Positions 1-64,000 of a stretch of DNA of 64,000 bases are shown piece after piece. Position numbers and translations under genes: made by a program. Below the pieces are notes generated by a model that did no database searches, was not told the origin of the DNA, and saw only the letters and a list, made by a program, of their open reading frames with translations. Within the stretch, counting starts at the first letter, position 1. Each line of letters starts with the position of its first letter. This DNA comes from Sandarakinorhabdus sp. AAP62 (GTDB lineage: Bacteria; Pseudomonadota; Alphaproteobacteria; Sphingomonadales; Sphingomonadaceae), in assembly GCF_000331225.1 (NCBI RefSeq), contig NZ_ANFY01000011.1:62001-126000 (forward strand). Direction: 5' to 3'.

Positions 1-1
1 G

Positions 2-412
2 CAGGGGCGCGCGCGGGTGAACTGGGTGCTGGCCGGGATGAAGCAGAAGCCGGACCTGGTTGTGCTGGAACTGGGCGCCAACGACATGCTGCGCGGCCAA
101 AGCCCCAAGACGGCGCGCGACAATCTCGATGCGATGGTGAAGATGTTCAAGGCGAAGGGCGCGCGCGTGCTGGTGGCCGGGATGCGCGCCAATCCGACTC
201 TGGGGAAAGCCTATGTAACCGAATTCGAAGGGATGTTCCCTGCGGTGGCCAAGGCCAATGGCGTTTCGCTCTATCCCTTCTTCCTGGATGGCGTCGCCGC
301 GCAGCCCGGCCTGCAACTGGCCGATGGCATGCACCCCAATGGCAAGGGCGTTCAGGTCATGGTGAAGCGCATCCTGCCGGCGGTGGAGAAGGAGCTGGCG
401 CAGGTGAAATGA
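2..412 (+). CDS. SGNH/GDSL-family arylesterase (TesA-like), 3' part only
   Basis: The reading frame is open to the left edge, so the N-terminus with the catalytic GDS serine block lies outside the window. What remains carries the GxND block (GANDML) and the C-terminal DxxH block (DGMHPN), which hold the oxyanion Asn and the catalytic Asp and His of SGNH hydrolases. Members hydrolyse short acyl or aryl esters and are usually periplasmic. The order of blocks and the C-terminal length fit a TesA/arylesterase-type protein of about 200 residues. The stop overlaps the next start by ATGA, so thpR is probably co-translated. Substrate cannot be read from the sequence. Confidence 0.85.
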   Translation, partial: QGRARVNWVLAGMKQKPDLVVLELGANDMLRGQSPKTARDNLDAMVKMFKAKGARVLVAGMRANPTLGKAYVTEFEGMFPAVAKANGVSLYPFFLDGVAAQPGLQLADGMHPNGKGVQVMVKRILPAVEKELAQVK

Positions 413-927
413 TGCGCCTCTTCGTCGGCCTCGATCTGCCGGAGGAGGTAAAGGCGGCCCTGCTGGCCAGCATGGGCGGCGTCGCCAATGCGCGGTGGCA
501 GACGGCGGCACAGCTCCACCTCACCCTGCGCTTCATCGGCGAGGTGGACCGGCACACCGCCGCCGATATTGCCGCCGCGCTGGGCCGGGTAAATGTGCGG
601 CCGTTCACCGCCGAACTGGCCGAACCCGGCCTGTTCGATCATCGCGGCCGCATCGACACGCTGTGGGTGGGTGTGCGCCCGGCCGAAGCGCTGGCGGGGC
701 TGGCCAAATCCGTGAATGCGGCGCTGGCCAGCATCGGCCTGCCACCCGACAGCCGCGCCTTCCTGCCCCACATCACGGTCGCGCGCGGGCGCAGCATGAT
801 TGGCGCGACCTTCTGGCCGCAATCACCCATCCCGCGCCTGACGTGGCCCGTCGATGGCTTTGCCCTGTTCGAAAGCCGGATGGGCAAGGATGGCAGCGAT
901 TACACCATCCTTGCCCGCTGGCCCTAG
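409..927 (+). CDS. thpR: RNA 2',3'-cyclic phosphodiesterase (2'-5' RNA ligase family)
   Basis: 172 residues, the usual size for ThpR. Both HxTx motifs of the 2H phosphoesterase fold are present: HLTL in the first half and HITV in the second. The family opens 2',3'-cyclic phosphates on RNA ends and can join 2'-5' ends in vitro. The start overlaps the stop of the esterase gene (ATGA), and a second ATG follows at once (412), so either could be used. The 3' end meets gcvPB head-on with the two stop codons overlapping, which leaves no room for a separate terminator. Confidence 0.93.
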   Translation: MMRLFVGLDLPEEVKAALLASMGGVANARWQTAAQLHLTLRFIGEVDRHTAADIAAALGRVNVRPFTAELAEPGLFDHRGRIDTLWVGVRPAEALAGLAKSVNAALASIGLPPDSRAFLPHITVARGRSMIGATFWPQSPIPRLTWPVDGFALFESRMGKDGSDYTILARWP

Positions 928-2486
928 GCCGCCTCGCTGTCCTTGAACCCCAGCACCGGCTTGCGGGCGGCCAGCGTTTCATCGAGGCGGCGACGCGGCG
1001 CGAAGTGCGGGGCGGCGCGCCAGGCGTCGGGATCGGCCAGCATCTGCGTCGCGACGTGGCGCATCGCGCCGATCAGCTGATCGAGATTGGCCTTGCTCTC
1101 CGTCTCGGTCGGTTCGACCAGCATGGCGCCGTGGACGACCAGCGGGAAATACATCGTCATCGGGTGGAAGCCCTCGTCGATCAGCGCCTTGGCCAGATCG
1201 ATGGTGGAAAGGCCGGTGCCATCGAGGAAATCATCCGAGAACAGGGCTTCGTGCATGCACGGGCCGCTGCTGGCAAAGGGCGCGGTGTAAAGGTCCTTCA
1301 GGCTGGCGAGGATGTAATTGGCGTTGAGCACCGCATCTTCCGCCACCTGGCGCAGGCCATCGGCGCCGTGGCTCATCATGTAGGCAAGCGCGCGCACGAA
1401 CATGCCCATCTGGCCGTGGAAGGCGACCATGCGGCCGAAACTGTCGGCAGCGTGGGTGCCGGCGGTGTCTTCCTCGACCAGTTCAAGACCGTTCGCCGTC
1501 TTCCGCACGAAGGGGATCGGCGCGAACGGGGCCAGCGCTGCCGACAGCACCACCGGGCCGGAGCCGGGGCCACCGCCACCATGGGGCGTGCTGAACGTCT
1601 TGTGCAGGTTGATGTGCATGGCATCCACGCCCAGATCGCCGGGGCGGACGCGGCCAACGATGGCGTTGAAATTGGCGCCGTCGCAATAGACATAGCCGCC
1701 CACGGCATGCACCGCATCGGAAATGGTTTTCAGGTCGGGCTCGAACAGTCCGCAGGTATTGGGGTTGGTGATCATCACCGCAGCCACATCCGGGCCAAGC
1801 CGGGCGAGCATGGCATCGAGATCGACACGGCCGCGGGCGTTGGCCGGGATATTTTCGACCGTGAAACCGCAGAAGGCCGCCGTCGCCGGGTTGGTGCCAT
1901 GGGCCGATTCCGGCACCAGCACGACGCGGCGCGGATCGTTCCTGGCATCAAGCGCCGCGCGGATCGCCAGCATGCCGCACAGTTCGCCGTGGGCGCCGGC
2001 CTTGGGGCTCATGGCGACGGCCGGCATCCCGGTCAGCTTCATCAGCCAATCGGCGAGCACGTCGATCAGTTCGAGCGCGCCCTGCACGGTGGATTGCGGC
2101 TGTAGCGGGTGAATGTCGGCAAAGCCGGGCAGGCGCGCCATCTTCTCATTGAGGCGCGGGTTGTGCTTCATCGTGCAACTGCCCAGCGGGAAGATGCCGA
2201 GATCGATGGCATAATTCTGGCGGCTGAGGCGGGTGTAGTGGCGCACGGCTTCCGGTTCGGAGAAGCCCGGCAGACCGATCACCGCGTCACGGGCGAGGCC
2301 GCCGAGACGATCCGGCACCGGCGGAACGGGGGGCAGGTCAACGCCGGACGTATCCAGCGAGCCGCGCTCGAACAGCAACGGCTCTTCGAGCATCAACGCA
2401 CGGTTGCCGGTGAAGGTTTCGACCGCCGCGCCGGTGCCGGCGACCAGGCGGGTGGGACGGCCCACGTTGTTCATTTCGGTGCTCAT
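924..2486 (-). CDS. gcvPB: Glycine dehydrogenase (decarboxylating) subunit 2
   Basis: About 520 residues, the C-terminal half of the P-protein in organisms with a split enzyme. With GcvPA it decarboxylates glycine through pyridoxal phosphate and passes the aminomethyl group to lipoyl-GcvH. The PLP lysine lies in the HINLHKTFSTPHGGGGPG motif (K296 counting from the ATG at 2486). SAHGTNPA and TNPNTCG are other P-protein signatures. The ATG at 2486 shares its A with the TGA stop of gcvPA (TGATG), which supports it over a GTG one codon upstream. It is the last gene of the gcv operon. Confidence 0.96.
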   Translation of the reverse strand: MSTEMNNVGRPTRLVAGTGAAVETFTGNRALMLEEPLLFERGSLDTSGVDLPPVPPVPDRLGGLARDAVIGLPGFSEPEAVRHYTRLSRQNYAIDLGIFPLGSCTMKHNPRLNEKMARLPGFADIHPLQPQSTVQGALELIDVLADWLMKLTGMPAVAMSPKAGAHGELCGMLAIRAALDARNDPRRVVLVPESAHGTNPATAAFCGFTVENIPANARGRVDLDAMLARLGPDVAAVMITNPNTCGLFEPDLKTISDAVHAVGGYVYCDGANFNAIVGRVRPGDLGVDAMHINLHKTFSTPHGGGGPGSGPVVLSAALAPFAPIPFVRKTANGLELVEEDTAGTHAADSFGRMVAFHGQMGMFVRALAYMMSHGADGLRQVAEDAVLNANYILASLKDLYTAPFASSGPCMHEALFSDDFLDGTGLSTIDLAKALIDEGFHPMTMYFPLVVHGAMLVEPTETESKANLDQLIGAMRHVATQMLADPDAWRAAPHFAPRRRLDETLAARKPVLGFKDSEAA

Positions 2487-3853
2487 CACGCCATCACCTC
2501 ATCCAGCGCGTCTTCAAACGCGTCAAAATCCTCGTCGGTTGCGGTTTCGGTCACCGCCACGATCATGCCGCCGGCCAGCGCCTTTTCGGTTGGCCACAGC
2601 CGGCCCATGGAAACGCCGCCGAGCACGCCCGTTTCGGCCAGCTTGCGCACCACCGGACGGGCTTCGCGGCCCAGATCCAGCGTGAATTCGTTGAAGAACG
2701 GCCCGTTGAGCAATGTCACGCCGGGCACACGCGCCAGCCGGTCGGCCAGCTGCACGGCGCGGGCGTGATTGAGCGCCGCGAGATGGCGCAGGCCCTTTTC
2801 GCCCAGCAGCGACAGATGCGCCGAAAAGGCCAGCGCGATCAGGCCGGAGTTGGTGCAGATGTTGCTGGTCGCCTTCTCGCGGCGGATATGCTGTTCGCGC
2901 GTGGACAGCGTCAGCACGAAACCACGCTTGCCGCTGGCGTCCACGGTTTCGCCGCACAAGCGCCCCGGCGCCTGACGCACATGTTTTTCGCGGCAGGCAA
3001 ACAGGCCCAGGTACGGCCCGCCAAACAGCAGGCCGGCGCCGAGCGACTGGCCTTCGCCGACCACGATATCGGCGCCCATTTCACCGGGGCTCTTGATGGC
3101 GCCCAGCGAGACGATCTCGGTGACCACCACGATCAGCAGCGCGCCGGCCTTGTGGCAGGCGTCGGCCAGCGGGGTCAGATCGGCGATATGGCCGAACAGA
3201 TTGGGGTTCTGCACGACCACGCAGCTGGTGTCGGCGTCGATCTGCGCGATCAGGCTGGCAAGGTCATCGCCCGGCGCGCCCGGCGTGAAGGTCGGCACGC
3301 CAGCCTCCACCAGATCGCCGGTGAAACGGGTCAGCGTCTTCAGCACCGAGGTATAGTGCGGGTGGACGCCCGCCGAGACGATGCACTTGGGCCGCCGCGT
3401 GATGCGCCGCGCCATGAACACCGCCTCGGTCATCGCCGTGGAGCCATCGTACATCGAGGCGTTGGCCACCTCCATGCCGGTCAGCCGCGCCACCTGGGTC
3501 TGGAATTCGAACAGGACCTGCAGGGTCCCTTGCGCGATTTCCGGCTGATAAGGCGTGTAGGCGGTGAGGAATTCGCCGCGCTGGATCACCATGTCCACCG
3601 ATGCCGGCACATGATGCTTGTAGGCGCCGCAGCCGACGAAGAAGGGATTGGTGCTGGCGGTCTTGTTCTTGCCGGCCATCTTCACCAGCGCCCGCTCCAC
3701 CGCCATTTCGCTGGCGTGGTTCGGCAGGCCGGCAATCGGGCCGTCGAGCACGGCTTCGGCGGGCACATCGGCGAACAGATCGTCGACACTGGCGGCACCG
3801 ATGGTGGCCAGCATGGCTGAACGGTCAGCCGTGGAAAGGGGCAGATAACGCAA
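2486..3853 (-). CDS. gcvPA: Glycine dehydrogenase (decarboxylating) subunit 1
   Basis: The N-terminal half of the split P-protein, about 455 residues. A TTG start at 3853 is chosen. The encoded [14 protein letters not shown] is the normal beginning of GcvPA, a GGAG lies about 8 nt upstream, and the preceding methyltransferase gene stops only 5 nt before. The frame stays open further upstream, but that would run into the neighbour. Motifs such as [14 protein letters not shown] and [14 protein letters not shown] are typical of the subunit. It is coupled to gcvPB by a TGATG overlap, as expected for an equimolar heterodimer. Confidence 0.95.
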
Positions 3854-3858
3854 GGGGC

Positions 3859-4629
3859 TTACTCCGGGAGATGGGCGGAAAAACGGATGCGGACATAATC
3901 GGCGATCCACTGGCCATCGGCGGCTTGCAGCGCCGGGGCGAGAAGAGCGACGGTTTCGGCGATGATCTGGTCGTGTTGGTCAGCGGGCACACCGGCGGCA
4001 TCGATGAAGCCGCCGCGGAAGGTTTCGAGCCAGCCGGCCATGCCGCTTTCCGGCAGCGGCGTCGGGCGCGGGATGATGGCGCAACTGTCCACCACAAAGC
4101 CGCCCTGTTCCAGAACGGCGCGGAAGGCTTCGGCGGTGGGATAGTAGCTGGTTTCGGCTCCGGCGGCCGGGAAGCCGTGGCGGGCGAGCACGGCAATCAG
4201 CGCGGTGCGGATGGCGGCGATGTTGGCGTGGCCGCCGAATTCGCCGACATAGCGCCCGCCGGCCTTCAGCGCGCGCTTCACACCAGCCGTCACCACGTCA
4301 GGCTGGCCGACCCAGTGCAGCGCAGCGTTGGTGAAGACGGCATCGAATTCGGCATCGAAATCGAGCGCGCGTGCGTCACCCAGGCGGGCATCAATGCCCT
4401 TGGCTTGCGCCGCCGCCACCATCGCCGGATCGGCATCGACACCCACCACGTCGCAGCCGGCAGCGATCAGCTTCTGCGTCAGCACGCCATCGCCGCACCC
4501 AAGATCGAGCACGCGCTCGCTTGGGCGCGGTGCCAGCAGGTCAAGCACCGCCGCGCCCAACGCCGGCACGAAGGCGGCGTTGGTGGCATAGAGGGACGGA
4601 TCCCAGCGCGTGGCGGTGCCAGTTGTCAC
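3859..4629 (-). CDS. Class I SAM-dependent methyltransferase inside the gcv operon
   Basis: 256 residues with a Rossmann methyltransferase core: motif [10 protein letters not shown] near residue 43, the acidic motif II (VVGVDAD) and the FTNAALHWV stretch seen in trans-aconitate-methyltransferase-like proteins. The GTG start directly abuts the TAA of gcvH, and the stop lies 5 nt before gcvPA, so it is translated as part of the glycine cleavage operon. The canonical gcv set has no methyltransferase. The link to one-carbon metabolism (the T-protein feeds methylene-THF and hence SAM) is suggestive only, and the acceptor is unknown. Confidence 0.85.
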
Positions 4630-5001
4630 TTACAGCGAGGCCACGAACGCATCATAAGCGGCCTTGTCCATCAGCCCGTCCAGTTCCGACGCGTCGGACA
4701 GGGTGAGCTTGAAGAACCAGCCGTCACCTTCCGGCGCGCTGTTGACCAGGCTCGGATCGTCGGCCAGCGCCGGGTTGGATTCGGTGACGGTGCCCGACAC
4801 CGGGGCATAGACGTCAGACGCCGCCTTCACCGATTCGACCACGGCGGCTTCCCCGCCCTTGCTGACGGCGCGCCCTGAGTCGGGCAGATCGACGAACACC
4901 ACGTCGCCCAGTTGCCCTTGCGCATAATCGGTGATGCCAACGGTGGCTTCACCGCCCGCAACATCGATCCATTCATGATCCTGCGTGTAAAAACGGCTCA
5001 T
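4630..5001 (-). CDS. gcvH: Glycine cleavage system H protein
   Basis: 123 residues, full length. The lipoyl-accepting lysine is K59 in the ESVKAAS motif, and the protein begins with the usual YTQDHEWI. It carries the aminomethyl intermediate on its lipoyl arm between the P, T and L proteins. The start overlaps the gcvT stop (ATGA), so the two are translationally coupled. The L-protein gene is not in this window. Confidence 0.97.
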
Positions 5002-6146
5002 TTCCTGTCCCCTTCCCGAACATAATTTTTCTGCTTGAACGGCATCGGCACCACGGTGGCCGCGATCCGCTTGCCCCGCACTTCAACTTCGAGCGCCGTG
5101 CCATCGGCGCTGTGCGCGGTGGCGACATAGGCCATGGCGATCGGCACATTCAGGCTGGGCGCGAACCCGCCCGATGTGAGCACACCCACCTGTTCGCCAC
5201 CCACCCAGACGGTCGCGCCTTCGCGGGCCGGCATGCGGCCTTCAACGGCCAGGCCCACGCGCTTGCGCGGCACGCCGTTGAACAATTGGTCGAGAATGCG
5301 CTCTGCGCCCGGGAAACCGCCTTCGGTCTTGCGGCGCTTGGAAATGGCAAAGCTCAGGTCTGCCTCAACCGGGGTCGTTTCGGGATCGAGATCATGGCCA
5401 TAGAGCGGCAGGCCGGCTTCGAGCCGCAGCGAATCGCGCGCGCCAAGGCCAATGGGCTTCACCTCTTCATGCGCCAGCAGCGCCTCTGCCAGCGCTTCGG
5501 CGTGGCTGTTCGGCACCGAAATCTCGTAACCATCCTCGCCGGTGTAGCCGGAGCGGGTGATGCCCAGCTTCACCCCGTTCCACAGCCAGCGCGCGCCGGC
5601 CATGAACTTGAGGTCGGCAAAGGCCGGCTGGTCAGCGCTTTCGGGGGTCAGGGCAAAACGGCTCATCACCGTCACCGCCGCCGGGCCCTGCAGCGCCAGC
5701 AGCGCATGGTCCTCCATGTGGTGCAGGTGCAAGCCCGCCGGCTTTCGCGCCAGCATGTGGGCGATGTCGGCGTGCTTGGTGGCGCCGTTCACGACGAGAT
5801 AAAAGCTTTTGCCGGTGTTGGTGACCATCAGGTCGTCCAGGATGCCGCCATTGTCGGACAGCAGCAGCGAATAGCGCACGCGGTGCGGCTGCAGCGCCTT
5901 GAAATCGCCGGGCGCCAGGCTTTCCAGCCATTCGGCCGCGGCAGCGAGACTTGGCCCTTCCACCAGCAACTGGCCCATGTGCGACACATCGAACAGGCCG
6001 GCATGCTCCCGCGTCCACAGATGTTCGGCGATAATGCCTTCATACTGGATCGGCATGGCATAGCCGGCAAAGCCCACCATGCGCGCGCCCAGGCGGCGAT
6101 GCAGCGCATCCAGCGGCAATGTCTTCAGATCGGCATCATCAGCCAT
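4998..6146 (-). CDS. gcvT: Aminomethyltransferase (glycine cleavage T protein)
   Basis: About 382 residues. The N-terminal GCV_T folate-binding domain ([21 protein letters not shown]) is followed by a C-terminal barrel domain. The enzyme releases ammonia from aminomethyl-GcvH and forms 5,10-methylene-THF. The ATG at 6146 has a GGGG six bases upstream; a TTG five codons further up is also open. It is the first gene of the operon and sits about 50 nt below a tandem glycine riboswitch, so expression should rise with glycine. Confidence 0.96.
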
Positions 6147-6194
6147 GTGGAACCCCGGCAACAGTTCACGGCTCAGCCGAATGCCGAACCTGGT

Positions 6195-6388
6195 TCCCCC
6201 ACTGTCGCCAGACCTGAGAGCTTTGACCGGGCGATGCCCGGCTTACCCCTTCGGTGGGGCACAGGCGTGAACCTGCACCCGCTTTCCAGAGTGTCGCTGA
6301 TACGCCGGCGCGGTCCATTTGCCTGAGAGATTCCGGGGGCGGCTTGCTCCTTCGGCGGTGTCGGGTTGCCCCTTCACACTCTCCCGCG
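6195..6388 (-). promoter_or_regulatory. Tandem glycine riboswitch (two gcvT-type aptamers)
   Basis: On the minus strand two aptamers can be read in a row. The upstream one (about 6388-6310) has GGGAGAGTG, then ACCGCCGAAGGAGCAAGCC, then AATCTCTCAGGCAAATGGAC. The downstream one (about 6300-6195) has ACACTCTGGAAAGCG, then CACCGAAGGGGTAAGCC, then AAGCTCTCAGGTCTGGCGAC. The short linker and these conserved blocks match the known cooperative glycine riboswitch. It lies just upstream of gcvT, and in this context it normally turns the operon on when glycine is abundant. Confidence 0.95.
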
Positions 6389-6510
6389 CGCGGCGCCGGA
6401 GTTGCCCCCGGCGACGCACGCCGATTGGGCGAAGCTGCAGGCAGAGTCAACTGCCCGAATGACCACCAAGATGCCGCAACCTTGCTGGCCTGCAGCCGTA
6501 TCTACCGGGC

Positions 6511-6627
6511 ATGATTGCCAAGCGCCTGCCTCTGATTATTCTGCTGATCGGGCTTGCCCTGGCGTTGACCTTCAACCGCACCGAGGGCGCGGAGCCATTG
6601 GCCGCGCGCGCCGAATCGCTGCCGTGA
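6511..6627 (+). CDS. Possible small single-pass membrane peptide
   Basis: An ATG opens a 38-codon frame. It encodes a basic start (MIAKRLP), one hydrophobic segment of about 16 residues (LIILLIGLALALTF) and a short polar tail. It sits between the riboswitch leader, which runs the other way, and a convergent lipoprotein gene. No strong Shine-Dalgarno is visible. The hydrophobic profile is convincing for a small membrane protein, but nothing identifies a family, and a chance frame is possible. Confidence 0.35.
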   Translation: MIAKRLPLIILLIGLALALTFNRTEGAEPLAARAESLP

Positions 6628-6633
6628 AGCGGC

Positions 6634-7281
6634 TTACTTGGCGATGTTGTAGGCCAGCGCGCGATCGTCGAGCTGGAAGCCGAGCAGCACTTCAAAGCTG
6701 GCGGCGCGCAGGGCAGCCTTCACTTCGGGATCGGCCATCGGATCGGTGGCGGCATCGAGTTCGCCGGGCCGGCGCTTGCGGTTGATCTTGTCGAGAATGG
6801 CCTGCGGCACGGCAGCCGCGGTGCGCGACACGGCAGCCGTGGTGGTGCCCTGCGCTACGGCGCGTTCCTGGCCGGCGGCAAAATTCACCGTCACCTGGGT
6901 AAGCTGCTTGGCATTGACGATGTTGCCGGCCTGCACGACGGCAGCAAACACCGGCAGCACGAACTGACGCGCCTGTGCCGCGTCGGTGCGCCGCACGACG
7001 ACATCATAGCTGATGCGCGACACGAATTGTTCGGCGGTTTCGGTGCATTCGTCGCGCACATTGGTAATGGCCGCGACGGCATCCAGATTGGCAGCATCGG
7101 CCGCCGCACCCGTGGCCGCTTGCCGGAACAGGGTGGTATCGCCGGCATAGGCCGCCACCGCCACCGCCGGGCACGAGGAGCGCCGCACCACCAGCGGATT
7201 GCGATCACAACCGGCCAGCAGCAACGCCGGCAGGACCATGGCAGCCAGAACGACGGAACGACGGATTGCGGGGCGTATCAT
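6634..7281 (-). CDS. Predicted lipoprotein of unknown function
   Basis: 215 residues starting with a lipoprotein signal peptide: basic N-terminus, hydrophobic core, lipobox LLAGC at about residues 21-25. The mature Cys should therefore be acylated and the protein tethered to a membrane facing the periplasm. The mature part is Ala-rich with mixed charge and has one stretch (residues about 85-150) that reads like a beta-rich envelope domain. I do not recognise a named family. It diverges from ispH, with about 85 bp between the two starts for promoters. Confidence 0.75.
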
Positions 7282-7366
7282 GCCCCTCTCCTATGGGGCA
7301 AAAGGCGTCACCGCAAGCATCAACAAATTGTGGCGCGGCCCAGACCAATCGCGTATCAGCCGGGGC

Positions 7367-8344
7367 ATGAGCAGCCTTGCCCCCGCCATTGAATTCGATC
7401 CTGCCCAACGGCCCGCCCTGAACGTGCTGATTGCTGCGCCGCGCGGCTTTTGCGCGGGGGTCGATCGCGCCATTCACATCGTCGAACTGGCGCTCGAACG
7501 CTGGGGTGCGCCAGTCTATGTCCGTCACGAAATCGTCCACAACAAGTTCGTGGTCGACAGTTTGAAGGACAAGGGCGCCATCTTCGTGGAAGAGCTGGAC
7601 GAAGTGCCGGACGGCGTGCCGGTGGTGTTCTCCGCGCACGGCGTGCCCAAGGCCGTGCCGGCCAAGGCCGAAGAGCGCGGGCTGACCTATGTGGATGCCA
7701 CCTGCCCGCTGGTTTCCAAGGTGCATCGCCAGGCCGAACGGCTGGTGGCTGCCGGCTGCCACATCCTGTTCATCGGCCACCAGGGCCATCCGGAAGTGAT
7801 CGGCACCTTCGGCCAGGTGCCCGAAGGCGCCATGACGCTGATCGAAACGCTGGAAGACGCCCAGAATGTCCAGCCGCCACACGCCGGCAAGCTGGGCTTC
7901 CTCACCCAGACAACGCTGAGCGTGGACGACACGTCGGACATGGTGGCCGAGCTCAAGCGCCGCTTCCCGGCCATCGAGGGCCCGCGCGGCGACGACATCT
8001 GCTATGCCACCTCCAACCGTCAGGCCGCAGTGAAGGCGATGGCGCCGCGCTGCGATCTGGTGCTGGTGATTGGCGCGGCCAACAGCAGCAACAGCCAGCG
8101 CCTGCGCGAAGTGGCGGAACGCGAGGGCGCGCGCAGCTGGCTGATCCAGCGTGCCGCCGAAATCGATTGGGCCTGGTTTGACGGCGTCACCACTGTTGGG
8201 GTCACCGCCGGCGCGTCGGCGCCCGAACTGCTGGTGCAGGAAGTGCTGGCGGCGATGGGCGAGCGCTACAGCGTCACCAGCGAGAACATCACCACGGCGG
8301 TCGAAGAAGTGGTGTTCAAGCTGCCGCGCGCGCTGACCGCGTAA
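7367..8344 (+). CDS. ispH: 4-hydroxy-3-methylbut-2-enyl diphosphate reductase
   Basis: 325 residues from the ATG at 7367. The frame is open further up, but that would overlap the divergent lipoprotein gene. The three cysteines that hold the catalytic Fe-S cluster are visible: C29 in RGFCAGV, C113 in ATCPLV and C212 in [19 protein letters not shown] near the C-terminus binds the diphosphate. IspH makes IPP and DMAPP in the last step of the MEP pathway, the precursor supply for the carotenoid genes and for bacteriochlorophyll phytol. It begins a plus-strand run with thrB, rnhA and pucC. Confidence 0.97.
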
Positions 8345-8354
8345 TCCCGGCGTC

Positions 8355-9314
8355 ATGGCGGTTTACACTCCGGTCAGTGCGGCCGATCTGGCGGCGTTTC
8401 TGGCCGCTTATGACGTGGGCACCGCCATCAGCTTCAAGGGCATTGCCGAAGGCGTCGAGAACAGCAATTTTCTCGTTGATACAACGACAGGCCGCTATTT
8501 CCTCACCCTGTATGAAAAGCGGGTCGATGCCGCCGATCTGCCCTGGTTCCTGGCGCTGACCACCCATCTGGCCGGCTGCGGCCTGCCGGTGCCGCGCCCG
8601 ATCACCGATCGCGGCGGCATTGCCCTCAAATCCCTCAACGGCCGCCCGGCCTGCCTGATCGAATATCTTGCCGGTGTTTCGGTGACCGATCCGACACCGG
8701 ACGAATGCCAGGCGGTTGGCGAAGCGCTGGGCAAATTGCACCTGGCCGGCGCCCAGTTCACCGCGGTGCGCGAAAATGCGCTGGGGCCGGCGGCCTGGGC
8801 TCCGCTGGCGGCGCGCTGCGATGGCCGCATGGGCGAGATTGATCGGGCCTTGCCGGCCCTGGTTGATGCCGGGCTGGCCGCCACCGCCCGCTGGCCCGCC
8901 AGCCTGCCGCGCGGCACCATCCATGCCGATCTGTTCTGTGACAATGTGCTCATGCTCGACAGCAAGGTCAGCGGACTGATCGACTTCTATTTCGCCTGTA
9001 CCGATCTGATCGCCTATGATTACGCCGTCACCCATGCCGCCTGGTGCTTCTCCGTTGACGGCACCACTCACGTGCCGGCGCGGGCTGCGGCCCTGTGGGC
9101 CGGCTATGCCGCGGCGCGCGGGCTGAGCGCGGCCGAGATGGCCGCCCTGCCGCAACTGGGCGCCGGCGCCGCGCTGCGCTTCACGCTCACGCGCGCCTTT
9201 GATTGGCTCAACACGCCGGCGGATGCGCTGGTCACCCGCAAGGATCCGATGGCCTTTGCGCGCCGGCTGGCCTGGTATCTGGCCGCATCTCCGGAGGTGA
9301 TGCTTGGCCAGTGA
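8355..9314 (+). CDS. thrB: Homoserine kinase (APH-fold, ThrB2 type)
   Basis: 319 residues. The start [19 protein letters not shown] and the segment [13 protein letters not shown] are typical of the aminoglycoside-phosphotransferase-fold homoserine kinases of alphaproteobacteria, which differ from the GHMP-type ThrB. The catalytic loop HADLFCDNV and the metal-binding GLIDFYFAC are intact. It phosphorylates homoserine on the way to threonine. It starts 10 nt after ispH, and its 3' end overlaps the rnhA start by 11 nt, an arrangement common in this group. Confidence 0.94.
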
Positions 9315-9780
9315 AGCGTCGCGCCCCCGGGTCGAAATCTTCACCGATGGCGCCTGCAAGGGCAATCCCGGCCCCGGCGGCTGGGGCGCCATCCTGCGCG
9401 CCGGCGGCAAGGAACGGGAACTGAACGGCGCCGAGCCGCACACCACCAACAACCGCATGGAATTGCAGGCGGCGATTTCGGCCCTGAACGCCCTTACCCG
9501 GCCCTGCGAGGTCGATCTCACCACCGACAGCGTCTATGTGCGCGACGGCATTTCGAAATGGGTGCACGGCTGGCAGAAGAACGGCTGGAAGACTGCCGAC
9601 AAGAAGCCGGTGAAGAACGACGATCTGTGGCAGGCGCTGCTTGCCGCCGCTCGCCCGCATGTCGTGCGCTGGCACTGGGTGAAGGGCCACGCCGGCCACC
9701 CGGAGAACGAACGCGCCGATGAACTGGCCAACGAAGCCATTGTGGCAATGAAGGAAGGCCGACACGCAGGTCATCATTGA
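9304..9780 (+). CDS. rnhA: Ribonuclease HI
   Basis: 158 residues from a TTG start at 9304, which is preceded by GGAGG at a spacing of six. No ATG or GTG in frame lies near. The catalytic acids are all present: D15 in [16 protein letters not shown]53 in MELQAA, D75 in TDSVYV and the last Asp in [14 protein letters not shown]. It cleaves the RNA strand of RNA-DNA hybrids. Its start lies inside the end of thrB. Confidence 0.96.
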
Positions 9781-9821
9781 GACCATTGCCAACGGCGCCG
9801 CAATCCGCTTTGAGGCTGACC

Positions 9822-11225
9822 ATGGCTTCTGAACCCACCGCAAAGGGCATCAACGCCCGCCTCACCAAGGTCTGGATGACCTGGGGTGCCCAATTCCTGC
9901 CGTTCGCCGATGTCGCCAGCCCGGAATTGCCGCTGTCGCGCCTGCTGCGCCTGTCGTTGATCCAGGTCAGCGTGGGAATGAGCCTGGTGCTGCTGGTCGG
10001 CACGCTGAATCGCGTGATGATCGTCGAACTCGGCGTGCCGGCGACGCTGGTGGGCGTGATGCTGGCGCTGCCGCTGCTGGCCGCGCCGTTCCGGGCACTC
10101 ATTGGCCACAAATCCGATACGCACAAATCGGCACTGGGCTGGCGGCGCGTGCCCTTTATCTACCTCGGCACCATGGTGCAGTTCGGCGGCCTCGCCATCA
10201 TGCCGTTTGCGCTGCTGGTGCTGGCCGGCGCGCAGGAAGCCTATGACGAACGCATCTGGCTGGGCTACCCGGCCGCCGCCCTGGCCTTCCTGCTGGTCGG
10301 CGCGGGTATCCACACCACGCAAACCGTTGGCCTGGCGCTGGCCACCGATCTCACCAAGACCGAACAACAGCCAAACGTGGTTGGCCTCATGTATGTCATG
10401 CTGCTGCTTGGCTCCATCGCCGCGGCGCTGTTCTTTGGCTGGGCGCTGGAGGATTTCAGCCAGGGCCGGCTGATCCAGGTCATCCAGGGCAGCGCCGTCA
10501 TCACCATCATCCTGAATTTCACCGCGTTGTGGAAACAGGAATCCCGGATACCGCATTATCGCCGCACCGAACCGGCCACCCCGGATCCCACATTCCGTGA
10601 AAGCTGGGACCTGTTCACGGCCAAGGATAAAACCGTGCTGCGTCTGCTGGCCGTCGGGCTGGGCACGCTGGCCTTTTCCATGTCGGATATCGTGCTGGAA
10701 CCCTATGGCGGCGAAGTGCTGAAACTGGGCGTTGGCACCACCACGCTGCTTTCCGCCATCATGGCGTTCGGCAGCCTGATGGGATTTGCCTATGCCTCCT
10801 ACATCCTGTCCCTCGGTGCCGATCCGTTCCGCATGGCCAGCCTGGGCACCGTGATCGGCCTGCCGGCCTATGGCCTGATCATCATGGCTGCCAGTTCCGA
10901 CACGCCGGAACTGTTCACACTGGGCGTGCTGCTGGCCGGCATCGGTACCGGCCTGTTCGGCCATGGCACCCTCACCGCCACGATGCAGTTGGCGCCGCGC
11001 GCCCAGGTGGGCATCGCCATGGGCGCATGGGGGGCAGTGCAGGCCACGTCGCAGGGCATTGGCGCCACCGTTGGCGGCGTGATTCGCGATGTGGCTGGCA
11101 GCCTGTCACTGTCGTCCACACCGGGGGCCAGTGGCTATGTGCTGATCTTTGCCCTCGAGCTGGCGCTGATGGTGGCGACGCTGGCGGCGATGTGGCCGCT
11201 CTTGCAGCGCGACATCGAGAATTGA
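9822..11225 (+). CDS. pucC: PucC/LhaA-family MFS carrier (light-harvesting complex assembly)
   Basis: About 467 residues with roughly 12 hydrophobic segments. The N-terminal region RLSLIQVSVGMSLVLLVGTLNRVMIVELGVPATLVG followed by PFRALIGHKSD (separate stretches) belongs to the BCD/PucC group of the major facilitator superfamily. These proteins are needed for LH1 or LH2 assembly or bacteriochlorophyll delivery. The ATG at 9822 has GAGG six bases upstream; the frame is open back to 9777. The gene faces pucBA tail to tail, which strengthens the assignment. Whether it serves LH2 (PucC) or LH1 (LhaA) is an inference from this position. Confidence 0.85.
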   Translation: MASEPTAKGINARLTKVWMTWGAQFLPFADVASPELPLSRLLRLSLIQVSVGMSLVLLVGTLNRVMIVELGVPATLVGVMLALPLLAAPFRALIGHKSDTHKSALGWRRVPFIYLGTMVQFGGLAIMPFALLVLAGAQEAYDERIWLGYPAAALAFLLVGAGIHTTQTVGLALATDLTKTEQQPNVVGLMYVMLLLGSIAAALFFGWALEDFSQGRLIQVIQGSAVITIILNFTALWKQESRIPHYRRTEPATPDPTFRESWDLFTAKDKTVLRLLAVGLGTLAFSMSDIVLEPYGGEVLKLGVGTTTLLSAIMAFGSLMGFAYASYILSLGADPFRMASLGTVIGLPAYGLIIMAASSDTPELFTLGVLLAGIGTGLFGHGTLTATMQLAPRAQVGIAMGAWGAVQATSQGIGATVGGVIRDVAGSLSLSSTPGASGYVLIFALELALMVATLAAMWPLLQRDIEN

Positions 11226-11340
11226 TGCAACGCAATATGCGGCTTCACCGGGCTGCCGCCACGTTCAGGCACCACGGACCTTCGAATCACAGGATCGCTG
11301 CAGCAGTGCCGCAATGCCGGGCCGGCACTTGCCAAACATG

Positions 11341-11373
11341 AAAAGGCCGGCGCTCCGCAAGGAAGCGCCGGCC
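11341..11373 (-). terminator. Rho-independent terminator of pucBA
   Basis: On the minus strand a perfect 10-bp GC stem (GGCCGGCGCT with AGCGCCGGCC) closes a nine-base loop and is followed at once by TTTT. It lies about 46 nt past the pucA stop. Read on the plus strand it has fewer Ts after it, so it may also end pucC transcripts, but less well. Confidence 0.8.
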
Positions 11374-11419
11374 CATTTCACCCCGCCCGGCAGCGCCGGA
11401 ACGGGATTGGTTCAATGGC

Positions 11420-11689
11420 TTACTGAGCCGGAGCCGCTTCGGCCGGAGCCGCTTCGGCGGGCGCAGCTTCAGCCGCGGCCGGCGCCATGGCATCGGCAGC
11501 CGGAGCCGCAGCTTCAGCGGCCGGAGCCGCGGCGTGCGCAGCGGCCGAGCCTTCCCAATAGCTGCCAAACCAGCTGGTGTTCACCAGGATGGAGGCATGG
11601 ACGAGCAGCGCCACGGTGGCGACTGCGATGAAGAACAGCGGGATCCCCACGCTGGGGCTGACATAGAGCCAGATACGACCTTCATTCAT
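11420..11689 (-). CDS. pucA: LH2-type light-harvesting alpha subunit with long Ala/Pro tail
   Basis: 89 residues. Residues 1-47 align without gaps to the LH2 alpha chain of Rhodoblastus acidophilus as I remember it: MN-x-G-x-IW, P12, GIP at 15-17, the bacteriochlorophyll ligand H31, IL at 34-35, and W40 F41 x x Y44 W45 x G. Y44 and W45 are the residues that bond the B850 acetyl groups, so a B850-like rather than B820-like spectrum is expected. Residues 48-89 form an Ala/Pro/Glu-rich tail of low complexity not found in the short classic chains. A GGAG lies about eight bases upstream of the ATG. It follows pucB by 19 nt. Confidence 0.88.
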   Translation of the reverse strand: MNEGRIWLYVSPSVGIPLFFIAVATVALLVHASILVNTSWFGSYWEGSAAAHAAAPAAEAAAPAADAMAPAAAEAAPAEAAPAEAAPAQ

Positions 11690-11708
11690 GTGTCAGTCTC
11701 CTCTGAGC

Positions 11709-11861
11709 TTACTGCAGCCACGGCGTAAGCGCATACGCCAGGATGTGCGCCAAAACGGCAATCGCGCCGAAAATGCGGGTGCCCCACTTGAGGCCCTCGT
11801 TGATTTCGTTCGCTTCCTTCTCGGTCAGTCCTGTCGGATAGACCTTTGTATCATCAGCCAT
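11709..11861 (-). CDS. pucB: LH2-type light-harvesting beta subunit
   Basis: 50 residues from an ATG preceded by GGGAG at a spacing of six. After a polar N-terminus come LTEKEANEINEGL, GTRIF, a single membrane span with the bacteriochlorophyll ligand H39 in AHILAYA, and the terminal TPWL motif. R29 matches the LH2 beta Arg that contacts B800. The position 18 residues before H39, normally a His, is Asn21 (AAC at 11799-11801). Order beta then alpha is the usual puc order. No pufLM, bch or other photosynthesis genes lie in the window apart from pucC and the crt genes. Confidence 0.9.
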   Translation of the reverse strand: MADDTKVYPTGLTEKEANEINEGLKWGTRIFGAIAVLAHILAYALTPWLQ

Positions 11862-12025
11862 GATTAACTCCCTTCCCGATCGGAAAAGTCGCCGGCTCAA
11901 CCGCCCCGGCTCTCCCGCCTATTGCCGGATTGGGTTCAAATGCGCGCGACCCAGTCCCTTGCTGCTCCGTCCCGACGTTGGGCCGATCCGCGACCGGATC
12001 GCGACAGAACGCCTCAGCAGAATCC

Positions 12026-12053
12026 TCCATAATCAAACTGTCGCATGTGTCAA
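12026..12053 (-). promoter_or_regulatory. Candidate promoter for pucBA
   Basis: In the 374-bp space between pucB and the divergent M20 peptidase gene, the minus strand carries TTGACA (12053-12048), 16 bases, then TATGGA (12031-12026). The -35 is perfect and the -10 is weak. The leader to the pucB ATG would be about 160 nt. I searched by eye for the TGT-N12-ACA palindrome bound by PpsR/CrtJ and did not find one. The rest of the space shows no gene. Confidence 0.3.
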
Positions 12054-12235
12054 TCTGTCACCGTAACTTCCCCTATACGGTACTTGACAATAGTGCAGCG
12101 CAGCATGGCCGTTGTTGCAGCGCAGCAGAGTTTTCCCGCTTTTCTTCCCAACATGTTGGGATATTCTCTGGTTTCCGGGTGCCCGGCCTGTCAGGCGCTG
12201 ATGTCCGGCTGATATCCGCAACAGGGGCAACATTT

Positions 12236-13756
12236 ATGCACATCGATCGCCGCACCTTGCTGGCTGGCACGGCCGCAACCTTCGGCCTGCCCGGCCTGGA
12301 ACGGGCGGCTTTTGCCGCCGCACCGGCCGCCGCGGCCCAGAAGAAGATCCGCGCCGCCATCGACAAGCAACTGCCGGAGAATATTGCCCGCATTCAGGAC
12401 TGGATCAGAAACCCCGGCATCGCAGCCGAAAATTACCGCATGGAAGAAGCCTGCGGCTACACCATGGCCATGCTGAAGGATGCCGGCTTCCAGATGGTCA
12501 AGCGCATGCCGACCAAGGGCCAGCCCGGCATCTTTGCCACGCTCGATGCCGGCGCCAAGCGCACCGTGGGCATCTATTTCATGTATGACGTGAAGCAGGT
12601 GAACCCGGAAGAATGGTCGAGCCCGCCGTTCGAGGCGCGCATCACCAACAAGCCGGGCTGGGGCCAGGTGATCGTCGGCCGCGGCGCCATCAACCAGAAG
12701 GGGCCAGAAGCCGCCTTCCTCGCCGCGCTGCATGCGTTTCGGGCGGCCGGGCAGAAATTGCCGGTCAACCTGGTGCTGGTGGCAGAGGGCGAGGAGGAGA
12801 TCGCCTCCCCCAATTTCCACCAGATCGTGCAGGCGCCGGAGGTGCTCGCCGCGCTGAAGAAATGCGACGGCATCATCATCCCCACTGCATGGCAAAGCGC
12901 CAATGGCAGCACCACGATCAACCTGGGATCGAAGGGCCCGATCGAGTTCCAGTTGATCGCCAGTGGCGAACGCTGGGGCAAGGGGCCGAAGGGCGACATT
13001 CATTCCAGCCAGCACGCGCATGTCGATAGCCCCGTGTGGCACCTGGTGCAGGCCTTGAACACGCTGGTGAAGGACGACGGCTTCACCCCCGCCATCGACG
13101 GCTGGTTCGACAATGTGCGTGGCCTGACGGCGCGCGAGAAGGAACTGATCGCGATGACCGCGGCGAGCCAGAGCGAGGAACAGGCCAAGGCGGCGATGGG
13201 CGTGAAGATGTGGATCAACAACGAACCCTGGCAGCAATCGCTGGAACGCCTTGCCAGCCAGCCCACGGTCAACATCCAGGGCCTGGTTGCCGGCTATACC
13301 GGCCCCGGCGGCAAGACCATCCTGCCCGGCCGGGCGGAGGCCAAGCTGGAATGCCGGCTGGTGCCCAACCAGACTTTCAGGGAAGCCGAAGCCAAGCTGA
13401 AGGCGCATCTGGCCAAGCGCGGCTTTGGCGATATCGAAGTGGTGGTGTCGGGCGGCTATGACCCCACCGAAACCGCCGAGAACAGCCGGGTGATCCGTGC
13501 CCAGCAGGCCGTCTATGCCCGCTTCGGCGCCGCGACCACCCTCTATCCGCGCAATGCCGGCAGCTGGCCCGGCAGCGTCTTCACCCAGCCGCCGGTCTCG
13601 CTGCCCGCCGGCCAATTCGGCCTTGGCCACGGCAGCGGCGCCCACGCGCCCGACGAATATTTCGTGATCGAAAGCACCAACCCCAAAGTGCAGGGCCTCG
13701 CCGGCTGCACGGCGGGGTTTGTCGATTTTCTCTATGAAATGGCGGTGGCACGTTGA
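12236..13756 (+). CDS. Exported M20-family metallopeptidase
   Basis: About 506 residues from the ATG at 12236. The N-terminus (DRRTLLAG, a hydrophobic core, then AFAAAPAAAAQ) reads as a Tat or Sec signal peptide, so the enzyme should work in the periplasm. Metal-site stretches of the M20/ArgE/DapE family are visible: GIYFMYDVKQVNPEEWSSPP (position of the first His/Asp pair, here YDVKQ), the catalytic AEGEEEIASPN and the late HGSGAHAPDEYFVI. The first site appears altered from the usual HxDxVP, as in some M20 dipeptidase-like subgroups. Substrate is unknown. It diverges from pucBA. Confidence 0.8.
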   Translation: MHIDRRTLLAGTAATFGLPGLERAAFAAAPAAAAQKKIRAAIDKQLPENIARIQDWIRNPGIAAENYRMEEACGYTMAMLKDAGFQMVKRMPTKGQPGIFATLDAGAKRTVGIYFMYDVKQVNPEEWSSPPFEARITNKPGWGQVIVGRGAINQKGPEAAFLAALHAFRAAGQKLPVNLVLVAEGEEEIASPNFHQIVQAPEVLAALKKCDGIIIPTAWQSANGSTTINLGSKGPIEFQLIASGERWGKGPKGDIHSSQHAHVDSPVWHLVQALNTLVKDDGFTPAIDGWFDNVRGLTAREKELIAMTAASQSEEQAKAAMGVKMWINNEPWQQSLERLASQPTVNIQGLVAGYTGPGGKTILPGRAEAKLECRLVPNQTFREAEAKLKAHLAKRGFGDIEVVVSGGYDPTETAENSRVIRAQQAVYARFGAATTLYPRNAGSWPGSVFTQPPVSLPAGQFGLGHGSGAHAPDEYFVIESTNPKVQGLAGCTAGFVDFLYEMAVAR

Positions 13757-13765
13757 AGGTTGGTC

Positions 13766-14293
13766 GTGTCGAAATTCCAACCGATTGATGCAGGCGATCT
13801 GCCGGCCATCGTCGACCTGATGAACCGTGCCTATCGCGGCACCGGTAGCTGGAACTCCGAGGACGGCATCATTGCCGGCGAGCGAACATCAGCCGAATTG
13901 CTGCGTGCCCAGATCGGTGAAGCGCCGGCAGGCCGCTTTCTGAAGTGGGTCGATCCCGGCGGCATCATCCGCGGCTGCGTGTGGCTGGAGCCGCTCGGCG
14001 ACGGTATCTGGTATCTTGGCTCCCTGGCGGCGGATCCTGATCAGCAGAATGCCGGTCTGGGCCGGCAGTTGCTGGCCGGTGCAGAAGATTGGGCGCAAGC
14101 ACAAGGCGCACGCCGGATCAGGATGAGCGTGGTCAATGTGCGCGACACGTTGATCGCCTGGTATGTGCGGCGGGGTTATCAGCTAACCGGCGCAACCGAG
14201 CCTTTCCCCTATGACGACCAGCGCTTCGGCAGGCCGCTGCGCGACGATCTCCACTTTGTCGTGCTCGAACGGGCGCTGGGCGCGGCGGTCTAG
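13766..14293 (+). CDS. GNAT-family N-acetyltransferase
   Basis: 175 residues. The acetyl-CoA binding core is seen as LGSLAADPDQQNAGLGRQLL (the Q/RxxGxG/A loop) with the following helix, and the final beta bulge as AWYVRRGY. GTG at 13766 is favoured because AAGG lies six bases upstream; a TTG two codons earlier is also open. The 3' end overlaps the convergent MBL hydrolase gene by 4 nt. The acyl acceptor cannot be inferred. Confidence 0.85.
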   Translation: MSKFQPIDAGDLPAIVDLMNRAYRGTGSWNSEDGIIAGERTSAELLRAQIGEAPAGRFLKWVDPGGIIRGCVWLEPLGDGIWYLGSLAADPDQQNAGLGRQLLAGAEDWAQAQGARRIRMSVVNVRDTLIAWYVRRGYQLTGATEPFPYDDQRFGRPLRDDLHFVVLERALGAAV

Positions 14294-15381
14294 GCCCGCA
14301 CGAACCGGTCCACGCCGCTGCCATCCTTCAGGCGCCTCACCCGCCCGCGCTCTTCCAGCCAGTGCAGGTGCGCGACCGTCTCGCCGGTCGCCAGCCCATA
14401 ATCTGCTTCGCCGATCGGCTTGCGGAACAGGGCGGCAAAGCAATCGACGGCGGTGCGCGGTTCGGCGCAGAAGGCTTCCAGCTTCTCGAGCTTGGCGGCG
14501 TGATCGGCGGCCAACTGATCGAGGCGGGTGTGCAGGCCGAAGAAGGGCTCGTTGTGGGCGGGCAGCACCAGCACTTGGGGCGAAATGGCGCGCAGCCGCT
14601 CGATGCTCTCCAGCCAGTCGCCCAAGGGATCGGCATAGGGCTCGGTGGGATAGACGGACACATTGCTGGTGATGCGCGGCAACACCTGGTCGCCCGATAT
14701 CATCACGTCGTCCGCCACCAAGCAGGCATGTTCCGGCGCATGGCCGCGGCCGACCACCACGGTGAAGCGGCGCGGGCCAATCTGCAGCACATCACCATCG
14801 CGCAGCCGCTTGAAACCGGCCGGCATCTTCGAGATGATCTTGCCGAAACTGCCCCAGGCCTTGGCCTTCATGGCGGTGACCTGTTCCTCGCTCCAGCCGG
14901 CGCGGATGGAGAAGGCCACCGCCTCGTCCGGCGGCGCGTCGCGCACGTCGAGAATGAGCGTGCGCGCCAGCAGATATTCGGTGCGGGTGATTTCCAGCGG
15001 CACATCCCATTTGCGGCACAGCCAGCCGGCCATGCCGAGATGATCGGGATGATAATGGGTGACAATGACACGGGTGACCGGTTTGCCCTTCAGCGCCCCG
15101 GCAAACAGCGCCTCCCACGCGGCTTTGCTGGCGGGCAGGCCCACCCCAGTATCAACAATGGCCCAGCCATCGCCCGCATCGATCACCCACAGATTGATAT
15201 GATCCAGCCCGAACGGCAGCCCCATGCGCACCCAGAAAATGCCCGGCGCCACTTCCTCGGCCTCACCCGGCCCCGGCACCCAGCGGCCGAGCGGGTAGTG
15301 CAGGCCCTTGATCTCGTCCGCCTCGCGCGCCGCGGTGCTGGCCTGGCCGGCGGGAATGGCGGTGAGAGGCGGCGGTTCCAT
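14290..15381 (-). CDS. Metallo-beta-lactamase-fold hydrolase
   Basis: 363 residues. The metal-binding HxHxDH motif is THYHPDHLGMAG (H109, H111, D113, H114), with the later GHAPEHACL and a C-terminal HNEPF probably giving the remaining ligands. The C-terminal 80 residues (LEKLEAFCAEPRTAVDCF and on) form the winged-helix-like extension seen in glyoxalase-II-like and LACTB2-like proteins. A hydrolase acting on a thioester or ester is likely, but the substrate is not evident. Confidence 0.85.
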   Translation of the reverse strand: MEPPPLTAIPAGQASTAAREADEIKGLHYPLGRWVPGPGEAEEVAPGIFWVRMGLPFGLDHINLWVIDAGDGWAIVDTGVGLPASKAAWEALFAGALKGKPVTRVIVTHYHPDHLGMAGWLCRKWDVPLEITRTEYLLARTLILDVRDAPPDEAVAFSIRAGWSEEQVTAMKAKAWGSFGKIISKMPAGFKRLRDGDVLQIGPRRFTVVVGRGHAPEHACLVADDVMISGDQVLPRITSNVSVYPTEPYADPLGDWLESIERLRAISPQVLVLPAHNEPFFGLHTRLDQLAADHAAKLEKLEAFCAEPRTAVDCFAALFRKPIGEADYGLATGETVAHLHWLEERGRVRRLKDGSGVDRFVRA

Positions 15382-15449
15382 GCAGCCACGCTAGGTTGAC
15401 GTATACGTAAAGTCGACTCCCGCTGCTGATAGGGGCTCGACAGGTTCGC

Positions 15450-15494
15450 ACCCTCCCCCAGCCCTTCCCTTGCAGGGAGGGATTGGGGGAGGGT
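15450..15494. repeat. Palindromic intergenic repeat, family C (single unit)
   Basis: An imperfect palindrome with outer arms ACCCTCCCCCA and TGGGGGAGGGT and an inner CCCTTCCCT/AGGGAGGG pair around TGC. It lies between the divergent MBL hydrolase and PaiB-like genes. The same arms enclose a larger composite element upstream of crtY (50368-50496), so it is a dispersed repeat and not a gene-specific signal. Confidence 0.75.
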
Positions 15495-15533
15495 TCTTGC
15501 CACAAGCCCGCCCCTGCGGCAGGGACGTCGCCA

Positions 15534-16127
15534 ATGCACCCCAATACCGCCTTTCGCCATGACGAGGACGCGCTGGCCTTTGTCGCCACCACTGGCTTCG
15601 CGCACATCTTCGGGGCAACGCCGGATGGTCCGCGCGTGGCCCATGCGCCCGTGCTGGTGACGCCGCAGGGCACGCTGATGTTCCACCTGTCGAACGGCAA
15701 TGCGCTGGCCAAGCATCTCGATGGCCTCACCGCGCTGATCAGCGTTGGCGGGCCGGGCCATTATGTCTCCCCCAACTGGTATGTGGTGCCGGCCGACAAT
15801 GTGCCGACCTGGAATTACCAGGCGGTGGAAATCGAAGGCCAGGTGCGCGCGCTGGACATGGAAGAGCTTGAAGCCCTGCTGCATTTCGCCTCTGCCACCT
15901 TCGAGCCCCGCGTGGGCGAGGATTGGACCATGCACAAGATGGAGCGTGCGCGCGCCGAAGCGATGATGCGCGCCATCACCGGCTTTGAGCTCACGCCCAC
16001 CGCCATCCGCACCACGCTCAAGGCCAGCCAGAACCGCAGCGACGCCGATGCGGCCGGGGTGATCGCCGCGCTGGAGCGGCTGGGCGAGACGGCCGGCGCC
16101 GCGGCCATCCGGAAGGCGCGCAAATGA
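15534..16127 (+). CDS. FMN-binding protein, PaiB family
   Basis: 197 residues. The split-barrel FMN-binding fold of PaiB-type proteins shows in HAPVLVTPQGTLMFHLSNGN and GPGHYVSPNWYV; the C-terminal ASQNRSDADAAGVIAAL is also family-typical. PaiB proteins were named as transcriptional regulators, but many are more likely flavin- or heme-utilisation proteins. The ATG at 15534 follows the repeat at 15450-15494. The 3' end overlaps the HAD gene (ATGA). Confidence 0.88.
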   Translation: MHPNTAFRHDEDALAFVATTGFAHIFGATPDGPRVAHAPVLVTPQGTLMFHLSNGNALAKHLDGLTALISVGGPGHYVSPNWYVVPADNVPTWNYQAVEIEGQVRALDMEELEALLHFASATFEPRVGEDWTMHKMERARAEAMMRAITGFELTPTAIRTTLKASQNRSDADAAGVIAALERLGETAGAAAIRKARK

Positions 16128-16777
16128 AACTCGCCGTCTTCGATTGCGACGGCACGCTGATCGACAGCCAGGTCAACATCATCCGGGCGATGGAGAGCAG
16201 CTTCAAGCGCCACGCCCTGCCGCCGCCCGCGCCGCACGCCACCCGCCGCATCGTCGGGCTTTCGCTGGTGGAGGCCATGCAGGCGCTGCTGCCGGAGGCC
16301 GATTGCGACCTGCACCTGAGCCTGGCCGAGGATTACAAGACCGCCTTCCAGCGTCTGCGCGCCGACAAGGCGCTGGATGCCGAGCCGCTCTATCCCGGCA
16401 TCCGCAGCCTGCTTGATACGCTGGAGGCGCAGGGCTGGCTGCTCGCCGTCGCCACCGGCAAATCCGATCGCGGGCTGAAGCTGGCGCTGGAGCATCACGG
16501 CATCCACCAGCTGTTCGTCAGCCTGCAGACCGCCGACCGGCACCCGTCCAAGCCGCATCCTTCGATGCTGCGCGCAGCGCTGGCCGAAGCGGGCGCGCAA
16601 CCCGAACAGGCGGTGATGATCGGCGATACCATCTTCGATATCGCCATGGGCGAAGCTGCCGGCGTGCGCAGCATTGGCGTCGACTGGGGCTATCACGACG
16701 CGCACGAACTGATCGGCGCCGGCGCAGCGCATGTGGCCGATGATGCCGATCACCTGCTGGCACTGCTCAATGGCTGA
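16124..16777 (+). CDS. HAD-superfamily phosphatase (Gph-like)
   Basis: 217 residues. Motif I is VFDCDGTLIDS with both catalytic Asp, motif II is AVATGKS, and motifs III and IV appear as KPHPSML and IGDTIFDIAMGEAAG. An alpha-helical cap lies between motifs I and II, as in phosphoglycolate phosphatase. In related genomes such a phosphatase commonly precedes the ATP12 gene, as here, but the substrate is not determined by sequence. It overlaps both neighbours by a few bases. Confidence 0.9.
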   Translation: MKLAVFDCDGTLIDSQVNIIRAMESSFKRHALPPPAPHATRRIVGLSLVEAMQALLPEADCDLHLSLAEDYKTAFQRLRADKALDAEPLYPGIRSLLDTLEAQGWLLAVATGKSDRGLKLALEHHGIHQLFVSLQTADRHPSKPHPSMLRAALAEAGAQPEQAVMIGDTIFDIAMGEAAGVRSIGVDWGYHDAHELIGAGAAHVADDADHLLALLNG

Positions 16778-17000
16778 GGACGAAGCCCCCGGTTCCGGCG
16801 AGATGATCGCCCGGCTGCGGCGGCTGGGCCGGATCATGGCCATCCTGTCGCTGGCGTTCGGCGGGGTATTTGTCGTGCTCGCCCGGCGCAGTGCGACGGC
16901 CGGCGACAATGGTGAAGTGGCTTCCGGCCTGTTCTGGGTCGCGGCCGTGTTGCAGTTCGCGCTGGCATTCGTCTTGCTGTGGCGCGGGCGCCGGGGGTAA
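16770..17000 (+). CDS. Small two-span membrane protein
   Basis: 76 residues. After a polar start (MAEDEAPGSGEMIARLRRLGR) come two hydrophobic segments (residues about 22-40 and 52-71) and a short basic end (WRGRRG). The start lies inside the end of the HAD gene, so the two are probably coupled. No family is recognised. It is part of the gene chain ending in ATP12. Confidence 0.65.
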   Translation: MAEDEAPGSGEMIARLRRLGRIMAILSLAFGGVFVVLARRSATAGDNGEVASGLFWVAAVLQFALAFVLLWRGRRG

Positions 17001-17009
17001 GGCCAGTCC

Positions 17010-17213
17010 ATGCGTGAAGCCCCCCTCCCTGCTGCGGAAGCCCGCAAGCGCTATCTGATCTATCTCGCCGTGCGGCTGACTGGGCTTGCCGTCATGGTCG
17101 CCGGGGTGTGGATGGTTCGCAACATCGGCCAGGCGCCGGGGCTGGCGGTGGTGCTGCTGGGCGGCTGCTCGCTGTTCGTGCGACCCCGGCATCTGGGCCT
17201 CACCCGCAGATGA
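17010..17213 (+). CDS. Small two-span membrane protein
   Basis: 67 residues with two hydrophobic segments (about 16-36 and 43-57) between basic ends (AEARKRY and VRPRHLGLTRR). TAAGG stands seven bases before the ATG. The stop overlaps the ATP12 start (ATGA), so it is translated with that gene. Function unknown; placement suggests a link to membrane-complex assembly only by association. Confidence 0.65.
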   Translation: MREAPLPAAEARKRYLIYLAVRLTGLAVMVAGVWMVRNIGQAPGLAVVLLGGCSLFVRPRHLGLTRR

Positions 17214-17914
17214 AGCGATTCTATGCGACGGCCAGCGTCACCGGCGATGGCCCGTTCGGTGTGGCGCTGGACGGAAAGCCGCTGCGCACCCCGGCGCGGG
17301 CGCTGCTGGCGGTGCCGACCCGCGCGCTGGCCGACGCCGTTGCCGCCGAATGGCAGGGCCAGGGCGAGAAGATCGATCCGCGCAGCCTGCCGCTGACCGG
17401 CCTTGCCAATGCCGCCATCGATCGGGTGGCGGCTGATCATGCCGGCTTCGCCCGGCGACTGGCGACCTACGCTGAATCCGAACTGATCGCCTATCGCGCC
17501 GATGGCCCGGCCTCGCTGTTGGCAGCGCAGGCCGCGGCGTGGGACCCTTGGGTGGAATGGCTCTCCCGCCGCTATGACGTGGGCCTCACCATGACCACTG
17601 GCATCATGCACGTGGCGCAGCCGCCGGCCACGCTGGCGCGCGTGCAGGCAGCCTTTGCCGCCTTCACCCCCTTCCAGCTGGCGCCGCTCGATCCGATTGT
17701 GACCATCACCGGCTCTGCCGTGCTGGCGCTGGCAGTGGCGGCCGGTGAGCTGGAGGCCCAGGCCGCCTATGACATGGCCCATGTCGATGCGCGCTGGCAG
17801 GAAGAACAATGGGGCCGCGATCCACTGGCGGAAAAGGCCGAAGCCACGCGCCGCGCCGATCTGGACGCGGCGGTGCGGTTCCTCAGGCTGCTGCCACCCG
17901 CTGACGCCGCCTGA
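17210..17914 (+). CDS. ATP12-family F1-ATPase assembly chaperone
   Basis: 234 residues, matching the alphaproteobacterial and mitochondrial ATP12 family: N-terminal RFYATASV and the core PLRTPARALLAVPTRALADA and ESELIAYRAD are characteristic. ATP12 binds the alpha subunit of F1 during assembly of ATP synthase. The start overlaps the preceding small membrane-protein gene. Its last 32 bases overlap the convergent PEP-CTERM gene. Confidence 0.92.
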   Translation: MKRFYATASVTGDGPFGVALDGKPLRTPARALLAVPTRALADAVAAEWQGQGEKIDPRSLPLTGLANAAIDRVAADHAGFARRLATYAESELIAYRADGPASLLAAQAAAWDPWVEWLSRRYDVGLTMTTGIMHVAQPPATLARVQAAFAAFTPFQLAPLDPIVTITGSAVLALAVAAGELEAQAAYDMAHVDARWQEEQWGRDPLAEKAEATRRADLDAAVRFLRLLPPADAA

Positions 17915-18629
17915 CGGCACCAACAAGGCCAAAGCCGGCAATCAGCATCGCCCAACTCGCCGGTTCCGGCACGGCACCGCCGGCGCCTTCGACGGCCAGG
18001 AAGGTGGCATTGGTGCCGGCCGTGCCGAACAGGCCCAAGCCGCCGGTCACCGACGACGTGAAGGCATATTCGAACTGCTCGGTCCCAAGCAGGAACGGGC
18101 TCGGCCCCTGCAGCTGGGCGGCATTGAAGCCGGCATCCAGCGTGTCGCCCACCAGACGCATCGAACTGCCCAGCCCGATCAGGGCATCGTTCAGCAGCGC
18201 ATTAAGGCTGGCGAAATTGGCGCCATTCTCGCCGGTGAGCAGGATATTGCCGCCACTGGCCAGATAGGCGGACATGGCGGCCAGCTCATCCGCCGTGTAA
18301 GCGTCATCGGGCGCCAAGCCGATGTAGAGATCATAATCGGCAAGCACGACCGGATTGACGACGCTGGCGGCGCTGTACACCTCGGCCAGATAGCCAAGGC
18401 TTTGATAATGGGTCACCAGGCCGGTCACACCGTCCGAGATGGTGGCGCTGCGCGTGGTCGTGTGCACCAGCACGCGATTGCCCTCCACGATGTTGCGGAA
18501 GAAATTCTGGTTGCCGCTATTGGTCGCGACCCGGTTGATGATGTTGCTGTCGCCTGAGAGGAACAGGGCAGCAGAAGCCGGCAGGGCGGTCAGAGCGGCA
18601 ATGGCCGCAGCAGTGAGCAAACGAAACAT
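17883..18629 (-). CDS. PEP-CTERM sorted exported protein
   Basis: About 248 residues: a signal peptide (MFRLLTAAAIAALTALPASA), an Asn/Ala-rich middle and a C-terminal PEP-CTERM anchor (VPEPASWAM, a hydrophobic stretch, then RRRQ). The middle resembles a glutamine-amidotransferase-like fold used by some adhesin-type proteins (YLASGGNILLTGENGANF). Such proteins are cut by an exosortase, which is not encoded in this window. The ATG at 18629 is preceded by GGGGGAATCGT, a leader nearly identical to that of the PEP-CTERM gene at 44745-45470. Confidence 0.85.
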   Translation of the reverse strand: MFRLLTAAAIAALTALPASAALFLSGDSNIINRVATNSGNQNFFRNIVEGNRVLVHTTTRSATISDGVTGLVTHYQSLGYLAEVYSAASVVNPVVLADYDLYIGLAPDDAYTADELAAMSAYLASGGNILLTGENGANFASLNALLNDALIGLGSSMRLVGDTLDAGFNAAQLQGPSPFLLGTEQFEYAFTSSVTGGLGLFGTAGTNATFLAVEGAGGAVPEPASWAMLIAGFGLVGAVRRRQRVAAA

Positions 18630-18787
18630 GACGATTCCCCCAAACTGAACATGAACAACGTGGTACTTTTTGGTTAATATCAAAGTTTCGTTTGCCCGGC
18701 AATGGGCTCCGGCCGTTACCCTCCCCAACTTGGCCCTTGCCCGTCACGCCGCAATTGCTAGGGGAAAGGCCCGAGGGAGAGCCGCCC

Positions 18788-20320
18788 ATGCTGAAGCAAC
18801 TGGAAGAACTGGAACGCCGCCGTGACGCTGCCCGCATGGGTGGTGGGGAAAAGCGCATCGAGGCCCAGCACAAGAAGGGCCGGCTCACGGCGCGGGAACG
18901 GCTCGATATCCTGCTCGATCCCGGCAGCTTCGAAGAGCTCGACATGTATGTGGAGCATAACTGCACCGAATTCGGCATGGCGGAGCAGAAGATCCCCGGC
19001 GACGGCGTGGTGACGGGCAGCGGCACCATCAATGGCCGGCTGGTCTTCGTCTTCTCCCAGGATTTCACCGTGTTCGGCGGCTCGCTGTCGGAACGCCATG
19101 CCCAGAAGATCTGCAAGGTCATGGACACGGCGATGAAGGTTGGCGCGCCGGTGATCGGCCTCAATGATTCGGGCGGCGCGCGCATCCAGGAAGGCGTGGC
19201 CAGCCTGGGCGGCTATGCCGAAGTGTTCCAGCGCAACGTGCTGGCATCGGGCGTGGTACCGCAGATTTCCCTCATCATGGGCCCCTGCGCCGGCGGTGCC
19301 GTCTATTCGCCGGCCATGACCGACTTCATCTTCATGGTGAAGGATTCGAGCTACATGTTCGTCACCGGCCCCGATGTGGTGAAAACGGTGACCAACGAGG
19401 TGGTAACCCAGGAAGAACTGGGCGGCGCCATCACCCACAGCACCAAATCCGGCGTGGCCGATCTGGCGCTGGAGGATGATATCGACGCACTGCTGCGCAC
19501 CCGGATGTTCTTTGATTTCCTGCCCCTGAACAACCGCGAGGATGCGCCATTCCGGCCGACCAGCGATGATCCGCTGCGGGTGGACCACAGCCTCGACACG
19601 CTGATCCCGGCCAGCGCCGCCAAGCCTTACGACATGCACGAGCTGATCCAGAAGGTTGCCGACGATGGCGAATTCTTCGAGCTGCAGCCCGGCCATGCCG
19701 GCAACATCATCATCGGCTTTGCCCGCATCGAAGGCCACACGGTGGGCATCGTCGCCAACCAGCCGATGGTGCTGGCCGGCTGCCTCGACATCAATGCGTC
19801 AAAGAAGGCGGGGCGTTTCGTGCGCTTCTGCGACGCCTTCAACATTCCGATCGTGACGTTCGTGGATGTGCCCGGCTTCCTGCCAGGCGTGGCGCAGGAA
19901 TATGGCGGCATCATCAAGCATGGCGCCAAACTGCTGTTTGCCTATGCCGAAGCCACCGTGCCGAAAATCACCGTGATCACCCGCAAGGCCTATGGCGGCG
20001 CCTATGACGTGATGGCCTCGAAACATCTGCGCGGCGATCTGAACTTCGCCTGGCCCACCGCCGAAATCGCCGTGATGGGCGCCAAGGGCGCGGTGGAAAT
20101 CATCTTCCGCCAGGATATCGGCGACAAGGACAAGATCGCGGCGCGCACCGCCGAATATGAAGCGCGCTTCGCCAATCCGTTCGTGGCGGCATCGATGGGC
20201 TTCATCGATGAAGTGATCATGCCGCATGCGACGCGGCGGCGAATCGCGACGGGGCTGCGGAAACTGCGCAACAAGACGCTCGAGAACCCGTGGAAAAAGC
20301 ACGACAATATTCCGCTATAA
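18788..20320 (+). CDS. pccB: Propionyl-CoA carboxylase, beta (carboxyltransferase) chain
   Basis: 510 residues, full length for PccB. Two crotonase-like carboxyltransferase domains are visible, with oxyanion stretches ([25 protein letters not shown]) in the first and ([23 protein letters not shown] in parts, [11 protein letters not shown]) in the second. With the biotin-carrying alpha chain (pccA, 21823) it turns propionyl-CoA into methylmalonyl-CoA. GGGAGA lies seven bases upstream of the ATG. Two unrelated small genes separate it from pccA. Confidence 0.95.
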
Positions 20321-20345
20321 GGCTGGGTTTTCCCAATTTTTCGTT

Positions 20346-20444
20346 GTCATGCTGGCGCAGGCCAGCATCCACAGTTGCACTTGGTCCATCCTTGATTGCA
20401 CGCGGACGCTCCCGGAGGTCGATGCTGGCCTGCGCCAGCATGAC
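20346..20444. repeat. Dispersed palindromic repeat, family A (paired arms)
   Basis: Two perfect 24-bp inverted arms (20346-20369 and 20421-20444), each with the core TGCTGGCGCAGGCCAGCA or its complement, flank a 51-bp spacer. Each arm is itself nearly palindromic. The same arms recur as a pair at 46562-46640 and singly at 40151-40173. The element could fold into a long hairpin after the pccB stop. Confidence 0.9.
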
Positions 20445-20514
20445 GGGATCTTTGGGGTGAGAGCGCGCTTCTGCCCCGCGTGACAATCAACCGGCGCCGC
20501 CCTACACCCCAGCC

Positions 20515-20982
20515 ATGCCCGACACCTATCTCGTCTGGAAATTCCTGCACATCACCGGTGTCGTGATGCTGATGGGCAACATCACCGTCACGGCGATCTG
20601 GAAATATTTCGCCGATCGTGACGGCCGCGGCCCGGTGCTGCAGTTCGCCCAGAAACTCATCACCTATACTGATTGGTCGATGACCGTGTGGGGCGTGATT
20701 CTCACCATGATCGGCGGCTATGGCCTTGCCATCGAAGGACAATTTGATCTTTTCAGCGGGTGGCTGCTGTGGGCGCAGGTCTGTTTCGTGGTCGCCGGAC
20801 TGATCTGGATGGGGCTGATCGTGCCGATCCAGATCAAGAGCGCACGCATGACCAGCAGTTTTGGTAGCGGCCCGGTGCCCGATACCTACAAGGCTTTGTC
20901 AAAGCGATGGATTTTCTGGGGCCTCGTCTCCACCGTGCCGCTGGTGACGGCGCTGTGGCTGATGATCGCCCGACCGATGTGA
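20515..20982 (+). CDS. DUF2269-family integral membrane protein
   Basis: 155 residues with four hydrophobic segments. The first helix LVWKFLHITGVVMLMGNITVTA is the hallmark of the DUF2269 family. A conserved His and Gly-rich spacing in that helix might bind a cofactor, but this is not established. It stands alone between the family A repeat and urcA. Confidence 0.8.
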   Translation: MPDTYLVWKFLHITGVVMLMGNITVTAIWKYFADRDGRGPVLQFAQKLITYTDWSMTVWGVILTMIGGYGLAIEGQFDLFSGWLLWAQVCFVVAGLIWMGLIVPIQIKSARMTSSFGSGPVPDTYKALSKRWIFWGLVSTVPLVTALWLMIARPM

Positions 20983-21011
20983 CGGTGAGGTTGCAGAAAA
21001 AAGACTCTTAA

Positions 21012-21029
21012 ATGACAGTTCCGTGACAT
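21012..21029 (-). promoter_or_regulatory. PhoB-box-like direct repeat
   Basis: The minus strand reads ATGTCACGGAACTGTCAT, two TGTCA repeats with an 11-bp period. This matches 14 of 18 positions of the Pho box consensus of two CTGTCAT units around AAAA. It lies 65 bp upstream of urcA. Two further TGAC elements follow at 21041-21049 on the plus strand. The orientation is opposite to urcA, which weakens the case for activation of that gene. Confidence 0.3.
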
Positions 21030-21093
21030 TCTTGTTGCATTGACGTGACAAAGGTCGCATCATCCTCCCATCAAGTGTTTTGGGAGGTACATG

Positions 21094-21405
21094 ATGCGCA
21101 TCACGATGGTTCTTCTCGCCGCCGCAGCCTTTGCAATGCCGGCCATGGCTATCGAGCCCGGTTATGAACAATGGCAGGTGAAGGTGCAGACCGCCGATCT
21201 CGATCTGTCATCAGCCGAAGGTCAACGTGCGCTGGACAAGCGCCTGGCGCAGGCCCTGACTCGCCTGTGCGGCCAGCCAACCACCTTCACCCGCGAAGAT
21301 CTGGCCGCGCTTGAAGCCTGCCGCGCCGAAGCCATGCAGTCTGCTGCGCCGCAGATCGATGCTGCTCGCACCCTGCGAGCCGTGGCGGTTGCATCCAACC
21401 GCTGA
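21094..21405 (+). CDS. UrcA family protein
   Basis: About 103 residues: a signal peptide (ending around AMPAMA) and a mature domain with the UrcA pattern of V-x-x-x-DLDL, a conserved arginine-rich helix and two cysteines (LTRLCGQ and LEACRAE) that probably form a disulfide. The family is common in sphingomonads and caulobacters, and its function is unknown. Two ATGs stand together; the second (21094) is chosen because GGAGG lies six bases before it. Confidence 0.85.
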   Translation: MRITMVLLAAAAFAMPAMAIEPGYEQWQVKVQTADLDLSSAEGQRALDKRLAQALTRLCGQPTTFTREDLAALEACRAEAMQSAAPQIDAARTLRAVAVASNR

Positions 21406-21430
21406 CGGGTGTTTCCGTCTGAACCCGAAA

Positions 21431-21458
21431 GGGCCGGTGCTCACGCGCCGGCCCTTTT
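21431..21458 (+). terminator. Rho-independent terminator of urcA
   Basis: GGGCCGGTGC and GCGCCGGCCC pair over ten positions (one G-U) around a TCAC loop and are followed by TTTT. It begins 26 bases after the urcA stop. Confidence 0.85.
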
Positions 21459-21575
21459 GCTTTCAGCGGGTCGGCGACAGGCCTTCGAACGCGACGACAT
21501 CGCCGGCCAGGGCGGCAAGGGCGGCGGCGATGGTGGCAAACAGCAAACGCATGACAGGTTCCAGGTGCTGGGGGT

Positions 21576-21610
21576 GCCGGCGCTGCTGTGGGGGAGGCAG
21601 CAGCGCCGGC
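21576..21610. other. Long perfect hairpin upstream of pccA
   Basis: A 13-bp perfect stem (GCCGGCGCTGCTG with its complement) encloses a nine-base loop. It lies in the 417-bp gap between urcA and pccA. There is no T-run on either side, so it does not look like a factor-independent terminator. It may act on the pccA leader or simply be repeat-derived. Apart from this and the terminator, the gap holds no gene I can support. Confidence 0.5.
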
Positions 21611-21822
21611 GGGGGCGTGAGTGACGGTGACAGCCTGTGGGGGCAGAGGCTGCGCGGGGGAATGAGACCGTCTGTCACGCCTGCCTGCATGTGCTGATGC
21701 ACCGCACCCGCCACAAAGGCCAACAAGGCTTGTTGGTCAGGCTCATCGCCAAAATCGATATGTTGCATGACAGCCGTGCAACGTTATTGAGCAGTCAGAC
21801 GCGCAGCCGGGAGCCCCACGCC

Positions 21823-23829
<2,007 letters not shown>

Positions 23830-23979
23830 GGCACCGCCAGCGGCCGTGCGGCGAAACCGCAACCCTTGCCACGGGCGAGCCCGTCGCATGGCCCGTCACA
23901 CAGCAGCGCTCGCATCATCACGACATTGCAGACGCGGCCAACAATTGCCGAGAAAGTCCTTCGTTAACCTTTATCACTT

Positions 23980-24762
23980 ATGAACCCGTTCCGGATCTTT
24001 TGCATTCGGATTGGGTCGAACGTGATTTCCAAGGGTCGTCTTGCTTGTCTTTCGGCAGGTCTCATTGCCGTTGCGCCCGCCGCGGCGTCGGCCACGGTCA
24101 TCCTGTCGTCTGGCCCCGCCTCCCCCCTGCCAACCGAAGTGAGCGCCCGCGCCCGCTGGGGAGGCACCGGGTTCGAAGCGGTGATGCTGGAAGCCGGCAC
24201 CCAGGTGGCAGGCACCAGCCTCAATCCGGTCGGCACGCCGGCGTGGCAACTGGGCCAGCCGCACGCGTTTCGCCTGTTCTGGGATTGGACGGTTGGCACG
24301 CTGACCTGGCAGATCGATTTCAACCGCGACAACAGCTTTGGCACCGGTGAAACCGCCAGTTTCGCGCGGGTGGCGCGGATCGGCACCAGCTTTTCCTATA
24401 TCCTGCTCACCGCCAACAGCCGCACTTCGGGTGTCAACAGCAATGCGATCGACATCAGCAATCTGCGCATCAATGGCACCAACCTGGGCAGCTTCACGGC
24501 AGACAGCCTGAGCCCGTCCATCGGCCAGTTCTTCGAGCCGGATCCACTGGGCCCGCGCTTCCGATCGATCGAGATCCTGGGCGACCTGGTGTTCCGCAAC
24601 ACCGGCGGCAACGGCGCGTTCCAGAGCGAACGGCCGCGCATGCAGATCGATTTCCTCGGCATCGAACCGGTGCCGGAACCGGCCAGCTGGGTGATGCTGC
24701 TGACCGGATTTGGCGCCGTGGGTGCCGCCCTGCGCCGCAGCCGGAAGGCGGCGGCCGTCTGA
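23980..24762 (+). CDS. PEP-CTERM sorted exported protein
   Basis: 260 residues: a signal region (residues about 20-38, LACLSAGLIAVAPAAASA), a beta-rich middle with WDWTVGTLTWQIDFNRDNSFG, and a C-terminal anchor VPEPASWVMLLTGFGAVGAA plus basic end. The middle has the look of a choice-of-anchor surface domain. It should be exported and processed by an exosortase that is encoded elsewhere. Its leader does not share the GGGGGAATC motif of the other two PEP-CTERM genes. Confidence 0.82.
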   Translation: MNPFRIFCIRIGSNVISKGRLACLSAGLIAVAPAAASATVILSSGPASPLPTEVSARARWGGTGFEAVMLEAGTQVAGTSLNPVGTPAWQLGQPHAFRLFWDWTVGTLTWQIDFNRDNSFGTGETASFARVARIGTSFSYILLTANSRTSGVNSNAIDISNLRINGTNLGSFTADSLSPSIGQFFEPDPLGPRFRSIEILGDLVFRNTGGNGAFQSERPRMQIDFLGIEPVPEPASWVMLLTGFGAVGAALRRSRKAAAV

Positions 24763-24763
24763 T

Positions 24764-25588
24764 TCAGCCCTGGCGCAACTGGTCCAGCCCGGCGCGATAG
24801 CGGCGGCTGCCGGGCAGGCTTTGACCACTCGCCAGCGTCACCGAAAAATCGCCGCTGCCTTCGCTGGCCACGCTGACGATCGCGCCACCGCGAACCAGAT
24901 GGGCGCGGTGAATGCGCAGGAAGCCGTGCGGCGCCAATTCATCCGCCAGTGACGCCAGTGTCACCCGATGCAGCACGGCTCCGTGGACAGTGGCCAGCTC
25001 GACATAATTGCCGGCACTGCTGGCATGGCTGATCTCGTCCGGCGCCAGAAACAGCGTGCGGCTGCCATCCTTCACCGCCAGCCGGAAATCATCGCGCAGC
25101 GGCGCAGCCAGTGGCGCTGGCTGGGCGAGCAGGCGATCGAGCGCCCAGCCCAGCGCTGCCAACACCAGCAGCCACAGCACATCCTTGGGCCATTCGAACA
25201 GAAATTGCCGCACCAGTTCGGGCCAGCGATAGTGGTCGCCCGCCAGCCAATAGGCCAGACTGCGGCTGATCAACAGCCAGCCCACGTGCAGCAGCGCCAC
25301 CGGTGCCGACAGGCCGATCAACGCCGCCAGCGCCATCGGCCAGCGCCAAACGGCAAGCCGCCGCACCAGCCACCACCAGGGCAGCAGCAGCGCCACAAAG
25401 AAACTGGCGCTGGTCAATTCCAGGGCAAAGGCTTGCCAGGCCGGCAGATCGGGCAGCAAGGCGCGCGCCGAATTGCCATCCAGCACTGCCTTGGCCAGAA
25501 TCACCGCGATCACGACCGCGGTGGCCAGCCACCGCATGCCGCCTGTCCCTGATTGGTCGCCGCCTGTCCCCACCTGACTGCCGTTCAT
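24764..25588 (-). CDS. LytTR-family DNA-binding regulator with membrane domain
   Basis: About 274 residues. Four hydrophobic segments (roughly residues 18-145) are followed by a LytTR domain (LFLAPDEISHASSAGNYVELAT, FLRIHRAHLVRGGAIVSV). Such proteins bind DNA while anchored in the membrane and often regulate a neighbouring gene. An ATG at 25657 is open, but it would overlap the divergent acyltransferase start, so the ATG at 25588 is preferred; 25537 is also possible. The acyltransferase is the obvious candidate target. Confidence 0.8.
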   Translation of the reverse strand: MNGSQVGTGGDQSGTGGMRWLATAVVIAVILAKAVLDGNSARALLPDLPAWQAFALELTSASFFVALLLPWWWLVRRLAVWRWPMALAALIGLSAPVALLHVGWLLISRSLAYWLAGDHYRWPELVRQFLFEWPKDVLWLLVLAALGWALDRLLAQPAPLAAPLRDDFRLAVKDGSRTLFLAPDEISHASSAGNYVELATVHGAVLHRVTLASLADELAPHGFLRIHRAHLVRGGAIVSVASEGSGDFSVTLASGQSLPGSRRYRAGLDQLRQG

Positions 25589-25655
25589 CCCGCCACTGGT
25601 GCCCGCCGGCACTTCACCGCTGATTTGCCGGTAACACAAGGCGATTGTCCGGCGC

Positions 25656-26801
25656 ATGACAAACCCATCCGCCCGCCGTTACGATCTCGATTGGCTGCGC
25701 ATCGCCGCCTTCGCGCTGCTCATCCTCTATCACGCCGGCATGGCCTTTGTGCCGTGGGGCTGGCACATCAAGCTGGCCCGGCTCGACTGGCTGGAACCGG
25801 TGATGCTGTTCACCAACGCCTGGCGGTTGCTGCTGCTGTTCCTCATCTCTGGCATCGCCTCTGCCGCGATGCTGGGAAAGGGCAGCGGCGGCTTTCTCGC
25901 CAGCCGCAGCAAGCGCCTGCTGCTGCCGCTGCTGCTGGGCGTGGTGCTGATCGTGCCGCCGCAGCCGTGGGTGGAGGTGCAGGTGAACGGCGTGTGGAGC
26001 GGCAGCTTCCTCACCTTCTGGCAAAGCGAATATTTCGACTTTTCCAGCCGCCTTGGCCTGATCCTGCCGACGTGGAACCATCTGTGGTTCGTCGTCTATC
26101 TGTGGGCCTACACGGTCCTGCTGGCGCTGCTGCCGGCGGCGGTGCGGTCGAGGCTGGCGCGGGGCGCCTCCCACCTTCTGGCCGGCAACCGCCTGTTGTG
26201 GCTGCCGATATTGGCCATTGCCGCCATCCGCATCAGCCTCGCCGATCGCTTCCCGGAATCCCATGATCTGGTCAGCGACTGGTGCATGCACTGGGTCTAT
26301 GGCGGCAGCTTCTTCATCGGCGTGGCGATGGGCACGGCCGGGCCGCTGTGGGCCGGCATCGCACGGCTGTGGCGGGCAGGCCTGGTGCTGGGTGTGATCG
26401 GCTGGGCCGTCGTCGCCTGGATCAACGGCCAGCCCGGCGATCCCGACGGGGCGTTGCTTGCCCTCAGCCGCGCGGCGCGGGCCGTGCAGGCCTGGGGCAT
26501 GATCGTCGGCCTGCTGGGCGTGGCACAGCGCTGGCTGGCCTTTGATCACCCATGGCGTCAACCGCTGGCCGAAGCCGTGTTCCCGGCCTATCTGATCCAC
26601 CAGACCATCATCGTGCTGGCCGCCTGGTGGCTGCTGCCACTGGGACTGCCGCTGGCGATGCAGGCCGGATTGCTGCTGAGCACCACCATCATCGGCACGG
26701 CCGCCTTCTGCCTGATCACGGCGCGTATCGGCTGGCTGCGGCCATGGGCGGGCTATGGCGCCCTCAAGCCAGCAGCGGGGCCAGCGCGCCTTCGTGCCTG
26801 A
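25656..26801 (+). CDS. Membrane acyltransferase (OafA/OpgC-like acyltransferase family 3)
   Basis: 381 residues with about ten hydrophobic segments. The N-terminal RRYDLDWLRIAAFALLILYH contains the DxLR and late His signature of acyltransferase family 3, which move acyl or succinyl groups onto exported sugars. The segment LWFVVYLWAYTVLL and the C-terminal FPAYLIHQTIIV (conserved YLIH) support this. The LytTR gene diverges from it. Its last 38 bp overlap the convergent ogt gene. Confidence 0.85.
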   Translation: MTNPSARRYDLDWLRIAAFALLILYHAGMAFVPWGWHIKLARLDWLEPVMLFTNAWRLLLLFLISGIASAAMLGKGSGGFLASRSKRLLLPLLLGVVLIVPPQPWVEVQVNGVWSGSFLTFWQSEYFDFSSRLGLILPTWNHLWFVVYLWAYTVLLALLPAAVRSRLARGASHLLAGNRLLWLPILAIAAIRISLADRFPESHDLVSDWCMHWVYGGSFFIGVAMGTAGPLWAGIARLWRAGLVLGVIGWAVVAWINGQPGDPDGALLALSRAARAVQAWGMIVGLLGVAQRWLAFDHPWRQPLAEAVFPAYLIHQTIIVLAAWWLLPLGLPLAMQAGLLLSTTIIGTAAFCLITARIGWLRPWAGYGALKPAAGPARLRA

Positions 26802-27279
26802 GCAGCCAGGCCTTGCGCTCCACGCCACCCGCGTATCCCGTCAGCGCGCCGCCCGATCCGATCACCCGGTGACAGGGCACGACAATGCCGATGGGGTTGG
26901 CGCCATTGGCCAGGCCGACCGCGCGACTGGCCGAGGGCTGGCCGATGGCCGCGGCAAGCTGACCATAGCTGCGGGTCTCACCCGCCGGGATGCGGCGCAG
27001 CGCGGCCCACACCTTGCGCTGGAAATCGCTGCCGATGCCGGCGACGGGCAGCGCATCAAGTGCCGCCACATTGCCGGCGAAATAGGCCGCCAGGGCCTTC
27101 ACCAATGCCGGCGGGGCTGGCCCTTCGACAAGCTCGCCCCTGGGATGATGCCGGGCGAACAGCCGATGCATCCGGTCGGCATAATCGTGGAAGTCGAGCG
27201 CGTGCAGCGCGCCATCGGGCACGGTGATGGCGAGGAGATCACCTAGCGGACTGGTGATGCGAGAGAGGAGATGGCTCAT
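26764..27279 (-). CDS. ogt: Methylated-DNA--protein-cysteine methyltransferase
   Basis: About 171 residues. The acceptor cysteine is C136 in IVVPCHRVIG, preceded by the helix-turn-helix with the Arg finger (SASRAVGLANGANPI). It repairs O6-alkylguanine by transferring the alkyl group to itself. The ATG at 27279 has AGGA seven bases upstream; another ATG two codons earlier is open. No AraC-type Ada domain is fused. Confidence 0.94.
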   Translation of the reverse strand: MSHLLSRITSPLGDLLAITVPDGALHALDFHDYADRMHRLFARHHPRGELVEGPAPPALVKALAAYFAGNVAALDALPVAGIGSDFQRKVWAALRRIPAGETRSYGQLAAAIGQPSASRAVGLANGANPIGIVVPCHRVIGSGGALTGYAGGVERKAWLLRHEGALAPLLA

Positions 27280-27328
27280 AGCCATTTCCTACCCGGCTTC
27301 ACGATGGGATGCTGGCGGAAATCCGCCA

Positions 27329-28816
27329 TCATGTCCGGCAGCTGAGCCCACCCTGATTATTGACCCCGCATTCAGCCCGCTGTTCGCCCACGGCAAAGCG
27401 CACCAGCAGCGCGCCGGCCTGGGCCAGCCGCACCGCATCGGCCACCGACTTGACCGGCTGGCCGCCAACACTTTCGATCAGCGCACCAGGACGCAGGAAA
27501 CGCGCGGCCGGGGCATTGCCATCGATGGCGACCACCACCACGCCCTGTTCGGGCAGGCCGGCGCCCAATTCCTGGGCATAGGCCGGCGACAGATTGGCCA
27601 GCGTCACGCCGGTGAGGATGGAGCGGGCCGCGATGCGCGTCAGGCTGCGCGGCGGGTTTTCCGGCGGGGCGGCCAGGATCACCGGCACCTGCCGCTGCGC
27701 GCCGTCGCGCCAGATCTGGACATTCAGCGTGGTGCCAACGCCTTCGGTGGCAAGGCTGTAGCGCAGCTGGCCACCGTTCGCGACTTCCTTGCCGTCCACG
27801 CTGCGCAGCACGTCGCCCACCCTGATGCCGGCACGCGCGCCCGGGCTGCCGGGCACCACCGCTGTCACCAGCAGGCCGCCGGGGCGATCGAGGCCGAGCT
27901 GCTTTGCCGTGTCGGCCGTGAGGGCTTCACCTTCCACGCCGATCCAGCCGGAAACCAGCTTGCCCTTGTCGGCCGCGTTCAGGAACACGCGCACCATCTT
28001 GGATGGAATGGCAAAGCCGATGCCGTTGGAACCGCCGCCGCGGCTGAAGATGGCGGTGGGCACACCAATCAGCCGGCCTTGCGCATCCAGCAGCGCGCCG
28101 CCGCTGTTGCCGGGGTTGATGGCCGCGTCGGTCTGGATGAAGAACTGCCAATCGGAAACGCCGATGCCGGTGCGGGCCACAGCCGAGACAATGCCGGTCG
28201 TCACTGTCTGGCCAACGCCAAAGGGATTGCCGATGGCCACGGTGACATCGCCAACCTCGACCCGGTCGGAATCAGCCATGCGGATGACGGGCAGCACGGC
28301 ACCTTCGGTTTCAACCTTCAACAGCGCCAGATCAAGCCGCGGATCGGCAAACAATATCTTCGCCTTGAACTCGCGCCGATCGGCCAGCGCGACCAGGATC
28401 TGATCGGCGCCTTCCACCACATGATTGTTGGTGATGATCAGGCCATCAGCGCCGACGATCACGCCCGATCCCAGCGATTGCGACACGCGCGGTTGCACGG
28501 GCGCGCCGCCAAAGAAGCGCTGGATGAATTCCTCGTTCAGACTGCGCGGGCGGCGATCGACCGTGGCGGTGTAGATGTTGACGACGGCCGGCGCCGCGGT
28601 CTTGACCACCGGCGAGAAGCTCAGCGCCACCTGGCCAGCGGCGGGCACGGCGCGGGGCACTTCGCTTGTATCCATCGGCGGGATTTGTGCCGCGACATGA
28701 CCGGTGTCGGACAGGCGGGCGACGCCCACCGCCAGCCCGACCCCGGCCAGCAAGCCGATCGTTGCGCCAACCGCGATTTTCGTGCCCTGCACCATGCGTG
28801 TGAAGATCCTGTTCAT
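27329..28816 (-). CDS. Periplasmic serine endoprotease, DegP/DegQ family
   Basis: 495 residues. An N-terminal hydrophobic segment (about 13-32) serves as membrane anchor or uncleaved signal. The trypsin-like domain has the complete triad H132 (TNNHVVEG), D162 (RLDLALL) and S238 (NPGNSGG). Two PDZ domains follow (about 280-370 and 395-480). It should degrade or refold misfolded envelope proteins. The C-terminus ends with a Cys-containing tail unlike typical DegQ. The gap to the GST gene is about 75 bp. Confidence 0.93.
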   Translation of the reverse strand: MNRIFTRMVQGTKIAVGATIGLLAGVGLAVGVARLSDTGHVAAQIPPMDTSEVPRAVPAAGQVALSFSPVVKTAAPAVVNIYTATVDRRPRSLNEEFIQRFFGGAPVQPRVSQSLGSGVIVGADGLIITNNHVVEGADQILVALADRREFKAKILFADPRLDLALLKVETEGAVLPVIRMADSDRVEVGDVTVAIGNPFGVGQTVTTGIVSAVARTGIGVSDWQFFIQTDAAINPGNSGGALLDAQGRLIGVPTAIFSRGGGSNGIGFAIPSKMVRVFLNAADKGKLVSGWIGVEGEALTADTAKQLGLDRPGGLLVTAVVPGSPGARAGIRVGDVLRSVDGKEVANGGQLRYSLATEGVGTTLNVQIWRDGAQRQVPVILAAPPENPPRSLTRIAARSILTGVTLANLSPAYAQELGAGLPEQGVVVVAIDGNAPAARFLRPGALIESVGGQPVKSVADAVRLAQAGALLVRFAVGEQRAECGVNNQGGLSCRT

Positions 28817-28891
28817 TTCACCGAGATTGCTGCGTGAAGTTTAAGCAGCCATGAATATGGGGAGCGATTTGGCTTTGCGAAGGGGGAATCC

Positions 28892-29518
28892 ATGAAACTC
28901 TGGCACTGCCGCGATGCACGCAGCTTCCGGGCGCTGTGGGCACTGGAAGAACTGGGCCTGCCCTATGAGCTGGTGCTGCTGCCCTTCCCGCCGCGCTGGC
29001 TGGAACCGAGCTTCCTCGAAATCAACCCGCTCGGCACCATCCCGTTCTTCACCGACGGTGACGTGAAGATGACGGAAAGCGCCGCCATCTGCCAATATCT
29101 GGCCGACACTTATGGAGGAGACGGGGCAGGTGCCCTGCGCGTGATGCCGGGCGATCCGCGGTACGGCGATTATCTCAATTTCCTGCACCAGTCGGATGCG
29201 ACACTCACCTTTCCGCAGACTTTGGTGCTGCGCTACACGCTGCTGGAAAAGCCGGAGAATCGGAACCCGAAGGTGGCGAACGACTATCGCCGCTGGTTCA
29301 TCGCCCGCACCATCTGGGCCGAACGCGCGCTGGCCGATGGCCGGCCATGGCTGTGCGGCGATGAATTCACCGTGGCCGATATCGCGGTTGCCTATGCGCT
29401 GCTGCTGGCCGGCAATCTGGGGCATCTGGGTGAAGTGGGGCCGCATTTGCTGTCCTACTGGGAGCGCTGCCAGTCCCGCGAAGGCTTCCAGCGCGCCAAG
29501 GCGGCGCAACGGAGCTAA
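28892..29518 (+). CDS. Glutathione S-transferase family protein
   Basis: 208 residues. The thioredoxin-like N-terminal domain includes RSFRALWALEELGLPYEL with a candidate catalytic Ser, the cis-Pro region NPLGTIPFFTD and the glutathione-binding ESAAICQYL. The all-helical C-terminal domain has the N-capping FTVADIAVAYAL. Substrate unknown. It is the last GC-rich gene before the AT-rich island begins, right after its stop. Confidence 0.9.
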   Translation: MKLWHCRDARSFRALWALEELGLPYELVLLPFPPRWLEPSFLEINPLGTIPFFTDGDVKMTESAAICQYLADTYGGDGAGALRVMPGDPRYGDYLNFLHQSDATLTFPQTLVLRYTLLEKPENRNPKVANDYRRWFIARTIWAERALADGRPWLCGDEFTVADIAVAYALLLAGNLGHLGEVGPHLLSYWERCQSREGFQRAKAAQRS

Positions 29519-29547
29519 TCAGACTAGCGCAACATCCACTACGAAAA

Positions 29548-29577
29548 TTGACAAACGATAGCTTCCTGCCTTATATT
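29548..29577 (+). promoter_or_regulatory. Sigma-70-type promoter of the AT-rich gene
   Basis: TTGACA (29548-29553), an 18-bp spacer and TATATT (29572-29577) match the consensus in 11 of 12 positions. The expected transcription start, about 6-8 bases further on, falls at 29583-29585, on the ATG pair at 29581 and 29584. The mRNA would then be leaderless or nearly so; no Shine-Dalgarno is visible. Confidence 0.6.
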
Positions 29578-29580
29578 TTT

Positions 29581-30699
29581 ATGATGACTAGATTAATTCA
29601 CTTTCCTTTCCGCAGTGTTATTGCGCTTTCTTTGTTTTTTGCGCCTGTTGCAGCTAATGCAGCAAAAATAATCTCTGATCGAACAAATTCAGGAAAAGCC
29701 TTCATTATAATCAGCGGCCCAATAGAACGTGATGATGCTCGGAAATTCGCTCTAGAGTTGATCAAAACAAATGCGGAAATGGTCGTTCTTGATAGTACTG
29801 GCGGCTCTACCGTTGAAGCAATTGAAATTGGAAAATCAATTCGCTTAAAGAGTGTTTCTACATTTGTATTTAATGGCCGCGTCTGCGCCTCGGCTTGCGG
29901 TCTCATTTGGTTGGCAGGTTCAAATAAGTTTCTTGAAAAGGGAGCGCGAGTTGGTTTTCATGCTACCTATACCAACAATCAAGGAGAAAGAATTACATCA
30001 GGACTTGGTAATGCGTTAGTAGGACGCTATCTCACGCTCCTCAATCTTCCCGAGAAAGCGATTGCTTTTGCTACAATGGCTGACCCGAATGGCATTATCT
30101 GGCTCACTCCGGAAAACTATAAGACTTCTGGAATAGATGTTGAACTTTTTGGCGAAAAAAACATTGACAATAAAATTCAAACAACACCTGTTCCTACAAT
30201 CACTACCATGTCTATGCAGCCACAGAATAGCGCTACCGAGGTATCTCTGTGGAAGAAAATCGCAGGCTGGACTGTAATCCGGGATCTCACATTATCTGGA
30301 AATTGCGCGATATATACCGATTTTGAAAGAGGAACTGCGCTAAGAATTGGCTTTAGAAAATCTGATTTTAGATCCAGTTACATTTTGATTGGAAACTTAA
30401 AATGGGAGTCATTAGAAGAGAATAAAAATTATGACCTCATTGTTGAGTTCGATTCTCTTGGAGCGTGGAATCTCCCAACTACTGGTCAAAAATTGAATGA
30501 TGTAGTTTTTCTACGAGCAGATTTTGCTGATACGAAATTTTGGGATGAATTTCTAGAAGCAAAATCAATGACCGTTAACTTCAAAGGACAACCTGTTGCT
30601 TCCTTAAGTCTGTCAGGAACCACGGAAGCGGTGAGAGAAATGCTACTTTGCCAAAAGTCAAAACCTATCAATCGGGATGATCCATTTGCAAAGAAATGA
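29581..30699 (+). CDS. Exported ClpP/crotonase-fold protein of unknown role
   Basis: About 372 residues with a clear signal peptide (FRSVIALSLFFAPVAANA). Residues about 40-145 resemble the periplasmic ClpP-like group: SGPIERDDARKFALEL, VVLDSTGGSTVEAIEIG (the glycine-rich oxyanion turn) and VCASACGLIWLAG, where the usual Ser-containing loop reads CASACG. The C-terminal 200 residues are not recognised. Codon use is AT-rich, unlike all neighbours. A TTG 11 codons upstream is open, but it lies within the promoter -35. I infer horizontal acquisition; the function is unknown. Confidence 0.7.
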   Translation: MMTRLIHFPFRSVIALSLFFAPVAANAAKIISDRTNSGKAFIIISGPIERDDARKFALELIKTNAEMVVLDSTGGSTVEAIEIGKSIRLKSVSTFVFNGRVCASACGLIWLAGSNKFLEKGARVGFHATYTNNQGERITSGLGNALVGRYLTLLNLPEKAIAFATMADPNGIIWLTPENYKTSGIDVELFGEKNIDNKIQTTPVPTITTMSMQPQNSATEVSLWKKIAGWTVIRDLTLSGNCAIYTDFERGTALRIGFRKSDFRSSYILIGNLKWESLEENKNYDLIVEFDSLGAWNLPTTGQKLNDVVFLRADFADTKFWDEFLEAKSMTVNFKGQPVASLSLSGTTEAVREMLLCQKSKPINRDDPFAKK

Positions 30700-30708
30700 A
30701 CATCGATA

Positions 30709-31011
30709 TTAATTTATTTGACTTATCTGCATTATGTCGGATAGAAGTAAATTGCGATAAAGGTGCGGGAAGAGTTGCCCGCCCCGGCTTTCCTCCCACT
30801 TCAGCGCCGGGCCCAGCGCATCGGCGTCCAGCGTCAGCGCAACCACGCCCGCTTCACCGGCAAACCATTTGGCCAGTGTGCCGGGCGCCTGTTCGGGGGT
30901 GGAGATGTGGATATAGCCGTCACGCAGATCGTCAGCCGAACCGGCGAACACGCGCGTCGCCTGGAACTGCGCCCATTCCGCCGCCCGCAGCAGCTTGACG
31001 ATCGGCGTCAT
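30709..31011 (-). CDS. DUF952 family protein with altered C-terminus
   Basis: 100 residues. The N-terminal part is a standard DUF952 protein (KLLRAAEW, DGYIHISTPEQ, GQLFPHLYR). The last 13-15 residues, encoded below about 30765, are AT-rich (LLLSDIMQISQIN) and do not look like the usual family ending. The acquired island seems to have replaced the original 3' end and stop. DUF952 function is not established. Its start overlaps the cyclophilin stop by ATGA. Confidence 0.8.
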   Translation of the reverse strand: MTPIVKLLRAAEWAQFQATRVFAGSADDLRDGYIHISTPEQAPGTLAKWFAGEAGVVALTLDADALGPALKWEESRGGQLFPHLYRNLLLSDIMQISQIN

Positions 31012-31877
31012 TTCGCTTCACGCACCGGCACCCTGAGCGTGCACAGATCTGCTGCGCCGGCCGGGCGCGGGAAGAAACCGATGCGGTTGGCGCGGGCGTG
31101 CGAGACCGCGGCAAAGCTGGGCGAGGCCGTGTCCATCATCTGCCATTTCGGGAAGCCGGGGATCTGGCTGGCAAGGCGCACGCGGGTGATCTTCGTGCGC
31201 TGCGCGTCGTCCTTGTAGAAGCCAAGCTCCTCGGTGCCGCGCGGCAGCGCGGCGTGCGGCTCGATGCCGGCCAGCACGCGGCCAACATTGGCGATATTGC
31301 GATCGAGATGGCGCGGGCCATGGCCGATGACGGTGTAGAGCTCGGCACCATCGCCGGTATCGGGCGGATTGTCCCGGCCCACGCCCACCGTGCCATAGCA
31401 GTGCGCCAGCCAGGCGGTGCCGGTGCTGGTGTCGCGCGCGGCCTGCCAGCCCGACACCCAGCCGGCTTCGGCATAGGTGTCCTTGTAGGGCGACGGGGTG
31501 AAGGCAAGGCCAGCCAGCGGCCGCTCATATTCGGCCGGAAGCGGCGTGGGCTTGGGCTTGGATGGATCAGGCCGCGCCGTCCATTGCACGACATAATTAT
31601 CCTGCACCCGCACGATGCGGCCATCGTCGAACTCGCCACGACGCACCAGCTGCTTAATGGCGGCCACGTGTGCGGGCGCAAAGGCCGGCGCCAGCTGGAT
31701 GACCATGCGCCCGGCGGCCGTCTCCATCACCATGATGTCGTCGGGGTCGATCGTCAGCCAATGCGTCTGCGGCGCTTCGGCGATGATCTTGTCGGCGGCG
31801 TTGTACACGGGCGGTTCGGCCGGCGGCGGCGCTTGTGCCAGCAGCAGCGGTGCAGCGAGGAGCAACAGCTTCTTCAT
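31008..31877 (-). CDS. Exported cyclophilin-type peptidyl-prolyl isomerase
   Basis: 289 residues. A signal peptide ([16 protein letters not shown]) is followed by a cyclophilin-like domain: [19 protein letters not shown] at its start, VQDNYVVQW for the active-site strand, and a divergent catalytic region. It should isomerise prolyl bonds in the periplasm, though long insertions (for example around residues 105-140) set it apart from PpiA. It is translationally coupled both to DUF952 (ATGA) and to msrB (TGATG). Confidence 0.85.
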
Positions 31878-32242
31878 CAGAGTTCATCCGCCTGGAAATC
31901 GAGGGCAAGTCCGTTGATGCAGTGGCGCAAGCCCGTCGGCGGCGGCCCGTCGGGAAACACATGGCCCAGATGCCCGCCGCAGCCAGCGCAATGGACTTCG
32001 GTGCGCAGCATGCCGTGGCTGCTATCCGTTCTGGTGCCCACCGCGCCTTCCACGGCATCGTAAAAGCTCGGCCAGCCGGAACCGGAATTATACTTGGTGC
32101 TGCTGTGATAGAGCAGCGCTCCGCAGCCGGCGCAATGATAGTCGCCAGCGCGTTTCTCGTCGTTCAGCGGCGAGGTGAACGGCCGTTCGGTGGCATGTTC
32201 GAACAGCACGGCGCGGGCTTCGGGGCTGAGGCAGCTCATCAT
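31877..32242 (-). CDS. msrB: Peptide-methionine (R)-S-oxide reductase
   Basis: About 121 residues. Both zinc CxxC pairs are present ([10 protein letters not shown] and [13 protein letters not shown]), as are SGSGWPSF and the catalytic cysteine in [11 protein letters not shown], where the common Ser after N is Gly. It reduces the R epimer of methionine sulfoxide. The ATG at 32242 overlaps the ruvX stop (ATGA); a further ATG lies next to it and one at 32251. Confidence 0.94.
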
Positions 32243-32721
32243 GGTCTCCATCTCGACAGAGCATCGATTGCACCTTGCAGGATATAGCTCGCCGCCAGCC
32301 TGTCCACCCGCTCCGAACGCCGGGCGCGCGACAAATCCTCGGCGATCATGGCGCGCTCCACCGCTGCGGTGGACCAGCGTTCATCCCAGAGCAGCAGCGG
32401 CAGGCCGAGCACGGCGACATTGCGCGCGAACGCCCGCACCGATTGGGTGCGCGAACTGTCGGTGCCGTCCATGTTGAGCGGCAGCCCGATCACCAGCCCC
32501 ACCAGCCGTTCCTTGCCCACCCAGGACTTCAGTTCCGCCAGATCGGCGGCGAATTTGGTGCGGGCGATGGTGTGGGCCGGGCTGGCAAAACTCCAGCTGG
32601 CGTCGCAGGTGGCAAGCCCGATCGTCTTGGTGCCCACGTCCAGCCCGCCCAGCCGGCCGGCATCGGGCAGCGCCGCCGCATAGTCCGGCGCGGTGGTCGC
32701 GATCAGCGTTCCGCTTTCCAT
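32239..32721 (-). CDS. ruvX: Putative pre-16S rRNA nuclease / Holliday junction resolvase-like
   Basis: 160 residues of the YqgF/RuvX family. The RNase-H-like core shows [17 protein letters not shown] with the first metal Asp, [18 protein letters not shown] and the last Asp in [13 protein letters not shown]. The family trims pre-16S rRNA 5' ends and was once described as a resolvase. The 5' end overlaps the DUF3089 stop by 19 bp; the 3' end overlaps msrB. Confidence 0.93.
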
Positions 32722-33914
32722 GCCACCACCCGCGCCGCCACATCCTGTCGCACCGCTTCCCAGAACAGCGGATAATCAAACACATGGAAATTGTTGCCAG
32801 GCAGCACGAAGGCTGGATAGCCCGAAGGTGTCTCGCCGATCAGCAGCAGGCCGCGTGCGTCGCAGCGCGCCGGCACGCCGGGCGTCACCAGCTTGCCGGC
32901 GGTGAGCGTGGCCGATGGCACCAGGCTGCCCGGATTGGCGCTGGCCGGCGCCGCATCGCCGATGCTGCCGGTAAGCGGATTGCTGCACAGCATGGCGGTG
33001 CCGTTGCGCGGCGTGCCAGCAAGGCCGGTGCCGCGATAATAGACATCCAGGATCGCCGATGCATCGGCTGGCTCGGCAAAGCTCTGCCAGCTCAGGAGGC
33101 AACGCGCCTGCGCCCGCTGCTCGCAGGCGCGCAGACCCAGCGCCGGCAGATCAGCATCGATCGACACCGGCCAGCCCACGGCATAGGCCGCCACGATGCG
33201 GGCCGCGAGCGGCGTGCCGGCCACCTCTTCCTTCAGCAGGCGCAGCAAGTGCAGCGCACCCTGGCTGTGACCGGCCAATATGATGGGGCTGCCCGCTGGC
33301 TGCGCCTGCAGGAAGCGGGCAAAGGCCGCCTTCACATCGGCATAGGCCAGATCCTGCGCCGCCTGTGCCGAAGCGCGGGTTTCGGGCGTGTTGGCGAGGA
33401 AACTGCCCAGCACGGCCTGGCGGTAATGCGGCGCCCACAAGGGCCCGGCCGCCGCCAGCGCACTGGCCTCGGTGCGCAGGAAGCCGGCCAGCCGCAGCGC
33501 CTTGGTGGGTTCACTGGATCGGCCATTCCACTGGCCATTTTCAAAGGCGGCGGTAGGGGACACGAAGAACACCGGCACGTCGCCCCTGGCCAGCGCCGCC
33601 GCCCCTTCCGGCACGAACGACGTGGGATCATCGGCCTGGCCGGGCCGCGCCGCCCAGCTGGCGGCCTCGCCATAATCATAGGCGGCACCAGCGTCGGCCG
33701 CGGCAAATTCCCCGCGTGGTACCAATGCCGCACTAATCAGGCGATTGCCGGCCAGCCGGTATGTCAGGCCAGCCACGATGACGATGATGATGGCAATCGC
33801 CACCAGCCACAGGAACAGGCGCGGCAATCGCGCCGGTCGCTCGACCCGTGCCGGCCGTGCCGCCGGTGTCGCAGTGGGGTCAGCCGGATTGTCGTCTCCA
33901 GGGTGATCAGTCAA
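32703..33914 (-). CDS. DUF3089 alpha/beta-hydrolase-like protein
   Basis: 403 residues. One N-terminal membrane span (about 31-52) places the rest in the periplasm. The DUF3089 region includes [15 protein letters not shown] and the nucleophile elbow GHSQG (S217), which points to a lipase-like serine hydrolase. A C-terminal HVFDYPLFW may hold the catalytic His. Substrate is unknown. It is the first gene of a five-gene overlapping minus-strand chain. Confidence 0.85.
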
Positions 33915-34042
33915 ACGTCATGGCCTTCTGCAATGTGTCGGCCGGATGCCTAGCAGCGCTAGGGATACACGGGGAAGAAAAACACGATATTGTCCGTCGA
34001 AGTACTTGAGTTTTTTGTAATGAGCGGCATAAAGTCACAGCC

Positions 34043-34732
34043 ATGAGCAGCATCCTTTGCGTTGAAGACGACGCCACCATGGCCGAACACATCGCGCAGG
34101 GTCTGCGCGAAGCCGGCTATCATGTTGATATTGCCGGCACCGGAACCTTGGGTCTCGAGCTGGCGATGGACGGCCATTATGCCGCCATCGTGCTCGATCG
34201 CATGCTGCCCGGGCTTGATGGCCTCACGCTGCTGTCCCGTCTGCGCGAGGCCGGCAACCGCACGCCGGTGCTGGTGCTCTCCGCCTTGGCCAGCCTCGAT
34301 GAACGGGTGAAGGGCCTGCGCGCCGGTTCCGACGATTATCTCACCAAGCCGTTCGAACTGCCGGAACTGCTCGCCCGCCTGGAAGCCGTGCAGCGCCGGG
34401 CCGCACCGTCGGGGGAAATCACCCGGCTGGTGGAAGGCGAGCTGGAACTTGATCTGCTCGCCCGCCGTGTCACCTGGGGCGGCAAGCGCATCGATCTGCA
34501 ACCGCGCGAATTCCGCCTGCTGGAATATCTGGTCCGCCACCGCGGCCAGGTCGTCACCCGCTCCATGCTGCTGGAAGGCGTGTGGGATTATCATTTCGAT
34601 CCGGGCACCAACGTCATCGACGTGCATGTCAGCCGCCTGCGCAAGAAACTGGATGAAGGCGGCGCCGGCAATATCGTGCAGACTGTTCGCGGCACCGGCT
34701 ATCGTGTCGGCGGCGAGCCGGTTTCGGCCTGA
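34043..34732 (+). CDS. OmpR/PhoB-family response regulator
   Basis: 229 residues. The receiver domain has the acidic pair ED near residue 8, the phosphoacceptor D52 (IVLDRMLPG) and K101 (LTKPF). The winged-helix output domain is complete (LQPREFRLLEYLVRHRGQV, NVIDVHVSRLRKKLDE, VRGTGYRV). The cognate kinase gene follows 37 bp later. The signal sensed is not evident. The 128-bp upstream gap is shared with the divergent DUF3089 gene and should hold both promoters. Confidence 0.95.
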   Translation: MSSILCVEDDATMAEHIAQGLREAGYHVDIAGTGTLGLELAMDGHYAAIVLDRMLPGLDGLTLLSRLREAGNRTPVLVLSALASLDERVKGLRAGSDDYLTKPFELPELLARLEAVQRRAAPSGEITRLVEGELELDLLARRVTWGGKRIDLQPREFRLLEYLVRHRGQVVTRSMLLEGVWDYHFDPGTNVIDVHVSRLRKKLDEGGAGNIVQTVRGTGYRVGGEPVSA

Positions 34733-34769
34733 GAACGGGCTGTCTGCCGTGCCCCGCGCGGGGCCATCA

Positions 34770-36185
34770 ATGATGCTGCCCCCGCAACTGCATCGGCTGC
34801 TGGACCGCCTGATGCCGCGCACCACCACGTCGCGGATCAGCCTTGTGCTGTTTCTCGTGCTGTTTTCCGGATCAGCGCTGATGCTGGTCCTGCTGGAACG
34901 CGCCACCCAGAATCTGCTCGACCGCGACGCCCAGACCCGGATCGATGCCATCGCCGATGCCTCGCTGCTGGCGTGGCGCAAACAGGGCCTGGAAGCCGCC
35001 GTGACCATCCTCGATGGCGAATTGCAGGTGCCGGGGCCGCTGGTCATCCATCTTGCCACCAGCGATGGCACATTGCTGCTCGGCAATCTGGCGCGCTGGC
35101 CGGATGATGTGCCGATCGATGGCCGTTATTACCGCGTTACCGCCATGGAAACCGAACAGGGCGATCCCAGCCCCTATATGGTCACCGGCCGGCCGATGCC
35201 GCAGGGCTATCGCCTGCTGGTGGGCCGCAGCCTGGAAGCCGAAGTCCGCCTGCTGATGACGCTCACCACCATTCTCACTGCCGCGCTGCCGCTGGCGGCG
35301 CTGCTGGCGTGGCTGACCAGCCGGATGATCGCCCGCATCATCACCGATCGCGCCCACGGCATTGCCGATGTGGTGAGCGAGGTGACCGGCGGCAATCTGC
35401 ACGCCCGGGTCGATCTGCCGCCCGGGCCACCGGCCGATGCCTTTGATTCGATGGGCGCGGCCTTCAACGTCATGCTGGCGCGGGTGGAATCGGTGCTCGA
35501 CGAACTGCGCGCCGTCACCGATGGACTGGCGCACGATCTGCGCTCACCGCTCACCCGGCTGAAGGCCCGCATCGACAAATTGGGTCTGGGCACCGTTGTG
35601 GACGCTGCCGATCTGTCCGCCGTCTCGGCCGAAGCGGAATCGCTGCTCGCCATGCTCGACAACAGCCTGGAGATCAGCCGCGCCGAAGCCGGCATCGGCC
35701 GCGACCGCTTTGAAGAGGTCGATCTGTCGCGGATGATCGCCGATCTGGCCGACATGTACGAACCGCTGGCCGAAGATGCCGGCGTCGCACTGAAACTGCA
35801 GCCCGGCCTGTCGCGGGTGACGGCGCGCGCCCATCGTCAGTTGCTGGGCCGGGCGCTGGCCAACCTGATCGACAATGCCCTGCGCTATGGCGCTGCAGGC
35901 AAGGTGATCGAACTGGGCGTGGAGGCAAGCGACAGCGGCGCCCGGCTGCTGGTGGCCGATCATGGCCCCGGCATCCCCGCCAGCCAGCGCCACGATGCCA
36001 TCAAGCGCTTTGGCCGGCTGGACGCGGCGCGCGGGCGGCAAGGCCAACGCCTGCAGGGTGCCGGCCTTGGCCTGTCTCTGGCCGCCGCCGTCGCCCGCCT
36101 GCACGGCGGCAGCATCAGCCTTGCCGACAACAATCCCGGCCTGCTGGTGGCGATCGATCTGCCCGTCGTACCGGCAGCGGAATAG
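34770..36185 (+). CDS. Two-component sensor histidine kinase
   Basis: 471 residues. Two membrane spans (about 23-42 and 163-182) enclose a periplasmic sensor region of 120 residues. A HAMP domain follows, then the dimerisation helix with H255 (LAHDLRSPLTRLKARI) and a catalytic domain with N box (LIDNALRYG), GPGIP and GLGLSLA boxes. ATG at 34770 is used; a GTG at 34749 is open too. It pairs with the upstream regulator. Confidence 0.93.
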   Translation: MMLPPQLHRLLDRLMPRTTTSRISLVLFLVLFSGSALMLVLLERATQNLLDRDAQTRIDAIADASLLAWRKQGLEAAVTILDGELQVPGPLVIHLATSDGTLLLGNLARWPDDVPIDGRYYRVTAMETEQGDPSPYMVTGRPMPQGYRLLVGRSLEAEVRLLMTLTTILTAALPLAALLAWLTSRMIARIITDRAHGIADVVSEVTGGNLHARVDLPPGPPADAFDSMGAAFNVMLARVESVLDELRAVTDGLAHDLRSPLTRLKARIDKLGLGTVVDAADLSAVSAEAESLLAMLDNSLEISRAEAGIGRDRFEEVDLSRMIADLADMYEPLAEDAGVALKLQPGLSRVTARAHRQLLGRALANLIDNALRYGAAGKVIELGVEASDSGARLLVADHGPGIPASQRHDAIKRFGRLDAARGRQGQRLQGAGLGLSLAAAVARLHGGSISLADNNPGLLVAIDLPVVPAAE

Positions 36186-36188
36186 GCC

Positions 36189-37403
36189 TCAGCCCGCGAT
36201 CACCAGCCCGTGCCGCTTCTTGCCGGCGCTCACCTTCTGGCCCGGATTGACCAGCGCCGCATCGCTGCCCGCCGCTTCGCCATCGATGCGGGCGCCACCC
36301 TGCGCCACCAGCTTGCGCGCCTCGTTCTTCGAGGCGGCAAAGCCCAGACCGATCAGCGCATCCACGATGGTAACGGGCGCACTCACCGCAAACTGCGGCA
36401 ACTCCTCGCCCGCGCCGCCACCGGCAAAGGTGGAGCGCGCCGTTTCGGCAGCAGCCTCGGCGGCCTCGCGCCCCCGGCACAGTGCAGTCGCTTCGGTGGC
36501 CAGCACTTCCTTGGCCAGGTTGATCTCGGCGCCTTCCAGCGCCTCCAGGCGGGCGATCTCGTCCAGCGGCAGATCGGTGAACAGTCGCAAGAACTTGCCC
36601 ACATCGGCATCATGCGTGTTGCGCCAGAACTGCCAGTAGTCGAAATGCGGCAGCTGATCCTCGTGCAGCCACACCGCGCCCTTGGCCGTCTTGCCCATCT
36701 TGGCGCCATCCGCCCGCGTGATCAGCGGCGTCGTCAGGCCAAAGGCCTCCTTGGCGTCCACCCGGCGGATGAGATCGGTGCCGTTGACGATATTGCCCCA
36801 CTGGTCCGAACCGCCCATCTGCAGCGTGCAGCCAAAGCGGCGATTGAGCTCCAGATAATCATACGCCTGGAAAATCATGTAGTTGAACTCGATGAAGCTC
36901 AGCGGCTGCTCCCGCTCCAGCCGCAACCGCACACTGTCAAACGTCAACATCCGGTTGATCGAGAAATGCCGGCCATAATCGCGCAGGAACGGCACCAGCT
37001 GCAGCCGCGACAGCCAATCATCATTGTTGACCATCACCGCATCAGTCGGCCCATCGCCAAAGCGCAAAAACCGCTCGAAAATCCGCTTGATGCTGGCCAG
37101 ATTGGCATTGATCTGCGCATCATCCAGCAACTGCCGCGCCTCATCCTTGCCCGACGGATCGCCAATCTTGGTCGTGCCCCCGCCCATCAGCACGATCGGC
37201 CGATGCCCCGATTGCTGCAAATGCCGCAGCATCATGATCGAAACCAGATTGCCGATGTGCAAACTGGGCGCCGTGCAATCAAAGCCGACATAGGCGGTGA
37301 TCGCGCCCTTCCCCGCCGCGCCGTCCAGCGCCGCCGCATCGGTGATCTGATGAATGTAGCCGCGCGTTTCGAGACGGCGGAGGAAATCGCTGCTGTAGGT
37401 CAT
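36189..37403 (-). CDS. tyrS: Tyrosyl-tRNA synthetase
   Basis: 404 residues from the ATG at 37403. The class I signature appears as LHIGNLVS (HIGH-like) and KMGKTAKG (KMSKS variant). The tyrosine pocket lies in [13 protein letters not shown] and [24 protein letters not shown] (separate parts). The C-terminal S4 RNA-binding domain ends the protein. The frame is open to 37574, but that extension is not protein-like. It overlaps nothing and lies 3 bp from the convergent histidine kinase end. Confidence 0.96.
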
Positions 37404-37652
37404 GGCGGGGACGGCTTTACGGTGTGACGCGGCGCTTGTCATGCCCCGAGCGCAGCAAACGCAGCGCCGGCCCGCTTGAAACCTCACCCTTCCGTGCGGA
37501 CTTGATCCGGGGCAAGGCTTCCCCCATCCTCGACCGTGCGGACAGGAAGGCCTCCCTGCTTGGGCGAGCAGCACGCTGGACTGTCTTCAAGACGCATGCG
37601 GTGCAGGCCTGTTGCGGGCGCTGGCCGCCGTCACGGCGGGGGATGGAAGAAG

Positions 37653-39317
37653 ATGAAGGCGCCAATATTGCTGGTCGCGGCCATGGCGGCGCTGACCTTG
37701 CCCACCGTGGGTGGCGGGGCGGCGGCTCAAGCACCGGTGATGGCAGAAGCCGGGCCGCCGCAGGGCAGCGGCAGCTATCAGGATCTGCTGCGCATCTGGG
37801 CGGAATTCCGCACCTGGCGCAGCGGCTTTGCTGCCCGCACGCCCGATTGGTCTGCAACCGGCATATCAGCGGAACGCAGCCGCATGGCGACCTTCCTCAG
37901 CCAGGTTGACGACATGAACGTGGCCGGCATGGACCGCGGCCAGCGCGCCGAATTCCTGGCCGCACGCGCCAAGATGCTGGAACATCATTTCCTGCTTGAT
38001 GTGGCCCAACCCTGGCAGCGCGATCCCGGTTTCTATGTCGATCGCATGCTGGATATCGGATTCGCCGAATTGCCGGCCACGGGTGACGCCCTGGCGCGGC
38101 TGAAGACGCGGCTGGCCGATGTGCCGCGCCTGACAGCCACCGCCAAGGCCAATCTGGAGAACGTGCCGGGAGATTATGCCGATCTGGCCCTGCACAATCT
38201 TGATACGGCTGATGGTGTGGGCCATGGCCATCCCTATCGGCCGGTGCCGCCGCCGGGCGTGCTGGGCTGGCTGGACGATCTGGCGGCGCGCGCACAGAAA
38301 CATCAGCCCGAATTGCTGCCCGAAATCCGCAAGGCCCGGGCCGCGGCCGTGGAGTTTCAGGCCTGGCTCAAGGCTGGCCGTCCCGCAATGACCGCCAAGG
38401 CAGGCGTGGGCAAGGCCCGTTTCGATTGGTACCTGAAAAACGTCAAGCTGCTGCCCTACACCTCGGATCAGTTGATGGTACTGGGGGCCCGGGAAACGCA
38501 ACGCCTGTGGGCGGCGCACGCACTGGAAGAACATCGCAACCGCAATCAGACGCCGCTGACGCTGCCCACCACGCCCGAGGATTATGCGGCCCGCAAGGCG
38601 CGTTCGCTGGAACTGATCCGCGCCTGGGTGGCGCGCGAGGAGATCATCACCGTTCCCGACGACATCGGCGATCTTTACATCAACGTGCCGTGGATCGTGC
38701 GGCCCGACGGCCCGAATTTCTGGGAACAGGTGCAATATCGCGACCCGACGCCCGATCTGCTGCACGCCACACTGCCCGGCCATGCCTTTGACGGGCAGAT
38801 GGCCCGGCGCGACAAACGGCCCATTCGCGGCAATATCGGGGATGGCGTGCGCGCCGAAGGCTGGGGCGTCTATCTGGAAGAAGCCGCGCAGCGCCTGGGC
38901 TTCCTCGAAGACCGGCCGCGCGTGCGCGAACTCATCGATATCTTCGGCATCTTCCGGGCCGTGCGCGTGGCCGGCGATATCGAACTGCAGCTCAACCGGA
39001 AATCCGTGCCACAAGTGGTGGCCGAATGGCAGAAATGGACACCCTGGCTGGACCGGAACGTGGCCCGGGTCGACGCCGAAATCTACCTGCGCCGCCCGCC
39101 CGGCTATGGCCTGGGCTACACGGTCGGCATGATCGAAATGCAGAAATTGCTGGCCGATCGCCGCCACCAACTGGGCGACAAGTTCGTGCTGAAGCAGTTC
39201 CACGATGACGTCATGGCCGCAGGACGCATGCCCCTTTCCGTGATCCGCTACGACCTGACCGGCCTCGACGACGAAGTTCGCCACTTCTGGCGCCGCGACC
39301 CACTGCCGGCCCAGTGA
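37653..39317 (+). CDS. Exported DUF885 family protein with altered metal motif
   Basis: About 554 residues with a signal peptide (MKAPILLVAAMAALTLPTVG...). The DUF885 fold is visible through long helices and the late EGWGVYLEEAAQRLGF block (family EGWALYAE). Where family members have a zinc-like HEAxPGHHxQ motif, this one reads HATLPGHAFDGQ, with the Glu changed to Ala and one His missing. It may be catalytically inactive or use a different mechanism. GGAAGAAG precedes the ATG. It diverges from tyrS across a 249-bp gap. Confidence 0.8.
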   Translation: MKAPILLVAAMAALTLPTVGGGAAAQAPVMAEAGPPQGSGSYQDLLRIWAEFRTWRSGFAARTPDWSATGISAERSRMATFLSQVDDMNVAGMDRGQRAEFLAARAKMLEHHFLLDVAQPWQRDPGFYVDRMLDIGFAELPATGDALARLKTRLADVPRLTATAKANLENVPGDYADLALHNLDTADGVGHGHPYRPVPPPGVLGWLDDLAARAQKHQPELLPEIRKARAAAVEFQAWLKAGRPAMTAKAGVGKARFDWYLKNVKLLPYTSDQLMVLGARETQRLWAAHALEEHRNRNQTPLTLPTTPEDYAARKARSLELIRAWVAREEIITVPDDIGDLYINVPWIVRPDGPNFWEQVQYRDPTPDLLHATLPGHAFDGQMARRDKRPIRGNIGDGVRAEGWGVYLEEAAQRLGFLEDRPRVRELIDIFGIFRAVRVAGDIELQLNRKSVPQVVAEWQKWTPWLDRNVARVDAEIYLRRPPGYGLGYTVGMIEMQKLLADRRHQLGDKFVLKQFHDDVMAAGRMPLSVIRYDLTGLDDEVRHFWRRDPLPAQ

Positions 39318-39401
39318 AATTGCGGGAAAGGCCCGGCCGCAACGGGTTGGCTGCGCAGCATTGAACGACCGATCAGGCGGAGAACAGGACGGGCCGCTGG
39401 C

Positions 39402-39436
39402 GGCCAGGGTCGCAGACCCTGGCCCCGTTCGTTTTC
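39402..39436 (+). terminator. Terminator after the DUF885 gene
   Basis: A perfect 10-bp stem (GGCCAGGGTC and its complement) with a GCA loop is followed by CCGTTCGTTTT. It starts 85 bases after the DUF885 stop. The U-tract is interrupted, so efficiency is uncertain. Confidence 0.6.
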
Positions 39437-39535
39437 AGGTGGCCCGCTGCCGTTTCGGCCGTTAGCCGTTGGCCCCAAGGCTGCCGCTGAGATCGTTGCG
39501 CTGCCGCAAGGTGCAGCACATTGGCCATTGGTGGA

Positions 39536-39859
39536 TCAGTCGAACCGTCCAGCCAAAGTTCGCGCCGTGGTTTCAGCCCAAAAAGACCGGTGCGGGAAGT
39601 CTTGAGCCGACCACCAGAATCCATGCGCAAAAAAGTCATCCCGCCTGGCCTGAACGTGGCCAAATGTCGATGGCACATAATCGTTGGAGAAGTTTGACGA
39701 CAGGCAGGTGATGCAGTGGATCAGGCCATTGCGATCAGTTCGGTAAATGATGTCTGCCCTTGCACGATGCCAATACGGGCCCAACACGTCCAACAGTCCG
39801 CTCATGAGCTTTTTGTGGGCTGGTTGGCTCATGTGGATGCACGTCTCTCGGATATTCAT
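39536..39859 (-). CDS. Possible small hypothetical protein
   Basis: A 107-residue frame in a stretch with less GC than its surroundings. It is rich in aromatic and His residues (IIYRTDRNGLIHCITC, DDFFAHGFWWSAQDFPH), which is unusual for a chance frame in this genome. An internal ATG at 39832 is also possible. No Shine-Dalgarno of good spacing is seen and no family is recognised. It lies in the otherwise gene-poor 916-bp region 39318-40233 and may be a decaying gene. Confidence 0.3.
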   Translation of the reverse strand: MNIRETCIHMSQPAHKKLMSGLLDVLGPYWHRARADIIYRTDRNGLIHCITCLSSNFSNDYVPSTFGHVQARRDDFFAHGFWWSAQDFPHRSFWAETTARTLAGRFD

Positions 39860-39925
39860 TACATGTCAGGCTGCCCGGTCGCGATCAGGATAGCAATTTC
39901 TGCTTCGAACGCCAAAATAGCGGGA

Positions 39926-39949
39926 CCCGGGATCAAGTCCGGGGTGACG
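39926..39949. repeat. Dispersed repeat, family B (single arm)
   Basis: CCCGGGATCAAGTCCGGGG followed by TGACG matches one arm of the perfect palindrome in fliO (59438-59485). A 15-bp piece of the same element (GGACTTGATCCGGGG) lies at 37498-37512 upstream of the DUF885 gene. Confidence 0.7.
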
Positions 39950-39986
39950 GATTGTCAGGGCAATCCAAACAAACGGGTCCAGGGCT

Positions 39987-40127
39987 TCACCGCCGTAAGA
40001 CCTCGCGGCGGTTGCCGAGGCGGATCACCGTGATCGGCATCACGCCGTCTTGCCTGTCGGAGATGATGCGCCAATCGCCGATGCGATATGGGCCGAAATC
40101 GCCCAGTAACTTGCCGCGCACTCCATC
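39987..40127 (-). pseudogene. RelE/ParE-family toxin remnant, 3' part
   Basis: The translated segment LLGDFGPYRIGDWRIISDRQ, DGVMPITVIRLGNRREVLRR matches the C-terminal half of RelE/ParE-type toxins (the YRIRVGDYRVIY and VIRVGHRREVY motifs). A stop follows at 39987. Upstream the homology ends and the DNA enters a family A repeat arm (40151-40173), so the N-terminal half and any antitoxin are missing. It is probably a dead fragment of a type II toxin-antitoxin module. Confidence 0.65.
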
Positions 40128-40150
40128 GCCAGCGCTGCCCGGCTCGGTGG

Positions 40151-40173
40151 TTGCTGGCCTGCGCCAGCATGAC
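40151..40173. repeat. Dispersed palindromic repeat, family A (solo arm)
   Basis: TTGCTGGCCTGCGCCAGCAT plus GAC matches one arm of the paired elements at 20346-20444 and 46562-46640 with one change. No second arm is found nearby. It abuts the broken end of the relE-like fragment. Confidence 0.8.
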
Positions 40174-40233
40174 GGGGCCTTGGGAACAGGGCCGCCCAAA
40201 GACCAAATGGTCGCTGGGCCGGCCCAGCGACGA

Positions 40234-40833
40234 TCAATCGTCGCTAGCGGTGCCGAACAGGCAGAGGGCCAGCAGCAGGGTCGCCACCACGCCGGAGCCG
40301 CCGGCGATGGGCGACGGGAAAAAGCCGTCCAGGCCGAACATCATCACCAGCGTATTGGCCACAAAGGCGACGGCGCCGACCAGCACTGTCGCGCCGCCGA
40401 GGGCTTTGCTGCCTGCGTTCAGGCGGGCCATGCCGAACACCACCGCAGCCAGGCCGAGCAGCATCTTGGCGCAATTATAGATGAAGAAGGAAAAGGCGAC
40501 GACGGCGCTGGCGACACCGGCAAATTCCGCGTTGGCCTTGGCCATGGCGCCAAAGGGCGCAAACAGGGTCAGGCCCACGGCAACCTGAACGACATTGAGC
40601 AAGGCAGCGCAGACGAGGGCAGAAAATCCCAGGCGATGGCGTTTGGCCATGGCCAGGGCCGAGCCGGCCAAGGCCGCCAGCACCACGAACAGCAGGCCCT
40701 CCATGCCCCACAGCAGCTTGCGATCAATATCGGGCGCCTGCAGGTACAGGGCGGTATAGATCGACTGGGTGACAGCGGCCAGCATCAGCAAGCTGGCGAC
40801 AATCTTGACCGTGCGGCCTTGGGTGAGCTCCAC
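40234..40833 (-). CDS. Integral membrane protein of unknown function
   Basis: 199 residues with about six hydrophobic segments spread over the length, short loops and an Asp-rich terminus (TASDD). Composition and codon use fit the genome. I do not recognise the family with confidence. A possible role as a small carrier or sensor cannot be tested from sequence. It stands alone between the decayed region and the nucleotidyltransferase gene. Confidence 0.7.
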   Translation of the reverse strand: MELTQGRTVKIVASLLMLAAVTQSIYTALYLQAPDIDRKLLWGMEGLLFVVLAALAGSALAMAKRHRLGFSALVCAALLNVVQVAVGLTLFAPFGAMAKANAEFAGVASAVVAFSFFIYNCAKMLLGLAAVVFGMARLNAGSKALGGATVLVGAVAFVANTLVMMFGLDGFFPSPIAGGSGVVATLLLALCLFGTASDD

Positions 40834-40958
40834 CAGAGGTTCCTTTGCAGCAGCGGGCCCGGCAGCAGCCGGTTCCGGAGCAGCAATGATGGGCCGGTTT
40901 TGCGAAGCGATACAACCGAACAGTGGCGTGGCATGAAATCAATAGGCGCTGGCTATCA

Positions 40959-41519
40959 TCAATCCGCGTCGATGATCGTCAGCCATTCCCACCGCTGCTG
41001 GTAGCTGGCGGCCTTGGCGCGATACTGTTCGGGCTTTGGGTTGAAGCGGTTCATGCCCAGCCGGCCGGCGTACAGATCGTCGAGACCATAGGGGGCAAAA
41101 ACCGCGCGGCTTTGCACATCGATGCCGACGCAGGTGGAACTGACCAGGAACAGTTTGATGCCATCGGGTGCCGAGTGGAGCTGCGGATAGGCGCCGCCAA
41201 AGCGTTCCCCGTACCAGAGGTGGACGCGGGCCTGGTTCTTCACTTCGACGGTGATCGGCAGATCGGCAGTGGCCGCGGCGACGCGCTGGATCACACGGTC
41301 TTCGGCTTCCCACGACAGATCAGACGCGTCGAAATAGAAGACGTCATAATCGCTGATCCCCCAGGCTGGATCGCGGCCGGAGCGCTGGTTCCAGACGGTC
41401 TGGAACAGGCAGCCGGCGGTGAGGTGGCAATCCGGCAAGGCCAGCGCTGCCAGCCGGTCGAGCAATTGCGCGTTGAACGGATTGGTTTGGGTGGCATCGC
41501 GGAACGCATCTTCGGTCAT
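40959..41519 (-). CDS. Nucleotidyltransferase family protein (COG3575-like)
   Basis: About 186 residues from the ATG at 41519, which has GGAG nine bases upstream. The pattern FQTVWNQRSGRDPAWGISDYDVFYFD, with the DYDVFYFD acidic pair, then LPITVEVKNQARVHLWY and MNRFNPKPEQYRAKAASYQQRW, belongs to an uncharacterised nucleotidyltransferase-like family. The two Asp and the later Glu could bind metal. Substrate unknown. Confidence 0.8.
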   Translation of the reverse strand: MTEDAFRDATQTNPFNAQLLDRLAALALPDCHLTAGCLFQTVWNQRSGRDPAWGISDYDVFYFDASDLSWEAEDRVIQRVAAATADLPITVEVKNQARVHLWYGERFGGAYPQLHSAPDGIKLFLVSSTCVGIDVQSRAVFAPYGLDDLYAGRLGMNRFNPKPEQYRAKAASYQQRWEWLTIIDAD

Positions 41520-41666
41520 CGGTCTGCACTCCGCAGGCACTGCCGCCTTGCGCATGATGGCGGGAGCCTGTGCCGCCGCACTGCCCAATCCGATCGACAC
41601 AGACAAGCGATCTCGGGCCAAAGCTGCTCTTGCATCGCAAGCCCATATCCCCCATCCGGCGCGTCA

Positions 41667-42434
41667 ATGACCATTTTCTACCTCCTGCTGGCTCTCGGCC
41701 TGGCCGTTGGCCTCAACCACCCGGCGCGGTTGTGGCGGATGGGGGCGCAGTTGTGTGCAGCGGCGGCGTTGTTCATGATGGTCTGGTCGATCTGGCTGGC
41801 CAATGGCGATGGCACGTTCGCTGCCCGAGCCAGTGATGATCTGCGGCCGTTGCTGCTGAATGCCATGGCGGTGATTGCGCTGTTCGTGATCCTGCTGCTG
41901 CTGGCGCTTTTGCCGGTGCAGTGGCGACGGACGGTGGACAGCGTGCCAGACTGGAACCGCCGCCAGAGCTGGGGCCAGATTGCGCGCATATTGCACTGGA
42001 CCAGCGCCGTGCTGATGCTGGTGGCGCTGCCGATGGGCCTGTTTGTGGGCGTGCTGTCGCCCTCGCCAGAACGCGCCGGTTTCCTCGACGTGCATATCGG
42101 CATTGGGGTGGCGCTGTTCTTCCTGCTGCTGCTGCGCTGGTTGGCGCAGGGGGCATCGCCTGGCCCGGCCAGCCCCAATGGCGCGGCGCGGCTGAACAAG
42201 CTGGCGCTGTATCTGGCGCTGGCCACGCTGCCGGTGTCGGGCGTGGCGCTGGCGGGCGCGACCGGCGTTGCGGTGCTGGGCCTGCAACCAGCGGTGCCGC
42301 TGCTGCCGGCGCGGGCCCTGCATATCGGACTTTCGCTGTTGTTTGCCACGGCGTTTGTCGCCCATGCCGGTGCCGTGCTGTGGCATCATTTCGCGCTGCG
42401 CGATCGCCAGCTGATTCGCCGCATGTTGCGCTGA
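41667..42434 (+). CDS. Cytochrome b561 family membrane protein
   Basis: 255 residues. Two or three N-terminal spans precede a four-helix b561 domain with candidate heme ligands: RILHWTSAVLMLVAL, FLDVHIGIGVALF, ALHIGLSLLFATAFVAHAGAVL and the final WHHF. Such proteins move electrons across or within the membrane, often from quinol. The extra N-terminal domain (residues 1-90) is unusual for short b561 proteins. It is 39 bp upstream of uvrB. Confidence 0.85.
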   Translation: MTIFYLLLALGLAVGLNHPARLWRMGAQLCAAAALFMMVWSIWLANGDGTFAARASDDLRPLLLNAMAVIALFVILLLLALLPVQWRRTVDSVPDWNRRQSWGQIARILHWTSAVLMLVALPMGLFVGVLSPSPERAGFLDVHIGIGVALFFLLLLRWLAQGASPGPASPNGAARLNKLALYLALATLPVSGVALAGATGVAVLGLQPAVPLLPARALHIGLSLLFATAFVAHAGAVLWHHFALRDRQLIRRMLR

Positions 42435-42473
42435 GGACTGGAACAAAGCGCGCACAACGGCCATAGTCGGCAC

Positions 42474-44678
42474 ATGGCCATCCAGATTCGCACCAGCCTT
42501 GCCGAAACGGAACTGACGGAGTTTACCCCGCACCGCCCGGCCCGGCCGGAGAAGAGCGAGGGCGGCCGCCCCTTTGTGCTGAGCACCGAATATACGCCCG
42601 CCGGGGACCAGCCCGCCGCCATCGCCGAACTGGTGGGCCAGGCCAATGAGGGTGAGCGCGATCAGGTGCTGCTGGGTGTGACCGGTTCGGGCAAGACCTT
42701 CACCATGGCCAAGGTGATCGAGGCGGTGCAGCGCCCGGCGCTGATCCTGGCGCCCAACAAGATCCTCGCCGCGCAATTATACGGCGAATTCAAGAGCTTC
42801 TTCCCCGACAATGCGGTGGAATATTTCGTATCCTATTACGACTATTACCAGCCCGAGGCCTATGTGCCGCGTTCCGACACCTATATCGAGAAGGAGTCGA
42901 GCGTGAACGAGGCCATCGACCGGATGCGACACTCCGCCACCCGCGCGCTGCTCGAGCGGGACGACGTGATCATCGTCGCGTCGGTGTCGTGCCTCTATGG
43001 CATCGGCTCGGTGGAAACCTATTCGGCGATGACCTTCGCGCTGAAGAAGGGTGGCTCGGCCGATCTGAGGGAGGTGGTGAGGAAGCTCGTCGCCATGCAG
43101 TACAAGCGCGGCGATCTTTCCTTCACACGCGGCAATTTCCGAGTGCGCGGTGACAGCCTGGAAATCTTCCCCTCCCACTATGAAGACAGTGCCTGGCGCA
43201 TCAGCTTCTTTGGCGACGAGATCGAGCAGATTTCCGAATTCGATCCGCTCACCGGGGAGACGGTGGCCAGGCTGGATCAGATCAAGATCTACGCCAACAG
43301 CCACTATGTCACGCCCGGCCCGACCATGAAGCAGGCCGCCGACGCCATCCGCCACGAACTGAGCGAGCGGCTGAAGGAGTTGAACGCCGAAGGCAAGTTG
43401 CTGGAAGCCCAGCGGCTGGAGCAGCGAACAAACTTTGATCTGGAGATGATCGCCGCCACCGGGGCGTGCGCGGGCATCGAGAATTACAGCCGCTTCCTCA
43501 CCGGCCGCCTGCCTGGCGAACCGCCGCCCACATTGTTCGAATATCTGCCGGAAAACGCCCTGCTGTTCATCGATGAAAGCCATGTGACGGTGCCGCAGAT
43601 CGGCGCCATGGCCAAGGGCGACCACCGCCGCAAGGTGACGCTGGCCGAATATGGCTTCCGCCTGCCGAGCTGCATCGACAACCGGCCCTTGCGCTTTGCC
43701 GAGTGGGAGGCGATGCGGCCGCAGACGGTGTTCGTCTCCGCCACGCCCGGCCCGTGGGAGATGGAGCGCACCGGCGGCGTGTTCACCGAACAGGTGATCA
43801 GGCCCACCGGGCTGATCGACCCGCCAGTGGAGATCAAGCCGGTGGAGGACCAGGTGGAAGACCTGATCCAGGAGGCGAAAAAGGTCGCCGCCGCCGGCTA
43901 TCGCACGCTGGTGACGACGCTGACCAAGCGCATGGCCGAGGACCTGACCGAGTTCCTGCACGAGGCGGGCCTGCGCGTGCGCTACATGCACTCGGACGTC
44001 GAAACGCTGGAGCGCATCGAGCTGATCCGCGATCTGCGCCTGGGTGTTTATGACGTGCTCGTTGGCATCAACCTGTTGCGCGAGGGCCTCGACATTCCCG
44101 AATGCGGGCTGGTGGCGATCCTGGATGCCGACAAGGAAGGCTTCCTGCGCTCCGAAACGTCGCTGGTGCAGACCATCGGGCGGGCGGCACGCAACATCGA
44201 GGGCCGGGTGATCCTTTATGCCGATCGCATCACCGGCAGCATGGAACGCGCCATGGCCGAGACCGACCGGCGACGGGCGAAGCAGGAAGCCTATAACCTG
44301 GAGCACGGCATCACGCCGACGACCATCAAGCGCAACATTGGCGACGTGCTGGCCGATGTGTCGATGAAGGATGGGCTGGTGGTCGATACCGGCGATGACG
44401 AGACCCAGCATCTCGTTGGCCACAATCTGAAGGCCTATATCGCCGACCTTGAGGAGCAGATGAAGAAGGCCGCGTCCGATCTGGAATTCGAGACGGCGGC
44501 GGCCATCCGCGACCAGATCCGGCGGCTGGAAATGGACGAACTCGGCGTGCCGGTGGATGCGCGAACGGCGCCGGTGAAAGGCCGTGCGACGGGCGGCGCG
44601 GCGGGGACACGGACGACGCGCTTTTCCAAGATGCAGAAGAAGGGCTTTTCCGGAAAGCGGCGCGGGGCGGGGCGATGA
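42474..44678 (+). CDS. uvrB: Excinuclease ABC subunit B
   Basis: 734 residues. Helicase motifs are complete: Walker A GVTGSGKT (68-75), the beta-hairpin [18 protein letters not shown]-type motif II and [13 protein letters not shown] in the second RecA domain. The C-terminal UVR domain that binds UvrC is present ([24 protein letters not shown] in parts). It verifies lesions in nucleotide excision repair. The N-terminal 35 residues are longer than in E. coli. Confidence 0.97.
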
Positions 44679-44689
44679 ATCCTGCTTTC

Positions 44690-44719
44690 CCGTCACTCCG
44701 GCCTTCGGCGGAGTGACGG
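44690..44719. terminator. Hairpin after uvrB
   Basis: An 11-bp perfect stem (CCGTCACTCCG with its complement) around GCCTTCGG starts 12 bases past the uvrB stop. There is no clear T-run, so it may act with Rho or simply protect the 3' end. It also lies 26 bases past the end of the convergent PEP-CTERM gene and could serve both. Confidence 0.5.
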
Positions 44720-44744
44720 TTGGCGCCTGACCAAGTGAATAGCT

Positions 44745-45470
44745 TCAGGCGCTGACCCGCACCGCCCCCCGCCGGCGTTGCATTGCCCCCACCAGGCCAA
44801 AGCCAACGATCAGCATAGCCCAGCTTGCCGGTTCCGGCACACCACCGACCCCGCCACCGGGCACCGCTGGGCCAGTCCAGCTCAGGTTGCGCACCGCGAT
44901 GAAGCCGTTGGAAAACACCACGCTCTTGATCACCGGGTTGGCAAAGGTGAAGCCATAATAGCCCGGCTGCATGACGTTGGAATTGCCGTTGTTGGCCAGA
45001 AACCAGTAATAGTGGAAATCACTGGTGGTTGGGAATTCCGGGTGCGTGAGCCGGTTGCCGTTCACATCAAAGGCCTGGATGATCACCGAAGCAGCATTGG
45101 TGCCGCCAAGCGCCCAGTTCACTTCCGCCAGAAACCCCGACACGGGATTGTCGAACGTCAGCGTCATGTTGGCATAGCCGCCGGTGTTGGGATTGAAACC
45201 GGTGTTCAGCCCCAGGATCGGCGCGCCACCGGGTGCCCAATTGCCGTTGCTGCCAAAATCGGCGCCGCCGGTCCAGCCATAGCGCGACGCCGCGAAATCC
45301 GATGTCCAGGTGATGGGACCCAGGGACTGCGGGCCCGCGCCGACGAAATTTGCCGCCGGTAGCGTGATGTTGTTGGCGCCGGCCAGACTGCCAGCCCCGG
45401 AAATCAGCGCGGCACTGGCCGCAGACGACAACAATGCAGCCGTGGCTGCAATCGGCAAAGAAAAACGCAT
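44745..45470 (-). CDS. PEP-CTERM sorted exported protein
   Basis: 241 residues: signal peptide (MRFSLPIAATAALLSSAASA), a beta-rich domain with Asn, Gly and aromatic residues (LTFDNPVSGFLAEVNWALGG), and a C-terminal VPEPASWAM, hydrophobic stretch and basic tail. The ATG at 45470 is preceded by GGGGGAATCAT, nearly the same leader as the gene at 17883-18629. Both may share a regulator or simply a common ancestry. No exosortase is in the window. Confidence 0.85.
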   Translation of the reverse strand: MRFSLPIAATAALLSSAASAALISGAGSLAGANNITLPAANFVGAGPQSLGPITWTSDFAASRYGWTGGADFGSNGNWAPGGAPILGLNTGFNPNTGGYANMTLTFDNPVSGFLAEVNWALGGTNAASVIIQAFDVNGNRLTHPEFPTTSDFHYYWFLANNGNSNVMQPGYYGFTFANPVIKSVVFSNGFIAVRNLSWTGPAVPGGGVGGVPEPASWAMLIVGFGLVGAMQRRRGAVRVSA

Positions 45471-45565
45471 AATGATTCCCCCGACATCACAAGCCCCAAA
45501 AGCTTGTGGCCTACAGGATGCCATTATCTCCGACTTAATTTCAAATTAATTTTTTTGTTCATTTT

Positions 45566-45880
45566 CTAGATCAAACAGCCCACCCCCGCGCGCAGGAATT
45601 CCGCCACAAGGCCGGGGTCACGCTCGTCGGTCAACTTGTTGGCGATCTCGCGGATGCTCATGCGTTCGAAACGTTCGGCGCGGATGCCGGTGAGTTCCTG
45701 CAGCCGCCGCAGCTGGCCGATGGAGAGGCGCTCACCCAGGCGGCCGCCCATGCACTGGGCCTGGCGCGGCGGCACGCCGAGCTCGGTCAGGTTACGCGTG
45801 ATGCGCTGGGCGGGGGTGGCGCAGGCGGTGAGCGCCAGCGGCAGGACAACGAGGGCAGCAAGGGAAAGGCGCGACTTCAT
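45566..45880 (-). CDS. Small predicted lipoprotein
   Basis: 104 residues. The signal peptide ends in the lipobox LTAC, so the mature protein should be a membrane-anchored lipoprotein of about 85 residues. The mature part has two further cysteines (QCMGG and VGCLI) that could form a disulfide, and an amphipathic helical region (LSIGQLRRLQELTGIRAE). No family is recognised. A short AT-rich gap separates it from the PEP-CTERM gene; crtZ diverges from it. Confidence 0.75.
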   Translation of the reverse strand: MKSRLSLAALVVLPLALTACATPAQRITRNLTELGVPPRQAQCMGGRLGERLSIGQLRRLQELTGIRAERFERMSIREIANKLTDERDPGLVAEFLRAGVGCLI

Positions 45881-45954
45881 GGCGGCTCCGAAATCATGGG
45901 GTGCGGCAACTACAGAGGTGATTAGCGGGATTTGTCTGGCTATAGCATGAACCC

Positions 45955-46548
45955 ATGCTCGATTATCTGGCTTCGCTCTCTACCCGCCATCCCGTGCTTG
46001 CCGATGTGAATTGGTGGCAGGGCATCGGCATCGCGTTGATCGTGGTGGCGATCATGGAGGTGGTAGCCATCGTCTCCCACAAATATGTGATGCATGGTTT
46101 TCTGTGGAGCCTGCACAAATCCCACCACGAACCGCGCACCGGCCTGTTTGAAAAGAACGACTGGTTCGGCGTGGCGGGTGCCATTCCATCGATGATCCTG
46201 CTGATGATCGGCACCCATTATGGCCTGCACATGATCACCGCGATCGGCGCTGGCATCACCGCCTATGGCGCCATCTATTTCGGCCTGCACGACGTGTTGG
46301 TACACCGCCGGGTAAAGCATCGCTGGAACCCGCAATGGGGCTACATGAAGCGCGTGGTGCAGGCTCACCGGTTGCATCACGTGGTGGAAACCAAGGAGGG
46401 CACGGTGAGCTTTGGCTTCATCTGGGCGCCGCCGATCCGCAAGCTGAAGGCGCAACTGGAAGCCGATGGCCGCGGCCGCATCCGCGCCAGCGCGAAGATG
46501 AAGGCTGAAATGGGCATGATCGACAACGCCGAACATTGGGCGCGCTGA
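45955..46548 (+). CDS. crtZ: Beta-carotene hydroxylase (diiron, CrtZ type)
   Basis: 197 residues. All four histidine clusters of the fatty-acid-hydroxylase-like diiron site are there: HKYVMH (H42, H47), HKSHH (54-58), HDVLVH (H112, H117) and HRLHH (138-142). Four membrane spans are predicted. CrtZ adds 3-OH groups to the beta rings to make zeaxanthin from beta-carotene. It is convergent with crtB, with a repeat pair between the two. Confidence 0.95.
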   Translation: MLDYLASLSTRHPVLADVNWWQGIGIALIVVAIMEVVAIVSHKYVMHGFLWSLHKSHHEPRTGLFEKNDWFGVAGAIPSMILLMIGTHYGLHMITAIGAGITAYGAIYFGLHDVLVHRRVKHRWNPQWGYMKRVVQAHRLHHVVETKEGTVSFGFIWAPPIRKLKAQLEADGRGRIRASAKMKAEMGMIDNAEHWAR

Positions 46549-46561
46549 CCAAGAAGCGGTT

Positions 46562-46640
46562 GTCATGCTGGCGCAGGCCAGCATCCACCGCGCCATTTGG
46601 CCCATGCCCCACCGTGGATGCTGGCCTGCGCCAGCAAGAC
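46562..46640. repeat. Dispersed palindromic repeat, family A (paired arms)
   Basis: Two 27-bp inverted arms (46562-46588 and 46614-46640), differing at one base, flank a 25-bp spacer. The arms match those at 20346-20444. It lies exactly between the 3' ends of crtZ and crtB, where a bidirectional transcription block would be useful. Confidence 0.9.
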
Positions 46641-46648
46641 GGGCACTT

Positions 46649-47581
46649 TTATTCCGGCATCGTCCACAGGCCCTCGCGGGCCGGCCCCGGCATTGGCCAG
46701 CGCGATTTGCGCACCAGCGCATCGCCCAGCGCCAGCGCCACGGCGCGGGCCTTTTCGGCCCTGGTGGTGGAAACCCGCTTTTCCAGCCCTTTTTCCTCCA
46801 GCCCGCGCACCTTGCGGCCGATGCCGCCATAGATGCGCGCGGCGGCCAGCACCGCCCAGGCGGCGCGGTTGCCCAATTGCGACGTGCCGTAGCGCGCCGA
46901 TTCCTCATATTCCTCGGCCTTGAACACCAGCCGGGCGACAAGGCGGGAGAGTTGCCGGCGATTCTTTTCCAGCACGAATGTCTCCGGCTCCAGCCGCACG
47001 CTGGCCAGCCAATCATCAGGAATGTAGCGGCGGCCGATCAGCGCGTCTTCCACCACGTCGCGCGCGATGTTGTTGAGCTGAAAGCTCATCCCCAGATCGC
47101 AGGCGCGTTCCAGCACGGCACGCTCATCGGGCTTCACGCCCATCACGATTGCCATCATCACGCCCACACAGCCGGCGACGTGATAGCAATAGGTGAGCGT
47201 ATCATCGAAGGTGCGGAACGGCCGTTCCTCCATGTCGATGCGGAAGCCCTGGATCAGATCGCGCGGGTAACGCGCCGGCATGCCCGTCTGCTCAACCACC
47301 ATCGCCAGCGCCTCGTAAGGCGTGCCGGGCGTGGGATTGCCGGCCAGCGCGCGTTCGGTTTCCCAATGCACTTCGGCCAAACGCTCGGCCGGCGGGCGGC
47401 GATCATCGTTGCGGCCCTCACCCAGCACCTGGCCATCGATCACGTCATCGGTGTGGCGGCACCAGGCATAAAGCAGCATGGCGCGATCGCGCGTCGGCGC
47501 ATCGAACAGGCGGCTCGCCAGTGCGAAGCTTTTGGAACCGCGCGCGATGGCGGTGCGGGCATTATCGAGAACGACAGACAC
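46649..47581 (-). CDS. crtB: 15-cis-phytoene synthase
   Basis: About 310 residues from the GTG at 47581, which gives the normal start (SVVLDNARTAIARGSKSFALAS). The frame is open to a TTG at 47617. The two Asp-rich motifs that bind diphosphate through Mg are DDVID (45-49) and DVVED. CrtB condenses two geranylgeranyl diphosphates to phytoene. It follows crtI by about 55 bp. crtE is not in the window. Confidence 0.95.
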   Translation of the reverse strand: MSVVLDNARTAIARGSKSFALASRLFDAPTRDRAMLLYAWCRHTDDVIDGQVLGEGRNDDRRPPAERLAEVHWETERALAGNPTPGTPYEALAMVVEQTGMPARYPRDLIQGFRIDMEERPFRTFDDTLTYCYHVAGCVGVMMAIVMGVKPDERAVLERACDLGMSFQLNNIARDVVEDALIGRRYIPDDWLASVRLEPETFVLEKNRRQLSRLVARLVFKAEEYEESARYGTSQLGNRAAWAVLAAARIYGGIGRKVRGLEEKGLEKRVSTTRAEKARAVALALGDALVRKSRWPMPGPAREGLWTMPE

Positions 47582-47636
47582 GGATGGGCTTCTGCCCGCC
47601 TGCGCCGCGCGGCGCAAGCGGGCTGAATGGCGGAGA

Positions 47637-49130
47637 TCAGGCCGCCTTCTTGCCCAGCAAGTCTTCCACCATCAGCTTGCCGGTGGCCTTGGCGCTGCCC
47701 ACCACGCCGGGGATGCCGGCGCCGGGGTGCGTGCCGGCACCAACGAAATAGAGGTTGGACAGCACGTCATCACGGTTGTGGGTGCGGAAATAGGCGCTCT
47801 GCCACAGCACCGGTTCCAGGCTGAAGGCGCTGCCATTGTGGGCGCCCAGCACCGTCTCGAAATCCTTCGGCGTCCAGGTACGCATCGTCACCAGGTCGCG
47901 CTTCAGGTTGGGGATGCAGCGGCGTTCCAGCGCATCGAGGATGGAATCGGCATAGCGCGGCGCTTCCTTTTCCCAATCGATGTCGAGCTTGCCCAGATGC
48001 GGCACCGGGGACAGCACATAGAAGGCGCTGTGGCCCGCCGGCGCCATTTCCGGATCGGTCGCAGTCGGGTGGTGCAGGTAGAGCGAGAAATCATCGGGCA
48101 GCGCGCCGCCCTTGTAGATTTCATCGAGCAGGCCCTTGTAGCGGTGGCCGAACAGGATGGTGTGATGCTTCACATCGGGGCGTTCGCCCTTCAGGCCGAA
48201 GTAGGTCACGAACAGCGACGGGGAGAAGCTGCGGCGCATCATCTTGGTGGCCATTTCGGCACCGCGCGGGTGGGCCGACAAGAGCTCCTTGTAGGTGTTG
48301 ACCACGTCGCCATTGGAAACGACCGCATCGAAACGGCCCGACCAGCCATCGGCGCAGCGCACGCCGGTCACGCGGCCGCTGTCGGCCATGATGGCTTCGA
48401 CCTTGCTGCCCATGCGGACCTGGCCGCCGATATCCTCGAACAGCTTCACCATGCCACGCACCAGCGCATGGGTGCCGCCACGCGGGAACCAGACGCCCCA
48501 CTTCTTTTCGAGCGCATGGATGAGGGCGTAGACGGAGCTGGTCTTGAACGGGTTGCCGCCCACCAGCAGCGTGTGGAAGCTGAACGCCTGGCGCAGGCGA
48601 TCATCCTTGATGTGGCGCGAGACCATCGCATAGACCGAACGGAACGCTTCATAACGCATCAGCTGCGGCGCCGCCTTCAGCATCGACTTGAAATCGAGGA
48701 AGGCTTCGTGGCCGAGCTTCTGATAGCCTTCGCGGAACACATTGTCGGAAAATTCGAGGAATTTCCTGTAGCCGGCCACGTCATCCGGGCTCAGCTTGGC
48801 GATTTCCGCAAACAGGGCTTCTTCATCGTTCGAATAATCGAACACCGTGCCATCTTCCCACAGCAGGCGATAGAAGGGTGCGACCGAGATCAGCTCGACA
48901 TAATCGGACAGCTTGCGGCCCGACAGTTCGAACAATTCCTCAAGGCAGGTCGGATCGGTGATGACCGTGGGGCCGGCATCGAACTTGAAGCCATCATCTT
49001 CAAACACATAGGCACGGCCACCCGGCTTGTCGCGGGCCTCGATCAGGGTGGTCTGGATGCCCGCGCTCTGCAGGCGGATGGCCAGCGCCAAGCCTCCGAA
49101 ACCCGAACCAATCACTGCAGCAGTCGTCAT
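47637..49130 (-). CDS. crtI: Phytoene desaturase
   Basis: 497 residues. The N-terminal FAD-binding motif is AAVIGSGFGGLALAIRLQSAG, with the RDKPGGRAYVF continuation. The C-terminal signature is seen in NLYFVGAGTHPGAGIPGVV. CrtI introduces four double bonds into phytoene to give lycopene. Its start overlaps the crtY stop (ATGA), so cyclase and desaturase are co-translated. Confidence 0.96.
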   Translation of the reverse strand: MTTAAVIGSGFGGLALAIRLQSAGIQTTLIEARDKPGGRAYVFEDDGFKFDAGPTVITDPTCLEELFELSGRKLSDYVELISVAPFYRLLWEDGTVFDYSNDEEALFAEIAKLSPDDVAGYRKFLEFSDNVFREGYQKLGHEAFLDFKSMLKAAPQLMRYEAFRSVYAMVSRHIKDDRLRQAFSFHTLLVGGNPFKTSSVYALIHALEKKWGVWFPRGGTHALVRGMVKLFEDIGGQVRMGSKVEAIMADSGRVTGVRCADGWSGRFDAVVSNGDVVNTYKELLSAHPRGAEMATKMMRRSFSPSLFVTYFGLKGERPDVKHHTILFGHRYKGLLDEIYKGGALPDDFSLYLHHPTATDPEMAPAGHSAFYVLSPVPHLGKLDIDWEKEAPRYADSILDALERRCIPNLKRDLVTMRTWTPKDFETVLGAHNGSAFSLEPVLWQSAYFRTHNRDDVLSNLYFVGAGTHPGAGIPGVVGSAKATGKLMVEDLLGKKAA

Positions 49131-50293
49131 TTGATCCCCAATTCATATTTGACCAGCGTGCCCAGCGCCCGCAACGGCGGGATGGGCGGCCGGCCGGAAA
49201 ACACCTTCGGCCAATCATTCCAGCGATTGTCGGCGGCATAGAGCCGGCCAACCAGATCGTCTGGATGCTCATAGAAACGTTCCAGGATCGTGCGTCGTTC
49301 CTCGTCGTGCGCGGCCAGGAACAACATGCGATTGAGGATGCGATACATGCCGCGGTTGTTCCACACACGTATCGCATGGTCGCGGGCCGCGCGGTGGATG
49401 GTCGCAGCATCAAAGGCCGGCAGCGCCGCCACCATGTCAGCCATGCGCACCGCATCGGGAAACGAGTAGCCGGTCACCGGATGGAACAGGCCGGCGCCCA
49501 GGCCGACGCGCGCCACACCGGGCACACCTTCATCCAGGAATTTCTCGATATCGCCGCCAATGGCCAGCGGCAGGATGCCGGCCTCCTCGCGGGTGACGGC
49601 GGTGATCTGCCAGCCCTGCGCCACGGCATAATCGGCGATATGCCGGCGCAGCAGATCGGGCGCCAGATCGCGGCCGTCGGAAAAATAGGTGTCTTCGATC
49701 AGCACATGCCGGGGGCCGAACGGCAGCGTGTAGATGAAGCGATAGCCATCCTGTTGCGGCACGGTGGCATCCATGATGATCGGCCCGGCGAGGCCATGCG
49801 GTTCGGCCAGTTCCACCTCTTGCCCGAGGAATTTCTGCCACCTGAGATCGAGCGCGGTCGATTTGCTCTGGCCGCGGCCGTCGATCACGGCGCTGCAGGT
49901 CAGCACGCGCTGATCGGCCAATGTCACGGCTGTCGGGCTCAGCGCCACCACCGGCACGCCGGTGATGATGCGCTCCGGCGGCAACGCCTTGGCCACCTCC
50001 GCCGCCAGTCGCGCGCTGTTGCTGCTGCCATAACCCACGTTCAGCGTGCGGCTGTGGCGCGGGAAGCGCACCGAATAGCAATCCCAGCGATGGGCAAACA
50101 GTGGCTGGGTCCAGCGGCGCTGCTCCTCGTTGATGTCGAGACCGAACGAAGACCAGGTGTGATCGCCACCAATCGACGGCCCGGCCTCCACGATCGCCAC
50201 GCGCACATCCGGGCGCAGCTGCGCCAGTCGCAGCGCGATCAGGCCATTGGCCAGGCCCCCGCCGGCGAGGATCAGATCAAAATCCGGGTTCAC
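49127..50293 (-). CDS. crtY: Lycopene beta-cyclase (CrtY type)
   Basis: 388 residues from the GTG at 50293, giving the usual NPDFDLILAGGGLANGLIALRL dinucleotide-binding start in separate short motifs. FEHTW-like GGDHTWSS, the conserved GRGQ and EDTYFSDG follow. The frame runs open through the upstream repeat to 50620, but that part is repeat-derived and not protein-like. CrtY closes both ends of lycopene to beta-carotene. It is the first gene of crtY-crtI-crtB. Confidence 0.95.
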   Translation of the reverse strand: MNPDFDLILAGGGLANGLIALRLAQLRPDVRVAIVEAGPSIGGDHTWSSFGLDINEEQRRWTQPLFAHRWDCYSVRFPRHSRTLNVGYGSSNSARLAAEVAKALPPERIITGVPVVALSPTAVTLADQRVLTCSAVIDGRGQSKSTALDLRWQKFLGQEVELAEPHGLAGPIIMDATVPQQDGYRFIYTLPFGPRHVLIEDTYFSDGRDLAPDLLRRHIADYAVAQGWQITAVTREEAGILPLAIGGDIEKFLDEGVPGVARVGLGAGLFHPVTGYSFPDAVRMADMVAALPAFDAATIHRAARDHAIRVWNNRGMYRILNRMLFLAAHDEERRTILERFYEHPDDLVGRLYAADNRWNDWPKVFSGRPPIPPLRALGTLVKYELGIK

Positions 50294-50367
50294 GGCTGGC
50301 GTGTTAGACGGGTGGGCGCGCGGGGGGAAGGGGATTGAATGTCGCTTGGCCGGCTCGCTGCGCTCGC

Positions 50368-50496
50368 ACCCTCCCCCGGCCCCTCCCTGCAAGCAGGGAG
50401 GGGAGTTGCCCTTCTGCCCCCCTCCCTGCTCCCTGCTTGAAGGGAGGGGAGTTGTCCTTCTGCCCCCTCCCTTGCAGGGAGGGGACGGGGGAGGGT
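50368..50496. repeat. Composite palindromic repeat, family C
   Basis: Outer arms ACCCTCCCCCG and CGGGGGAGGGT enclose about three tandem versions of CCCTCCCTGCAAGCAGGGAG followed by GGGAGTTGYCCTTCTG. A single-unit relative lies at 15450-15494. It fills much of the 301-bp space between the divergent crtY and P450 genes, so it sits where their promoters should be. Confidence 0.85.
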
Positions 50497-50594
50497 CATT
50501 TGCTGCCAGACGTCTCCCACCGCGACACCCCCGCCATTGCCCCTTGCCGCGCAAATGCGTATCCACACTCCGCACCAAGGGAGAGGTCTGCGCC

Positions 50595-51968
50595 ATGAAT
50601 GCCCACAACAGCGAGTTCATCCCGGCCGATCTGCCCGAGCCGACCTATGATGAGCTCAAGCATATTCCCGGCATGGAACCGGCGCGCTTCAAGATGCTGC
50701 GCACGCTGAAGTTTCTCGCCAACCCGCTGGGCCGCAGCCGCGAGCTGTTCGAACAATATGGCAGCATCGTGCGCCGGCAGGATTTCGGCGGCTGGGGCGT
50801 CTCGCTGATCGGCCCCGAAGCCAACGAGCTGGTGCTGTTCAACAAGGACAAGATTTTTTCGAGTGAACTGGGCTGGAACCCGGTGCTGGAACTGCTGTTC
50901 CCGCGCGGGCTGATGCTGATGGATTTCGAGGAACATCGCATCCACCGCAAGACCCTGTCGGTCGCCTTCAAGACCGAGCCGATGCAGCATTATTTCACCC
51001 AGCTTGACGAGGGCATCACCCGCGGGCTGGCGAAATGGCCGACGCGCCTCAAATTCTACCCGTCGATCAAGGCGCTCACCCTCGATCTCGCCGCCACCAG
51101 CTTCCTGGGCGTGCCGTGGGGCGGCGAGGCCGACAAGATCAACAAGGCCTTCCAGGACATGGTCGCGGCTTCGGTGGCCGTGATCCGCAAGCCCCTGCCC
51201 TTCACCGCCATGAAGCGCGGCGTCGATGGCCGCGCCTTCATGAGCCAGTATTTCGCCCGCGAAATCCCCAAGCGGCGTGGCACGCAAGCCAACGACATCT
51301 TCACCCAGGTGTGCAACGCCCGCGACGAAAATGACCAGCTGCTGGGCGAGCAGGACATCATCGACCACATGAACTTCCTGATGATGGCGGCGCACGACAC
51401 CACCACCTCGTCGATCACCTCCATCGTCTGGTGCCTGGCGAAATGGCCGGAATGGCAGGACAGGCTGCGCGAAGAGATCAAGTCCATCCGCGAACGCCAC
51501 GGCAAGCTGACCTACCAGACGCTGGGCGAGATGGAATTGACCGACATGGTGTTCAAGGAAGCGCTGCGGCTGATCCCGCCCGTCCCCTCCATGCCGCGCC
51601 GGGCGGTGAAGAGCTTCACCTTCCAGAACCATGTCGTGCCGGCCGGTGCGCATGTGGGGATCAACCAGATGATCAGCCACAGGCTGCCGGAATATTGGCC
51701 GAACCCGGAGCATTTCGACCCGACCCGCTTCAGCCCCGAAAACAGCCGCGGCCGCCACAAATATGCCTGGGTGCCGTTCGGCGGCGGCGCCCACATGTGC
51801 CTGGGCCAGCATTTCGCCTACATGCAGGTGAAGATGTTCTTCTTCGCCCTGCTGGAAGGCCATCGCATCGTCGCCGAAAAGCCGCTGGGCGATGTCGAGA
51901 GCGATTTCCGCATGTTCCCGATCCCCAAGCCCAAGGACGGCCTGCCCGTCCGCATCGAGGCCATCTGA
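50595..51968 (+). CDS. Cytochrome P450 monooxygenase
   Basis: 457 residues. The heme-binding loop is FGGGAHMCLGQ with the thiolate C402, the I-helix oxygen-activation motif AHDTTT (266-271), and the ExxR pair E322/R325. There is no membrane anchor and no fused reductase, so separate redox partners are required. The sequence resembles soluble P450s acting on terpenoid or retinoid-like lipids more than camphor-type ones. Its divergent position to crtY suggests a carotenoid or sterol-like substrate; this is inference. It is coupled to the hydrolase by TGATG. Confidence 0.92.
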   Translation: MNAHNSEFIPADLPEPTYDELKHIPGMEPARFKMLRTLKFLANPLGRSRELFEQYGSIVRRQDFGGWGVSLIGPEANELVLFNKDKIFSSELGWNPVLELLFPRGLMLMDFEEHRIHRKTLSVAFKTEPMQHYFTQLDEGITRGLAKWPTRLKFYPSIKALTLDLAATSFLGVPWGGEADKINKAFQDMVAASVAVIRKPLPFTAMKRGVDGRAFMSQYFAREIPKRRGTQANDIFTQVCNARDENDQLLGEQDIIDHMNFLMMAAHDTTTSSITSIVWCLAKWPEWQDRLREEIKSIRERHGKLTYQTLGEMELTDMVFKEALRLIPPVPSMPRRAVKSFTFQNHVVPAGAHVGINQMISHRLPEYWPNPEHFDPTRFSPENSRGRHKYAWVPFGGGAHMCLGQHFAYMQVKMFFFALLEGHRIVAEKPLGDVESDFRMFPIPKPKDGLPVRIEAI

Positions 51969-52999
51969 TGGCGGGTGGCAAGCGGCGCAATTGGTGGCGC
52001 GGGTTGGGTTATGGGCTGGCGGTGTTCACCGGCCTGATCGCGGTGTTGTGGGCAGTGTTCGCCACGCCCGACATTCCAGTCGCCACACTGCGCGCCAAAT
52101 ATGCCAACGAAGCCAGCCAGTTCGTCGAACTGTCGCCCGGCACCACCATCCATTTCCGCGATGAAGGCCCGCGCGATGGACACCCGGTGGTGCTCGTGCA
52201 TGGCAGCGACGCCTCGCTGCACACGTGGGAACCGTGGGTGCAGCGGCTGACCGCCAAGGGCTATCGCGTCATCACGCTCGATCTGCCAGCCCATGGCCTG
52301 TCCGGCCCAACGCCGCAGGGCCTCTATACCGGTGCGGCCTATGCCGGCGTTGTGGCGCAATTGGTGGACAGGCTGGGCCTGAAGCGCTTTGCGCTGGGTG
52401 GCAATTCGATGGGGGGCGGCGTTGCCTGGCGCTACGCCGTCGCGCATCCGGAACGGCTCTCGGCGCTGATCCTGGTTGATGCCAGCGGCAAACCCAGCCG
52501 CAAGGGCTCCTCCCCGCCGCTCGGCTTTCGATTGGCCCGGATACCCGTGGCGCGCGATATTCTCGCCACCGTCACCCCGCGCGTGATCTTCGAAAAATCC
52601 TTTGCCCAATCAATATCGAACCAGGCGATCGCCACGCCGGCGATGATCGATCGTTATTGGGAACTGCATCTTTATCCCGGCAACCGCCGCGCCACGGTGC
52701 AGCGCTTTGGCCAGTATAGCGGCGATGATGGCGCTGCAGACAAGCTCAAGTCCCTCACCGTGCCAACGCTGATCCTGTGGGGCCGGGACGACAAGCTCAT
52801 CCCGGTTTCGGTGGCGCAATGGTTCAACCAGCAGATTCCGGGCAGCCGCGTCACCATCCTCGATGGCATCGGCCATATCCCGATGGAGGAAGCGCCGGAT
52901 CGCAGCCTGGCGCCAGTGCTGGAATTGCTCGAACGGACAGGCCAGCCCTTCCCCATCGGCGCCGGAGTCGCGGTCGTGCCGGTCGGCGGGGTCAGCTGA
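51968..52999 (+). CDS. Alpha/beta hydrolase with N-terminal membrane span
   Basis: 343 residues. A single hydrophobic segment (about 12-33) anchors it. The fold shows the oxyanion VLVHGSD, nucleophile elbow GGNSMGGG (S147), acid loop LWGRDDKLIP and catalytic His in GIGHIPMEEAP. The start shares a base with the P450 stop, so both are made together. It could cleave or form an ester on the P450 product. No substrate is evident. Confidence 0.9.
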   Translation: MAGGKRRNWWRGLGYGLAVFTGLIAVLWAVFATPDIPVATLRAKYANEASQFVELSPGTTIHFRDEGPRDGHPVVLVHGSDASLHTWEPWVQRLTAKGYRVITLDLPAHGLSGPTPQGLYTGAAYAGVVAQLVDRLGLKRFALGGNSMGGGVAWRYAVAHPERLSALILVDASGKPSRKGSSPPLGFRLARIPVARDILATVTPRVIFEKSFAQSISNQAIATPAMIDRYWELHLYPGNRRATVQRFGQYSGDDGAADKLKSLTVPTLILWGRDDKLIPVSVAQWFNQQIPGSRVTILDGIGHIPMEEAPDRSLAPVLELLERTGQPFPIGAGVAVVPVGGVS

Positions 53000-53761
53000 T
53001 CAGCGCAACACAAACACCGTCGCAAAGCGCCTGAGCCAGCCAATCATCGCCTCATGCGCCGAATCCGAAAGGGTGATGAAGGCGCGGCGGGCGTCACCCG
53101 GATCGGTGCGGCGCACGAAGATGCCGGCCTCACTCAGGCTGCGCACCCAGCGCAGCGCCGTGGTGGTGGGCACGGCGGCAGCCACGCACAGGCTGGAGAC
53201 GGCGACATCCACCCCCTCCATGCGCGCCGCCACCAGATCGAGCAGCATGTCCCACGCCGGATCGCCAAACAGATCCGCCGGGAAATGCCGATCGCGGTCG
53301 CGGCGCAGGCGGATCAGGCGGCGCACCATCGCGGCGGAAACCTGCGCCTCGCTTTCCCCTTCGGCCTCGCGTGCCAGCTGCGCCAGCGCATCGGCAATGC
53401 GCTGGGCTTCGGCCGACAGCGCCGAGATATGCTGGGCCGTGCCGGCCTGTTCGGCCACGCGCCAGCCGGTGCCGGCATTGCGCACACTGGCCGCCACAGT
53501 GGCGATCGTGTCTGCATCATCGCCGGCCAGCACGAAGCCATCGGCCCGGTCCAGCCAGTGCGGCAGCGCCGCCTCGCCCACGGCCACCAGCAGCGGCAGC
53601 GCCAGTCGATCAATGAACGGATCATCCAGTGCCGAATCGGCCGGTACGAGTGCCAGATCGGCCATTACCGCGAACGGATTGTCGCCAGATGCGACCAAAC
53701 GCCAGCCCGGGCCAGCCTGTGGCCAGTCTCCACCAAGGGCAAGGATGCGACATTCGCTCAT
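53000..53761 (-). CDS. MarR-like winged-helix regulator with extra N-terminal domain
   Basis: 253 residues. The C-terminal 90 (DLFGDPAWDMLLDLVAARM, VAAAVPTTTALRWVRSLSEAG, RRTDPGDARRAFITLSDSA) form a MarR-type winged helix common in sphingomonads. The N-terminal 115 residues resemble a receiver-like alpha/beta domain without an obvious phosphoacceptor. A helical linker joins them. It diverges from the flagellar sigma-54 activator and converges with the hydrolase gene (stops abut). Targets unknown. Confidence 0.8.
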   Translation of the reverse strand: MSECRILALGGDWPQAGPGWRLVASGDNPFAVMADLALVPADSALDDPFIDRLALPLLVAVGEAALPHWLDRADGFVLAGDDADTIATVAASVRNAGTGWRVAEQAGTAQHISALSAEAQRIADALAQLAREAEGESEAQVSAAMVRRLIRLRRDRDRHFPADLFGDPAWDMLLDLVAARMEGVDVAVSSLCVAAAVPTTTALRWVRSLSEAGIFVRRTDPGDARRAFITLSDSAHEAMIGWLRRFATVFVLR

Positions 53762-53860
53762 GACAGGTCCGGAATGGAGAAGACGTCAGCATTGAATGAC
53801 ACAAGCCGCGTCATACTGGAAGCAATCGCGCCTCAACCTCACGCAACAACAGGATAACGC

Positions 53861-53922
53861 TGTGGATAAGGCCATGGTTCGCCTGTGGATAAAAAGTGTC
53901 GATTTGATTAGATTTGCGTTAA
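53861..53922 (+). promoter_or_regulatory. Two DnaA-box matches and a near-consensus CtrA site
   Basis: TGTGGATAA, the complement of the DnaA box TTATCCACA, occurs perfectly at 53861-53869 and 53884-53892 in the same orientation with a 23-bp period. At 53908-53922 TTAG, seven bases, TTAA matches the CtrA motif TTAA-N7-TTAA in seven of eight positions. All lie in a locally AT-richer stretch just before the sigma-54 activator start at 53934. Confidence 0.45.
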
Positions 53923-53933
53923 GGACAGCGGAA

Positions 53934-54998
53934 ATGCGGAGCAAATCCAGGCTTGGTTCACCAGTTTCGGGGCGTACGGATTTGCAACTGGCCGCACTGG
54001 TCGGCATCAGCCCGACCATTGCCGCCATTCGCAGCGAAATCGAAAAGATCGCCGATGCCGATGCGTCGGTGCTGATCACCGGGCCATCGGGCAGTGGCAA
54101 GGATGTCGTCGCCCGCCTGCTGCACCAGAAAAGCCGCCGCGCCGCCCGGCCCTTCGTGGCGCTGAACTGCGCCGCGGTGCCGGCCGACCTGCTGGAATCC
54201 GAAATGTTCGGCCATGAACTGGGCGCCTTCACCGGCGCCGTGAAGGCCCGCGCCGGCCGGTTCGAGGCGGCGCACGGCGGCACATTGTTCCTCGACGAAG
54301 TGGGCGACATGCCAGCGGCAATGCAGGCCAAATTGCTGCGCACGCTGGAAACGCGGGTGATCGAACGGGTGGGCGGCATGCTGCCAATCGGCGTCGATGT
54401 GCGGGTGGTGGCGGCGACCAGCGTGGACCTCACCGCCGCCATCGCCGCCGGGCGGTTCCGCGCCGATCTTCTCTATCGCCTTGATGTCATCCACATCGCC
54501 ATGCCGCCGCTGAACGAACGGCCGGAAGATGTGCCGTGTCTGGTGCAGCATTTCCTCTCGGCTGCGGCCCGGCCGGCGCGCTTCACGCCGGCCGCTCTGG
54601 AGGCGCTGGCGGGCCTGCCCTGGCCGGGCAATGTGCGCGAACTGAAGAATTTCGTCGAACGCGCCTGCATCCATCATGGTGACGAGACCATCGGCCGCGA
54701 AGCGCTGGCACAGTTGCTGCGTGGTGCCACCTCACCGCCGCAACCGAAAGCCGCGCCGCGGCCCAACGAAATTGCACCGCCGCCGGGGGTGAAAACGCCC
54801 GATCACGGCACGGCCAGCCTGCTTGGCCCTGACGGTGTTGATCTGAAACAGCTGCTCACGGATCTGGAGCAGGCCTATATCCGCGAAGCCCTGGCCTTGT
54901 CGGGCGGCACCATCGCCCGCTGCGCCCGCCTGCTGGGCCTGCAGCGCACCACCCTGATCGAGAAGATGCGGCGGATGCAGATCGCGGTGGCGGAATAG
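53934..54998 (+). CDS. Sigma-54-dependent activator, probably flagellar (FlbD/FleQ-like)
   Basis: 354 residues from the ATG at 53934, which has AAGGA eight bases upstream; the frame is open to 53796, but that part looks like promoter DNA. The AAA+ domain has Walker A GPSGSGKD (50-57), GAFTGA (97-102) for sigma-54 contact and GGTLFLDEVGDM for Walker B. A Fis-type helix-turn-helix closes the protein (GGTIARCARLLGLQRTTLIEKMRRM in parts). No receiver domain is present. It converges on the flagellar operon and probably activates it. Confidence 0.88.
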   Translation: MRSKSRLGSPVSGRTDLQLAALVGISPTIAAIRSEIEKIADADASVLITGPSGSGKDVVARLLHQKSRRAARPFVALNCAAVPADLLESEMFGHELGAFTGAVKARAGRFEAAHGGTLFLDEVGDMPAAMQAKLLRTLETRVIERVGGMLPIGVDVRVVAATSVDLTAAIAAGRFRADLLYRLDVIHIAMPPLNERPEDVPCLVQHFLSAAARPARFTPAALEALAGLPWPGNVRELKNFVERACIHHGDETIGREALAQLLRGATSPPQPKAAPRPNEIAPPPGVKTPDHGTASLLGPDGVDLKQLLTDLEQAYIREALALSGGTIARCARLLGLQRTTLIEKMRRMQIAVAE

Positions 54999-55011
54999 GC
55001 CGTTTGCCGCC

Positions 55012-56448
55012 TCAATTGTCCCGCTGGGTCCAGAAGGCGATCTGCTGATCCAGTTGCACCTGCGTCGCGCGCGACAGCGCCACGGCGCGATCCATCGCGG
55101 CAAACTGGCGGGTGAGCAGGGTGCGCTGCACGTCTGACGCGCGTTGCACCTTTTCCAGATCCTGATTGGCACGGTCGCGCTGGCGGGTGAGGCCGTCGCT
55201 GGCCGTCACCGCCAGCTGCGCGATGCTCTGCAGTCGGCCGGGCCGGGTCGGGCTGGCCGGGCCCGACAATTCGCGCAGCAGGGCTTCGGCATCGGCCAGC
55301 CGGGTTGGCGGCAGATTGGCCAGCCGGGCGCTGTCCACCGTGATACTGCCGTCGCGCTGGATGCTTACGCCCAGATCAGCCAGGCGCAGGCCATTCGCCT
55401 GCGCCACCGGCTCGGTCACCAGCCGGGTGATGCGCTGATCGAGGGCGCGCGCGGTGGGATCATTGGCCAGCGGGCCGGGTTCCTCGCCATCCTGCGATGG
55501 ACGGCGGAAATCTCCGATCAGCTGGCGCATGGCCTGCAATGTGCCAACGAAATCGGCGAGCGCGCCGGAAACGGCCTGGCCGTCGCGTGCCGCGGTGATG
55601 GCGACGCCGGCCGTGGTGGTGCGCCGCAAGGTCAGGCGGGCGCCGCCGATCGCATCCTCGATCCGGTTGCTGCTGCGCGTAATGGCGACGCCGTCCAGCA
55701 CCAGCTCGGCATCCTGCGCCGCTTCGCCCTGCACGATGGTTTCAGCGCCGGGCGTGTGGTTGAACCGTTCCAGGCCCGGAGTCCCCAGATTTGGGCCGCC
55801 GGTGGCCGCCGCGCTGATGATGAAGGCATTTTCCGCCCCTTCCGCCCCGCGCAGCACCAGCGTGGCACTGCCGGTGCTGGCAACGATGCTGGCGGTTACT
55901 CCCGCCCCCGCGGCCGTGCTGGCATCGTTGATGGCCTTGGCCAGCCCGGTCAGACTGTTGTTCTCGGCGGTGATGGTGACGTTCAGCGATGGCCGCGTGC
56001 CCGCCGCAAACAGGAAGCTGGTGGAATTGGGATCGGGTGATTTGCGGCCAAAGACAAAGCTGAGCGTACCCAGCCCCACCGGATCGGTGCCACTGGTGAA
56101 CACCGGGCTGTTCAGCCGCTGCCCGGCCGCCAGCTTGTTCACCACCACCGCCGATGCCACGGCACTGGTGGGGCCAAGCCCGACGCGCTCCACGCTGATG
56201 GCGGCATCGCTGCTGGCCAATTGCACGCCCAGTTCGCCGGTCCGCACCCGGCTGTCGAGCGAGGTGGCAATGCCGCTGAGCGCCGAGCGCAGCTGGCCCA
56301 GCGCCGAAATGCGGGCGGTGAGCATTTCCACCCGGCGCGTGAGCGGCGCCGAGCGGGCCTCGCGTTCGGCATTCACCAGGCCATCGACCAGTAGTCGGCT
56401 GTCCAACCCGGAGCCGGCATTGAAAGTGGTGAGCGGATTGGTGGCCAT
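55012..56448 (-). CDS. fliD: Flagellar filament cap protein
   Basis: 478 residues. The N-terminal TTFNAGSGLDSRLLVDGLVNAE and the C-terminal coiled region with LTRQFAAMDRAVALSRATQVQLDQQIA are the two FliD (HAP2) domains; the variable D2/D3 part lies between. FliD caps the filament and directs flagellin assembly. It is the last gene of the run, 17 bp after flhB. Confidence 0.93.
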   Translation of the reverse strand: MATNPLTTFNAGSGLDSRLLVDGLVNAEREARSAPLTRRVEMLTARISALGQLRSALSGIATSLDSRVRTGELGVQLASSDAAISVERVGLGPTSAVASAVVVNKLAAGQRLNSPVFTSGTDPVGLGTLSFVFGRKSPDPNSTSFLFAAGTRPSLNVTITAENNSLTGLAKAINDASTAAGAGVTASIVASTGSATLVLRGAEGAENAFIISAAATGGPNLGTPGLERFNHTPGAETIVQGEAAQDAELVLDGVAITRSSNRIEDAIGGARLTLRRTTTAGVAITAARDGQAVSGALADFVGTLQAMRQLIGDFRRPSQDGEEPGPLANDPTARALDQRITRLVTEPVAQANGLRLADLGVSIQRDGSITVDSARLANLPPTRLADAEALLRELSGPASPTRPGRLQSIAQLAVTASDGLTRQRDRANQDLEKVQRASDVQRTLLTRQFAAMDRAVALSRATQVQLDQQIAFWTQRDN

Positions 56449-56465
56449 GGCGGTTCCTTAACGCG

Positions 56466-57569
56466 TCATAACGGCAGCGGCGCACCGGGCTTGCGCGGCT
56501 GTCCGTTCTCGTCGAAATCCAGGATGGGCGGCACGAACACATCGGGCACCGCCTCGCCTTCAGGATCATCAAAGCGCATGACGAAGGCGAGGATGGTGGC
56601 CACTGCCTGAAACAGTTCCGGCCGCACCATCTCGCCGCGCCGGGCCGACCAGAACAGCGCGCGCGCCAGCCGCGGCGTGCGGACGATCGGCAGCTTCAGC
56701 TCCCGCGCCGCCGCGATCAACGCATGCGCCATGTCGAGCCGGCCCTTCTCCACCACCACCGGCGCTTCATCCTCCCCGGCACGGTAGCGCAGCGCCACGG
56801 CAAAGTGCGTCGGGTTGACCACCACCACCGATGCCGTGGCCAGCCCCTTCTTCATGCGGCCCTGCGCCGCGATCATCTGGGCACGGCGCACCGCCGCTTT
56901 CAGTTCCGGCGCGCCTTCATTCTCCCGGGATTCGCGTTTCACTTCCTCGCGACTCATCATCAGTTGCTGCTCGCGCCGCCACCAGGTGAAGCCGGCATCA
57001 ACGGCGGCCACCACCGCCAGCAGCAGCGTCGCGGCCATCGCCAGCCGCAGCAGCGCCGCACCGATCATCGGCAGCCCGCCTTCCTCCAGCCCGACCAGGC
57101 CCGGCAACAGCGGCTGCAGCACCATCACCGCCAGCGCCGCCATGCCGCCGATCTTCAGCAGCGCCGATGCTGCCCCGGCCACGCCCTGCCAGCCAAACAG
57201 CCGCTTCAGGCCATTCATCGGCGACAGGCGCGACAGTTTCGGGGCGGCAAGTTTCGCGCTGACATGGCGGGTTGTTGCGATCTGCACGCCAAAGGCCGCC
57301 ACCGCCACCATCACGAACAGGGCCAGCGGCCATGCAATCGGCAAACGGCGCAGCAGGGCGCGCGGATCGGCAGCGGCGGCGCGGGCCAGGCTGTCGGCCA
57401 GGAACCCGGCCAGATCCTGCCACAGCGCCGGGCCGGCGAGGCTGAGGAACAGGGTCGCCACCGCGATGCTGGCGGCCGGCGCCAGTTCGCGCGGAGCAAA
57501 GACATTGCCCTCCTCCAGCGCCTTCTCGCGCCGGCGCGGTGTTGGCTTTTCGGTCTTCTCACCCGCCAT
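56466..57569 (-). CDS. flhB: Flagellar export gate protein FlhB
   Basis: 367 residues from the ATG at 57569, which shares a base with the fliR stop (TGATG). MAGEKTEKPTPRRREKALEEG is the typical start, four membrane spans follow, and the self-cleaving NPTH motif is at residues 252-255 (VVNPTHFAVAL). FlhB switches export from hook to filament substrates. Confidence 0.96.
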   Translation of the reverse strand: MAGEKTEKPTPRRREKALEEGNVFAPRELAPAASIAVATLFLSLAGPALWQDLAGFLADSLARAAAADPRALLRRLPIAWPLALFVMVAVAAFGVQIATTRHVSAKLAAPKLSRLSPMNGLKRLFGWQGVAGAASALLKIGGMAALAVMVLQPLLPGLVGLEEGGLPMIGAALLRLAMAATLLLAVVAAVDAGFTWWRREQQLMMSREEVKRESRENEGAPELKAAVRRAQMIAAQGRMKKGLATASVVVVNPTHFAVALRYRAGEDEAPVVVEKGRLDMAHALIAAARELKLPIVRTPRLARALFWSARRGEMVRPELFQAVATILAFVMRFDDPEGEAVPDVFVPPILDFDENGQPRKPGAPLPL

Positions 57570-58291
57570 CAGCCAAGCAGCCCCACGCCGGACGCCAGCG
57601 CTTCCGCCAGCCGGCCAAACAGATGGCCGAACAACATCGGCAGCAAGGTGACGAAACCAAGCAGCAGCGCCGCCGGCCCCACCGCCATTGCCGACAATTG
57701 CGGCGCCGCGCGCGTGGTGATCGCCACGACGGCATTGGCCAGCAGCAGCACCGCCAGGATCGGCAGCGCCACCTTCAGTCCCCACAGGAACATCAGGCCA
57801 CCAAAGGCCGCAATGTCACCAAGCCCCTGCCCGCCCGCCGGCACCAGCGCCGCGCCGCTGGCCAGCAAGGCAAACAGATCGAGATGCACATCCGTCGCCA
57901 GCAGCGCCACCCAGGCCAGGGTGGTGAACAGCGCCGACAAGGCGCCAACATTGCCATCAGCCGCGCGGATCGTCGCAAAGCCCAGCCCGACCATCTGCGC
58001 CAGCATTTCGCCTGCCAACCCCGCCGCGCCAAAAGCCAGCGCCAGCGCCAGACCCGCCACCAGCCCCGCCAGCATTTCCGCGGGCACATCCGCCCCCGTC
58101 AGCGCCGGCGCACCGGGCCGGAAGGCAGCAAACACGGCCAGCGCTGCGACCAGCGCCAGCCGCCCGCGCCATGGCAGATCGGCGCCGGCAATGTTGGGCA
58201 GCAGCACCACCATCGCCAGCGGTCGCACGGCCGCCAGCATGAACCGCATCAGCCATTCCAGGCCGTCAAAGCCAGGCAGTGCGATGTTCAA
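57569..58291 (-). CDS. fliR: Flagellar export gate protein FliR
   Basis: 240 residues, with six hydrophobic segments. The family is recognised from its position between fliQ and flhB, its length and the LNALPGFDGLEWLMRFMLA-like N-terminus and the segment GEMLAQMVGLGFA. FliR forms the core of the export gate with FliP and FliQ. It overlaps fliQ by ATGA. Confidence 0.93.
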   Translation of the reverse strand: MNIALPGFDGLEWLMRFMLAAVRPLAMVVLLPNIAGADLPWRGRLALVAALAVFAAFRPGAPALTGADVPAEMLAGLVAGLALALAFGAAGLAGEMLAQMVGLGFATIRAADGNVGALSALFTTLAWVALLATDVHLDLFALLASGAALVPAGGQGLGDIAAFGGLMFLWGLKVALPILAVLLLANAVVAITTRAAPQLSAMAVGPAALLLGFVTLLPMLFGHLFGRLAEALASGVGLLG

Positions 58292-58572
58292 TGGATCGCC
58301 CCCACCATGTCGGTGAGGCCGGTTTCGAGATAATCCGCCAGGCCCAGCATCAGGCCTTCCCCGGCAATCGCCGTCACCATCACCAGCGCCGCCAGCTTGG
58401 GCAGGAAGCTGATGCTGCTTTCCTGCACTGAAAAGATGGTCTGGATCAGGCCCACCACCACGGCGACCACCAGCAGCGGCACCAGGAACAGCGCGGCGCT
58501 GCCGGCAAACAGCAGCACTGCCTCGCGCGCCAGATCGCCGAGCATCACATCATCAGGGGCGTCGCCGGTCAT
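58288..58572 (-). CDS. fliQ: Flagellar export gate protein FliQ
   Basis: 94 residues, two membrane spans with the family core VVGLIQTIFSVQESSISFLPKL (in two overlapping motifs). It joins FliP and FliR in the export gate. Its start overlaps the fliP stop by ATGA, and its stop overlaps the fliR start. Confidence 0.95.
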   Translation of the reverse strand: MTGDAPDDVMLGDLAREAVLLFAGSAALFLVPLLVVAVVVGLIQTIFSVQESSISFLPKLAALVMVTAIAGEGLMLGLADYLETGLTDMVGAIH

Positions 58573-59222
58573 GTACCGAAGCTCTTGGCCAACGCGCCCA
58601 GAACCAGGCTCCAGCCGTCAACGATCACGAACAATGCGATCTTCAGCGGCAGGCTCACCGTGGCGGGGGAGACCATCATCATCCCCATCGCCATCAGGAT
58701 CGACGCGACGATCAGATCGATGATCAGGAACGGCAGATAGATGACCAGCCCGATTTCCAGCGCCGTCTTCAATTCGCTCGAAACAAAGGCCGGCATCACC
58801 ACCGGCAGCGGCACATCGCTGGGCCGCGCATAGGGCCCGCCGCCGGCTATTTCGGCAAAGCGCGTCAGATCTTTCTGGCGCGTCTGGGTGAGCATGAACG
58901 ACTTCAGTTCCGCGCCCGTGCGCGCCAGCGCGGATTCGGCGGGCAGGCTGCCGGCCACCATGGGTTTCCAGGCGCCGTCGTGGATCCGATCGAGTTGCGG
59001 CTTCATCACGAAGATGGTCAGCAGCAAGGCGGTGCCGACCAGCAACTGGTTGGGCGGGCTCTGCCCCAGCCCCAGCGCCTGCCGCAGGATCGCCAGCACG
59101 ATGGCGATGCGGGTAAAGGCGGTCATCATCAACAGCGCGGCCGGCAGCAGCGTCAGCGCCGTCATCAGCAGCAATATTTGCAGAGACGCCGACAGCGGCG
59201 GCAGGTTCAGCACCTCGGTCAT
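58569..59222 (-). CDS. fliP: Flagellar export gate protein FliP
   Basis: 217 residues from the ATG at 59222. FTRIAIVLAILRQALGLGQSPPNQ and the late LPFLIIDLIVASILMAMGMMM are classic FliP stretches (given here as separate short motifs). An N-terminal signal-like segment may be present but is short. The start overlaps the fliO stop by ATGA. FliP needs FliO for assembly in many bacteria, which matters given the altered FliO here. Confidence 0.95.
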   Translation of the reverse strand: MTEVLNLPPLSASLQILLLMTALTLLPAALLMMTAFTRIAIVLAILRQALGLGQSPPNQLLVGTALLLTIFVMKPQLDRIHDGAWKPMVAGSLPAESALARTGAELKSFMLTQTRQKDLTRFAEIAGGGPYARPSDVPLPVVMPAFVSSELKTALEIGLVIYLPFLIIDLIVASILMAMGMMMVSPATVSLPLKIALFVIVDGWSLVLGALAKSFGT

Positions 59223-59509
59223 TCGGGTGCGGCCTCGCCAAGCAGGCTCAGCCCGGCGCGTGACTGGCCCACCAGCAAGCGGCGGCCGGCGAACTCCACC
59301 ACCAACAGCCGGCTGCCGGGGCCAAGGGGGAGTGATTGCACCACAGCGGCATGGCGGGCCGGCAGGCTCCATCCCGGTGCGCGGCGGCGCAATGCCTCGA
59401 TCATGCCGCCAAGGGTGAGTTGCCCCTTCCCATCCTTCGTCGCCCCGGACTTGATCCGGGGCCCCGGATCAAGTCCGGGGCGACGGGAAAGAGTGGACAC
59501 CAGACTCAC
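59219..59509 (-). CDS. fliO: FliO-like protein with palindrome-encoded N-terminus
   Basis: 96 residues from the GTG at 59509, which overlaps the fliN stop by GTGA. Residues about 45-93 (LPARHAAVVQSLPLGPGSRL, VVEFAGRRLLVGQ) resemble the FliO cytoplasmic domain. The transmembrane segment normally found first is absent. Residues 9-24 (RRPGLDPGPRIKSGAT) are encoded by the 48-bp palindrome at 59438-59485. An internal ATG at 59404 would give a 61-residue form without it. The protein may be truncated or altered in function. Confidence 0.7.
   Translation of the reverse strand: MSLVSTLSRRPGLDPGPRIKSGATKDGKGQLTLGGMIEALRRRAPGWSLPARHAAVVQSLPLGPGSRLLVVEFAGRRLLVGQSRAGLSLLGEAAPE
59438..59485. repeat. Perfect 48-bp palindrome, family B, inside fliO
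   Basis: Two 24-bp arms (CGTCGCCCCGGACTTGATCC plus GGGG, and its complement) abut with no spacer and no mismatch. Pieces of the element occur at 39926-39949 and 37498-37512. Here it lies in frame in the 5' part of fliO. It can fold into a stable mRNA hairpin or a DNA cruciform. Confidence 0.95.
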
Positions 59510-59817
59510 AGTCCGCTCCCCGGCAGCACCTCGGTCAAGCGCACGCCGAACTTGTCGCCCACGCTCACGATCTCGCCGCGCGCCACCAGACGTTCGGAAA
59601 TCAGCACATCCACCGGCTGATCCACCCGCCGATCGAGCACATGCACCTGCCCCGGCGCCATGCCGAGCACATCGGCCAGCTTCAGCCGGATACCGCCCAC
59701 TTCGATGGCCAGCCGCACGCTGATGGCGCCAAAGCCGCCCAGAGTGCCGAGGTTCCGGGCGACGTCGGCGGGGGCATCGGTGGGGCTGCCATTCAAATTG
59801 CCGGGTTCGATGGTCAT
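59506..59817 (-). CDS. fliN: Flagellar motor switch protein FliN
   Basis: 103 residues from the ATG at 59817, overlapping the fliM stop (ATGA). The SpoA/surface-presentation domain is complete: VRLAIEVGGIRLKLADVLGMAPGQV, the VDVLISERLVARGEIVSVGDKFGVRL core and the end. FliN forms the rim of the C-ring and helps switching and export. The short polar N-terminus (about 30 residues) is typical of alphaproteobacteria. Confidence 0.94.
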   Translation of the reverse strand: MTIEPGNLNGSPTDAPADVARNLGTLGGFGAISVRLAIEVGGIRLKLADVLGMAPGQVHVLDRRVDQPVDVLISERLVARGEIVSVGDKFGVRLTEVLPGSGL

Positions 59818-60545
59818 GCGCGGTCTCCAAGCGGTTTCAAGAAGGTGGCGGTGATGCTGGCCTGCTGGCGGCCATCGGGCAGCGGCGTCAGGCTGGCGCA
59901 TGCGATCTGATGATCGCCCAGCAGCACCGGCATTTCGGGGCAGGCGTTGAACGGAATGACCAGGCCGGGCTGCAGCGGCAGCAGGCAGGCCAACGGCACG
60001 TCTTCATCGGCGATGCGCACTGCCAGCCGCACCGGCAGGCCGAACAGCGCGGCGCCCAGCGGCACGGCCGGCTGCACCGGCACCGGATCGGGCGGCGCGG
60101 TCAGGCGGATACTGCCCACCACGCTCACATCGTCGGCAACGGTGGCCAGCACATCCAGCGTGATCGACGGACGCCGCCGCCCCGGCGGCCACAGGCGGTG
60201 CGCCAGGCCCAGCAATTGTTCACCCAATACCCTGGCGTGGCGGGTGGTGACGACGCCGGAAATCTGCCCCACCGGCCGGCTGACATCGCCGCCCAGACGG
60301 ATGGTGGCGAGCAGCGCGCCCAGTTCCGGGGCGAAATCGGGCGCACCCGGCGCAAGGCCGCGCCCGGGATGGACGCTCACCGCCACGCCCAGCGTGCGGG
60401 TCAGTTCATCTTCCAGCGCCATGATCAGCGGTTCGAACGGCGTGTCATCGCCATCATCAGGCGGCGCTTCGGCTGGCCGCGGCCGCCACCTGTCGACGAA
60501 ATCCGGCTCCGGCGGCGCTTCGGTGCGGATGAGCAGATTGCTCAT
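59814..60545 (-). CDS. fliM: Divergent FliM-like motor switch protein
   Basis: 243 residues, well below the usual 320-350. Position between fliL and fliN and a C-terminal SpoA-like domain (VPLACLLPLQPGLVIPFN, ASLTPLPDGRQQASITATF) support the call. The N-terminal CheY-binding motif (LSQ-EIDALL) and the GGxG of the middle domain are not seen. Either switching differs in this organism or the protein is a highly derived FliM. It overlaps fliL and fliN by ATGA. Confidence 0.75.
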   Translation of the reverse strand: MSNLLIRTEAPPEPDFVDRWRPRPAEAPPDDGDDTPFEPLIMALEDELTRTLGVAVSVHPGRGLAPGAPDFAPELGALLATIRLGGDVSRPVGQISGVVTTRHARVLGEQLLGLAHRLWPPGRRRPSITLDVLATVADDVSVVGSIRLTAPPDPVPVQPAVPLGAALFGLPVRLAVRIADEDVPLACLLPLQPGLVIPFNACPEMPVLLGDHQIACASLTPLPDGRQQASITATFLKPLGDRA

Positions 60546-61066
60546 TGCACCACCAGCGACGTGAAGAACACTTCTTCCACCCCGCCGGGTTCGCCCTTGG
60601 ATTTGAGCGCACTGTTGATCACGCCCTTCAGCCGCTCGCGCAGATCATCCTTGGCCTTGGCGCTTTCCAGATCGGGCTCCCGCACTTCGCCCAGCGCCGC
60701 CAGCACGGCCGAAACGATCGCCGGCTTGTGCTTCTCGATCGACTCGACGGCGGTGGGCCCGCCAAAGGTGGAAAGCGAAATCTTGATCTGCAGATAACGG
60801 CCACTGTCGGCCAGGTTGGAGGTGAAGGCGTTATCGACCTCGACATATTCCAGCGGCCCTTCCGGCACCGGATCGTGCGGCGCGGCAGCCGGGGCATGGG
60901 CCGCACCGCCCCCCAGCAGGGCGGGCGCAAACTTGATCAGCGCGATCGCCGCCCCGGCACCGCCGGCACCGGCGCCCAGCACACAGGCCAGCAGCGGCAC
61001 CAGCACCGCCGGCAAACCCTTCTTCTTCTTGGGCTGTTCTTTCACTTTGGGATCAGCTTCGGCCAT
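60542..61066 (-). CDS. fliL: Flagellar basal body-associated protein FliL
   Basis: 174 residues from the ATG at 61066, which has GAGGA seven bases upstream. A basic cytoplasmic start (KEQPKKKKGLP), one membrane span (about 28-52) and a periplasmic FliL domain (EYVEVDNAFTSNLADSGRYLQIKISLS) are in order. FliL surrounds the stator units and affects torque. Confidence 0.93.
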   Translation of the reverse strand: MAEADPKVKEQPKKKKGLPAVLVPLLACVLGAGAGGAGAAIALIKFAPALLGGGAAHAPAAAPHDPVPEGPLEYVEVDNAFTSNLADSGRYLQIKISLSTFGGPTAVESIEKHKPAIVSAVLAALGEVREPDLESAKAKDDLRERLKGVINSALKSKGEPGGVEEVFFTSLVVQ

Positions 61067-61076
61067 GGCGGGTTCC

Positions 61077-62660
61077 TCAGGCAAAACGGTCAACGGTGAC
61101 GGGGCGATTCAGGGCGGGACGCGCCACCAGCCGGCGCGCGGCGGCGATCGGCGCGTCTTCGTTGCGGCGGGACGGCTGGCGCTGACGCTCGCGCCCGCCG
61201 CCGGACAGATCGGCGCGCTGGCCATTGACCGACAGGCCCGCCAGCGCGACGCCGGCTGCGGCCAGATCCTGGCTCAGCCGCGGCGCATCGGCACCGATCA
61301 GCGCGGCGGCGGCAGGCTGGGCCTGCATCGTCACCTGCAATTGCTCCGGCCCACCGCTCAGCCGCACGGCGACATCGCCCAGGCGGTCGCTGGCGATGGT
61401 GAGGGCGGGATTGGTCTCGGCCGCGTGCGTCGCAGCCGGCGCTGGGGCGGCGGCCACAAAGGCCGGATTTGCAGGCTGAGCCGGCGTTGGTGGCAGAGCC
61501 AGGGCGAAGGCCGGCAGACTGGCGCTGGGCTGCGGCCGTTCGACCAGCGCAGGTTGTTCATCGATCGCCGCGCGTCGGCTGCCTTCGGCCCGGATCGGCG
61601 CTGCCACGACTGCGCGACGGGTAATGGGCGGCAACGCCGGTTCCGCCTGGCCGGGCGTCAATGCGGGCGCCGGCGTTGGCACGGGCGCTGCAACCGAGGC
61701 CAGCACCGGTGGAGCAGCCCCGTCGGTGACCGTAGCTGGCACCGGCGGCGGCGTGATGGCCGCAACCGGCGACGGCGCTGCGGGCGCGGGCAAGGCTGGC
61801 AGCGTGACCGCCGGCGAAGACGGTGCTGGCGGCACGACCACCACCGCATTGCCGGGCGTGGAGGGCGGACGCAGTGCATCAAACCAGGCCGCCGGCACCC
61901 GCGCCGGATCAAGCCAGGCTGGCGGCAGCTTGGTGGGATCATACCAGAGCGGCGCGGGCTGGGTCGGATCGCTCCAGGCCGGCGGCGGATTGGCCGGATC
62001 AAACCAGGGCGGCGGCACGTGCGGATCATACCAAGGCGGCTGATCGGCGGTGGGAAAGGGGATCGGCTGGCCGGTGACATTGCGCAGGATGAACGGCAGC
62101 GCCGGCGACGGGGTTGCCGTCGCGGCTGCCGGTGCCGGGCCGGAGGGCAGGCCATTCTGCCAGCCCCGGACCCGTCCGGGATCGGCGGCCAGCGGCAAGC
62201 CGGCCAGGCGCGGGCTGGTGAAAGCCCGCTTGGGCCAGGCGCTGGCGCCGCTGTCGTTCAAGACGGCTGCGCTGCGGCTCGCCGCATCGCCGGCAACAGC
62301 GCTGGTTTCGGGCGCCGGTTCTGACAATGCGACAGGCGCGGCAGGGAGCGGACTGGCCGGCGGGGCAAGTTCGGCCGGCAGATTGGCCAGTTCCGGCACC
62401 AGCACCAGCGCCCAGGCCTGCGTGATGGCGGCGGGCTCCGCTGATTCCAGTGCCTCGGGCGCGGTTTCCAGCGGGTCGGCCGCAACCGGCGGCTGCGGCC
62501 CCTGTGCCGCCAGCAGACCGGCAAAGACCGGCTGCAGTGCGCCTTCATCCGGCGGCACAACTGGTGGCAAAAGCCAGTCGGCCGGCATCAGGACCGGCAG
62601 GGCAACCGGCGCGGCCAGATCAAACGGCAGCGCGGTTTGCGGGCTGGGCAGGTTCAACAT
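61077..62660 (-). CDS. fliK: FliK-like hook-length control protein with WxDP repeats
   Basis: 527 residues, rich in Ala and Pro. The C-terminal hook-length domain is recognisable (LGDVAVRLSGGPEQLQVTMQ, LAAAGVALAGLSVNGQ). The long N-terminal part is the ruler region; residues about 206-261 hold six units of roughly ten residues with the core PPxWxDP (Trp at 210, 219, 229, 239, 249, 259). FliK measures the hook and signals FlhB. It overlaps fliJ by 7 bp, and fliL follows after 10 bp. Confidence 0.85.
   Translation of the reverse strand: MLNLPSPQTALPFDLAAPVALPVLMPADWLLPPVVPPDEGALQPVFAGLLAAQGPQPPVAADPLETAPEALESAEPAAITQAWALVLVPELANLPAELAPPASPLPAAPVALSEPAPETSAVAGDAASRSAAVLNDSGASAWPKRAFTSPRLAGLPLAADPGRVRGWQNGLPSGPAPAAATATPSPALPFILRNVTGQPIPFPTADQPPWYDPHVPPPWFDPANPPPAWSDPTQPAPLWYDPTKLPPAWLDPARVPAAWFDALRPPSTPGNAVVVVPPAPSSPAVTLPALPAPAAPSPVAAITPPPVPATVTDGAAPPVLASVAAPVPTPAPALTPGQAEPALPPITRRAVVAAPIRAEGSRRAAIDEQPALVERPQPSASLPAFALALPPTPAQPANPAFVAAAPAPAATHAAETNPALTIASDRLGDVAVRLSGGPEQLQVTMQAQPAAAALIGADAPRLSQDLAAAGVALAGLSVNGQRADLSGGGRERQRQPSRRNEDAPIAAARRLVARPALNRPVTVDRFA
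61876..62045 (-). repeat. 30-bp tandem repeat in fliK (six units)
   Basis: On the plus strand each unit begins GGATCAxACCAGGCCGGCGG or close to it and spans 30 bp (one unit is 27). It encodes the decapeptide with the W-[YFSL]-DP core. Units differ at third positions and some second positions, so it is a fixed protein repeat and not a recent simple expansion. Confidence 0.85.
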
Positions 62661-62992
62661 GCATCCTCCTGTTCGGCACGGCGGGTCAGCGCGGCATCCA
62701 CGGCAGCGCGGGCGGCGGCCAGCTTGCGGCTGGCTTCATCGCGGCTGCTGGCCGAACGGTCGCGGCGCAGGGCGATTTCCACGGCAATATCCTGCACCTG
62801 GGCATCGATGCGGGCGCGGGCCGAGCGCACCGCGGCGCTCGCCACGCCCTCAGCCTGTCCGCCAACCAGCGCCCGCACCCGTTCCAGCAGCGCCGCATCG
62901 GCGGCTGCCTGGCCTTGTGCACGCGCCAGATCGGCCAGCGCCAACCGCTCGCGGATGCGGCGCACGCGGATCAGGCGGTCGAGCGCCCTCAT
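62654..62992 (-). CDS. fliJ: Flagellar export chaperone FliJ
   Basis: 112 residues, almost wholly helical and charged (IRVRRIRERLALADLARAQ, RRDRSASSRDEASRKLAAAR), as expected for the FliJ coiled coil that inserts into the FliI ATPase ring. Identity rests mainly on this pattern and on position between fliI and fliK, both of which it overlaps. Confidence 0.85.
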   Translation of the reverse strand: MRALDRLIRVRRIRERLALADLARAQGQAAADAALLERVRALVGGQAEGVASAAVRSARARIDAQVQDIAVEIALRRDRSASSRDEASRKLAAARAAVDAALTRRAEQEDAC

Positions 62993-64000
62993 GCTGCAGA
63001 CCCCAGCCCTGAGTCATCTGCCACGATCTGCGCCAGGGTGGCGATACTGTCAGCCCAATCGGCCTGGATTGCACGATCCTGCGCCATGAAGGCCGCCAGC
63101 ACCGGCTGCAGCGCCAGGGCCAGATCCAGTTCCGCATCCTGGCCGGGGGCATAGGCACCCATCAGCACCAGATCGCGATTTTCCTCGATCAGCGCCACCA
63201 TGCGGCGGAAGCGCTGGGCGGCGCGCACATGATCTTCGCTGGCAATGTCGATCATCACCCGGCTGGCACTGCTGACCAGATCGATGGCCGGAAACTGGCC
63301 GCGCCCGGCGAGGCGCCGCGAAAGCAGCACGTGGCCATCCATCACGCCGCGCGCCGCATCCACCACCGGGTCGCTGCGATCGTCATTCTCGGCCAGCACC
63401 GTGGCGACCAGGGTGATGCTGCCGCCGCTGCGGCGATCCCCGCCGGCGCGCTCGGCCAGATCGGCCACTAGTTGCAGCGCCGAGGGCGGAAAGCCGCGTG
63501 CGCCCGTGGGTTCGCCGCGCGCCATCGCCACTTCGCGGGCGCCGTGCACCACCCGGCTCAGGCTGTCGAGAATGAGCAGCACCTGCCGGCCCTGGCTGCG
63601 GAACCATTCGGCAATGGCAAAGGCGCGTTGCGCGCCGCGCACCCGGCACAGCATCGCGTCCGACGCTGGCACTGCGATGGTGACGGTGCGCGCCCGCGCC
63701 GGGCCTGCCAGTTCGGTATCGATGAAATCGCTGATTTCGCGGCTGCGTTCGCCGATCAGCGCCATCACCACCACATCGGCCTGCGCCCAGCGGGTGATCT
63801 GGCCGAGCAGCACCGATTTGCCCACGCCTGTGCCCGCCATGATGCCGATGCGCTGGCCAATGCCAAAGCTGAGCAGCGCGTCGATCGCCCGCACCCCGGT
63901 CGCCAGCGGCTGCGTCACCCGCGCCCGCGCCTGCGGCAGCAAGGGCGGCGGCGATGGCGACACGGCAGCGCTGGCCTCGATCGGGCCCAGCCCATCGAGC
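62989..64000 (-). CDS. fliI: Flagellum-specific ATPase FliI, 3' part
   Basis: The frame continues past the right edge, so the N-terminus is missing. Visible are the conserved LDGLGPIEA stretch, Walker A (MAGTGVGKS), the VMALIGERSREISDF block, Walker B (LLILDSLSR) and the C-terminal helical domain. FliI hydrolyses ATP to unload chaperones and export substrates. A GTG at 63963 lies inside the domain and is not the start. It is the most upstream gene of the run that can be seen. Confidence 0.95.
   Translation of the reverse strand, partial: LDGLGPIEASAAVSPSPPPLLPQARARVTQPLATGVRAIDALLSFGIGQRIGIMAGTGVGKSVLLGQITRWAQADVVVMALIGERSREISDFIDTELAGPARARTVTIAVPASDAMLCRVRGAQRAFAIAEWFRSQGRQVLLILDSLSRVVHGAREVAMARGEPTGARGFPPSALQLVADLAERAGGDRRSGGSITLVATVLAENDDRSDPVVDAARGVMDGHVLLSRRLAGRGQFPAIDLVSSASRVMIDIASEDHVRAAQRFRRMVALIEENRDLVLMGAYAPGQDAELDLALALQPVLAAFMAQDRAIQADWADSIATLAQIVADDSGLGSAA

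Follow-up and report, generated by a model that had tools for sequence, protein, structure and literature searches.

The division of labour among the antenna factors PucC, LhaA and Bch2 has so far been studied by deletions in Rba. sphaeroides. According to one such study, PucC is important for LH2, LhaA, a member of the same protein family, serves LH1, and when LhaA is lost PucC sustains no more than a very low level of LH1 (PMC4949548). The two B850 pigments are bonded by Tyr44 and Trp45 of the LH2 alpha chain, and when the bond of Tyr44 is lost in Rba. sphaeroides a B800-839 complex results (PMC9618040). A 2025 review states that most Sphingomonadales are without LH2 genes and that such genes are usually found apart from the photosynthesis cluster; for Sandarakinorhabdus limnophila it gives an LH1 band at 865 nm and LH2 bands at 837 and 800 nm (PMC12654162). 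LH2 in Sandarakinorhabdus is already known, and we recognised no published description of these genes in the genus in a search with most subscription journals outside its scope. The genome announcement of Sandarakinorhabdus sp. AAP62 leaves pucBA unmentioned and lists lhaA after puhABC (PMC3587927).

The stretch analysed here (hereafter the window; G000:C11:62001-126000) comprises 64,000 nucleotides of the AAP62 genome (G000), which has 3,131,544 bases in 22 contigs. The following features were located in it:

9822-11225, + strand: pucC, coding for an antenna assembly factor of 467 aa; PF03209 (PUCC) at 468 bits, inside a PucC clade with 100/100 support
11344-11374, - strand: hairpin with a T-rich tail that resembles a terminator for pucBA, placed between the 3' ends of the converging genes (pattern scan)
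11689-11420, - strand: pucA, LH2 alpha, 89 aa; LHC family at 40.4 bits, LH2 side of the tree
11861-11709, - strand: pucB, LH2 beta, 50 aa; LHC family at 37.1 bits, LH2 side of the tree
12026-12061, - strand: conserved block upstream of pucB (TTGACA, 16 bases, TATGGA), a candidate promoter from an 11-row clade alignment
46649-50620, - strand: crtB, crtI and crtY, named after the Pfam families SQS_PSY, Amino_oxidase and Lycopene_cycl; same window, away from the puc genes

The positions of pucC, pucB and pucA agree with those of the initial annotation, and their PUCC and LHC (PF00556, cut-off 23 bits) families were found above cut-off, with scores far beyond chance. That annotation had described an antenna pair facing a PucC-like carrier. 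Read from the coordinates, pucC and pucBA are convergent, tail to tail; PUCC family membership stood, while the word carrier did not, as PucC, for all its MFS fold, counts as a factor for antenna assembly rather than as an established carrier. The locus very probably encodes a peripheral LH2 antenna with its PucC in an aerobic anoxygenic phototroph. PucB and PucA would each cross the membrane and bind BChl a and carotenoid, PucC would help them to form a ring presumed to be of the B800-850 type, and the ring would hand its energy on to the RC-LH1 core, whose genes lie on a different contig. The pufLM genes and the LH1 pufBA pair of this core were found on contig C7 of the same genome, so that reaction-centre genes are present, and photosynthesis genes of this genome lie on a contig of 550,045 bases. 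A further LHC-like hit in this genome, on contig C20 (E 0.09), stayed under the cut-off. Querying the window with the pufL, pufM, puhA, bchL, bchM, bchG, bchP and Bch2 sequences of its own genome returned nothing beyond a bchM-like stretch of 27% at 4261-4515 and a match of the Bch2 query to pucC itself, in keeping with the earlier observation that the 64 kb hold no pufLM or bch genes apart from crt genes. The stand-alone position of the puc locus had been called notable; its separate location was borne out, and its notability was weakened because a place apart from the photosynthesis cluster is the usual one for LH2 genes and S. limnophila LH2 is already listed in the review (PMC12654162). 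More notable are the convergent layout, a Tyr44/Phe split and a missing lhaA gene, all beyond the view of a reader of one window.

AAP62 belongs to a Sandarakinorhabdus clade (G000, G001, G004, G006, G007, G010, G014, G018, G019, G020 and G021, plus the incomplete G017) that includes S. limnophila, S. cyanobacteriorum, S. oryzae and S. rubra. All 11 complete clade genomes carry pufLM-type genes and four LHC genes, and each has only two PUCC genes, PucC and a Bch2-type gene, the latter assigned by score and, for G000, G001 and G004, also by tree. The nine other LH2-bearing genomes of the genus have three PUCC genes; among the tested relatives, LH1-only genomes have two (none found in G123) and most LH2-bearing genomes have three. 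LhaA is lost or absent in this clade. By tree and AU test the window gene is a true PucC, which leaves it as the sole factor of the LhaA/PucC type found here, and it follows that this factor acts on both antennas unless LH1 is assembled with no such help.

We tentatively propose that PucC, fixed outside the photosynthesis cluster, may build both antennas after the loss of LhaA, which would make this a natural purple photosystem with a single assembly factor of the PucC/LhaA pair. The chances of such a dual role are about evenly balanced against those of an LH1 that is independent of LhaA or relies on Bch2. Under this alternative, which may well be correct, PucC would serve LH2 only, and LH1 would assemble independently of any LhaA-type factor or by means of Bch2, aided by changes in LH1 itself. 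Bch2 is indeed kept in the clade, and a Trp directly follows the LH1-beta His (AHW) in 8/8 distinct clade rows of the LH alignment vs 0/35 others. In an Rba. sphaeroides lhaA deletion a few LH1 subunits still assemble (PMC4949548), but the very low LH1 level would be costly for a phototroph, and the pufLM and LH1 genes are kept in 11/11 clade genomes. At the six columns that tell PucC from LhaA, clade PucC proteins carry the PucC letter in all 11 rows, which argues against convergence of PucC on LhaA and counts against the dual role, as does the poor replacement of LhaA by PucC in Rba. sphaeroides (PMC4949548). These cultivable bacteria, keeping LH1 genes without LhaA, offer a natural loss in which the division of labour among PucC, LhaA and Bch2 can be tested. 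One example of the AHW motif lies at G000:C7:215701-215808.

It is very unlikely that lhaA is present in the clade genomes and was missed through assembly gaps. All clade genomes are draft and the AAP62 announcement places lhaA after puhABC (PMC3587927), but bchM and puhA, the usual flanks of lhaA, adjoin at a distance of 194-277 bases on one contig in 12/12 clade genomes with no PUCC gene between them. In relatives, lhaA was found between bchM and puhA in 18/20 LhaA stretches, one neighbour having been fetched in the other two. Despite the announcement, no PUCC match was found among the open reading frames scanned after puhA in AAP62, and whole-genome PUCC searches gave two members, which in AAP62 are the window gene and one gene between bchG and bchP, the place of Bch2. 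Candidate relics of lhaA between bchM and puhA were rejected, as the tblastn matches were short and weak (the best, in G004, spanning 10 residues at E 0.007) and the sequence is unlike LhaA starts. Two genomes of family genus g95, G123 and G269, were also considered as LhaA losses. They have pufLM-type genes without a puhA match, and G123 gave no PUCC match at E 1e-30, perhaps through assembly gaps; both were left uncounted because missing sequence may explain the absence of LhaA.

The assignment of the window gene as a true PucC draws on its place in the PUCC tree, where a PucC clade of 35 rows (100/100) holds all 28 pucC-labelled rows including the window gene. In 27 of these 28 rows an LH2 pair is no more than about 3.3 kb from the gene, the G002 gene being about 286 kb away, so that the window gene groups with pucBA-linked relatives of its own family. 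The set behind this tree took in 22/63 PucC loci, and one Bch2 row (L234) had a stop entered as X; five pucX rows, two betaproteobacterial and three of Gemmatimonadetes, fell outside the PucC clade. It is scarcely credible that the window gene is instead an LhaA that moved next to pucBA when PucC proper was lost, since for all its 49-57% identity to LhaA proteins and its standing as the sole remaining member of the LhaA/PucC pair, it lies in the 100/100 PucC clade, and AU tests, with groups defined on inspection of the first tree and L018 left out, rejected trees holding the window clade with LhaA (p-AU 6.8e-5 with all 20 LhaA, 8.9e-8 with the 4 genus LhaA).

The stem of the window clade is long (0.41) in the tree that includes the mosaic row L018, and clade PucC proteins are about equally distant from the rest of the genus (64-66% identity) and from other family genera (62-63%). 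By the same comparison BchM (79% in the genus vs 47-54%) and PuhA (59-60% vs 40-48%) are closer within the genus, and BchL is not (80-85% vs 79-84%). This PucC distance could be interpreted as fast change or as a separate origin of the locus. The row L018, placed in the PUCC tree without group assignment, comes from a MAG contig labelled Hyphomicrobiales, in which positions 7285-11055 carry bchL, bchM, a mosaic PUCC gene, pucA, pucB and part of an M20 gene. The PUCC gene is LhaA-like to about residue 245 and then clade-PucC-like, and L018 is probably an assembly chimera, or else a real recombinant.

Phylogeny of both antenna chains was performed on 89 joined alpha and beta pairs, after identical pairs had been merged and 30/119 LH pairs, all among L020-L070, dropped. 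LH1 (43 rows) and LH2 (46 rows) split with 100/100 support, with the window pair in LH2 as the initial annotation had proposed; the inner forks of the tree are weak because there are few columns, and the LH1/LH2 split itself is not. The nearest solved relative of both chains is PDB 9lt4 (B-800/814 alpha, B-800-850 beta; nine copies each), the best match of alpha being 9lt4_A (E 2.2e-18), with other LH2 chains next, and that of beta 9lt4_i (E 9.3e-22). The gap-free alignment with the LH2 alpha of Rbl. acidophilus claimed earlier was recovered as a match of residues 1-49 to residues 1-49 of 1kzu_A (annotated B-800/850 alpha; E 2.8e-13), which we take to be the Rbl. acidophilus chain. His31, Tyr44 and Trp45 of alpha and the beta His, the ligand and hydrogen-bond residues of B850, are all present, the alpha C-terminal tail is rich in Ala, Pro and Glu, and the beta ending given before as TPWL reads TPWLQ. 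A divergent second LH1 in place of LH2 is extremely improbable: the window beta does come near the cut-off of the NCBI LH1-beta model (59.8 bits, cut-off 61), but the LH1/LH2 split is clean and both chains find their best solved relatives in the B-800/814 complex 9lt4. Against the NCBI LH1-alpha model the window alpha scored 23, with a cut-off of 35.

LH2 had been expected to be uncommon among sphingomonads, and our survey supports this. An LH2 beta match (E up to 1e-5) was found in 15/397 family genomes and 5/96 genera, a count that divergent LH2 could have escaped, and 10 of the 15 belong to this genus. Matches of the pufLM type were found in 77/397 family genomes (76 over the cut-off), with all 15 LH2 genomes among the 77. 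In Sandarakinorhabdus, LHC genes were present in 23/24 genomes and the LH2 pair in 21/24. The incomplete MAG G017 (L019/L273) has an alpha chain that stops after 43 residues and a pucC match in two pieces, possibly through sequence error. Six genomes of family genus g7 (G029, G122, G183, G231, G331 and G391) have four PF00124 matches each, which points to a doubled pufLM set in each genome, the two copies lying on separate contigs or far apart.

Comparison of locus layout showed that pucC converges on pucBA in 20/21 LH2-bearing genomes of the genus, the exception being G002 (L216, L215), where the two lie about 286 kb apart. The five other family genomes with LH2 were convergent in G129, G189, G278 and G269 and colinear in G060. 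The colinear pucBAC operon of relatives in the class and in the Betaproteobacteria contains the same three genes as the window, but on one strand, with pucC downstream of pucBA; this order was found in 10/11 class genomes with LH2, and no linked pucC was found in G507, a class LH2 genome. The PucC proteins of 10 class genomes fall in the same clade as the window PucC or on nearby branches. Around the clade loci, rnhA lies just upstream of pucC (12/12) and an M20-like gene follows pucB (10/12), the latter named by eye from its sequence, with no Pfam match at 1e-15.

The closest described antenna, that of S. limnophila DSM 17366 (L017; G004), shares with the window the convergent locus beside rnhA, the clade of PucC and LH2 chains and the missing lhaA. 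Its alpha chain differs in carrying Phe-Trp in place of Tyr44-Trp45 and one extra residue before the His. Across the 11 readable clade alphas, six have Tyr-Trp, including the window, and five have Phe-Trp, including S. limnophila; in S. limnophila, G014 and G019 an extra residue displaces the pair by one position. The Phe-Trp pair of S. limnophila fits its 837 nm band, and the Tyr44-Trp45 pair of the window strain predicts absorption at about 850 nm, a prediction that extrapolates from one measured strain. The bands of S. limnophila at 837 and 800 nm, as listed in the review (PMC12654162), would contrast with about 850 nm in AAP62. In the 9lt4 alpha the residues aligned with the YW of the window are FF, in accord with a band further to the blue. 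The split at Tyr44 would trace the 837 nm band published for S. limnophila to a single residue, and provides a natural Tyr/Phe pair within one genus for antenna-tuning tests.

In the intergenic regions, the hairpin at 11344-11374 folds on the - strand at -37.4 kcal/mol (z -4.35) and on the + strand at -30.7 (z -4.19), where a T tail was not listed. The block at 12026-12061 may be a promoter of pucB; its hexamers were picked by eye from the alignment of 11 clade rows, and none was listed there by the promoter scan. The TGT-N12-ACA pattern, presumably a PpsR/CrtJ site, occurred within the 320 bases upstream of pucB in 0/11 clade rows vs 11/14 other rows.
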